NCBI GenBank assembly: GCA_021292105.1
Contig: CM037874.1
Span: forward strand, 57,824,539-57,888,538
DNA length: 64,000 nt
Source: Anadara kagoshimensis
Lineage: Eukaryota; Mollusca; Bivalvia; Arcoida; Arcidae
Direction of reading: 5' to 3'
Position numbers and translations under genes: made by a program. This document shows positions 1-64,000 of the stretch, in pieces; positions within the stretch are counted from its first letter, which is position 1, and each line of letters opens with the position of its first letter. Under the pieces are notes generated by a model that worked only from the letters and a program-made list of their open reading frames with translations, was not told where the DNA came from and ran no database searches.

Positions 1-700
1 CCCCTGAAGGGTAAGCACCTCCCGTTTAGCCAGCTACAACCGCCACGTGTGTAATCAAAATTGGTTGGAAGAAACGTGGAACTATGAGACGTCAAATATA
101 TCTAGGGCAATCCTGGACACACAGACATCAAACTTTTCAAAAATACTCTGATGACGGCTATAAAACCTTGTGAGGGCCTTGATAAACCCAAGCTTGCAAT
201 ATCCCTTAGTCAACAATTTATTTGCAACAGCCTGCTTCGTTGCAAAAAGTCCCCGCTGTGGGAACAAGCTCTTCTATAGCGTATTAGTTGGAAACAAATA
301 CACCATAAGCAGGAGAAGCAGGTATATTGCTGCATAAAAAAGGAAAGTTGACAATCGAAAAAATTGAAGTCATCACGTTTGTCATAAAGTTTCAAATGTA
401 GCCTTTTGTGTGCGTCATAATTCAGGTATAAGTCTAAATATGAAGCAGAACTTGAGGAATCAGTCGTGTCTTTTATTTCAAGCTCACTAGGATAGATGGC
501 ATTTACATAGTCTCCAAATTTAGGATTGTTAAGAAACGGAACGTCATCTATATATCTGTATGTTGAGTTGAATGATTTGGCCACAGTTTTCTCTCCAGAT
601 TTAACAAGGTTCTGCATAAATTCTGCTTCGTAAGATTAAAGAAACAAATCAGCAAGCAATGGTGCACTACTAGATGATTGTCTTTTAACTCCAACAATCA
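1..700 (-). mobile_element. Penelope-like reverse transcriptase remnant (3' part)
   Basis: On the minus strand two overlapping open segments (617-210 and 267-82) read as the C-terminal part of a reverse transcriptase. The catalytic YIDD box is visible (TYRYIDDV), followed by a SYLDLYL-type block, LYDKRDDFNF, and SQLIRY-RACS-like and KLLTKGY-like blocks. This block order is one I associate with Penelope-like elements of invertebrates; a LINE-type RT is the alternative. The reading frame changes near residue 95 and more upstream residues are readable to about 690 in other frames, so the copy is dead. The element end near position 50 shares its terminal sequence with the copies near 2250 and 6050. 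Family assignment is from memory of the motif order, not a search. Confidence 0.7.
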
Positions 701-1949
701 TTTTATAATGAATTTTTTTTGTTCTATTTAGGTTAATGTTTATATCACGTAGCCAGACTTCACAACCATTTAAGATGATACTTGTAGTCAAAGGGACATT
801 TTTAAAATTTGAAAAGTTGTTTCTTAAAGAATAGAACGATTATATGTCTTTATTATACAAGTCATTTATTGCATGTAATATTCTGTCATTGTGGAAAATC
901 ACAGTACCGAAATATTTATATTTCTCAACTACATCAATTTTTGATTAATTTCAGTAAAAATAATGTTTACTGATTTTTTTCTTTTCACTATTTTGCATTT
1001 TTGTACACTTCCGTTCAGACACCGTGTAGATAGTCGTGATGTAAATTAAGTACTATAACTGATAAGATTTTATTGGGTTGAAAATGGAATTTTTATCGTA
1101 GCACTCAAAATAAAATATTTTTCCAAATTATTTGAATTGTATGTATGAAATTATTCTTGCAGTTTAATATTGTGTATGACTATCCAGTAGTCGAGTTGGC
1201 CAATGATTATTTGTCAAAGCTATTGTTCGCTTTAAAAACCGACGCATTACGTTGGCGGATAGCACTCTGTTAAGCGAGCTCCATTTGTTTCAACTTAACA
1301 ACCAGAAAATTGAGTGGAAGAACGCAATAATATTTTTATAATTCAAAGTCAAGATTATGTTAGTCTTGGTCACATTGGTACTGATCTCGGTTCTGAGAAA
1401 GTGGCAGAAAATTGTAAAGTCAAGAAAACCATCAAACGGCATCGACCGCAAACGACCTGATTTACGACAAAATGCAGAACTCTACATTCACTGTAATTAA
1501 ATGGTGATTCATATACCCCCTCAAACAAGTTTGCGGAGGATATAAAAACAAGGCATCACATGTGATACTAATTCTCTAGCAGTGGAGTGCAATACATGTA
1601 TATTACCGGAAAGATATTTTGTACAACTAGCAACTTGCGTGTAAAGATCAAGGGCAAGGCCTCTATTATTAAACAAATTAGATGGGGTGATTCCATTGCT
1701 TCCACGGCAGCTCTATTGACATCATCAATTATGTCGTACTTTTCTTATTGCTGATAGAAATATTTCACGCAAATTAACAAAGCGCAGTAACTCTCGTCAA
1801 TTTGGATGTGCCAATTACAAAACAACAATACTACCATAATAAACATTTCCTTCAAATTTTATTAAATTCTGTAGAGACATATACATGTAGTTATTAGAGT
1901 GCCGACAGAAATAATTCACTCAAAAAAGAGGGAATAACTTTGTCAAATT
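701..1949. other. AT-rich intergenic stretch, no gene seen
   Basis: No open frame of note and no recognised gene. Around 1516-1552 there is a short segment matching, in inverse orientation, the 'ataccctccgcaaa' repeat start seen at 61485, so part of this stretch is decayed repeat. Confidence 0.5.
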
Positions 1950-2151
1950 GGGTTCGCCGCTGTACCACGTGATCAATACCACTTCACGTTTGTGCAGAAC
2001 GTTTTGGAAAACGTCAACGTCACATATTCTCAGAATGACGTCGTTTTTACGGAAAAAAACGTCGTCTTCTCATGCAATTCCACATCCATTGGAGATAAGT
2101 GTTCCGCATAAACATTAGAGGGTATCACGTGGTACAGCGGCGAAACCCATT
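1950..2151. mobile_element. MITE with about 25-bp terminal inverted repeats
   Basis: The left end reads gggttcgccgctgtaccacg and the right end is its inverse (cgtggtacagcggcgaaaccc at 2130-2150), enclosing about 150 bp without coding capacity. This is the layout of a short non-autonomous DNA transposon. No clear target-site duplication was identified. Confidence 0.65.
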
Positions 2152-2239
2152 AGTCCGAGATGTTACCGTTGGCATGATAAAGTCTTTTATCAAGTGTTAT
2201 GAAATTCTGCTGAGAAGTTTTTATGACAACAAATCAACA

Positions 2240-2470
2240 TCCAAACACGCCACGCGTGTAATAAAAATTGTGTGAAAGGAACATAGAACTATGGGACGTC
2301 AACTATATCCAGGGCAATCCTGAACACAGAGACATCAAATTTATCAACAATACTGTCATGACGGCCATTAAAACTTTTGGGGCCTTGACAAGCCTAGGCT
2401 TGCAATATCCCTGAGTCAATAATTTATTTGCAAGCAGCCTGCGTCGTTGTACAAATGCCCTGTAGTTAGA
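2240..2470 (-). mobile_element. Penelope-like element 3' fragment, second copy
   Basis: This stretch is closely similar to 45-255 and to 6108-6320 (shared blocks include the 'gtgtgaaaggaac', 'gacggccattaaa' and 'tttatttgcaagcagcc' segments). It carries only the end of the reverse transcriptase region and is in the same orientation as the other two copies. Confidence 0.65.
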
Positions 2471-2586
2471 ATAAACTTGATTAAGTAGTAACTACGTTTT
2501 GGATCATAAGATTACAGGTTTACCACTTTGTATAACGGTTTAAGTAACCTGTTTGCATTCAAGTTTATAACTTTAAATTATTTTTG

Positions 2587-2614
2587 AAAAAAAAAAAAAA
2601 AAAAAAAAAAAAAA
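2587..2614. repeat. Poly(A)/poly(T) run
   Basis: A run of about 28 A on the plus strand (T on the minus strand), just downstream of the stop codon of the PIG-Z-like gene. Confidence 0.9.
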
Positions 2615-2665
2615 CCAAAATACAATGATATTCACAACTTTGCATATTTATATCAGTTTGTACAT

Positions 2666-4675
2666 TTATACTCCTATATCTAAATCATATTCTTTATGCA
2701 TCACAATTCGCTTTGGTGTCTCGGCACATTCGATTGAATAAAAGTATTGCTTACATAAATTTAGCATCTTCTTGACCTTTTCTGGTTTCTTTTGGTCTTC
2801 ATAAAGTCTTACTAACAGTTGATAAGTCTGAAGATTTTTGTTATCTAAATTTAACGAATACAATAGCTTATATTCGGCTTTATCGTACAACGCATATGTA
2901 AGCAACCAATTTGCCTCGTAGTTTAAAGTAAACACATCCGGTCCAGGTGGAATGTTTACCGCCAGGTGTCGTAAATACATTTCCTGTTCCGGTTGAAAAT
3001 TCCTTTTTAATATTCTCATGGTTCCAGACCGGAAAACTTCACTGTATCCATGTCTTAAAAATTCCCGCTCATTTCCAATGATCAAATAATTATATACAGC
3101 GTGTTTTATTAGCATCTTTAAAAGATACTGCGTGTTTCTAATAGAAATAAAATCCGATATCCGTCTCAAAGTGGCCAAAGACACGGTGTCATTCAAAATC
3201 GGTTTTCTGTTTTCCTTGTCCATTATTATTCTAGATTCCATACCAAATTCGTAGAACTCTTTATGTATTAAAGATATAATCGGTACGTTTTGGTGGAGAA
3301 TGGTGTAACCTCCTGTCACATGAATACTAGCGTCAATGTAAACACCTCTCACGTCATTCTGGCTGCTTAAAAAGTCCAAACAAATGTTGACGTAATTTGA
3401 ATCAGTATATTTACCATATGTCCAATCAGCGTTTGACTTGTCCGTGTAACTTGGGAAGTTGTTCCACTGACTAGCAATATATAACATGATAACACTCCAT
3501 AGCACCGTTGTTTGTCTAACACACGTAGCATTTCTCAGAATGACTTGGCAAGCGTGTATTACGACACTGCTGTAAACTACGAGTAAAAGAACAATCCCGT
3601 CGTGCACAAATCGAAGTTCCTTATGTCCACGTAAAGAATAGATAATAAATAACACTGATATTGTAAAACTTAATTTCATATCAATGTTTCTTGTGTTGGA
3701 TCTTGATGTAACCCCAGAATGTACGGACAATTTTCTTTGGTTAAAAAATGATAAAATTGCATACAGAACTGTTAACAAAAATAATAGACACATTGAAAAA
3801 TCATGAAATACAATATACTCGAAATAAAACGTTAATGTTTTTGTACCAAACAGTTTTGAGGATAAATTTTGTATTATATTAAAATTTATCCATTGCCATA
3901 TTGATAATACCCATGCGTTGTATCTGATGACGTCATCACACATACATATCCCTACGCCAACAATTGATCCAGCAGCGTATGATTGCAGTGGTGAAACATT
4001 TCGTTTCAAATTTCTTAAGAAGCTTGATAAATATGGTAAAAACCAGAGAAACAATAACAAACATGAATCAATCCTGACATACACAGTTATTCCAAATAAC
4101 AGACCCTTAAAAAATAAACGAAAAGAATACCCAGAAATTATCTTCCGCTTACTGCTGCGCATGTGCTTAACGGCTTTCAATTTATCACCATTCATATAAC
4201 AGCAATGTTCATTTTTCTGTTCAAATTGTGTTCTTTTATAATTTGATATGGCAGCCCCACCAGATTTATATGCAGGTTTCTTTTGCAATCTACTCAATTT
4301 CTTCTCGTTTTCATTCTGATTTTTCCGTCTCTCTGTAATACACTTCGGATGTGTGTCACTTTTATGTGGAACACCTCTGCTTTCAGAGTAAGTATCATAA
4401 AGTTCAGAGAACCCTTCATTTGAACTATATTTATCAACTTGTTTGTATTCTGAAGTAAAAATGAGCTTCATAATCTCAGAGAGGCTATAAAACAAAATTG
4501 GAGATAGAAAACTGTTTATGAATGTATGAGTGCCGAAAACATTCATGTGAATCGAAGACGCAACAAGTATGGACGCCATCGTAGCTATGTCACGTGAGGC
4601 ATGCGTTATCATGACGAATCTGTATACTGAAAGTGGTAGACATGATGTGACAGCAGCATGAAATATCTTCCAGAT
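2666..4675 (-). CDS. PIGZ: PIG-Z-like gene, exon 3 (C-terminal, 669 aa)
   Basis: Single large terminal exon, opened by acceptor TTTTTTACAG, reading IWKIFHAAVTS and continuing to TAA at 2666. It holds most membrane spans. Between two of them is a charged insert of about 110 residues (HPKCITERRKNQNENEKK and onward) not present in the short human protein. The last about 220 residues are soluble, with a conserved-looking block YIDASIHVTGGYTILHQ and an alpha-helical end. Confidence 0.8.
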   Translation of the reverse strand: MWKIFHAAVTSCLPLSVYRFVMITHASRDIATMASILVASSIHMNVFGTHTFINSFLSPILFYSLSEIMKLIFTSEYKQVDKYSSNEGFSELYDTYSESRGVPHKSDTHPKCITERRKNQNENEKKLSRLQKKPAYKSGGAAISNYKRTQFEQKNEHCCYMNGDKLKAVKHMRSSKRKIISGYSFRLFFKGLLFGITVYVRIDSCLLLFLWFLPYLSSFLRNLKRNVSPLQSYAAGSIVGVGICMCDDVIRYNAWVLSIWQWINFNIIQNLSSKLFGTKTLTFYFEYIVFHDFSMCLLFLLTVLYAILSFFNQRKLSVHSGVTSRSNTRNIDMKLSFTISVLFIIYSLRGHKELRFVHDGIVLLLVVYSSVVIHACQVILRNATCVRQTTVLWSVIMLYIASQWNNFPSYTDKSNADWTYGKYTDSNYVNICLDFLSSQNDVRGVYIDASIHVTGGYTILHQNVPIISLIHKEFYEFGMESRIIMDKENRKPILNDTVSLATLRRISDFISIRNTQYLLKMLIKHAVYNYLIIGNEREFLRHGYSEVFRSGTMRILKRNFQPEQEMYLRHLAVNIPPGPDVFTLNYEANWLLTYALYDKAEYKLLYSLNLDNKNLQTYQLLVRLYEDQKKPEKVKKMLNLCKQYFYSIECAETPKRIVMHKEYDLDIGV

Positions 4676-7600
4676 CTGTAAAAAAAATGTTGAAAATTAT
4701 AATAAAGTTTTAGTCAATGTCAACTAACAGAACGAACTTCTGCATGTATACCGAGATTGACATCAGTATAGACAATGTAATAGATTTCTGCATCTGCTAC
4801 AGAATATGGAAATTTGTGTAAAATTTTGACAACTCTACATTACCGAAACCTGTTTTGAAACCTTTGATTTATATAATTCACAAACTTTTTTAATAATTAA
4901 AAAGTTAAAAACTGAATTTTACTTGTCTTTTTCGACTGTACATATTTGTTTAACGATACAGGAAATAGCATCTTTTTGCTCCAAATTTCTACATTTTCAC
5001 GTGTTGGCATGCCCCTGGACCCCCTAGAAAAGACGCGCCTTTCGCACCCGACTTGAACCCGACTTGCACATCAATTATCAGTCAGCTACGCCACTAGTTT
5101 ACTACATTAATATATATGTTTAGAATACTGCAATCATGGCAGACGAAAAGATCCACCTGAACAATAAATTCTGAAGGATATTTGCGTTAAAATCAAATCG
5201 CGTTCATTGTTTGAGCAGACTTTTCCCCCAATACAGGGTTTGAACTATCTTTTTTCCAGCAAATTCAAACACAAGACGGTTAGTTGTTACTTTGTACCAT
5301 TTTCGTCCTTTAAACATAAACAATTAATTTAAATTATACCACAATTAATAAAACACACTCGAACTCATGTATAAATGTATTTAAGAACTTAAACGGAAAC
5401 GTCGTTTTTTCAAACCTTTCAGTATATTTTCAGTCCGTCGGTGTTTATTATATTTTGACCAAACTATTACAACTGTCGCTTTGTAGTAGAATACGTGTTA
5501 AAGTAATCTAGGGTACACTTGGAAACAAGGCAAATATTGAAAATGACCAGCAAAGCTATTCAGTGGTGACAAGCAGGTTAGAATCGCTTGGCAGTGAAGT
5601 AAAAATAAAAAAAACTGATTGCAGTCTATAAACGATTTATTTTTTGTAATATGTTCGACATCAGCTGTTATAAAATATTCTTGTTGTGATTGAATCTTTG
5701 ACTTTACTTATTTCCGTCTCTCCGTGAGGAGAATCAAGTTCTCTCCAATTTTCTCTATCTGTTGCTACATTTGTTGCCTCAGTCCATGAGTTGTAACCTA
5801 GTTCCTTATGTTCTTTTTCAATGGTCCTTCTCCAAGTCTCTTTGGGTCTTCCTATTTTCTTTTTCCCCTCTCTCCTCTGGTGTCCAGGTGAGTGCCTGAA
5901 TCACAGGCTAGATAAAACTTTTAGTGGACGATCGAGTCGGGTGTAAAAGAAATGGGTTACAATAGATGCAGTAATCAAAAACAAACATACTTATCCATGC
6001 CAGAATCAAAGTAAAAATTTTGGAACTGACAAGTCAAGTGAACTTCCACCAGGGAAGTGAGGCCGGGTATTCCGGAACGTTAACCACCTCCTGTTTCGCT
6101 AGCTACACCCGCCACGTGTGTAATCAAAATTGTGTGAAAGGAACTATGGGACGTCAAATATATCCATGGCAGACATCAAACTTATCAACAATACTGTGAT
6201 GACGGCCATTAAACTTTTTGAGGGCCTTGATAAGCCTAGACTTGCAATATCCCTGGGTCAACGATTTATTTGCAAGCAGCCTACTTCGTTGTACAAAGTC
6301 CCCGTAGTGGAAACAAGCTCTACCATAGCGTATTAATTGGGAAACAAATACGCCATAAGCAGGAGAAGCAGGTATATTGCTGAATAGAATAGGAAAGTTG
6401 ACAATATAAAATTGAAGTCATCACGTTTGTCATAAAGTTTCAAATGTAGCCTTTCGTGAGCGTAAACATATTCTGAAGTTGAAGAAAACCCCATACTAAC
6501 TTCAATTACATCTCCTCCGACGGAATGAAACTACCGAAACGTTTGTAGAAAGGGTTAAATACATTTATAAGTTGTTAAATCCATTGGAAGATGCCCTCAT
6601 ATGTATTTTGTTCCGTGTGGTACATTATGATTTGCGAGGCTTTGTGAATCCAGTTGTCGTTTTGCAAGTCCATGGTAAGGATGGTACATGACGAATTATA
6701 AGAATCCCAACTTTGGACGAATATGGGTTTTGGTAATATGGTAACTCGTGGTGCGGTTCAATGAAATAATAGTTCAGTACAAAAATCAAGTATCACGTGT
6801 CATGATGTTCCACTAGGTCTCGTGCCCAGTGTTTCATTTAGACGGCGCAACTGCGATATTTTTGCATGTCTTTGGAAATCTCACAATTCCTGTTCAAGGA
6901 TGCATGGTATTTTTGCTCAGAATCGCCATTCATCGCAATACATAACAAAACATGATGGATAACATCTTCCACACTCAACTGGGGTATGTGATGGCATAAC
7001 ATTTAACAGTTATTTTGGCTCTTATTAAGAATGCCTTTTTAACATACCACAGATAAAATAATATGTTAGTTTTTCTTTGGTGTACAGGAGTTGGCGTGCC
7101 ATAGCGCCCTTTTTTAAATCTATAGGATATCATCTCAAAATCTCAATGCTACACGTACCTAGTTCTCTAAACCATAACCAGTGATACCTAACAGTCAGTA
7201 TTACGCAATGCATGTATAACTTTTTATACCCCTTTTCGAAAAGAGAGAGGAATATTAAATTTGAGTTTCCGTCTGTCCGTCCGGAATTCTAGTCTGTGCT
7301 AATTCTCCAAAACTATGAAGCATTATTTCAAGAAACTTGGTGCAAAGCATCAACATAGATAAGAGATGTACATATCGTTAACCAGAGTTAGTTTGCTTAT
7401 TTTCTTTGGAGTAATGGCCCTTTGACTGAAAAACCTATAACAGTTCAATTTTGTAAAAATGCATGACTGGAGCCGAAATCTAGTTTGATATTTAGCTTTT
7501 TGTGAAATTTGCTAGAAAAATAGAGATACGTTTTTGCGTTAAATTTTGATAAAATTGAAAAAGCCTTCATAATGTAATGGCCAGACAAAATTTTTGTCTG

Positions 7601-9931
7601 GGTTAATTCTCAAAAAATATGAAACACTGTTTCACGAAACTTGGTACAAAGCATCAGCATTGATAGGAGATGCGCATATCCTTAACCCGAGTTGGTTTGC
7701 TCATTTTTCTGGGAGTAATGGCCCTTTTATGGAAAAATCTAAAATGTGAAAATTTCTAAAACACATGACTGGAGCCAAACTCTGATGTGATATTTGGCTT
7801 TTTTGTGGTCTTTAACTAATAATTCATTCATTTTGTGAAATGTTGGCAAATGGGTAATGCAATACATCAAAATTGACAGGATAGAAAGGGGGTGGTGGGA
7901 AATCGGACCCCACTATTTCGCTAAAATTTAATTCAGTTTTAAAAAAGTAATTTGTAGATATTCAGTAAATATCTTTGTAAATTGCAGTAAAATTTAATAA
8001 GAAATAATAATTTTATGTTGACGGTTTCTGTAAAATTATTTTTTCCATTCTCGTCTTCTGATTTATTTGATTTTAATTTGCTTGAAGTGGTAGACCTGTT
8101 TCACTTTATAGTCTCTTGTTGTCTTTGTACTACATAAAGCTAACTGTTCATGTTTTTCCTACTTTTTTATTTCGTTTCATAATTATTATTTATTTCCCCC
8201 CTCCTTTTAGACCTGGCCCAGGCTCTCAAGAGACATTTCTAGTTTAAGTAAGAAATAAAATGACGGGACAATACATGCATATTAATCCATGACTAGTTAT
8301 AAATTTACCATAGTGGCGATTTTATAAGGAAGGTACCGAGTAAATAGTGATAATACAATACATACATTGTAGTTTAAAAAGTGCACACATTAAAAGAGTA
8401 CATGTATTAGAAATAATTAGGGTTTTTCTTTCATTTAAAAAAATCTTACCACATACGGGCTCTTTTGCCACCCGAAAAATATCGCCGCCTTTCCTATAAT
8501 TGTGAAAATTGTGGGAAACATAAATGAACGCAAACTGTACATTCCCAATTTATATTCCTGTTCACTGCTAACGGAACCGGAAGTGATATTGTCTGCGCCA
8601 TCTGGTGGAGGCATGTATTCATATGGACGAAACCCATATCCGTATATCTCCGAGTGGGCAACTGAAATTATAAAAGTTAATAGGTGTTAATTCTATGACT
8701 TCAGATACAGGAATTTTGATTGGTTAGAATATGGATACATTTGTATATTGTAGTAAAGATTAAATAAAATAATTCATTTCAATCATATCGAGACGGTCAG
8801 TTTTGGAATGGGAATAAATGAAGTACACCATCTACCTTTGCCAGTAAATTGACAAATAAATAAGATCGCGGGTTTTATCATTTTAGCTGCAATTTACCTC
8901 ATCTGTCATAGTTTCCCCATAAAGTAAATCAAAGGCACAAGATAATAGCACTCTAAAACAAGGTAAGTAGGAGGACGAGTCAATAAGAGACCAGCCTATC
9001 CCATCTCCGATTGTCCGACACAGTTTTTGTGCCTTGTTTCAATACATGTTTTATACCTTGATACAAAATTGCACGCGTATCGAGCCATTCTTTAATAAGA
9101 GAGGGCGCGGTGGCCTAATGGATAAGACGTCAGTCTTCAAATCCAGGGTCTCTCACCGCTGTGAGTTCGAGTCCCGCTCGGACCACATGTGGGAAAGTGA
9201 ATTTTCCTTACCGTTGGCCTTTACTGATTCACCTGGTATCAGTATAATGGACTGGGGGAGTGGTACGCTTGTCTGCGTCGTACTAACTCTGTGAGCTAGC
9301 ACGGTAAAGTCGCCCTGAGTGCGCGCTAGTACAAGGCAGACCATACAACACACTCGCACTTCACATGCATACACAAAAATTGTTCATAGATTAATCCATA
9401 GAGATTAATTAAATAGTTCTCGTCGCGAATAGCTGAAAAATTGCTGATGCGACGTTAAGCAACATTCAACCAACCAACCATTCTTTAATAAGATACTGAA
9501 TGTCAAACATGGCTAGTGATGCAAAGACGAACTTCTCCTCTAAAATCAAGTACCATGCTGTAATTCGGTCCTGGTATTTTAGAAGTAAAACAGGCAAGGA
9601 AATACAACGCGAGTTAGCCCATGTTTATAGGTCTTATTCACTTTATTATGCTCAGATTTAATTTTGGGTAGGTGAATAATTCAAACGCTGTAGAAAGTTT
9701 TTAGGAGATGAAGCCAGGTTTGGACGTGTCGACTGCATGCCTCCGACGAAGAAATGTGTAACGGCTTACTCTGATAGGCGGGGGCGGATCCAGAATTTTT
9801 AAGGGGGGGGGGTGAGAATTATATCAATGCTAGGTGCGAGCTTCCAGAAACGAGGGTTCTAGGGCAGAGCCCCGATGGGGTCCAAGAAAATAATTTTGTT
9901 ATATTAACATATGGGGGTCACATCAGTCAAT

Positions 9932-9973
<42 letters not shown>

Positions 9974-12900
9974 TTTTTCAAAGGGGGGTTGCAACCCCCG
10001 CAACCGCCCTTAAATCCGCCACTGGTCCACACGCAAAGTCATAGAGCGAAACGAGTATGAATTAATGTCACATCCTGCCTATTCACCTGACCTGGCTCCT
10101 AGCAACTTATTCCTGAAATTGAAAAATGCCGAAGTTGAGTAGTGGGTCAATGAAAAGAACCTTCTTTTTCAGTTCTGGACTGATGAACACCGTTGGTCTT
10201 GATCTGAGTCGATTACACTAGAGGGCGAAAAAGAAGAGGTGCATCTCAAAGGCCTGGTTACCTATTGAAAACGTTTATATAATATGTATAATAATTATTT
10301 TCTAAACTACATGTATTATTAAATCATTGAAATTTGAATGTATGCCACCCCAATTCCCTTTTGGTATTAACCTTGCAAGACCACCCACAGGGCCAAAGCA
10401 ATTTTTGTTGGTAAACGGTAAAGTAACACCAATATTTTTTTCAATTTGCCTGATTGAATCGTGTGATGGATGTGTCACGTGTTTGTAGCTTGAGTTAGTC
10501 TAAACAAGAAACAGGCAGAGAACAAACAAAACATTATTTAAATGGATCAGTACAGGATCGTTTGTGACAACTTAATCATTTAAATATACAGTATACAGAC
10601 TGGTCGAAAGTTTAACACTGATCGAACGTCGAAGATTGGCTTCCGAGTGATCGAGATATAGTTAGCAAGTGGTCGAAAAACTGTTGAGGGTTTTATAACA
10701 GACATGTCGAGATATAGCCATAAAGTGGCCGAAATGAGCTCCCGATTCGGCACTAGTTCTTTAGTTTAGTGTTAAACTGTCGACAGGTCTGTACTGTAGG
10801 TAAACAACATTGACCTGGTAAGTTGACCTTTGGTCGAAAAAACTGTTGAGGGTTTTATAACAGACATGTCGAGATATAGCCATAAAGTGGCCGAAATGAG
10901 CTCCCGATTCGGCACTAGTTCTTTAGTTTAGTGTTAAACTGTCGACAGGTCTGTACTGTAGGTAAAAAACATTGACCTGGTAAGTTGACCTTTAATTTAA
11001 ATATTTATTATGAACAATCGGGGACACAAGTATAATGTGTCAAGTTTGACCTGGTAAATTTGAATATTCAAACAGACATATCAAATAGGGGTTGTATAAA
11101 GCTGATATATATAAGGATAAATATAGAATAATACATGGTGAAATCCATATCATATGCAATATCTGACCGAGACCCCCCATATCAGACCGAGGGCTTTAGC
11201 AAATCACAACACCCAGTATCAACTTAAAGGTCAAACAGGTCAAACAGGTCAAACAGCCAGGTCAAACTTGACGCTTTTTCAAAGAGTAACATGTGAACTG
11301 TGTATGTATAGTCAAACAACACTGACCTGTCCGGTTGACCTTTTAAGAAAATTCATATAGGAAGATCCACCTAATATATGTGTAGTGTTAGGTGTCGCAG
11401 GTTATACCCAACTAGCGTTTCTCATTGTGTCTACGAAATAAACACTTGCGTTCCCTACACGTAATTGAACTCGTCCCCATGAATATTTAAATCAAAGGTC
11501 AAGCGGAGAGGTCAATGTAGTTACTGCGAATCCTACACTATCCATATATTAGGTGAATCGTCCATTATGAAATTATGAATATTTCTAAACAAAAAAAAAA
11601 AAAAAAAAAAAAAAAGGGTCAAGCGGACAGGTCAAAGATGTTTGCCAACATGACAAAATATCTATAAAAACATACTCTGCACTGTATCCCAATACGAGTT
11701 GCATATAGAAAGAAATTATTGTGATATACGTTACATTTTTAATATTATACTGAGATGGTCCGTTCTTGGAATGATATTGTGAAGGAAACCGGAGATCCTG
11801 TGATCCAGGTCAGTTGGTCAGCTGGGGTCTGAGCAAGTGGCCATGTGTATAGGAAAGATTAATTTTGCAAAGATTGCTTTAGATTTTATTCGACCGACAA
11901 GGTTCAATGACGGTGAAATGCTTAGAATTTATTTTCTGGGGCTGAACCCCTTTGTCATCGTGACCTTTCCCGTATTCATGGATATTAATGAACAAAGACA
12001 AAAAATTAATCATGCACACGGTGGTTGGTGTTATGCGTTTTATATTCTAGAATCCGGGAGGGTGATCAATGCGTGCACAGAATTTTCAAAATTTCTCTCA
12101 ATTGTAAAATTTAAAACCTGCATACAGCGGTAAGAAGGAAAAAAACAAATTATTACCGGCTTAAATTTCATGAAAATCTAGAAGGCGTTTTTCATTTACA
12201 ATGGTGTGGAATAATTTATCGTAATTTAAGACAACTGAAGATGATACTTGTCAAAAAAATTGTAATTAAAGCCTTGACTGTATAATTCATACACTGGTCT
12301 GTATTTGAGTCATTCTATGTTTTAAATCACAGCTTAAAACGAAACATTAAAATTAAAAAATTTTAAAAAAAAAAACAACAACAACAAAAAGACCTATGTA
12401 TACCGTGTTTAAAATAAGCCATGACATATACCCAGCCTTGTACGAAGTGATATATGCGTGCGTCAAAGTTATTTCAACTTATTTAACTTATATCGAGATG
12501 TTACCAGCCTTGTTTATAAAGTGTAAAATGCATGTGTTCAAATTGTTTGAATTATACCGAGATGTTACCAGCTTTGTATACAGGTTTTCAAATCATTTTA
12601 CTTATATCGAGATGTTGCCAACCTTGTATGCAGGTGAAAAAAATTAGATTTTTAAAATTATTTGACTTATATGGAGATGTTACCAACCTTGTATGCAGGT
12701 GAAAATGAAATCTTTAAAATTATTTGACTTATATAAATATGACATTATGCAAGGTAAAAAATGAGAAAAAAAGCAAATCTGGAGATGCCATCAGCCTTTT
12801 ATGCAGTTGAAATATGAGTGTTCAAATTATGGCACTTATACCGAGATGTAACAGTAATATATCACGAATACTTGCCGTGTCTGACCAAAACTTTAAAATA

Positions 12901-13021
12901 GGTAGTGACTGTTCTTTCGCCAACCACTCTGTATTTGAAAGTCACAAGGTCCTTCAAAAGAGACCTTAAAACCGATGACGTCTCGATATAAGTGAAATAT
13001 TCTTGACTGTGACGTAAAACC

Positions 13022-13089
<68 letters not shown>

Positions 13090-13464
13090 ATCAATCAATA
13101 AATCAATCTTTTTTTCAACATGCAATATTAAAGGTCAATTGCAGCCCTTGTCATAGGCCGAATTATCCGCCTTATCCATGGTATGTTATTTTAGTAATAA
13201 CAAAAATGATCCACTACCCTTAAGGCAGAAAATTCGGTCTACCTTTATCGTACCCATTCCTTATTTGGAAATAAAAAACGCGTCCTCGACGCGATCAAAT
13301 TACAACAGTTAGGTGAAATCTTTTGATGTTTTCATTTAAAAGTTCAGCGTAAAATTTATTTAAATTCGGTTTTATTTAAAAATCAAAATATTGAATTACA
13401 TAACAATAGCGCACTGGTCCACAAAACAGTTTCAAATTTACCAAATAGATTTTAAAGGTTGCCA

Positions 13465-13525
<61 letters not shown>

Positions 13526-13744
13526 AATAATTCATTTCGACTGAACATGTAAGTTTTATTAAGCCCTCGGCCTTTTTTTCACCTTTTTAAATTTACAAAG
13601 TCTAACAACACCACCGGCGATGAAAGAGAACACCATGGTTTGATTTTCAACTTGATAAACTATTTAGAAGTAATAGATTGTTGGATTTACATGAATTGTG
13701 ACAACTCTATAACAGATTACGTCTTCATAGCAAATAAAACACAA

Positions 13745-13795
<51 letters not shown>

Positions 13796-14547
13796 GTCAG
13801 TAAATAAATAACAATGTGACATTAACTAGATACGACACTAACCGTAGAAAACCATTGTGACATAATCGGAGAAAATCATCTAGATGCGACGTAAACCAGG
13901 GGAAGCAATCTAAATGCGACGTAAACCAGGGGAAGCAATCTAGATGCGACGTAAACCAGGGAAAGTAATCTTGATGCGAATGTTACCAGGGGAAGCCATC
14001 TAGGTGCGACATAAACCAGGGGAAGCAATCTAGATGCGACTTGGACCAGGGAAAACAATCTTGATGCGACGTAAACAATGGAAAGTAATCTTGATGCGAC
14101 TGTTACCAGGGAAAGCAATCAAGATGCGACGTAAACCAGGAACAACAATCTAAACGCGGTGTAAACCACGGTGAGCAATCAATCTAGATGCGACATTAAC
14201 AAGGAAAGCAATCTTACGCAACGTAAATCAGGGAAAGCAATCTGGATGCGTCTTAGCCTAGCGAAATCTAGACGCGACAACAACCGCGTAGAAAACCATC
14301 GTGATGCGACATTTACGAAGAAAACAATCTAGATGCGATGTTATCTGCGAAAAATATCTAAATGTGACCTCATCTAGATTCGACGTTAACCATAGAAAGC
14401 CATGATCTAGAAACTACGCTAATTCTGACGTCGTGTACCAGTGGAAAGTATATAGATGCGACAGTAACCTTATTAATTTTGTTTCCAAATACCAATTGCT
14501 TCGACTAACTGTTTGACCAACTTACTTGTAAATGTTTCGGTTTTCCG

Positions 14548-14607
<60 letters not shown>

Positions 14608-16870
14608 CGCGCGCGTTACCATGTTAAATACAACTTTTAGTAATAAGCAAACATCAATGACCTGTTCGCTTGACCTTTCATTAGGAATATTCATATACTT
14701 AGGATGGTCCACCAGGAAATTGTATCGTCGTTAATACATAAACAACGTCTTAGTACACTGTTTCCCGTGATACAGACAAAATGATCATCCGTGTACCCTG
14801 TATATAAATGAACTGGTCCAAAATGTTTTTTTAGGTCAATCGGACAGGTCAATTTTGTTTGACTTCTTTTGCAAATACAATGGTTATATTTGTATTTTAA
14901 TAAGGTAAAAAACCCTGACGGACATGATTGATTACAAAGAAGTTAAATGTTAAATGTTTAACATCTAATAATAGGTGTCGCCGAACTAAGATACAGTGAT
15001 TACAATGTAGGCAAACAACATTGACCTGTCCGTTTGACCTTTAATTCAAATATTTATCACGGACAATTTCATCAATATATAGGGAACACAGGTTTTCATT
15101 TTGTCTATGTCATGGATAAACCTGCATTGACTGTGTATTCACTGCCAATCACGACACTACCTTTACACTGGGTGGATCCTAATGTTGTTCCTTATGAAAG
15201 GTCAAACGGACAGGTCATTACCTATTTAGTTGAAGGGTTGCAATTAAGCATACTTCACGCATGGGGGACTGAAGTGTCAACAACAATCGTTTCATGACAA
15301 GGGTATTCATGTACGTGATCTAGAGTGGAGTAATGATGTTTTACCCCTCAGTGAAAGTTAATCACTTATATCGAGACAGTCAGTTCATAAATGACAGAGG
15401 TAATCAAAGTGCCTGAGAACATAATCTACCTTCGGCTAGCGAACTAACACATTTCTCGTACTAGGATCTGTCCCGAGTGGATTCGAACCTTTAATTTGTA
15501 GTGATAGGTAGTGTGATCCGTAAATGCGCATTTTAGACCATCTGGCCACAAAGGCCCCTACAAGGGTATACATTTTTATGCACTGCGGTTTTCAACATTA
15601 GGAGTTGTGATTTTTGCTCTAGACCCAAATTATGGATATTTTTCATGGATTTTCGTAGTTCCGTTGCGTCTTTGTCTGCAAATTACGGAGAATCTATTTC
15701 CATTTGTTGATTCATGTATTTATTTATTCATTTATTTATTTATTTATTTATTTATTTCTTGGAATTTTGAAGTTACTCGTGCCTTAGTATTCTGCCATTT
15801 ATTTCAGGTTTAACAACTACTTATATAAATTCACCCTATTCACACGACACTAATATTTCTGGAATTCTTCCGAAGATACCAATGTCGCTAAAATTTCCGG
15901 ATTTTCTCCGGAGTCACCAATGTCACAATATATAGAAATTACAGACAATTTCCATGCCATTATCCAAAATACAACTCGTTCAGTTTTTTTTTTACATCAA
16001 AACTCTCTCTCTCTCTCTCTCCGCTTTCCCTATTTTTAAGCATGCATTAAGACCCTAAACCCCCTTTTTAATACCCTGATATGTACAACTCTCTCTCTCT
16101 CTCTCTCTCTCCCCCCCCCGCTTTCCCTATTTTAGGCATGCATTAAGACCCCCCTCTCTCTCTCTATTTTTTTATACATGCACTAAGACCCTAAAGCTCC
16201 ATTTTTAAGACGCTGACTCTCTCTCCTAAATTATACACATACTTCAAATTATCAAGATAATTAATATTTTCCACTTACTTTCCAAGGACTGAAATATTTC
16301 ATCAGGATGTAAAATCCACCAATTCATCTTATCGGAAACATAAATTATTCGGAATAATAATGTCAAAATAAAAACTACCCAGTGGGTATTCTCTGGAAAT
16401 ATATTTTCAGAATGTGTACCATCATCTATTGATGTGTCGCTACACTGTTCTGTTTTATCACAACTCTTACTGCTCTCATGATCATTGTCACTATTACGGG
16501 ACTGTATCCTTTTTGAAGTTGATCTCGGCATCGAATCTTCGTCAGTTTTTGTCGATCCCTCGTGAGTTTTTGTTGATTCCTCGTGAGTTTTTGTAGATCT
16601 TTCGCGAGTTTTTGTCGATCCCTCGTTAGTTTTTGTAGACCTTTCGTGAGTTTTTGTCGATTCCTTGTGAGTTTTTGTCAAATCCTCGTTAGTTGTTGTC
16701 GACCCCTCGCGATATTTTGTCGATTCCTCGTTATATTTTGTCGACTCGTCGTTAGTTTTTGTCGACCCTTCGCGATGCTTTGTATCATCCTTAGTTTGTT
16801 TCCCGTTTGTTTCAGAATTTTTAATCTGTCCATTTTGTTTTTCAACATTTTTCGAATTCTTCCGTTTCAT
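2666..16870 (-). CDS. PIGZ: GPI mannosyltransferase 4-like (PIG-Z/SMP3, GT22 family), 3 exons, 937 aa
   Basis: Predicted ER multi-pass glycosyltransferase that would add the fourth, side-branch mannose to GPI anchor precursors from dolichol-phosphate-mannose. Exons on the minus strand are 16870-16279, 8661-8450 and 4675-2666; junctions are GTAAGT/TTTCAG and GTAAGA/TTACAG, and the phases fit (1, then 0). Seen: a first membrane span at about residues 164-181 followed by the GT22 luminal motif HPDEIFQSLE (about 188-197); in exon 2 an LRSFMFP block matching the RS..FP block of the family; in exon 3 the GTHTFINSF block equivalent to the 'TRTxSN' segment, then several hydrophobic spans. The first ATG is at 16870 and an in-frame TAA lies just upstream. 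It is much longer than human PIGZ (about 580 aa) because of a Ser/Thr-rich N-terminus and a charged insertion in exon 3. PIG-B or another GT22 member is the alternative. Confidence 0.78.
5700..5910 (-). mobile_element. LINE 3' fragment (minus strand)
   Basis: On the minus strand the sequence reads as the C-terminal tail typical of LINE reverse-transcriptase polyproteins: an RRGKKKIGRPKETW-like basic block, then RTIEKEHKELGYNSWTEA and an EKWRELDSPHG-like segment, with frame breaks. It lies in intron 2 of the PIG-Z-like gene. Confidence 0.65.
6050..6480 (-). mobile_element. Penelope-like element 3' fragment, third copy
   Basis: Homologous to 1-440: same terminal sequence (cacgtgtgtaatcaaaatt), the same 'aagcaggagaagcaggtata' block and the YDKRDD-encoding region. 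It adds a terminal block at 6050-6107 (ending in 'gtgaggccgggta' on the plus strand) that also occurs inverted at 18108-18190. Confidence 0.65.
7285..7800. repeat. Dispersed repeat with direct duplication (period about 312 bp)
   Basis: Two related segments, 7285-7480 and 7597-7795, share blocks such as 'atggcccttt' and 'gaaacttggt(a/g)caaagcatca'. Similar 'gtccgtccg'-containing sequence recurs at 59800-59950, so this is decayed dispersed repeat rather than gene. The rest of 6480-8449 shows no feature. Confidence 0.55.
8450..8661 (-). CDS. PIGZ: PIG-Z-like gene, exon 2
   Basis: 212 nt between acceptor TAATTTCAG and donor GTAAGA. It completes an ATT codon split with exon 1 and then encodes 70 residues, with an SLRSFMFP block and a hydrophobic segment (IFTIIGKAAIFFGW). 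Found by translating across the junction; it bridges the HPDE exon and the C-terminal exon in the order expected for GT22 proteins. Confidence 0.8.
9101..9478 (+). mobile_element. tRNA-derived SINE, full copy with 15-bp TSD
   Basis: Starts with a tRNA-like head: A box 'gtggcctaatggataaga', B box 'gagttcgagtcccgctc'. It ends in 'gacgttaagcaacattc' and a short (aacc)n tail. The direct repeat cattctttaataaga flanks it at 9086-9100 and 9479-9493. A second copy lies at 26988. It is not a functional tRNA gene, since the sequence continues as a 380-bp SINE body. Confidence 0.88.
9500..10250 (+). mobile_element. Mariner-type transposase fossil, interrupted
   Basis: Translation fragments fit a mariner transposase: near 9515 FSSKIKYHAVIRSW with a KEIQRELAHVY segment, near 9680 ARFGRV, and near 10065 SHPAYSPDLAPSNLFL, the block containing a catalytic Asp in mariners. 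Stops and frameshifts are present. The copy is split by an inserted element at about 9776-10026. Confidence 0.7.
9776..10026. mobile_element. Short inverted-repeat insertion inside mariner fossil
   Basis: Left end 'ggcggatccagaatttttaa' followed by a G run; right end 'cccttaaatccgccactgg' is roughly its inverse. It encloses a (TC)n tract at about 9932-9969. Likely a non-autonomous DNA element. Confidence 0.5.
10671..10991. repeat. Tandem duplication, two copies of about 161 bp
   Basis: 10671-10830 and 10832-10991 are nearly identical, each starting 'tggtcgaaaa' and ending in 'gacctggtaagttgaccttt'. The unit ends in the terminal repeat of the MITE family described at 15007, so the duplication involves a MITE end. 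Confidence 0.85.
11307..11522. mobile_element. MITE family 1 copy (GACCTGTCC-type TIR)
   Basis: Left end 'caaacaacactgacctgtcc', right end 'aaaggtcaagcggagaggtc'. It is followed to 11651 by a second right half, with an internal poly(A) run at 11590-11614 and another right terminus (aagcggacaggtcaaagatg), so two copies are nested or overlapped here. Confidence 0.75.
12465..12860. repeat. Degenerate tandem repeat, about 60-bp unit
   Basis: Repeats of 'cttatatcgagatgttacca' followed by 'gccttgtatgcaggtg' variants, five to six copies. The core motif also occurs in the 3' half of SINE family B. The surrounding 11652-12464 holds no gene I can support. Confidence 0.6.
12870..13086 (+). mobile_element. 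SINE family B 3' part followed by (CAAT)n
   Basis: Carries the family blocks 'gtagtgactgttctttcgcc' and 'gatataagtgaaatattctt'. The tail has expanded into a (caat)n microsatellite at about 13023-13086. Confidence 0.7.
13470..13522. repeat. (CT)n microsatellite
   Basis: About 26 CT units. Confidence 0.95.
13744..13794. repeat. (AAAT)n microsatellite
   Basis: About 12 tetranucleotide units. Confidence 0.95.
13820..14470. repeat. 30-bp minisatellite
   Basis: Unit of the type 'gatgcgacgtaaaccagggg' plus 'aagcaatcta', most regular at 13880-14160, then decaying. The 80-residue minus-strand open frame across it is periodic (LLSLVYVASR) and is a by-product of the repeat. Confidence 0.85.
14551..14604. 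repeat. (AC)n microsatellite
   Basis: About 27 AC units immediately upstream of a MITE family 1 copy. Confidence 0.95.
14647..14865. mobile_element. MITE family 1 copy
   Basis: Left terminus 'caatgacctgttcgcttgac', right terminus 'ggtcaatcggacaggtcaat'; internal 'aggatggtccacc' block shared with other copies. Confidence 0.75.
15007..15226. mobile_element. MITE family 1 copy, best preserved ends
   Basis: Left end 'aggcaaacaacattgacctg' plus 'tccgtttgacctttaa'; right end 'aaaggtcaaacggacaggtc' is the inverse of the left. About 220 bp, no coding capacity. Other copies at 11307, 14647, 19574, 33681 and 43621 define the family. Confidence 0.8.
15345..15560 (-). mobile_element. tRNA-derived SINE, minus strand
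   Basis: On the minus strand a tRNA-like head is visible: 'ttgtggccagatggtctaaa' (A-box region) and 'aggttcgaatccactcggga' (B box), followed by a body ending in the 'cttatatcgagac' motif. Confidence 0.65.
15718..15757. repeat. (TTTA)n microsatellite
   Basis: About nine tetranucleotide units. The stretch 15990-16230 also holds several short (CT)n tracts within a roughly duplicated segment containing 'gctttccctattttaagcat'. Confidence 0.9.
16279..16870 (-). CDS. PIGZ: PIG-Z-like gene, exon 1
   Basis: 592 nt, ends in phase 1 at a GTAAGT donor (16278-16273). It encodes about 160 residues of low-complexity Lys/Ser/Thr/Glu sequence, with a degenerate heptad-like repeat (variants of STKTHEE) over about residues 33-107, then a membrane span and the HPDE motif. 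The codon at 16876 is GTG; the first ATG is 16870. Confidence 0.8.
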
Positions 16871-16876
16871 GTTCAC

Positions 16877-17700
16877 TGATTATCAATTGTAACGTCTCAC
16901 TTGTTTCGCAGCTTCTGTGTGTAGTATGTACACATGTATAAATAAATACCTCGCACTGAAAAGTCATCCACAAAACATTGTAATCAATAATTGTGTTGTG
17001 TACCACAGCGTAAACAGTACAAAACTGACAGGATAAAATTACAATTTATTACAACTTAATGAAAACCCAACACTGGTAGCATATAAACAATATAATAAAA
17101 CGTTTATTGCCTTTGTCGATTTAATTTAAATATTTAAAAGCCTCCGTTGGCTAGAAAACGTTTGTGTTTATCGGTTTTATTATTAGTTCAAACTTACATA
17201 GGTATTCACAGAAGTCAATTTGATTAAGTGTTTACTGTTTTTCGTTTTTAATCCAGGCCTTTTCAACTTGATAATAAAGTTTTAAATATCGTAAAAGAAA
17301 AGTCATTACACAGTTTGCTGATTTCACGAGAGATGGCGCTGATAAACCAGGTGAAACGAACATCTTGACAAGTTTGACCTGGACATTTCAACCCTAAAAT
17401 AAAATACCGAAAATAGTCTCAACTGTATTAAGGATGTATTTATTTTTAACCCATTCAACTTTATATTATTTAAGAGAGATCGTATTTTTAAAGTCAAATG
17501 TACTTTTATAGTGGAAAAACAAAGATTTTTAAAGAATTAGATTTTTTTAAAATTCAGAGTTAACATGTTTGGTTAAACTAGTCGCAGTTATACCTCCCGG
17601 CCATGGTTCAGATGTAATCGCTTCAATGCTGATACTATTTCATTGTTTAAGGTGACATTGTTACAAACTTGGTCATCTATGTTGTATTGTTACATACAAA
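16877..17700. other. Upstream flank of PIG-Z-like gene, nothing recognised
   Basis: AT-rich, no open frame or repeat family identified. It probably contains the promoter and 5' UTR of the minus-strand PIG-Z-like gene, but no specific element can be named. Confidence 0.4.
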
Positions 17701-17702
17701 CT

Positions 17703-17728
17703 GCTCTCTCTCTCTTTCTCTCTCTCAA

Positions 17729-17779
<51 letters not shown>

Positions 17780-17797
17780 AAAAATAAATAAATAAAT
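17703..17797. repeat. (CT)n and (AAAT)n compound microsatellite
   Basis: A short CT tract runs into about 17 AAAT units with one interruption. Confidence 0.95.
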
Positions 17798-18107
17798 ATT
17801 ACTTCTAGATATAATATTTCGCAGATCACGGTGCTTCTATCCGCCAAGATATGAATCCTTAACGTGGTGAAGTTTATTGGTTAGCTTATCGAAAAAGAGA
17901 GTTCCGGTTTCCTCAACCATTCAAACACTTTATATAAGGTCCTTATAATATAGCTACTGAGTCTATGTTAGATCAATTTTGGTACAATTGTAATTGACTT
18001 TAATTTGGAGGTGGGGGAGGGGTGTGCAAAACGTGTACCGTATTTTCAATGAATAATATTAGGTATTTTCATGTTTCGGATAATTTCGTGTTCCTTTCAT
18101 TCCCAGT

Positions 18108-18190
18108 TTTGATTACACACGTAACGGGTGGTTAAAACGGAGGGGGACTTTACCTTTACGGAGCACCCGGCCTCACTTCCCTGGCGGAGA
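18108..18190 (+). mobile_element. Penelope-like element terminal fragment, plus strand
   Basis: Inverse of the 6055-6130 terminus: 'ttttgattacacacgt' at one end and 'acccggcctcacttccctgg' at the other. Only about 80 bp of the element end remains. Confidence 0.55.
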
Positions 18191-18224
18191 GTCACGTGTG
18201 TAAACCTAATTTGCCAGTTTTTGG

Positions 18225-19380
18225 ATTGTTGCTTGGATATGGATTGGTATGTTTGTTTTCACTTTGTTTTGAGATTGTGGTTTGAACATGGATTGGTATG
18301 TTTGTTTTCACTTTGTTTTGGGATTGTGGTTTGGAAATGGATTGGTATGTTTGTTTCTATTTGAACATAGATTGGTATATTTGTTTTCACTTTGCTTTGC
18401 GATTGTTGTTTGGACATGGATTGATATGTTTGTTGTTACTTTGTTTTGGGATTGTGACTTGGACATGAATTGGTATGTTTGTTTTTACATTGCTTTTGAA
18501 TTGTGCTTTGGAGAAAGATCGGTATGTTTGTTTTCACTTTGTTTTGGGATTGTGGTTTGGAAATGGATTGGTATGTTTGTTTCTTTTTTGAACATAGATT
18601 GGTATATTTGTTTTCACTCTGCTTTGAGATTGTTGTTTGGACATGGATTGATATGTTTGTTGTTTCTTTGCTTTGGGATTGTGGCTTGGACATGGATTGG
18701 TGTGTTTGTTTTTACTTTGTTTTGGGGTTGTGGTTTGGACATGGATTGGTATGTTTCTTTTTACTTTGTTTTGGGATTGTGATTTGGACATGGATTGGTA
18801 TGTTTCTTTTTACTTTGTTTTGGGATTGTGATTTGGACATGGATTGGTATGTTTCTTTTTACTTTGTTTTGGGATTGTGATTTGGACATGGATTGGTATG
18901 TTTCTTTTTACTTTGTTTTGGGATTGTGATTTGGACATGGATTGGTATGTTTCTTTTTACTTTGTTTTGGGATTGTGATTTGGACATGGATTGGTATGTT
19001 TCTTTTTACTTTGTTTTGGGATTGTGGTTTGGACATGGATTGGTATGTTTGTTTCTATTTTGAACTTAGATTGGATTTATTTTTATTTGTTTTTACTTGC
19101 TTTGGAATTGTGGTTTGGACATGGATTGATGTGTTCGTTTTTACTTTGCTTTGAGATTGTTGTTTGGACATGGATTGGTATGTTTGTTTTTACTTTGCTT
19201 TAGGGTAATGATTTGGACTTAGATTGTTATGTTTGTTTTTATTCAAAATGTGTGCTTTGGACATGGAATGGCGTGTTTATTTTTACTTTGCTTTCGGATT
19301 GTGGTTTAGACATGGATTAGTGTGTTTGTTTTTACTTTGCTTTCGGATTGTGGTTTGGACATAAATTGGTATGTTTGTTT
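18225..19380. repeat. 49-bp minisatellite, over 20 copies
   Basis: Unit built on 'ggacatggattggtatgttt' plus a 'tttactttgttttgggattg' half. Copies between 18780 and 19010 are nearly identical with a period of exactly 49 bp; edges are diverged. Because 49 is not a multiple of three the array produces overlapping open frames in all plus frames and some minus frames; none is a gene. Confidence 0.92.
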
Positions 19381-19573
19381 TTGATATTAACTTTCAGTCC
19401 TTTCAGAACCTCTCAATATAAGTACAACACTATTGTCCTTTGTAAAAACAAGATTTTCCTTCAAAAGATTATTGACTCCTTGCTTGATGGGAGTAGTCGA
19501 CTGGAATAATAGATGATCATTGTTCATCAAAGTACAACCAGATCTAATCAATATTCAAAATCTTAATGTTATA

Positions 19574-20370
19574 GGCAAACAACATTGACCTGTCCGTTTG
19601 ATATCTAATTTAAATACTAAGTATATTTATTACATAACATTTTTGTAGGCAACACGGATATTAATTTCGACTACTTTTTTAGAAACATACATTGTGTTTT
19701 AGAAATGTGCATTGTGTTTTAGAAACATGCATTGTGTTTTAGAAACGTGCATTGTGTTATTGTGTTTTAGAAACGTGCATTGTGTTATTGTGTTTTAGAA
19801 ACGTGCATTGTGTTTTAGATACATGCATTGTCTTTTAAAAACGTGCATTGTAAAAACGTGCATTGTGTTTTAGAAACGTGCATCGTGTTTTGTATTTTAG
19901 AAACATGCATTGTGTTTTAGAAACATGCATCGTGTTTTGTATTTTAGAAACATGCATTGTGTTTTAGAAACATGCATTGTGTTTTAGAAACATGCATTGT
20001 TTTAGAAACATGCATTGTGTTATTGTGTTTTAGAAACGTGCATTGTGTTTTAGAAACGTGCATTGTGTTTTAGAAACATGGATTGTGTTTTAGAAACATG
20101 CATTGTGTTTTAGAAACGTAAATTGTGTTTTAGAAACATGGAATGTGTTTTAGAAACATGCATTGTGTTTTAGAAATGTGTATTGTGAAACGTTCATTGT
20201 GTTTTAGAAACGTGCATTGTGTTTTAAAAACATGCATTTTTGTTTAGAAACGTGCATTTTAGAAACAGCTACTAATAATTAGTAGTTTGCATGTATTGGT
20301 GGATCGCCATATACTGAGTATGACTATTCCTAATGAAAGGTCAAGTGGACAGGTCAATGTTGTCTGTGTA
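19574..20370. mobile_element. MITE family 1 copy enlarged by an internal satellite
   Basis: Left terminus 'aggcaaacaacattgacctg', right terminus 'aaaggtcaagtggacaggtc', with the usual sub-terminal sequences inside both ends. The middle is replaced by the 20-bp array at 19685-20265, so the element is about 800 bp instead of about 220. Confidence 0.78.
19685..20265. repeat. 20-bp minisatellite inside MITE
   Basis: About 27 copies of cattgtgttttagaaacatg, alternating 'acatg' and 'acgtg' variants, with a few copies carrying an extra 'ttattgtg' insertion. Confidence 0.92.
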
Positions 20371-20770
20371 TACTAGTATGTACATACAATTCATATTATT
20401 ATTATTGTGAAACGTAGCATAGTTCGAAAACAAAATTAAATAAGCATTGAAAGGCATTTTATGTTGAATTGTTTATGCGATATTGAATTATCGTTAGTCG
20501 AGTTAAAAATATTTGAATTGTCTTAATTGCGTTACCATGACGACGTTATAGTGGAACATATATGACTCTGATAATAGTAAAGAAATGAAATAGATCCTTG
20601 CGTCCAGTCAAAGGTCAAGAGTATTTCATTTATATCAAGATTATTATTATAGTTATGCAATCCATTTCTAACAAGAAAGGTCTTTACTATCCTTTCGTAA
20701 TGATTTGGGTCATATATTTTAATTTACCTGACCATGAGACATGTGATTTTATGTTAAAATACTGTTAAGA

Positions 20771-20777
20771 CGCGCGC

Positions 20778-20808
<31 letters not shown>

Positions 20809-20815
20809 TGTGTGT
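20771..20815. repeat. (CG)n-(TG)n alternating tract
   Basis: About 10 CG units followed by about 12 TG units: a purine-pyrimidine alternating run of about 44 bp, a classical Z-DNA-prone sequence. 20371-20770 shows no gene. Confidence 0.92.
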
Positions 20816-20829
20816 GAATGTTGGTGTAC

Positions 20830-21120
20830 ATGTCTTGCCTTAACTTAATTCTCTCAGTGCCAGGAGGCACACAAGTCTTTCGTCATTCGGTCTGAGGCTA
20901 CACGACGTGCCGCGTTCCAGCCTGCGCTTTACCGTTCTACTTTGACCATCCGACTCCAAGTTGTTTTAGGGCGGCCTCTTTTCCTTCTACACTCAGGAGT
21001 CCACCCAAGGGCAACAGCACAGTCGTCTGTCTGTCCTTTCCTCAGTACGTGGCCAATCTAATTCCATCTCTTCCTCCTAACTTCATCACTGATCTTCTCG
21101 GTTTCTGCCATTTCAAGGAC
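20830..21120 (-). mobile_element. LINE 3' fragment (minus strand)
   Basis: Minus-strand translation gives a LINE C-terminal tail with an RRKRWNWIGHVLRK-like block, DRQTDCAVALGWTPE and RRKRGRPKTTW, in slightly broken frame. Confidence 0.72.
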
Positions 21121-21124
21121 TGTT

Positions 21125-21948
21125 TTGTTGGTGCTGCCATCGAAATTTGTCAATTTTTCCGAGACGTTTTATGTGCATGCGCTCAACACATATTTTCAAC
21201 TTCTCCTCTGACACTACTGAACAGATTTCAATGAAACTTGGTATTAGAGATGTATATATGGACCGGTACAAATCAGATTTGTTCGCGACCTTGCCATGAC
21301 TATCAACGTGACGTAGGGGGGGGGGGGCAAAAATCTTAAAAATCTTCTTCTCCAAAAACGATTATTTGAGAAAAGTCTGATGTGATATTTTGCTTCTCTT
21401 GTGTGTTTAGCCTTTGGGTTGGTCATTTCGTTAAATGCAATGAAAAATGGATCACGCGTAATTTGAAAATTTTGTAAAATGGCTTAAAAATTTATATAAC
21501 TTGCCTATTTTAACAGATAATAGATATTTTAGTTATTTTCTTAAAATGAACCTCATAACGGGATTAAAGTCAAAAGAAAGTCCAGAGTTTTGTCATAGGG
21601 TTTTCAAGTTGTGGCGTTCAAAATATGACCTCCAAAATGGGTCAATGTCAATGGTCAAGGTCATGACCTCAATAGTTGCAACTATTTCAAAGTAGACATT
21701 ATGTTTGATCTTTTGAAGCCTTTTCGACTAACAGACTATCTTCGACAGGCAGATCTTAGGACACTCCGATTTCCTCTGTCTCAAAGTATTCTTTTTAAGA
21801 AAGACGGTAACTAGAATTGGTCGAGTATCGGTTGTCTGCAGTGACGGAGAGCTTGACCACTGATCAAAACGGCGACTTTTTATTGGTAACTTCCAAGTTT
21901 TTGTTGAAAAGCATTGCTTCACAGTACTCTTCATAATCACAAATACTT
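21125..21948. other. Intergenic, decayed repeat only
   Basis: Contains 'caatgaaacttggtattaga', resembling the dispersed repeat at 7285, and G runs. No gene supported. Confidence 0.45.
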
Positions 21949-22233
21949 ATGGCCACTTTATTTTTTTATTTTATTATTATTGTTTTTTGTGTAATGACTG
22001 TAAAAATAGGTAAATCAACTGCGCCTAATCATGCTAATGTCATCGATATTTTATGCACTACCAATGTTGCGGAGAACCCTCTTTTAAAGAAGTTTTTCTC
22101 CGCTAGATATGACGGGACCAGTTTCAAACTAAACCGGGGTGCCATCCCGGTTCAAAACGTGGTGTGTGTTGTTAATGGATATATTTTCGAAGGACATTCA
22201 GACCTCGTGCTTTATAAAACGATATCTTCCTAA
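21949..22233 (+). CDS. Small hypothetical protein with N-terminal hydrophobic segment
   Basis: A 94-residue ATG-initiated frame. Residues about 4-21 (LFFYFIIIVFCVMTVKIG) look like a signal peptide or anchor, followed by a 70-residue mixed region with two cysteines and NRGAIPVQNVVCVVNGYIFEG. No family recognised. It could be a single-exon gene, an exon of a larger gene, or chance. No splice sites, promoter or polyadenylation signal argue for it specifically. Confidence 0.22.
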   Translation: MATLFFYFIIIVFCVMTVKIGKSTAPNHANVIDILCTTNVAENPLLKKFFSARYDGTSFKLNRGAIPVQNVVCVVNGYIFEGHSDLVLYKTISS

Positions 22234-23003
22234 ACAATAAGATGCCGATAACGTTATTTTTTTTTAGAGAAAAATATGTTTTTTTTATATTTTAGTATAC
22301 AGTTTATTTAAATGTTTTGTAAATTGTATTTTTCACTGATGATGATTTTTTTGCTCGACTTTCTTCGGGGTTTCGTACAATTGCACCAAGATTAAAAACT
22401 AGATGGTTCGATCGCTCAATTAATTGCGTCATATCAGTAAAAAAAAGGACAAAAATATTCTGATGGGGTTGAATAATTATTGGAAGCATTTTGAAGACTG
22501 ATTGGATGGGGGTTTTGTACTTCCCAATTAAGAATATTTCACTTATATCGAGACGTCACCGTCAGGCAGCTACATAACTGAAGTGGCAGAAATCTTGATC
22601 CAGGGCAATATGTGCTGTAAGGGGGGGGGGTTACAATAGCATACCAACCATCCTCGATTTTCTCAATTTAAAAAAATAAAATTAAGAATGCTCAGATTAA
22701 GTACATTTAAAGTCTATTAAAATGCGTCTAACATTGTCAAATATTTAAAAAATGAAACGCCTAATGCGTTATTATTACACAGCTGCCAAAAAAGGTTACA
22801 GATCATCTTTTCCACGTTACACAAAAGAGCGTCGTTTAGCATTCCATTCGGTTTTTTGTCACCAATCTGTAAAATAAAACAACCCATGGATCAGATTTGA
22901 CCTCGGTCATTTGAGCGGGCCAATCAAAATAACAATGTAAACTGCAACCATTTGTAATTTCCGCTCATGAAGAACAGAGTAGGACGACCACTTCGTTTGG
23001 AAA
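22234..23003. other. Upstream flank of PPM1D
   Basis: AT-rich with a 10-G run at 22621 and a short piece of the 'cttatatcgagacgtcaccg' SINE motif at 22540. The promoter and 5' UTR of PPM1D should lie at the right end; no TATA box identified. Confidence 0.4.
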
Positions 23004-23307
23004 ATGTCAAGTTACAAAATTGGAGTTAACCTACGGGTGACTGAAAATAGTAACCAAGGTGGTAGAAAGTATATGGAAGATACTCATGCAATAAGATTTG
23101 TCAAAAACGACGAGGGTGGATTTGAATTCGCTTATTTCGGAATTTTCGATGGTCATGGCGGCGCTGAAGCATCAAAGTTTGCGAGAGACCATTTACTTGA
23201 TGAAATTACAAAATATGACAGTTTTTGGAGTGAAGATGACGACGAAATTCTCGAGGCTATTAAAACTGGGTTTTTGGATACCCACTGTGCTATGTGGAAA
23301 GAAGTTG
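23004..23307 (+). CDS. PPM1D: PPM1D exon 1
   Basis: 304 nt; ATG with A at -3. Ends MWKEV plus one base before donor GTATGT. Holds GGRKYMED and the FDGHGG metal site. Confidence 0.93.
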
Positions 23308-26300
23308 GTATGTAATTATATTCATGTTAACGGAATGTTTATGTCGAAAATTCAAATTTTGTGAGTTTTTATCCGCCCTTGACTGTCTAGGACGATGAAT
23401 GAATGTATATTTTCAAACTTTTTTGAACAAACTATGGGTTTGTTTATAAATAAATATCCCTTGAATAGTTTAAGCTAGTTTGATTAAAAGCGAAGCCAAT
23501 TGAAATGTGTACATAATTTACATCAAGTTGTATTAAATCGCGCGCCCATTTCAAAATCCTTGTCACCATGAGGCTTAATTAGGTCAAGGGGGGGGGGGTC
23601 TTATGGTTCATACGTTTGATGTGACAACATTATATCACAATTCAATAAAGAATATGATTTTATTAAAGGGACCACTATAAAATATTATCCATCTCCATGT
23701 ACATTTATTTCAGAATCGGTTTAAAAAATAATTTATATTAAAATCAGTAAATATATAGAAATGATAAAATTTAATAAAAGTATATTATTTCTATTTCTTA
23801 TGAATCATTTTTAAGGTTTATATATAATATGATTTTGTTAAGATTTTGGATGAGACTTTGTTTACATTAGTAAGATCAAAGGTTATGTTTTCATCTGCTT
23901 CACCCTAGACATGTTAAGGATAATGACATCAGATGTTCTATATTTAGAAACACTGCAAGTACATGTAGGGATTCCTTGGCTAACTACTTTAAGAGTTCAG
24001 CATTATTTTGAGGCCCTTAAAAATGTTGCCGTCGTTAAAATATCAATATTTTTACCTGATATATGTCCATTCAAATCCTAGATTTCTTGATAGGGCATCA
24101 AGTTACTTCTTTGAACATTTGACCAGGCAAATAACCCTCCTCACCTGGCATTTGACCCTAAAATCTAAAATACCTGTTCTTTCAGGGTCTGATTGACTTC
24201 AAGATCTCAAGAGTCAATCCACAAATGTAAATACTACAGTTGTTTCTTGCTGAAAATCAGTTGAGTAAGGTATTTAATGTCCCAGTCAAGAATATTTCAC
24301 TTATATGATTTATCAATACACTGCCAGAAATACCTGTGTGTTGATCTGATTGCATTATAAATACAGCAGGGTTTGTGCTGATTGCATCATACAGCAGGGT
24401 TCTTTATCGTGCCACGCCTACCTTGTCACAGGACCTCATTTATTTTAAGTTCCCATTTGAAAGAACAATTTTTGTAATAGCAAGTGCTTGGTGAAAGAAC
24501 ATAGCCTTTGTTCATTAAGTCAAGAAAAAAAAAAAACCTGAAAATTCCTCTCAATTTCCACCACTATGCAGCTTTGCTAATAGGACAAAATTATATCAAA
24601 ATCCCTTACGAAATTTTTTTGAGATGTTTGTAAAAATAACCACATGGGTTCAAAATAATGTGTTTACAGTAATGGAAGGCCCAGGACCTTTCACCTTCAT
24701 TTTTGGCAGACCCTACAACTAGTTCTGAAAGTCCAATATCAACTGAAAGGTTCATGTGCAATTATGTTATTATAGAAAAAAATATTATCCTGGAAAAAAA
24801 TGGCTGGCCCATGGAAATTTTACAGTTTAAATATCAAAAGTCCCAATGTAAAATGATTATTTTAAAACAATAGGTCTTGGGCCTAGGGAATTTCGCACCC
24901 CTGAACTAATCCCGTGGATTTGAATTTTCATTTGGAGGTTGAATCAATGCCTTAACAAAACAAAGACAAATGACAGATTTGTTTAATGATAGATATTTGT
25001 GTTGTAGATAAATGGCCCAGAACTCTGAGTGGATTGCCTAGTACATCAGGAACTACAGCCAGTATTGCCATAATAAAGAATTCAAAGTTATACATTGGTC
25101 ATGTCGGTGATTCAGGAGTGGCTATGGGTTTCGATGACAGTCGATGTGACAAGTTTATACGGCCACATGGATCCATGCTTACCACAGTGAGTAGTACAGT
25201 GCTGTACAGGTTGTGGCCAATGAAACTATACAATTTTGTACCGTCTTGTTGCTTTTGTAACAATAGTCATATAAGCAGGACTGAATACTTGTCCCTCTCC
25301 CATTGGAGAAAAAAGAACCACTTCAATATAAGTGAAAGAATCTTTGACTAGAACAGTTCAACACAAACAACATTATTCCATTCCGCTCAACATTCAGTAA
25401 AAGATTAAACTAGGCCGTGTCTATTGACTGAAAAATAAACACACACAGTCCTCAATTTTGTCTACTAAAATGGTGGCCAAATCAACTTGGAATTGTGTCT
25501 AGTAACCTAAAATTTGTAAATAGTGGCCAGTTTATCCACTTTAAATTTGAACTTTTGTGACAAGATATTATTTCTGTGTTACAGAATTTTCATGATACTG
25601 ATGCCATTTCAGGCAATATAATGGGCACTTTACATCATCATTATTGTTATTAATAACACTGATGTATGTAAGTGATTGTAAGTCAATCTTAAAAATGTGT
25701 ATTTTTGTTTTCCATACCTGAAAGATGCCTTAATTTTTCTTCATTTGGAAGAAAAGGTTGCTGGCCACTTGGAATTTCCACTGGCCACCTGGAAATTTAA
25801 ATTGTTGGCCAGCTGGCCATTTCCTGTTGGAATCCATTTTAAGGGTTGTCACATCTACTGCAGAGTTCGCAGTCTTGAAAAGTGGAAAATGAGCCCTAAC
25901 GGGAAAAGTCCTTGAAAATAAGTCCTGGAATTCTGTCAGTCTTTCTTAAAAAGTCTTGGAATTTTGAACTAATCAACCCAACCCGAACTCGCAGTAAAAA
26001 TACAGCTGCAACGTTAATAAAAAAACTGAGTTATCCCTCTTGTCTCGGTAAATATTATTCTTGAGTCTAGACTTGTACCGGAAAAATTCCGGGTGGTTTT
26101 CCAAAAGAAGGAAACTACAGCGGAAAAAGACACATAAGTAATTACTTTGTATCACTCCCGGCTAGCAACGAAAATGTGTGTTCAACCGTATGTGGATAAA
26201 AATGTACAAATGCCGATTTCGGAGTCCTTGAAAAATGGTCAAAGAGTCCTTGAAAAGTCCTTGAAGTTTGCCAGGCATTGACAGTATGAACCCTGTATTG

Positions 26301-29300
26301 GATTAATATTTCTTTATTTTTAGCAAATTTGTGAAATAATGTTATAATAGTGATGCTCAATAGAGCTGTAATCGTGCAACAAAATTAAAAAGGCATAGCA
26401 GAAATTCTAGTTTTCCATAAATTTAAAAAAATTAGAAGCCAAACTTGTGAAATTATAGTCATTTTTAAAGTATTTTTCCTCAAATTTGCTAAAATAGGTT
26501 ACTTATTGAAAGAATTCCTCAGAATTTAGTAGCCAATGGCGATTTTGGCTACCAGGAATGGAAACATAGAGAAATTTTGACAATATCGTGATATTTTTAG
26601 ATGAGTATGCTCAATATGAACTTGCAGTTAGCTAATTTATGTTTTTATGAACATGGTTTGCATTGATACATGGTATATATATTTATTACTTTACCCATCA
26701 GCAGCAGTAATTTGTTTGTAGTTCAGCACAACCACATGTTTAATCTGCTTAATCATGATCAATACACAACTGACACAATTATTTCAAAGAATTTTTTGTA
26801 AGTTATAGGGTTCCGCGATATCGTGTTGTAAGCTTTATTCCGCCATATCTCCATTGGCAAATCTCTGGTGCCGACGGTATATAATAACAGTACTAATGAC
26901 CAATCAGACAAAAATTAACAATCGGAAACTAATTGATTTATAATTGAAATTACTGGTACATTTTTGCATTATTACTACATTGTACATCAGGAAGGCACGG
27001 TGGCTGAATGGATAAGATGTCAGTCTTCAAATCCAGGGTCTCTCACCGCTGTGAGTTCGAGTCCCGCTCGGACCACATGTGGGAAAGTGAATTTTCCTTG
27101 CTGTTGGCCTTTACTGATTCACCTGGTATCAGTATAATGGACTGGGGGAGTGGTACGCTTGTCTGCGGCGTACTGACTTTGTGAGCTAGCACGGTAAAAT
27201 CGCCCTGAGTGCTAGTACAAGGCAGACCATACAACATACTCGCACTCCACATGCATACACAAAATTGTTCATTGATTAATCCATATTCATGTTAGAGATT
27301 ACCGTAATTAAATAGTTCTCGTCACGAATAGCTGAAAAATTGCTGCTGCGACGTTAAGCAACATTCAACTAACCAACCAACATTGTACATAAGTAACAGA
27401 TAAAGCTGACAATATCATAATAAGTAGTTTAATTTGTGATTGTCAGCCATGTGTTCTTGCTTAGTGATGATACCTTCAAAATTTTAAATACAGACCTACC
27501 ATTATCTGATCACTGCCTACCATGTTGTTTCAGAAGGGACTTAACAATAATCCAGAAACTATTCACTTGATGTCAGTGATGATCATTTATTAAGTTCGCT
27601 GGACTGGCAACCGTCATTGGTAGTTGGCGATAATCGCGGCATCACTAATTTAGTAAATACCGTAATGCTTTTAAAAAAGACAACGTTTTCACAAATTTTG
27701 AAATTTGACTATTAATAATTTTAAAACTGTGGAAACCTGACATTACCAAAAAAATGCTTTGCTTCGAAAGCTGTGGACACGGAATTCTATTTAGAAATAG
27801 TGATAGGAAAGGTCAAATAATTAAAACCTTTTTTTCCAGGACCACAAACCAGAAAGTCCTTCTGAGAAAAAACGAATCGAAGAGTGTGGTGGTCAGGTAG
27901 TAGCTAAAGCTGGTGTACAGAGAGTTGTATGGAATAGACCTAAAGTCAGTCATAAAGGACCCATAAGACGTAGTACACCTATTGACAAGATACCATTTCT
28001 GGCTGTATCTAGAAGTTTAGGTAAGTACAAGGCTCTCGCTGGGTTGTTTTGGGGTCCCGATAATCTGCCACATATTCACAATTCAAAATCTGATTGTCTT
28101 TTAACAATTACTATGTCAATTTTCACAATTTTGGAAATTTCAGTTTTAAAACAGTAATTTGCAGTTTTCAGAGTTATTCTGTGAACCTATATTTTTCTCC
28201 ATATTTAAAATATGAAGTTGGTGTCTGAATTATATATTTGTGTACAAATTTTGCCATTACAAATCAAATAACATTTTTTTTGCAGAATAGTTGCATGAAT
28301 TTTACAGACAAAAAATACAGATAATTCACAAGTTCATTAACTTTTTGATAGAGTGTATATTCTAGTTAATATGCAAATTAGCTATATGTTTAGCACTATT
28401 TATGTCATGCCATTAATATTCAGGAATATAAAATCTATATGCACATTCTGGTACTTCATCCACTTTTTGATTGAATTGCGCACCACCATAGTTTGATAGT
28501 GTAAGTAAAACATAGACCATCAGACAATTAACATGTATTGTTTACATCTGTCAATCATGGGGCAGAGTCCATTCTTTATAATTGAGAGTGTGTGCATTTT
28601 TATAATGGAGAAGTATAAAATTGACTTGATTGCATAAAACGTTAGGATTCTTTTTACACGAAATCAACAATGAGCACTTTTATATTGACAATACTGTTAA
28701 TAATTACATCTGGCTTGGTATAATCTCTTCATTTTATATCTGAAATTGGAACTTAATTTAATGGATTTAGTTTACCAAGCAATTTGTCAACCAAGGAAGT
28801 GCAAGGAATAAAACACACACACACACACACACACACTATTTCTGATAAATCTGGTTGCATTATTTCTTTAGAGTATGTGATTTTTAGCTAACCTGACTAA
28901 AATATTATGTTCAATAGTTTCATCGTGTTGTTATTGTTCGTCTATTAATGTACGGTAAACAAAACGTTCCTTTTTCTGGTGCAATACTGTTATACTTGAG
29001 TTCCAAAGAAGTAGACTTACATAGAAGCAGTGTTCAATCTGGGGCCATGTTTCAATCAATAGGTCAACATGATAACATTATATGTTAGAACTGGGATTGT
29101 TCAAAACTTAATTAAAACTAAAAAGGTAAGCCTACTCTGGCTTCCAGACAATTATTTTGTGGGACAAAGTTATTATTTTGGCTAAAATGGCACAAGTGTG
29201 GCTTCTAGATTGAACACTGTATAAGTTACGGTAATATAAATACATTTTTGGTTTTTATGTTGAATTTTATTGTTAATGTGTTTCTGGTGCAAGATAAATG

Positions 29301-31835
29301 TTTTTACCCTTCATATTATTTTACTTTCGATTGTCTAGGTGATTTATGGAGCTACAATTACTTAAATCAGCAGTTTGTGGTTTCCCCAGAACCAGAGGTT
29401 TCGGTGCGGAAGCTGGATCCGACCAGAGATAAATGTCTTGTAATTGGTTCAGACGGATTGTGGAACATGTTATCTGCAGAAGAAGCAGTGTCATTAGTTG
29501 TAGATTTAGAATATCACTTTGAATATAAAGTAATCAATGATCCGGTATGTATGACACAAATCTTTGTAATTAAAGTAAGGACCACTATGCTAACTCAATT
29601 CGTAGAATGTTCACTCCGTATGCGGGAAGTTGTTGGTTTTAACCCAGCGGGGGTCTGAACAAGACTTGAAATTTGGTAGTGACTGTTGTTCTTTTACCAA
29701 GCGCTTGGCATTTAGAATGAAAGTCAGGAGGTCCTTCAAAAGAGACCATAAAAACTGATGCCTCATGTCACGGCAGGCGTAGCAAATCAAAGACGCCCCC
29801 ACACATTGCCATAAGCACACTGTAAAAGTAAAAAAATTCTGCCACTTAGCCTATAGCTGTTGAAAGTGCTGTTATATGGATCACATCACCTCTCAGCACT
29901 TGAATTGGAATCCCGTGGATGGATCCCAGTGTTAGAAAGTTTGTTAGTTCACATGCCAAAGTTCATTGTTTTCTCCAGACATTGAAATTTCCTCCACTAT
30001 TTCCAGGGGTCCTACCATTTCTCCAGACATTCAAATTTCCTCCACCATTTCCAGGGGTCCTACCATTCCTATATTTTCCTTTATTTCCTTTAATATTTAC
30101 CATTTCCTTTATTTTTGTCACTGGTAGCTTCAGGAATTCAGAATGGGTACATTTTTCCCACATTCAGTACTAGCTGAAGCAAGATGAACATTTATGTATT
30201 TCTAAAGCAGTAAGTGCATGTCACAGTTGCCAATATTTTATGTTTGTTAGTAAAAGGAGAAAAGGGAATGGTTTAGGGGCGGGATGGAGGCCATAGATGT
30301 GTTATTTTATGTGTAAACTATTTAAAAATATTCCTATAATTTTAGTGAAAACTCCTGTAATTTCCTATAAAGCTCCTATAATTTTGACCCGATATTCCTG
30401 TTTTTCCTATATTTTTGGACCCCAAAACTAGTAGGACCCCTGCATTTCTGAACTGAAGGCCTCAATATAAAAGTTTAAATGAAAGAATCTTGACAAGGAT
30501 ATAAGACACCATTACTCAACTCACAGTATTGAAAAATGCATCATTTGTTTGTGATATTTTTCTAATTAATGTTAATAATTATCTATTGTATTTCAGAATG
30601 TCTCTGTGTCATATTGGATAAATCCAGCAGAAAAACTTGTGAACAGAGCTATCAATAAATGGAGAGCTAAACTTATGAAAGCAGATAATACTAGTGCTAT
30701 TGTTGTGTTGATTGACCCTCTTGGGCCTCGTAAGTTATCTATTCTGAAAAAGAAAAGGGAAGAAACATTTCGAAAACTGCGGGAAGCTAGGGCTGCAGAA
30801 GCTTCAAAGGTCAATACAAGGTCATCGCCAAGGAAATCTAATGATAACACACCCGAACCTTCCTCTCCAAAGATTTCGTCCAAAGTTCATGCAGCAAAAG
30901 TGGAGAAAAGTCAGAAACATCAAATAGAGGAAGAACTGGGCATAAGTGTGGGAATGAAGACTGCTATATCACCTATTTCCTTGGAGAAAATGCGCCGTCG
31001 ATCTATCCCAGGACAGTTGGATACAGAATTAGATGACAGTATACAAGCGACAAGTGTACACAAGAATTTATTTTCTGATATGGCCAGAATTAAACCCACA
31101 GACCACAATGTAACTCATGTGCCTAAATCTACAAAGAATTCAGAAAACGCACACAGCTCTAGCAACAAACATACTGATAATAGTAAACTAGTGAAAGATG
31201 AGAAATCATCAACTGTTGTGTCTCCAAGGAAAGTGTCTTCATGTTCAAGGACAGAGGAGACCTCTGCTCTAGTGGGGTCGTCGCCAAGGAAACTGTCTCC
31301 ATGCACAAGAACAAGGCTAAGAAGCCATTCAGGTGATACGTCCAATCATGTTGATGCAAATGTTTTACAAGACAATAAAACCACTAAAGAACAAACAAAC
31401 ATTCACATAACAAAGATCAGTGTTCACCATGTGCTAAAAGACAGTCAGAAAATTCATCAGTTGAATTCAGAACACGATGGTGAAACTTCTAGTCTAAAAG
31501 ACATGAAAAATATAATCACAGTCACGGAAGAAAAAGCAGAATTGCGGTTAAAATCCAGTACTGACTTAAATCGGAATCCGAAACCACATCTAAATTCAAA
31601 TCGTGACAGTTTCTCGGATTCACCAAGTAAAAATTTGCGACGAACAAGTTTGAAGGGTTTGTCAGATGTTAAAAATAACCAGAGAACAAGTGCCAGACTG
31701 CGAAAGGTTAAACAGAATCATAAACGCAGGGGTGAAAATAGTCGTTTTATAACCAGAACCAGATTTGGTGCCCAAAAACGAAAGTTAGAAACACACGATG
31801 ATCTACCATCATCAAAGAGAGTGTGCCGAAATTAA
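23004..31835 (+). CDS. PPM1D: PPM1D/Wip1 protein phosphatase (PP2C family), 5 exons, 702 aa
   Basis: Metal-dependent Ser/Thr phosphatase, nuclear in vertebrates, where it switches off p53/ATM/p38 damage signalling. Exons: 23004-23307, 25008-25186, 27840-28020, 29339-29544, 30597-31835; all junctions GT-AG and phases consistent (1,0,1,0), total 2109 nt. Seen: [15 protein letters not shown] N-terminus ([13 protein letters not shown]), metal-binding FDGHGG (exon 1), [10 protein letters not shown] and HVGDSG (exon 2), DHKPE and the PPM1D-specific basic loop [22 protein letters not shown] (exon 3, in two parts), [17 protein letters not shown] and GSDGLWNM (exon 4), [10 protein letters not shown] (exon 5). 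The tail of about 350 residues is low complexity, Ser/Lys/Arg-rich and ends in a basic SSKRVCRN, likely nuclear localisation. Compared with human, the proline-rich insert before DGHGG is absent. Confidence 0.95.
23580..24995. other. PPM1D intron 1
   Basis: AT-rich intron. Only a minus-strand SINE family B fragment at about 24257-24500 is recognisable ('tatttaatgtcccagtcaag', 'aatatttcacttatat'). Confidence 0.6.
25008..25186 (+). CDS. PPM1D: PPM1D exon 2
   Basis: 179 nt after acceptor TGTTGTAG; restores Asp across the junction ([20 protein letters not shown]) and ends MLTT before GTGAGT. Confidence 0.93.
25855..26294. mobile_element. Probable hAT-like non-autonomous element
   Basis: Begins 'cagagttcgcagtcttgaaa' and ends 'gacagtatgaaccctg'; the inside has repeated 'ccttgaaaagtccttgaa' as in the element at 59959. 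Ends are only partly inverse, so boundaries are approximate. Confidence 0.45.
26988..27379 (+). mobile_element. tRNA-derived SINE, full copy with 11-bp TSD
   Basis: Second copy of the SINE at 9101, with 'gtggctgaatggataagatg' and 'gagttcgagtcccgctcgga' promoter boxes and the (aacc)n tail. Flanked by acattgtacat at 26977-26987 and 27380-27390. It sits in PPM1D intron 2. Confidence 0.88.
27840..28020 (+). CDS. PPM1D: PPM1D exon 3
   Basis: 181 nt after TTTTTCCAG; begins DHKPES, contains the basic loop and [10 protein letters not shown], ends one base into the Gly codon before GTAAGT. Confidence 0.93.
28812..28835. repeat. (AC)n microsatellite
   Basis: About 12 AC units in PPM1D intron 3. Confidence 0.9.
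29339..29544 (+). CDS. PPM1D: PPM1D exon 4
   Basis: 206 nt after [27 protein letters not shown] and GSDGLWNM. Ends NDP at phase 0 before GTATGT. Confidence 0.93.
29580..29815 (+). mobile_element. SINE family B copy, diverged
   Basis: Carries 'ggtagtgactgttgttcttt' and 'aggtccttcaaaagagacca' blocks and a degraded tRNA-like head. In PPM1D intron 4; the last PPM1D exon 4 codons are upstream of it. The rest of intron 4 (to 30596) has a duplicated 'ccagacattgaaatttcctc' segment at about 29977-30062. Confidence 0.65.
30597..31835 (+). CDS. PPM1D: PPM1D exon 5 (C-terminal tail)
   Basis: 1239 nt after TATTTCAG. Begins [19 protein letters not shown], then [14 protein letters not shown] closes the phosphatase domain. 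The rest is a poorly conserved basic tail with repeated SSPRK-like motifs ([20 protein letters not shown]). Confidence 0.92.
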   Translation, partial: NVSVSYWINPAEKLVNRAINKWRAKLMKADNTSAIVVLIDPLGPRKLSILKKKREETFRKLREARAAEASKVNTRSSPRKSNDNTPEPSSPKISSKVHAAKVEKSQKHQIEEELGISVGMKTAISPISLEKMRRRSIPGQLDTELDDSIQATSVHKNLFSDMARIKPTDHNVTHVPKSTKNSENAHSSSNKHTDNSKLVKDEKSSTVVSPRKVSSCSRTEETSALVGSSPRKLSPCTRTRLRSHSGDTSNHVDANVLQDNKTTKEQTNIHITKISVHHVLKDSQKIHQLNSEHDGETSSLKDMKNIITVTEEKAELRLKSSTDLNRNPKPHLNSNRDSFSDSPSKNLRRTSLKGLSDVKNNQRTSARLRKVKQNHKRRGENSRFITRTRFGAQKRKLETHDDLPSSKRVCRN

Positions 31836-32518
31836 CCCTCAACTTTTAGTGTTAGAAAATAAATAAAAATGTCTTTCTGTGAAACTTAAGAAATTATAAT
31901 TTTAATGATCTTAATGTATTTAATTTTTGAAATTTGCATATTTAATGTATACAATTTTATACATCTCAAGATGGATGATATGGACACAAGAAAATCCAAC
32001 ATGATAGCTGTTCTTTAATACATATGGGTCTAGGATCTTACACCTTTTGTCATGAAAAGGCAAATTCCATTAGTAATAGATTAATTGAATGAAAGCAATA
32101 ACGATTTGTACATGTTTTCTGCTGTAACAACGGCATGTACAATATATATATACTGTAGCAAGTAACATCAAAATATCCCTATAACCAACTGATTATATTT
32201 TAATTAACTTAAGTTATAAATTGTTGGTGCCCTTTAGTTTTAAAGTACATAGACACAAAATTGAGTAACACATATTTTTATTTTTATTTTTTTTTTAAAG
32301 GCTCTACTTAAATTTTATCAAGAGAATGATTTATTTATTTTTACGTTAAAATTAAAAGATTTTTAAATTTGTTCTTTAAAAAAATTTTAAGTGCTGTTTG
32401 GGTTCTCTTTTTAATTGCTTTATTTTTTAAGTGAAGATGTGATGGTAAAAAGGCATTACTGTTTTATGACAAATTCAATACCTGTGTGTTTGCAAATGTT
32501 TTCCACTTAATATAGAAA

Positions 32519-32555
<37 letters not shown>

Positions 32556-33180
32556 CAGGAATCTGGGAACTTTATTCAGAGCATTCCAGGACTAGAGAAG
32601 CCTTAAGGTGTTCTTAACAAAGTAGATATCCTGGTACTTTGAAACTTAAAGTGTCAAGTAGGTTTTATTGTGATGGACATTGTTAAGTTAATGTGTTAAA
32701 TTAATTGGTCATTTTATTAAAAGGTCAGTATATAGTAAAAAATGGTCCATGACAAAATGTCTGTATAGTAAAAGTCTGGACTAGATTGGGTTCCCTGTAT
32801 TATTGTTGATGAGACTGTATGGCGCAATTTTAAAATGCTTTGACACATATCATAGCAGTTTAATTTAAAAGTTGCCTCTATATTATGTGGTTTTAATTAG
32901 GGACTTCAGAAGTATAATTTACATGAAATTTTAATTTATTGGAAAACATTTTTAACACATTGATCTTTATGTGATAAATATCTTGGACTTTAGCGCATTG
33001 TTATTTTATCAAACATTTATTTTTCTCACACCTATGACACGAAAGTCTTGCTTTAATCTATGTGGGATTTTTTTTGTCTTACTCTAGGGTTAAGAATGGC
33101 TACACACTACGCCTTAAACAGATGTTGTTTTTTTGTGATCCTAGAAGCTTTTAATGGATTTTTAAAGGAATGAAGTGTGA
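31836..33180 (+). other. PPM1D 3' UTR and flank
   Basis: An AATAAATAAA polyadenylation signal lies at about 31857-31866, close to the stop codon. Beyond it the sequence is AT-rich with a (TG)n tract at 32522-32552 and no gene. Confidence 0.6.
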
Positions 33181-33182
33181 GA

Positions 33183-33312
33183 AAAAGAATCGATCGCTAC
33201 TGGTCATATGAAATAGAGAAATCGCAACCCAAGGTCTTATATATTTGTTCCAGAATGAGGTATGGACCAAATATATAAGACCTCGCATTCAGATTTCCCT
33301 ATCTTATATCAC
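33183..33312. repeat. Inverted repeat, arms about 50 bp
   Basis: Left arm contains 'actggtcatatgaaatagag' and 'aaggtcttatatattt'; right arm contains 'aaatatataagacctc' and 'ccctatcttatatcaccagt'. A hairpin-type MITE or palindromic duplication. Confidence 0.65.
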
Positions 33313-33680
33313 CAGTCACCATAAATTCTATTAATCCCTGGTGCTGCAAATGGGTATTTTTGCTGGCGTTTGGGGGAAGACCCGAGTGCTAAGGAGAGCT
33401 TTTTTCTCATAGGTGACCACTTATATATTTATATCCAGCACCCTGGTTTCTCAATTTTTGAGTATCGTACTCAATCAGCACTCTCGGGAGCTTATATTAA
33501 GCTGTAACCCTTTTATTTTTTACTTCAATATTTTAAAAGTGTGAACCAGTTTTAAATTAAGAGTAATGAGAGAATATTTATGTTGGTGTATGTGACAAAA
33601 CACTTATATTGTAAACTGGTTTTAACAATGTAGATTATTATTATTATTGTTATCACACATTAAACCTTTTATCGTATATA

Positions 33681-33896
33681 GGTAAACAACATTAACTTGT
33701 CTGCTTGACCTTTTAAAATTAAAATATTTATTATGGACAATTACATAATGCAGAAGCAACACAAGTTTTTAAGTGAATAAGTAATCATGTGCATTATGTA
33801 CTGTGAATCCAAACACATCCCATGTGTTAGGTGGATCTTCCAAAATGAATTATTTCTAATAAAGGTCAAGTTGGCAGATCAAAGTTGTTTGTCTAT
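33681..33896. mobile_element. MITE family 1 copy
   Basis: Left 'ggtaaacaacattaacttgt', right 'ggcagatcaaagttgtttgt', with the internal 'ttaggtggatcttcc' block. Confidence 0.72.
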
Positions 33897-34044
33897 ACAA
33901 TAATGCAAGGGATTTTACTCATGTATCTTGTTCTTAGTCCATTGTACTGGTATTTGTTAAAATGGTTGTTGAGGAAAGTCATCAATATCATATCATTTCT
34001 TGAAGTGAAAAGATGAAAGAGGGATTCTGAAGGGTAGAGGTTGG

Positions 34045-34152
34045 TTAAAATAAAGATGTGTATACTTGGGTAGTTTGTTCAAAGAGTTGCCGGACTAATT
34101 AAAATAAAGATGTGTATACTTGGGTAGTTTGTTCAAAGAGTTGCCGGACTAA
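34045..34152. repeat. 54-bp direct duplication
   Basis: Two consecutive copies of a segment starting 'ttaaaataaagatgtgtata' and ending 'gagttgccggacta'. 34153-35390 otherwise has no recognised feature. Confidence 0.9.
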
Positions 34153-35392
34153 TTTACCTAAACAAAAATTTGAATCTACAATGATGCAAGCTGCTCCTTA
34201 ATCACAGTTAGGTAGATAAATTTATTCACAGAATTTCATCACTTATGTGGGTTAACGGTGTCATTTCAAAATAATTCTTTTCTAAAATTTATCATCAATG
34301 ATAAAGTGGAAATGTATTGCAAACATAGTTTGACTGTCAACATAAAATTTTGACATCCAATTTGTCTAAGGATAGGTTTTGCTCCATAATGTATATTCTT
34401 AAAGGGAGCCATGAAATAGTCAACAGTAGAAAAATAAAGATTGGTGTAGGATTGTAGTAGTAAAATTTTAGGATTGTAAATAGACATACAGGAGTACTAC
34501 TGTTATTCCAGAAATAGTATGATATATGAGCTATATAGCACTATACCTCTAGGTGTGTGGGTTTACCTATATAATGGAGAATATCTTTGACATACTAGTC
34601 ATTTGGGGCTCTAGTAATTTTGTTTAGGATATAAAAATCACAGAAATATTCTTCAACAATGAAGGGCTTTTTATGTAATGTTTTACATAGCTTTTCTCTT
34701 TGAAAAATAGTTTAAAAATGTGTCAAAATAGTCTGAAAATGACATCACCTAAATTTGCCATCTGTATTTTATTTAATCACTTGTTACAAGTTGTTAGTAA
34801 GAGAAATACTGTAATCTTATTATTTTAACATACAATGTAGTTACTAAAAGTGCATTTTCCACCCTTTAATCTTGTATAAATAATTCACTTTTTGGTTCAA
34901 AATGGGTCTGTGTCCTACAGTTATATACTCCTGATTATATTTCTAAGTTTTCTTCATTTTCTTGTGGGTTCAAAGTCCCAGTAAAATTATATTGCTATAT
35001 ATCAGTTCTACCATTTTTGGAATTGCAGTAGGCTGGGTTTGTAAGGGAGAGGTGATCAGTTGTTTGGGTTTAGGTAAGAACAGGGTGGCAGTGTTTTCAA
35101 AATATAGTTAATTCAAAAACACACCATATTGGTTTTTCAAGTTTAAAAAATCTTTTCAATTCACCGATTACTGGAATATTGGAACTGCAGAAATCTTTCA
35201 TTTTTCTAAAATCATTTTTTGCACTAGAAAATTAGTATTTTATACAAAATATTAATGAGTAATTTACTTACAAGTCCAAGTCTAAAAAGAAGGGAAACAT
35301 TTGTCAACCTCAGACCTAGGTTAAGTGTAATAGACAACTTCGACTTGCCCAACCCTGGCAAGCCACAGTATTGGTTACCTGATGAAATAGAT

Positions 35393-35640
35393 CAGCATGG
35401 CTTACTGAGGTGTAAGTTAACTGACAACCATTAGGAAGGACTGGTTTGAGTAATCTTGGATTGGCATGGCTTAATGAGGTGTAAGTTAACTTGACAACCA
35501 TTAGGAAGGCCTGGTTTGAGTAATCTTGAATTGGCATGGCTTAATGAGGTGTCAGTTAACTAGCAACCATTAGGAAGGACTGGTTTGAGTAATCTTGGAT
35601 TGGCATGGCTTAATGAGGTGTCAGTTAACTAGCAACCTTG
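35393..35640. repeat. About 70-bp tandem repeat, 3.5 copies
   Basis: Unit contains 'aaccattaggaaggactggt' and 'ggattggcatggcttaatga'. No coding capacity; the minus-strand frame across it is periodic. Confidence 0.9.
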
Positions 35641-35999
35641 GACTATCCTGGGGTTTCCCCTAGAAGTCAGTCACCAAGGTTGTGTAATATTATAGATAAT
35701 ATTTCATTTCCGTAATATTGTTTTGTTATTTTGAGTGTTTTTATTATATAAAAATATTTTACTGATGGTTTTGATGTAAAAATTGTAAATAAAAAAATTG
35801 TACATATTAAAATAATCTTAAAAATCTGTAAATTAAATTGTACAGAGATTGATTAAATTTCTAAAATATAGAATATTTGTATCTGAATTTTATGTCAATT
35901 CATTATGATAATTTAATTGCAAGTTACGCTTACCAAGGTATTAATTTTTACACAAGTCTTTGCCATAATTATTTAATGACTTAATAGAAAACATATTTG

Positions 36000-36290
36000 T
36001 TGTTTGGCAGTCTGACCCAAAAGTTTAAAGTGGGTAGCGACTGTTTTTCGCCAAGCACTCGGCATTACGAAATGAAAGTCACACCTCTTTCAGATTGTGA
36101 ATCTGTGATTCAGATTTCAGAACTTAAAATAAACGAGGTCCAGCGTCTTTGTAGGCTTGGCACGATAAAGAACCCTGCTGTGTAATGGCACATGCAACAT
36201 TTTTTTCCCTTTGCCTATAGCTCAAGACGTATTGATATAAGTGAAATATTCTTGACTGGGACGTTGAACACCATTACTCAACTAAACTCT
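36000..36290 (+). mobile_element. SINE family B copy
   Basis: Contains 'gtagcgactgtttttcgcca', 'gaaatgaaagtcacacctct', 'taggcttggcacgataaaga' and the 3' end 'acgttgaacaccattactca'. The head is truncated. Confidence 0.72.
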
Positions 36291-36637
36291 TATGATGCAC
36301 AGGCAGAAGTATTCACTCTGAAATCTTTTGTCCCATGCGTTAATACTTTGGTAAAGTTCGCTTGTGTAATAAACATATTGCAATCTGAATGGTCAATGTT
36401 TCCAGATTATAATTTGTTATAATCTTATATTGCATTGACTCGGCTCTAGTTTCAAATATCGCTAGGGGAGATCCTAGTGTAAAAAATTTGTCAATGAATG
36501 AAGTAAGATTGTCATATACATCTGTTTTCATTCCTGGTGTGAAAAATTGTCAATGGTTGCTAATTCTTACAAACAAGATTGTGGAGGAAATTAGAGTACC
36601 TGAAGAAAACCACCAACTGTCAGCAAGTAAACTGACC

Positions 36638-36845
36638 AATTGACGTATCGCCGACCACGCCCACAATGTTCCGACACTGGCCCCCATCATGGTACAAAAG
36701 CAGCGTCATGGCAATTAATGACATACTAGTGTCAGAGACATCATTAAATGGTGCAATTCAGGTCGAGTTTTCATTCTTTTTGCGTGTAAATCAAGCATTT
36801 GGCCATTTGTTTGAACATTGTGGGCGTGGCAGGCGATATGTCAAT
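36638..36845. mobile_element. MITE family 2 copy, intact ends
   Basis: Left end 'attgacgtatcgccgaccac' continuing 'gcccacaatgttc'; right end 'gaacattgtgggcgtggcag' plus 'gcgatatgtcaat' is its inverse. About 208 bp. Related copies with tandem expansions are at 45517 and 58573. Confidence 0.8.
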
Positions 36846-37194
36846 TATGTCAGGGTTCCAATACTAACTCTGGTCCGTTAGACCTTGGCCAGTAAAAATT
36901 TAAAAGGACCAGTAAAACATCATCATTGGCTGATACAATGGACCAATATAAAATCAGTGCCAACCTGGAGGGTTTTAGATCATCATATGGAATACTGAAT
37001 AGTAACATGCGAGTACCGTAATTGTGGGATATAAGGCAAAATCCACTGCCCTAATGTTGTAGAGCTCCAATAGGCTTCTAAAGCATTCAAGTAAAATTTT
37101 CTCCAGGGAGGCCTCCCAAACACCCACCAACAGGAGGGCTTTGGCACCTTTCTGTACTATCCCTAAAGAGACAAAGGCCACAGGATCACCACTT

Positions 37195-37365
37195 CATGGT
37201 GCTTATCCAGAGTTCATCAAGGAAGGACCAGTACAAATGGGGAAGGACTACTAGTACCAGATTAAAATCCTGTCTATCCGGGTCTGTCCTGGGTGGGATT
37301 CAAGCCCAAGGGGTGAGAGGTGTAAGCAAGTGTTTAGACCACTCGGTCACAAAGACCCCCTCCCC
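37195..37365 (-). mobile_element. tRNA-derived SINE head, minus strand
   Basis: Minus strand reads 'tctttgtgaccgagtggtct' (A-box region) and 'gggcttgaatcccacccagg' (B box). Confidence 0.6.
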
Positions 37366-37849
37366 CCTCTTTCAAACAAGAACCTATTTTAACATATACA
37401 TATACATCTAGTTTTAAAAGTTTAATTTGTAAATAAGGTCCGCATTGTGACAAAAACACAAAGAATAAAAAAACTCATTTAAATATATTCAGTGTTTTAT
37501 ATTGTGTACCAAATAAAAGGAAAAATTATTTTGTCCATAGATTCTGTGGTTGTAATGTATATCCTTTGAACCACAACTTCTCTCCATTTCAGGATATTAG
37601 TATTCCTTGGCTTGGACACTATGTTAGAATCACCAATGAGTCACACGATGTCCCTTATTTGAGCCGTAATATTTACTTGGAAACTATTTCCAGTTTTTAT
37701 TACATCTGGATATCTGTATAACTCCCTTTTATTACCACAATAATTCCGATTTTTGATGACATCCCCGGGCATGTATACACCTTCTCATTACAATAGTAAT
37801 TTCAACTTTTGGTGACATATGCCTGCGTGCATGGCCCTTTTCATTACCA

Positions 37850-38175
37850 GAGTAATTCAAATTTTTGGTAATATCTAAATGCCGTTTAACCCTTATCATT
37901 ACCATGGTAATTCCAATTTTTGGTAATGTCCAAATGCCGTTTAACCCTTATCATTACCATGGTAATTCCAATTTTTGGTAATGTCCAAATGCCGTTTAAC
38001 CCTTATCATTACCATGGTAATTCCAATTTTTGGTAATGTCCAAATGCCGTTTAACCCTTATCATTACCATGGTAATTCCAATTTTTGGTAATGTCCAAAT
38101 GCCGTTTAACCCTTATCATTACCATGGTAATTTCAATTTTTGGTAATGTCCAAATGCCGTATAATCCTTTTTATT
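37850..38175. repeat. 55-bp minisatellite, about 6 copies
   Basis: Unit contains 'aaatgccgtttaacccttat' and 'accatggtaattccaatttt'; central copies are identical. Flanked on both sides by more diverged copies (37690-37850 and 38175-38400). Confidence 0.92.
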
Positions 38176-38470
38176 ACCATTGTAATCCCAAATGTTTGTT
38201 GATATCATGGATGCCCGTATAACACATTTCCTTGCCATAACAATTCAAGCTTATGATGACGATGGGATGCCCCTTTCATTGCTGCAGTCCATTATGTTAT
38301 TAAATAACCCATTTCCTTTTCACAGTAATTCCAATTTATGGTGACCTCTGGGTGCCTGTATAACCCATTTCCATTTCACAGTAATTCCAATTTGTGGTGA
38401 CATTCAGATGCCTGTATATCCAAAGATAACATCTCCTCTGTTTCAACAAACTATTTATTTTCCCTGCGGT

Positions 38471-38700
38471 AGATGCAAGTCAGTAGATCTCTAACTTGTC
38501 ACTATTCTATATTCTGTATCTTTGTTGTGATTTCTTTGTCTGTCTGCTGTAGATGTAAGCCGGTAGATCTCTAACTTGTTACTATTCTATATTCTGTATC
38601 TTTGTTGTGATTTCTTTGTCTGTCTGCTGTAGATGTAGGCCAGTAGATCTCTAACTTGTCACTATTCTATATTCCTTATCATTGTTGTGATTTCTTTGTC
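38471..38700 (-). repeat. 80-bp tandem array duplicating the ZSWIM7 C-terminal coding end
   Basis: Copies begin at 38471, 38551 and 38631 (period 80). The third overlaps the last ZSWIM7 exon: on the minus strand it encodes DKEITTMIRNIE and the stop. The other two, in the 3' UTR, would encode DKEITTKIQNIE and a stop. A minus-strand AATAAA at 38459-38454 follows, so the array is inside the transcript. Confidence 0.88.
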
Positions 38701-38766
38701 CGATACATCAAACTCTTTACACTTACACATTGCCTCTGCTAGTCTTATTGCAAGTAAATGTTTACA
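38662..38766 (-). CDS. ZSWIM7: ZSWIM7 exon 7 (CKH and C-terminus)
   Basis: 105 nt after TGTTTCAG; encodes CKHLLAIRLAEAMCKCKEFD and VSDKEITTMIRNIE, then TAG. Supplies the Cys and His that complete the SWIM finger. Confidence 0.93.
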   Translation of the reverse strand, partial: CKHLLAIRLAEAMCKCKEFDVSDKEITTMIRNIE

Positions 38767-41700
38767 CTGAAACAGTAACATAGATACACATTTATAGATT
38801 TAATTAATCTTCAATTATTACATATACTGCAGGGGTCATCACTAACATTTTTGGGTGGATGCTGTAAACTAAAGTCTTTCTTAATCTCAAGTGCCAAATC
38901 AACTAGAACCTGTAAAAGTTTTAAACTGCCATATCTTTTGGTTTATGCCAAGATTATGTTTCAAGGTATATATATATATATATACTATTGTAGATCAATG
39001 TGACCTTGAATGAAGGTCAAGATTGACAAACTTTGAAAAATTGTTATTCCTTTATACTGATGTTAAATATAAAGCTGTGAGACATTTACTTTTGATTCAT
39101 GACAAGCTGTTTAACAACATATTTTCTTCTGAGTGTAACTGTGACCTTGAATGAAGGTCAAGGTCATCAAACTTAACTTAGCCCTTTCATAACCTGACAG
39201 GGTTCGACTCTTACGCTAGTCCATTGTACCTTGGCCAGTAAAAATTTGGCAGGATCAGTGACTGGTCTGACAGACTAGTAGAAATCAGTGCCAACCTGGA
39301 AAGTTTTAGATGCTCAGACATCATCATATAATATTTGGTAGGTTACATAATCATAGTTTTTGTTAGACAGGACACATTTTATAATCTGAAGTTCACTACT
39401 ACCTAGAAATGAAGCTGGGAGCTGGACTGGTTACATTTACTTTGTATATAAGACTTAAAGTTTACAGACAAACTTACCATTAAATGTTCATCTTTCAGTA
39501 AAACTGAAACAGAAAGTTAAAGATTATCAAGATTTCTATCAAAGTACTGAAAGTACTGAAATCCAAAAGCCTGATTTTCAAAACAATGGTTTAACAAGTT
39601 TAACATTAAGACAAAGGAGATATCAAGTTTTGAAGTTTTTTGGGGCTAAAAATATCTGAAAGTGAAAAGAACAGTGTAGTACATTTTTAAATTATCTAGT
39701 GTCTTGATTAAGGCTGTAAAGCGGAAATATTGACCATGAGCTAAATTTATAATGGATTTTCTTCTCAGGGAATAATATTAAGAAAGTAATACTAGTATCT
39801 GTTTATGTTCTCAGACAAAAGCATTTTAAAGCTGACCATCATTTTTCTGAGATTTGCTGCCAATTTACAATTTATACTCACAGAAAATGCATAAACTATG
39901 ACTGGTCAATGAGATAATATGGCAGGAAACAGTATCAGGACCGATTCATGTCTGCGGGGCAGTGAATTGCCACAGACTGTTTACATTTCATTGTTGATTA
40001 TGTCACTGATAACACCAATCAAAAGATGTATCTAGATCTTATAATTTCTTAAATTATAAGATCTAAATAAATTTTTACTGTTTACGCATGAATTTTTAAG
40101 AAATATGCTTCCCTGAAAACTGAAGACATTGTGACGTAAGTGGTATTATCAGTGACGTGATCAACATAGAAATGTGAACAGTGTGTGGTAATTCACTGTC
40201 CTGCACACAAGATGCGGTCCTGATACTGTTTCCTGCCATATGTATCTTATTTCTAATCATGTGGTATGCAACAGTCCAAAATGTTTGAAACAGTTGTTAA
40301 CATTGCCATTGAATGTTCACTGATAGGCAAGGAAACTTACAATAGTCCATTACGGAAACTACTGAGTAAGCCTACTTAATAATATGTCAATATAACACTC
40401 CTTTCTCATTAAGAGAGTGCTCACTCCATAAGTGGGAGGAACTTATGCCAACCCCGGCCGGATCTGACCCAGGACTTTAAAGTGGGTAGTGACTGTTCTT
40501 TTGCCAAGCACTCTGCATTACGAAATGAAAGTCACGGTTCTTTCGGATGGGAACTTAAAATAAACAAGGTCCAGTGTCTTGGTAGGCTTGGCACGCTTTG
40601 TGGGGGGGCTCATTTACCAGGCGCACTATTTCCATGTGTACTCATATCTTATAATTTCATAGCAAAGAAGCTCGATATCTTGGAAGAGAGCGATAGCAAA
40701 GCACGTGTTCACTATCGTGAAATGCTGTACAATAAAAATGTTTTGCACAAAATTTACAGAGTACTGAACATGAGTGGCATAATGGTCAACCATATTCACA
40801 AATGTCCTTGATAACAGTGAAAGGTCAGTGTATTGGACACAATTATAACTTCATGTTTTTGGGGCTTTAGCTTGATGAAATTCAAACAAAATAACACGAT
40901 AGAACCAAACATACTTTCAAGTTATCCATCATATTTCAGCAAAAGGCATTAAAATCATCAAAGTGTTATTGTACAGTCAACCCTGTCTATAAAGGCAACC
41001 CAAGGAAACCAGTAAAAGTGACCTTTATGGACAGGTGGCCTTTATATACAGATTTAATTAATATGAATGAAGAATGATTGGGATATAATTCTATTGGCCT
41101 TTATAAGCAGGTGGCCATTATATAGAAGTGCCCCTTAAGGCAGGTTGGACTGTGGTTAAAATACAGAGTATAGTACCATTATGTAGGAGATTAGTCAAGT
41201 CAGAACGTTCAAATACAGCTACCGCAAGTTGAGTTGAGTAACGGTGTTAAATGTCCCAGTCAATAATATTTCACTTATGCCCAAACATCGCCAGCTATAG
41301 GCAAAGGTGCAAAAATGTTGCCTGTGCGTTGTGCTGATGGCATTATACAGCAGTTTCTTTTTTGTGCAACACCTAAGGTGACACGAGACCTCACTTATTT
41401 AAAGTTCCCATTCGAAAGATCCATGCCCTTCATTTCATAATTTCGTAATGCCAAGTGCTTGGTAAAAGAACTACCCACTACCCACTTTCAAGTCTTGGGT
41501 CAGACCCAGATGGGGCTCCAACCTATGACCTCCCACTTATGGAGCGAGTACTCTACCAACTGATCCCCAGCAAATATAGAGGTAACTTGTCTATTATAGC
41601 CTGGATAGATTGAAGTGAAACAAAGTTTGTCTGTGGAAGGTTCTGAAAAAAGTGAAAAGTGAAATACATGTAATTACAAATGACTGGTTTTGGAGAAAGT

Positions 41701-44700
41701 TTTGAAGAAAATTACCCAAGTACCTATATGATGGACAAAACAGTACAAACTGGTAGTCAGACAGGTATATGGTGTACCAGAGCTTCCCACCACCTGTAAG
41801 ACAAACTTACTGGATGGTACTTACCTGAGTACCTATATGATGGACAAGAACAGTACAAACTGGTAGTCAGACAGGTATATGGTGTACCAGAGCTTCCGAC
41901 CACCTGTAAGACAAACTTACTGGATGGTACTTACCTGAGTACCTGTATGATGGACAAGAACAGTACAAACTGGTAGTTGGATGGTACTTACCTGAGTACC
42001 TGTATGATGGACAAGAACAGTACAAACTGGTAGTCAGACAGGTATATGGTGTACCAGAGCTTCCCACCACCTGTAAGACAAACTTACTGGATGGTACTTA
42101 CCTGAGTACCTATATGATGGACAAGAACAGTACAAACTGGTAGTTGGATGGTACTTACCTGAGTACCTGTATGATGGACAAGAACAGTACAAACTGGTAG
42201 TCAGACAGGTATAGGGTGTACCGGAGCTTCCCACCACCTGTAAGACAAACTTACTGGATGGTACTTACCTGAGTACCTATATGATGGACAAGAACAGTAC
42301 AAACTGGTAGTTGGATGGTACTTACCTGAGTACCTGTATGATGGACAAGAACAGTACAAACTGGTAGTCAGACAGGTATAGGGTGTACCGGAGCTTCCCA
42401 CCACCTGTAAGACAAACTTACTGGATGGTACTTACCTGAGTACCTATATGATGGACAAGAACAGTACAAACTGGTAGTTGGATGGTACTTACCTGAGTAC
42501 CTGTATGATGGACAAGAACAGTACAAACTGGTAGTCAGACAGGTATATGGTGTACCAGAGCTTCCAACCACCTGTAAGACAAACTTACTGGATGGTACTT
42601 ACCTGAGTACCTGTATGATGGACAAGAACAGTACAAACTGGTAGTCAGACAGGTATAGGGTGTACCGGAGCTTCCGACCACCTGTAAGACAAACTTACTG
42701 GATGGTACTTACCTGAGTACCTATATGATGGACAAGAACAGTACAAACTGGTAGTTGGATGGTACTTACCTGAGTACCTGTATGATGGACAAGAACAGTA
42801 CAAACTGGTAGTCAGACAGGTATATGGTGTACCAGAGCTTCCAACCACCTGTAAGACAAACTTACTGGATGGTACTTACCTGAGTACCTGTATGATGGAC
42901 AAGAACAGTACAAACTGGTAGTCAGACAGGTATAGGGTGTACCGGAGCTTCCGACCACCTGTAAGACAAACTTACTGGATGGTACTTACCTGAGTACCTA
43001 TATGATGGACAAGAACAGTACAAACTGGTAGTTGGATGGTACTTACCTGAGTACCTGTATGATGGACAAGAACAGTACAAACTGGTAGTCAGACAGGTAT
43101 AGGGTGTACCGGAGCTTCCCACCACCTGTAAGACAAACTTACTGGATGGTACTTACCTGAGTACCTATATGATGGACAAGAACAGTACAAACTGGTAGTT
43201 GGATGGTACTTACCTGAGTACCTGTATGATGGACAAGAACAGTACAAACTGGTAGTCAGACAGGTATAGGGTGTACCGGAGCTTCCCACCACCTGCAAAT
43301 AACCACATGAATAGGTAAACACAAACATCAGTATAGATAAGACAATAAAATCAAGGTAATGGAGATATATAGGGTATATTTTAAGAAAACGGAACAACAA
43401 AAGTGAAAAAATTGCACTGACCTGGGCTACAGAAGGAAAAAGAAAGAGAGGAAGACCAAGAGAGGCCAGGAGAAGATTAACAGAGAAGAAAAGAAATGAT
43501 ATGGCTGGCCAAGTTTGAGGACTGCACAGATTGATGTTTTAAATAGGATGAAGCGGAGACCTGTGCCTTGCCTTATGCTCCACTAGGAGCAAAGTGGATA
43601 GGTAGGTAGGTGGGTAGGTAGGCAAACAACAATGACCTGTCCATTTGACGTTACATTAGGAATACCTGTATTCATATAAAGGATCCAGCCAATACATTGT
43701 ACATGGGTAGTGTTAGGATTCACAGTTATTTAAAATATATACAAAATGCAAATGACTAGTGTTCACATTATGAAGACAAAATAAGCATGCATGATCTCTA
43801 ATTAATGTATCCGTCCATTTTAAATATTTAAATTAAAGGTGAAACGGACAGGTCAATGTTGTTTGCCTATATCTGGACATGTCCGAGTGGTATATGGGTG
43901 GACATGTTCGAGTGGTATTGTCACTGGCTTCTGAAGTCAAGGGTCTTGGGTTCAAATCTCACTCAGGACTTGCCTAAACTAGAGCTTTAAAAAGCTCATT
44001 ACCAAAATTGTCCTCGGATGAGACTCATAACCAAGGTCCTGTGTCTCAGTGCACGTTAAAGACACCTCTGTAGAGTTCCAAAAAAAAAAGTAGACCACCT
44101 GTGGCCTCTACAGAGAATGCTTACAACTAGAAGCAAATGAAACATGCTGAGCAAGAAGATAAGTTATACCCTGTAATTTATATTTTTAAAGAGCACTTTT
44201 GCCTATACCCTGTAATTTACATTTTTAACGAGCACTTTATTTTTTAATATATACCTGTGATTACAAACCCCCAAACTTAAACATGCTCAAAAAATAAAAG
44301 TTTATAAATTAGTAAATGGTAATAACAATTTCTATATAACTGGATATATCATGTAGATGGCAGTTTGAACATGTTGAAGTCAGTCCATACAGCATTCTGC
44401 TAGTAGACTTGAAAATAAAATTCAGCTTACTAGCCTTTGGAAACATATTAACTAAATATCATGATGAAATGTAAGATTTTCACACAAATTTCAGTCAGGC
44501 TTCAAATTCAATAATCTTTAAGCTTGGAGATGCATGGTACACTGTAACATGATCATTGACATACCTGATACAATATCCACACACTTGGATTGATTAAGAA
44601 AAAATCAACATGTCCCCGTGGTATATTGTCGAATAATACATGGGTCAGAGTTCACATGTGGAAAAATATATCACGAGGTGGCTTTGCCACTGAGTGATAT

Positions 44701-47700
44701 ATTTGCAGCATGTTAATGACTGCCCGTGTAATATTAACATGATTTAGATAAAAAGGATTGAAATAAACATTGCAAAATCTTTCTTCGGATGTACATTTTA
44801 CTATCTATTTGCAAAAAGGTCTATGGAAACAATTCGGCTGTTGAGATTACCTCTATTAAAAAAAAATTATTTATGAATGAAAATTATGTCAACCATTGTT
44901 GGCCACACATAGCATGACATCATAAGATAAGCAAGAGAGTACGTCATTAAAACAGAAAAGCGATGGGTATACCCTTTGTTATAATACGACTGGCTCTCTT
45001 CATGTTTCACATGAAGGAAAACACAAGTCATGTTAAGATAAATAGTTTAAATGGGGTTTACGTCACAGTCAAGAATATTTCATTTATATGGAGATGTCAC
45101 CAGCTATAGGTGAAGTTTTGACCTTTGCAGTGTAATATGCAGGGAGAGTTCTTTCTCAGACCACTCCATCTGTGACATTGGACACCAGTTTTAAGGTCTT
45201 TTAAAGGACCTTATGACTTTCATTTCTAAATGCTGAGTGCTTTAAAAAAGTCACTACCTATTTTCAAGTCATGGTCAGACTCTGCCAGGCTTCCAACCTA
45301 TGACCTCCCACATACAAAACGAGTGGCTATCAAGCTACTGAGCTACCATAGTGGTATACTTGAAGATGTGACACTCATTTACCTGATACACTGTCCGCCC
45401 GCTTGTAGATCTGATCAGAGTTATCTTCTCATTGTCAACCAAATCTAGGGCTGCTAGTAACGGAGTTTGGAACACAAACTGGAGCCTACAAAAGTGTTCA
45501 GACAATACTGTTAAACCTTGTAATTGAATGGCACAATTCAGGCCAAGTTTTTACCCTTTTTGTGTGTAATTCAAGCATGCCAGGCCTTTGTAATTAAATG
45601 GCACAATTCAGGCCAAGTTTTTACTCTTTTTGTGTGTAATTCAAGCATGCCAGGCCCTTGTAATTAAATGGCATAATTCAGGCCAAGTTTTTACCCTTTT
45701 TGTGTGTAATTCAAGCATGCCAGGCCCTGGTCGGAACATTGTGGGCGTAGTCGGCGATCCGTCATTAGGTTTAGGTTGGAATTCCATTCCAGACTAGTGT
45801 GGGAAAGTCTGTCAGTTCATTTGCCAACAGCTGGAGGTAAGTGTAATATAATATAGTGAAAAATTCTTAACTTTGAGGTAAAGCACAATTCACAAAAACA
45901 AACAAATAAAAAAAAATATACATGTACTTACGCAGACAATATTTCATCTGTCACTGTAACACAAATTTAATTTCATTAGTGGCCAATTTTTGTGAAAATA
46001 TAATCATTATTAGAGTATTTTTTACTAATTGTGGAAAATAACTTTTGGGAGCCATGGACTATATCTATATCTCAGCAGTGCATAGGTAAATTTTTTTAAA
46101 GAAATTAGAAGCAGGGATTTTTCTGACCTTTTTGGGAAAAGGACCTTGGGATGAAATTGGGAAAATGCTCAACAAAAATGTAAGTTTTGGAAAAAATCAA
46201 CAAAAAAACAACATATTAGAAATTCTAGACCACTAGAATACTGGTAACTGAACAAATTATATCGGTGTTCACAGAAAAATAGCGCTGTCTCTTTTGTCTC
46301 TATATAAATCATCCAGCAAAATGTGGGTTAATATAGATTGAAATCGTTATCAGAACGAGATATCCTCCGAATATGATGTTGATGATCTTGTTAAAATTTT
46401 TTTCTTAAAAAATTGATAAACATAGCTAATTGGGAATTTTTTACTACAGAATTGGGAAAAATGTATGTTTTTTTTGCATTGGGAATGGGTCCCTTTACCG
46501 GACCCTGTGGATACCCAGAAAAATTCCTGAGAAGCCAATGATAATTTGGCTACAAGGGATGGAAATCAAAGATTTTTAATATATTTATATTATTAATATC
46601 ATCATGACTGTCCTTATCACCGCTGAGATTAAGATATAGCCCATGGATCCTAAAAGTAAGTATGGGCCTCTGAATTGTACACATTTTAGCTATTTATCAC
46701 TATTACAAAGTTACCACTGGGGTAGCTTAGTTAGCAGAGTGCTCCCTCCGTGAGTGGGAAGTCATGGGTTTGAGCCCCGACCGGGTCTGACCCAAGTGGG
46801 TAGTGACTGTTCTTTTGCCAAGCACTTGGCATTACGAAATGAAAGTCAGAGTTCTTTCGGATGGGAACTTAAAATAAACAAGGTACTGTGTCTTGGTAGG
46901 CTTGCCACGATTAAGAACCCTGATGTTTAATGCCATCAGCGAAACCCACAGGCAAAATTTCTGCACCTTTGTTTATAGCTGCAGACATATGGATATAAGT
47001 GAAATATTCTTGACTGAAACGTTAAACACCATTACTCAACTCAACTATTACAAAGTTCTTTTTTTAAGTTAGCTGAGTCCCCAAATCAAAATAGTTAAGG
47101 TTAATCCCTGCTTATGGAAATTTCTGAGAGTAAAGATCGCAGAGCTGCCAACCCTATTTATGTTACTGCGGGTCCGACCAAAATCTGACCGTGTCTGGGT
47201 GCATCCCTACCAAAAGACTTGAAAATTAATAAAAAAAATATGCTGCATTGTCATCATGGTCATGTGATGTCTTAGAGAAATGGATACAATGTAATGCATG
47301 TAGTGATTTTTCACCTGATCCCGGACACAAAATTTATCCACTACAACCTTAGTTCACCCATGTAAATCACTCTAATTAGCCGCGATTACAGATGGATTTG
47401 ATTTATATTGAATAAACATTGCAAATCCTCAAACTCTTTGGTCGTTTGTGGGTCAGTCCCATTCTTGGCAGGTCAGCGGGAATTAAATTTCCAAATGAAG
47501 GTCGGACCTGCGGGTTGCGGGTCAGTTGGCAGCTCTGAGATCTAAAGTGTTTGGTTATGAATCACAGCACCTCTCAACACCTAGATTCTAATCCCACTTG
47601 GGGTTTATTGATGAACAGATATGAAGTACATGTGTGTAATATCAAGGATGACATTTATGTGTGTATCAAGGGTCCGGTAACGGTCATGTCCAACAAAAGT

Positions 47701-50700
47701 TTATTTTGACCGACGTGAAAATTCACCAGTTGGACATTTTTGGTTTTCTGACATTTTCACACTGTGTATCTATATGTTAATGTTTCTGTTGGATAGGGGA
47801 AGAGATATTCAGTTTCAATTTCCAAGAATAACATACTAGTAGTTTTAATGTGTATAAACTTCAATTCAGGTGATTCCATAACTATAATGGAGTGATTCTC
47901 AGTCATGGTGTTTTATGCCTCATTGTCAAGATTTTTTAGCCAATGGGGAAGCTCAACTGGTAGAGTGTCCTCTCTGTATGTGGGATGTCATGGGTTAAAT
48001 CCTGGCCAGCTGATGGCATTATACAGCAGGGTTTTTATCATGCCATGCCTACCACGACACGGGACCTCCTTTATTTTCAGTTGCAATCCAAAAGAACCGT
48101 GAATTTCATTCCTTAATGACGAGTACTTGGTGATGCGGTTCAAACCTCCCATTTACGGAGCAAGCACTCTACTAACTGAGCTACTGCAGTGGTGAAAAAC
48201 TTGAACAGCTGTTGTATGCATTCATCAAAATATGGCAAGAATACCCCCATAACCCCCCCCCCCATTTAAGACCTATTGGTCATACAGCTTAAGTACAAAC
48301 GTACTTACATTTATACTGTTGGTTTTACATACACTAGTGATAACAATATCAATACTCCCATCTATTTAAAATATTGATACGTATTAGTATATCCTCGACC
48401 GTCCGTGATTCGAGACTCTAATAGAAAACCAACTAAATTTGCTTACGCAACAAGAATTTGAGAGCTGAAAATAGACAACTGATTTTTCTGGATAGTTTTA
48501 CAGTAAATACCTAAATTGTGTCTTTAATGCATGAAATTGTCACTGCAGAGACGATACTCGCGTATAATAACTGAAAACAAAAATGGCCTCGAATCTTAGG
48601 ACGCTCTCGATTTTAGGACGGTCGACGATATAGATATATTGTTACAGCCATACTTACATTTACCATTAGTTTTATAAACACTCTCTACTTCTGATATCAA
48701 CTGATCAGCTATGTCCTCTATTGTATCTAGAAAGAAGAAAATAGTGTATAAACTCTTGGGTAAATAAAGATTTTATTTTGATAGAAAAGTTTCATTTTAT
48801 CAAAAACATGCAACTAAGCATTCCATCAAAAAATTAAAAATATTGCTTGACATACAGTAAAACCTAAATTAATTGACTTTGGGTTTTTATTTAGGGGGTA
48901 GGAGGATTAAATTTTGGTGTTATAACAGAATTTGGTGATAAAATGATGGAGGCTTGTAAAGAAACACAAAACAGCATAAGAGAAATTTATTTTGCGACTT
49001 TAAAAATTTTTAGAATTGTGTGACGATAAGCAAGGTGGCGAAGTTATTGAGGGTCATTAATAGCGATTTATATATATATTTAGTGTTGGAAATAACAGCC
49101 AGCCACATGCTCCGCTGAAAAATGTTTATTTCAAACAATGGAATATATCAACTGTCATTTTGCATTTGAAGTCTAAATGCTGCCTAGCTACCATGCCAGA
49201 CAAAAATTTTAAATCTGTATCAACCATGGAAGGATGTTTAACAACAAATATCATTCAATTTAACCTAGTTGTTCTAGAGAATTGGTAAAAAATAAGATCT
49301 TATTGTTCTTGTTCTAACGAGGAATTCATGTTTAATGGTTTTTTTTAATTTTTATTTTTTTTATATAGAAAAATATGATTGGTATACAACTCCTTTACAC
49401 ATATCAAATTTTAACTAAATCTGTACCTAAATAAACCTGTAAACCTTTTTCAGAGCCAACAGACAATCAGTCTGTGTGTGACCTACAAGACTTATGTGGC
49501 CTATATCTGACTGTATATGACCTACATCTGTCTATGTGACCTATATCTGTCTGTATGTGACCTATATCTGTCTGTATGTGACCTATATCTGTCTCTTTGT
49601 GACCTATATGTCTGTATGTGACCTATATCTGTCTGTATGTGACCTATATGTCTGTATGTGACCTATATCTGTCTGTATGTGACCTATATCTGTCTGTATG
49701 TGACCTACATATGACTATTTGACCTACACAACTTTATGTGACCTACATATGACTGGCAACCATTTTTAGAATGAGAAGACAATCACTGGCTGTATGTGGC
49801 CTACATCTGGCTGTGTGACCTACATCTAACTGTATGTGACCTACATTTGACTGTAAACCATTAGAACCAGAGGATAATCACAGGCTGTGTGACCTACACA
49901 TGCCTGTATGTGACCTACTTCTGACTATGTGGCCTACATATGACTATATGTGACCTACATATATATAACTTTGTGACATACATCTGACTGTGTGGCCTAC
50001 ATATGACTGTATTACTTACTTACTTACTTAGGCCTTGAACCCCTGGTGGGGCATAGGCCATCCACAACTGCCCGCCTTGGGTAGTTGTGAATGTTTCTGT
50101 AGCATGTGGGTTTTTTACAGGGTGGGTTGCTAACCCTACGCCCAACCCTCCTCCTTTATCCGGGCTTGGGACCGGCTGTTGTCTCAGAGAGTCCACAGGC
50201 GGAGTTACATATGACTGTATGTGACCTATATATGCCTGTGTGCGACATACATGACAATGTGACCTACATATGCCTGTATGTTACATAATTCATACATGCC
50301 ATATCTCACGCCGTGAGGCAAAACCTCACGGATTTTTGTTTATTTTTGAAACTCCCGGCGTTAGATTGATTTCTCACGGAAAATTGCTATGCCGCCCTTT
50401 ATTTTTTTTCAAAGAAGCTACGCCAATCAGTAGGGATGATTACTGAATAAACATGGTTTGAAGTGTCCAAAGTCGTGTGCAATGTACCGTAGATAATTCC
50501 CTAATCGGCAAGTGGACACGCGTTGTCACCTTCATGGTGTACTTGGTCATTTAATTTAAGATACACGTGTATGGATTTATCATTTGTTATAACAATTACA
50601 CAAATATTGTTCTTTCTTTGTAAAAATTCCAATCACATATCAGGCACCAGAGGAAGAGAGAAACTATCTTTTCTGAACAGGGAATTTTTTGGATGGAAAA

Positions 50701-52619
50701 CGATGTGAATAGATCTAGCACAAGACAGATGGAAATAATTTACCTTTTTATGTATTCTTTATTTAAATGAAGGCTGTATAACGCAATTAAAATCATGATC
50801 TCTTTATTTTTCTTCTAAATATACCCAAATTTCATGGAAAAAGCTGTATGAAGTGACCACCAAAAGTCATTCTGTAGCATCCATGTTTTAACTCTTAACC
50901 CGATAAAATAGTCGTTAACCCAACATGTACAAAGTATATCAAGGGGAATAATCATGTTTCTACAGAAAGTAAACAAATTAAACTGGAAGCACTTTTGTTT
51001 GGATGAATAAAACTTTTCATTAATAAAATGATTATGGAAAGGAAACATCTGAAAGCAGATTTTTGTTGTGTAACTTATTTATTCACTCAGCATTTTATGA
51101 ACTATGCATATGCATAGTCATATGTAGGCCACATAATCGGATGTATGTAACAGTTACATACATCCGATTATGTGGCCTACATATGACTGTTAATCGTTAA
51201 AGAATCAGAGGACAATCACAGGCTGTGTGTGACCTACATCTGGCTGTGTGCGACTTACATTTGGCTATGTGCGACCTACATCTATAGCTGTAAATGGGTT
51301 TGTTAAAGGAACTATATCAATGGTCTTGTAAACTAGTTAAAACTACACTGTACTTGCTTACACTGCATTGTTATATCAAGGATCTAGAAACAAAGAGTAT
51401 ATAGGCCTAAGTGACAAAAAAGTTGAAATGGTGGAAAATTCAGAACATTTTGTCTTGTTTAGAAAAAGATCCACTGTGAACTAGAAGATACTCCTGCTTC
51501 AATTTTTATTCTTTTTAATCTAGTTCATAAAATGCTGAGTGAACAAAATTGGGGGTGGGGCACTAAGCCAAGCATTCCGCTTATTTATTGGATTGTCACA
51601 TGCTTAATTTTGAAAAAACTTGACACCTATCAAGCCTAATGTTTAATTCATATCCTGAGTAGCACGTTTTTCAAGATTTTAGATATGATAATCAATAAAT
51701 TTTCTATCATGTCATATACCGAGGTGACAAATGCATTTTGTCGTAATAAATGAGCACCAGGGTACATACAATCTCAGTCAGAAAATAAAATGCAAAGCTT
51801 TTTAAAATCCTTACAGGGATTTACCATTGTTTACTTTTGAACCAGACAAACGGAAGTTGCAATCATCCGGGCAATGGCAAGTTTATCCTGGATTTGCCCA
51901 TATATCATGGGTATGGTCGCTTTTACAAGGGGAAACAACTCCTACATTTTGTTTACAGCTACTGTTTGGGTAGTCTTCCTTTAGTCAGACAATGTGATCT
52001 TACCAGTGTGAATAAAATGAAAATTTCGTACAAGCCCAGTTCTTCTGAGCCACATGTTTTAAACTTCCTGTCGTCTGAATGGCTCCAATGCATAAATAGT
52101 AAATCCCTGTTAGTATTATGTTATATGCATGTTATAGTAGTTGTACGAGCGAGAGTGAACGGCTTATTGTAAATTTCAATGGTTTAGGTAATTCAAATTA
52201 AAAATAGATTTAGTGGTGTTTGTCTTGGTGACGTATATTTAACAAAAAGTTTTGCATTTTAAGTTCCGACTGAGATGGTATGTACTCTGGTGCTCATTCA
52301 TTACGATTAATAAATATTAATCAATTACTTAATTAATAGTTAGATTACTAAAATTAAAATCAAGCCAATGCGTCAGTCACTACTGGAAAAAAGTTGTCAT
52401 CCTATATAAAGAAGGACCTATCATACAAGTGAGCTAAAGTCGAGTTTTATAGCTAATGAGAAAGCGGGGATAACTCTCCAGCAAATCAATCCATCGAACA
52501 AGCCACACTATCCGACATTTTTGAATTACTGGAAATATTTTTAAAAAAAAGTAAATATTGCAAATTAAGTGATCGAACACGTTGACACTCGTGACAAGTA
52601 TTTTCTCACCAGCAGACAT
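38662..52619 (-). CDS. ZSWIM7: ZSWIM7 (SWS1), SWIM-type zinc-finger protein, 7 exons, 137 aa
   Basis: Shu-complex subunit; with SWSAP1 it supports RAD51 filament assembly in homologous recombination and meiosis. Minus-strand exons: 52619-52610, 48726-48658, 45953-45932 (22 nt), 45485-45383, 43292-43214, 39503-39478 (26 nt), 38766-38662. All junctions are GT-AG, phases fit throughout, total 414 nt, and the 137 aa match the human length of about 140. Seen: MSADTIEDIADQLISEVES start, LQFVFQTPLLAALDLVDNEK (human ALDLVD block), TSGRTVYQ, then the SWIM motif CSCPSYRYS...CKHLLA split over exons 5-7, and a VSDKEITTMI end. Exon 5 is one of 11 whole copies in a tandem array, and the copy actually spliced in is not known; the one nearest exon 4 was chosen because it follows an independent acceptor. 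Head to head with UPB1. Confidence 0.93.
39478..39503 (-). CDS. ZSWIM7: ZSWIM7 exon 6 (26-nt microexon)
   Basis: Between TGTTTCAG and GTAAGT. Encodes (V)LLKDEHLM, the equivalent of human SVLRKSDSIL, joining the CxC exon in phase 1 to the CKH exon in phase 0. Confidence 0.88.
39921..40237. mobile_element. MITE with about 100-bp terminal inverted repeats
   Basis: Left end 'ggcaggaaacagtatcagga', right end 'tcctgatactgtttcctgcc', with inverse similarity continuing for about 100 bp on each side ('cagtgaattgccaca' versus 'tggtaattcactg'). The middle has a second palindrome around 40031-40066 ('agatcttataattt'). In ZSWIM7 intron 5. Confidence 0.82.
40420..40606 (+). mobile_element. SINE family B copy, truncated
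   Basis: Has the head 'gagagtgctcactccataag' and 'gggtagtgactgttcttttg'; broken after 'taggcttggcacg', where a different repeat begins. Confidence 0.72.
40607..40760 (+). repeat. Dispersed repeat with conserved coding look
   Basis: Plus strand reads GALFPCVLISYNFIAKKLDI followed by LEESDSKARVHY. The same peptide, slightly diverged, is readable on the minus strand at 62680-62530. No known family recognised; probably part of a transposable element. Confidence 0.5.
41229..41575 (-). mobile_element. SINE family B, minus strand
   Basis: Begins (inverse) with 'gagttgagtaacggtgttaa' and ends with the head 'gagcgagtactctaccaact'. Confidence 0.78.
41705..43292 (-). repeat. Tandem array of the ZSWIM7 SWIM exon (11 whole, 7 half copies)
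   Basis: Read on the minus strand, each whole unit is the 79-nt exon encoding VVGSSGTPYTC...CSCPSYRYS with a GTAAGT donor and, from the second copy on, a TTTGTCTTACAG acceptor. Units recur every 167 or 110 bp; the 167-bp form has an extra 57-bp half copy holding only the CSCPSYRYS end and its donor. Copies are nearly identical, differing mainly at one codon (gtggtgg/gtggtcg/gtggttg) and two silent-type sites. The copy farthest from exon 4 (41705-41795) is diverged and has lost a base in the CSC region. Confidence 0.93.
43214..43292 (-). CDS. ZSWIM7: ZSWIM7 exon 5 (SWIM CxC exon, proximal array copy)
   Basis: 79 nt after acceptor ATTTGCAG; encodes VVGSSGTPYTCLTTSLYCSC and PSYRYS, ends phase 1 at GTAAGT. 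Only this copy has a non-repeated upstream intron (acceptor not made of array sequence). Confidence 0.82.
43425..43615 (+). mobile_element. LINE 3' end with (AGGT)n tail
   Basis: Reads TEGKRKRGRPREARRRL-like tail, then 'cttatgctccactaggagca' and a (aggt)n tail at 43598-43621. Confidence 0.65.
43621..43870. mobile_element. MITE family 1 copy
   Basis: Left 'ggcaaacaacaatgacctgt', right 'acggacaggtcaatgttgtt' and 'tgcctat'. In ZSWIM7 intron 4. Confidence 0.78.
43875..44170 (+). mobile_element. tRNA-derived SINE
   Basis: Head 'ggacatgttcgagtggtatt' and B box 'cttgggttcaaatctcactc', body to about 44170. 44171-45040 has no feature I can name. Confidence 0.6.
45045..45355 (-). mobile_element. SINE family B, minus strand
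   Basis: Inverse of the family, from 'acgtcacagtcaagaatatt' to the head 'caagctactgagctaccata'. Confidence 0.72.
45383..45485 (-). CDS. ZSWIM7: ZSWIM7 exon 4
   Basis: 103 nt after acceptor TTTTGTAG; encodes LQFVFQTPLLAALDLVDNEK and ITLIRSTSGRTVYQ, ends phase 0 at GTAAAT. Confidence 0.92.
45517..45766. mobile_element. MITE family 2 right half with three 70-bp repeats
   Basis: Right terminus 'cggaacattgtgggcgtagt' plus 'cggcgatccgtcatt'. Three tandem 70-bp copies of the adjacent internal segment ('ggcacaattcaggccaagtt') at 45517-45727; the left terminus is missing. Confidence 0.75.
45932..45953 (-). CDS. ZSWIM7: ZSWIM7 exon 3 (22-nt microexon)
   Basis: Between acceptor GTTACAG and donor GTAAGT. 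Encodes (L)TDEILS(A), the equivalent of human PDEYLLS, and converts phase 1 to phase 2 exactly as exons 2 and 4 require. Confidence 0.88.
46104..46530. mobile_element. Probable non-autonomous DNA element
   Basis: Ends 'gcagggatttttctg' and 'cagaaaaattcctga' are imperfect inverses; the interior is AT-rich with 'attgggaa' repeats. In ZSWIM7 intron 2. Confidence 0.45.
46713..47044 (+). mobile_element. SINE family B, full copy with 13-bp TSD
   Basis: Head 'ggtagcttagttagcagagt' (A box) and 'gggtttgagccccgaccggg' (B box), body with 'gtgactgttcttttgccaag', end 'acgttaaacaccattactca'. The direct repeat ctattacaaagtt flanks it (46700-46712 and 47045-47057). Best reference copy of the family in the window. 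Confidence 0.88.
47138..47540. mobile_element. TIR element (AGAGCTGCCAAC ends)
   Basis: Left 'cagagctgccaaccctattt', right 'cgggtcagttggcagctctg'. About 400 bp, no coding. The short ends resemble hAT elements but no clean TSD was found. Confidence 0.6.
47935..48195. mobile_element. Two SINE family B pieces in inverted arrangement
   Basis: Plus-strand head at 47940-48005 ('ggtagagtgtcctctctgta', 'atgggttaaatcctggccag') joined to a minus-strand copy ending in its own head at about 48195 ('actctactaactgagctact'). Confidence 0.65.
48298..48365 (-). pseudogene. Possible decayed duplicate of ZSWIM7 exon 2 end and donor
   Basis: Aligns by eye to 48648-48710 with about 70% identity, including the donor (tacttacattt), the stretch 'gttttacatacact' versus 'gttttataaacact', and 'gataacaatatcaa' versus 'ctgatatcaa'. 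The open frame is not kept. Confidence 0.4.
48386..48635. mobile_element. MITE with about 25-bp TIR
   Basis: Left 'atatcctcgaccgtccgtga', right 'aggacggtcgacgatat' are imperfect inverses. It separates exon 2 of ZSWIM7 from its possible decayed duplicate. Confidence 0.6.
48658..48726 (-). CDS. ZSWIM7: ZSWIM7 exon 2
   Basis: 69 nt after acceptor TTTCTAG, encoding DTIEDIADQLISEVESVYKT and NGK. Donor taken as AAAT/GTAAGT; an alternative AATG/GTAAAT 7 nt earlier keeps the frame and removes two residues. Confidence 0.87.
49482..50290. repeat. 21-bp minisatellite, interrupted
   Basis: Unit gtgacctatatctgtctgtat and variants, dense at 49530-49720 then degenerate to 50290, with related copies again at 51120-51290. 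Interrupted at about 50010-50210 by a LINE tail. Confidence 0.88.
50010..50210 (-). mobile_element. LINE 3' end, minus strand
   Basis: Starts on the plus strand with (ttac)n, the inverse of a (gtaa)n tail, followed by 'ggccttgaacccctggtggg'. Inserted into the minisatellite. Confidence 0.55.
51116..51188. repeat. Perfect 36-bp palindrome with 1-nt spacer
   Basis: Left arm 51116-51151 starts 'agtcatatgtaggccacata'; right arm 51153-51188 is its exact inverse; the single base between is A at 51152. The arm sequence is related to the neighbouring minisatellite. Confidence 0.93.
51741..52307. mobile_element. TIR element, about 565 bp, with 111-residue frame
   Basis: Left end 'tcgtaataaatgagcaccag' and right end 'tggtgctcattcattacga' are inverse, with similarity running about 55 bp inward ('ctcagtcagaaaataaaatg'). 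Contains a plus-strand frame at 51837-52172 with no recognised domain. In ZSWIM7 intron 1. Confidence 0.72.
52610..52619 (-). CDS. ZSWIM7: ZSWIM7 exon 1 (10 coding nt)
   Basis: ATG TCT GCT G followed by donor GTGAGA. Start chosen because it leaves seven residues before the conserved helix, as in human, and has A at -3; an in-frame upstream ATG at 52661 would add 14 residues. Confidence 0.78.
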
Positions 52620-52718
52620 GTTGAAATGTAGACTGTACCAACGTCCAGTCTCCCCTTCCATTTTGGAATTAATTGGTACATTCCAAATAGGTCAAAGGTC
52701 ACGGCAGCTGCACAAATC
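52620..52718. promoter_or_regulatory. Candidate bidirectional promoter, ZSWIM7/UPB1
   Basis: The two start codons face away from each other with 99 bp between them, so both 5' UTRs and the core promoter must fit here or overlap the first exons. No TATA box is visible. Inference from gene layout only. Confidence 0.55.
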
Positions 52719-63957
<11,239 letters not shown>

Positions 63958-64000
63958 GTAGGTACTGACTGACTTCAGGGTTTTCCTACCCAAAATTTAC

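Follow-up and report, generated by a model that had tools for sequence, protein, structure and literature searches.

Tandem exon duplication is already known, but it is unusual for the exons of such an array to be equivalent and frame-incompatible. The kringle repeats of LPA, for example, form a copy-number-variable exon array in which all copies enter the protein in frame; in the ZSWIM7 array described here, only one can. The mutually exclusive exon clusters of Dscam1, 14-3-3 zeta and MRP, in the portions of PMC9013439 and PMC6071210 that describe them, resemble this array in that their tandem exons are homologous, share one length and phase and have splice sites, and in that the frame allows only one of them. 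Those clusters serve isoform choice, whereas in ZSWIM7 all 18 interior copies specify a single peptide and the spacers measure 31 nt. Use of one exon only is attributed in PMC6071210 to spatial limits, nonsense-mediated decay and competing RNA structures. The internal tandem repeats of human segmental duplications presented in PMC2812944 are likewise number-variable minisatellites that lie within exons or at their edges and alter splicing. As characterized there, their usual effect is an in-frame lengthening of exons or the formation of new introns, whereas the ZSWIM7 array repeats whole exons together with both splice sites and does not stay in frame when two copies are joined. Another bivalve gene, oyster AOX, has a tandemly duplicated exon 10 of which one or the other copy is used. 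On the account given in PMC5589949, however, its copies number two, are 63.5% alike and have functionally diverged, in contrast to the roughly ten near-identical copies in ZSWIM7. For ZSWIM7, a gene to which PMC8684494 assigns a role in human meiosis, no earlier report of such an array was found among the titles and abstract openings listed from an open-access library, in keeping with the earlier note on this DNA, which knew of none. The array is built like a minisatellite and, judged from its sequence, appears to work like a mutually exclusive exon cluster without protein diversification.

Gene model and identity

The window, that is, the whole 64-kb stretch of DNA that was analyzed (C18:57824539-57888538 of a 1.1-Gb assembly), carries the array flanked in order by exons 2, 3, 4, 6 and the last exon of ZSWIM7:

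48658..48726, minus strand: ZSWIM7 exon 2, 69 nt, TIEDIADQLISEVESVYKTNGK; donor AAT/GTAAGT
45932..45953, minus strand: ZSWIM7 exon 3, 22 nt, TDEILSA; acceptor TTACAG, donor TGC/GTAAGT
45383..45485, minus strand: ZSWIM7 exon 4, LQFVFQ...GRTVYQ; donor CAG/GTAAAT
39478..39503, minus strand: ZSWIM7 exon 6, LLKDEHLM; phase 1 entry
38662..38766, minus strand: ZSWIM7 last exon, CKHLLAIRL...MIRNIE and stop; CxH half of the finger

Exon 3 was located from its reading frame and from the family consensus LTDEILSALQ, and four candidates for exon 1, with the start codon, were examined without any of them being convincing. The end of exon 4 at 45383 and the start of exon 6 at 39503 agree with the earlier note, as does the identification of the gene as ZSWIM7 and of the repeated exon as the CxC half of the SWIM finger. 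When the spliced product was compared with proteins, 28 ZSWIM7 matches from mussel, scallop, oyster, chiton and abalone were obtained, the best being a Mytilus ZSWIM7-like protein (E 6.1e-50, 61% identity over 99%), and the gene was assigned on this basis as a ZSWIM7 (SWS1) orthologue. In each ZSWIM7 homologue the array exon aligns with a single conserved stretch, and there is no repeat at that place. The SWIM ligands C-x-C ... C-x-H are present in columns conserved in the alignment, with CSC supplied by any of copies 1-10 and CKH by the last exon. The Pfam SWIM score of the spliced protein is 18 bits, below the curated cut-off of 19.6, and the full-length ZSWIM7 matches are strong. In the AlphaFold model of the Mytilus protein, which is confident (mean pLDDT 91.5), the exon makes up a strand, the CxC and most of a helix. 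Solved structures gave no match at E 0.001 when searched by sequence, and none at that threshold when searched by fold with the Mytilus protein model (267 at E up to 10).

Two other features were observed in the neighborhood of the gene. A GT22 reading frame near ZSWIM7 is 94% identical to a Logan protein and 76% identical to a Tegillarca granosa protein over half its length, with the next matches at ~33%; on these grounds the DNA most likely comes from an ark clam. A match to the Type-P1 twister ribozyme (67.5 bits, cut-off 67.2) lies at 50142-50211 on the minus strand, a little upstream of exon 2.

Organization of the exon 5 array

The earlier note had counted 11 whole and 7 half copies of the exon, here exon 5 of ZSWIM7, and we obtained the same numbers for the tandem array at 43292-41716 on the minus strand, where a whole copy measures 79 nt and a half copy 57 nt:

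41716..43292, minus strand: whole array; whole-copy starts 43292, 43125, 42958, 42848, 42681, 42571, 42404, 42237, 42070, 41903 and 41793, with a 31-nt spacer between units
43214..43292, minus strand: exon 5, copy 1; non-repeated acceptor of its own, TTATTTGCAG, and donor CAG/GTAAGT
43143..43199, minus strand: first of the 7 half copies, 57 nt made up of the exon 3' part, the donor and 14 nt of spacer, without acceptor
starts 43032, 42755, 42478, 42311, 42144 and 41977, minus strand: remaining half copies
41716..41793, minus strand: copy 11, the edge copy, 78 nt; 1-nt deletion (frameshift), TCA to TTG, donor GTAATT

The 31-nt spacer GTAAGTACCATCCAGTAAGTTTGTCTTACAG, with a perfect donor at its start and TTTGTCTTACAG at its end, is identical in 10 of 10 cases ahead of copies 2-11, and every whole copy except the first thus has the repeated acceptor, as had been claimed. 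The acceptor of copy 1 (...GGTTATTTGCAG) is its own, unlike this spacer. A GTAAGT donor had been proposed for all whole copies; CAG/GTAAGT together with an intact exon is found in 10 of the 11, copy 11 having GTAATT. Since copy 11 is frameshifted in addition to having this weak donor, the good whole copies number ten. The earlier figure of up to 11 equivalent exons is therefore one too high, while the description as an array of spliceable-looking copies holds. Copies 1-10 encode VVGSSGTPYTCLTTSLYCSCPSYRYS. The half copies have a donor and lack an acceptor of their own, and their 57 nt make up 19 codons that continue the reading frame of the whole copy upstream. From one whole copy to the next the gap is 31 nt in three cases and 88 nt, with a half copy between, in the other seven.

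The array consists of head-to-tail units of tens of bases, as does a minisatellite or VNTR, and Tandem Repeats Finder independently found it as overlapping rows with periods of 110, 167, 277 and 444. Within the 64-kb window, 17 of 18 minus-strand CAGGTAAGT sites fall inside the array and none occurs on the plus strand, a concentration that shows the array to be no chance pattern. Exact pieces of the unit or exon had no matches in viral and prokaryote collections. Comparison of the outer flanks of the array with the inner spacer revealed no significant homology (shuffle p 0.08 upstream, 0.33 downstream); the array edges have either diverged or fall at exon ends. The spacer also shares 12 bases with the beginning of intron 6 (39477), a match that was discarded at a BLAST E of 0.41.

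Other tandem repeats were observed in the same window:

38464..38700, minus strand: second exon-derived tandem repeat, an 80-nt unit x3 comprising the end of the last ZSWIM7 exon, the stop codon and 3' flank
45516..45728, minus strand: three copies of a 70-nt unit in intron 3, a short distance upstream of exon 4
16537..16772: 11 copies of a 21-nt unit lying within an open frame (STKTHE-like repeat; minus strand, 16244-16879)

A second ZSWIM7 locus and variation among copies

The same assembly contains a second ZSWIM7 locus ~448 kb from the window locus. Its array consists of 9 whole and 3 half copies between outer flanks that match those of the window array, and exons 2, 3, 4, 6 and the last exon are also present. 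The genome search scores the best candidates only: all 16 matches listed for a DNA query of 189 bases of the array, and all 26 listed for the protein query, lie at these two loci in the 1.1-Gb assembly. Among the matches listed, both loci carry exclusively the arrayed form of exon 5; a different CxC exon elsewhere, which the earlier note had named as evidence that would count against its proposal, was sought in the protein search and did not appear among the 26 matches. The length difference that it had suggested looking for between individuals is seen here between two loci of one assembly (11+7 vs 9+3 copies), which are either alleles or paralogues.

The blocks around the two loci (C18:57.345-57.455 Mb and 57.81-57.90 Mb) are near-collinear, mostly at an offset of 442-472 kb. 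When 144 kb was compared with 140 kb, the kept pieces totaled 88,930 columns with 5.1% mismatches, some off-diagonal repeats included. Divergence between the loci is patchy: the 2070 columns of intron 4 contain 6 mismatches plus 17 gap positions, whereas for intron 5 three pieces could be aligned, at 18/981, 31/352 and 13/356 mismatches, and the remainder is unaligned. The second locus fits either an uncollapsed haplotype or a large segmental or tandem duplication with conversion. By our own reading of the alignment, 7 sites differ between the loci in coding exons outside the array, and strong constraint is not seen along the whole gene because 5 of the 7 are nonsynonymous. The repeat derived from the last exon is represented at the second locus by 58 unit seeds over ~5 kb (C18:57415047-57409864). 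Its 3-copy form in the window was considered as a neutral control and dropped because the second locus's coding copy shares one difference.

The 26 encoded residues are the same in all 18 interior copies of the two loci. The interior variable sites are exon positions 6, 15, 24 and 69, and all four are synonymous; five exon types occur inside one array, and C or T at position 6, T at 15 and A at 24 are missing from copy 1. If a random change were synonymous with probability 0.25, the finding that five of five distinct changes are synonymous would have a P of ~0.001. The edge copies of both loci, on the other hand, have the donor GTAATT; the one in the window has a deletion together with two substitutions that fall in a single codon, and the one at the second locus has a change of Y to F. 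Compared with the interior, the edges thus have 3 nonsynonymous changes and a frameshift with 0 private synonymous ones (Fisher P 0.018, from hand-entered counts of few events). Of the 18 spacers at the two loci, 16 are identical, donor and acceptor included. In the second array, the acceptor AG has become AA at the adjacent copies 4 and 5, that is, in 2 of 8 spacers, which is evidence against strong constraint; having lost this AG, these two copies at least need not be used. Because the outer flanks and three of the variable sites (15, 24 and 69) are common to both loci, the array predates their split. Where the earlier note had left a choice between recent expansion and homogenization, homogenization fits, and the array is older than the two loci are as separate entities.

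Reading frame

Exon 5 begins in phase 0 and ends in phase 1, and when 0 to 11 identical whole copies were joined, the normal C-terminus was obtained from 1 copy only. Among contiguous acceptor-to-donor exons, 17 of 103 keep the frame in the window array (10 of 79 nt and 7 of 136 nt) and 10 of 49 are intact at the second locus (7 of 79 nt including the edge copy, and 3 of 136 nt). Pairs of exons are in frame in 17 of 146 cases, every one of which includes the frameshifted copy 11, and triples of minimal exons in 0 of 704. Copy 11 aside, the frame is kept only by one whole copy, alone or with a half copy. These counts suggest that a functional mRNA includes a single whole copy, possibly extended by 19 residues that would place another CxC ahead of the native CxC-to-CxH stretch. 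An intron of 31 nt is generally too short for animal splicing and one of 88 nt is long enough; spacing alone therefore does not prevent double inclusion. Like a mutually exclusive cluster, the array has copies of equal length and phase and a frame that admits one only, with the exception of copy 11 in pairs. Protein differences from which isoforms could arise are not among its properties, the 18 interior copies having one peptide.

Discussion

We consider it likely that this array is an exon-bearing minisatellite (VNTR) in ZSWIM7, variable in copy number and homogenized, from which one copy is spliced into each working mRNA. Exon 5, with the first two zinc ligands (CxC), would have been amplified together with the 31-nt spacer bearing donor and acceptor, and unequal exchange or gene conversion may both keep the copies alike and shift their number. 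Several further minisatellites in the window, one of them from the last ZSWIM7 exon, were counted toward this explanation. Each working mRNA would contain one whole copy, or a whole copy and the following half copy (19 extra residues), and products with no copy or several copies would lose the frame and be degraded. Where spacing is insufficient, decay of frameshifted products probably completes the exclusion of multi-copy mRNAs. Copy 1, first in line and with its own acceptor, is probably the most used. To make the protein, the cell apparently must settle on a single one among many near-identical exons.

How the copies contribute may be read in different ways. One obligatory exon may exist in about ten interchangeable copies that are used more or less randomly, one per transcript, with every used copy under selection (redundant-exon concerted evolution), which we regard as possible but doubtful. 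The uniform interior copies could, however, be homogenized from one functional copy without use of their own, and it is quite possible, if somewhat short of an even chance, that copy 1 alone is the exon and that copies 2-11 are a silent intronic minisatellite whose sequence is kept by conversion from copy 1. Such an arrangement agrees with the non-repeated upstream flank that copy 1 alone has at both loci, with the decay of the edge copies and with the tolerated loss of the acceptor in two adjacent copies of the second locus. An unused spacer need not keep its splice sites, yet donor and acceptor are preserved in all but two of the spacers, although conversion alone could explain this too.

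A regulated choice of the Dscam type, with one copy picked by competing RNA structures, would suit tandem homologous exons with one-only frame logic, but we regard it as extremely improbable. Because all copies code for the same peptide, choice among them would not diversify the protein, and the spacer shows no excess pairing with introns 4 or 5: the energy observed for docking/selector pairing was reached by 29 of 30 and 13 of 30 shuffles, respectively (spacer only, 60-nt pieces, non-exhaustive). An assembly artefact, in the form of excess copies or of a false second locus, is very improbable as well. The blocks are offset on one chromosome as uncollapsed haplotypes would be, and intron 4 is nearly equal between the loci, but the five exon types, the irregular order of whole and half copies and the two different arrays are unlike simple read collapse or stutter. 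Moreover, the window contains no N and the fetched stretches no N runs of 5 or more, and a false second locus would remain a second allele with its own array.

If the copies are interchangeable, the mRNA of one animal would carry more than two exon-5 'alleles', some with a 19-residue insert adding a second CxC. Synonymous variants tag the copies, and plain RNA-seq from one animal can therefore reveal which of them are used. For annotators, an array that is this hard to model as a gene is a warning. It is also a natural test of how the spliceosome chooses one exon among many with the same sites, and it could show whether concerted evolution preserves an obligatory zinc-finger exon in an unstable repeat of a meiotic-recombination gene.
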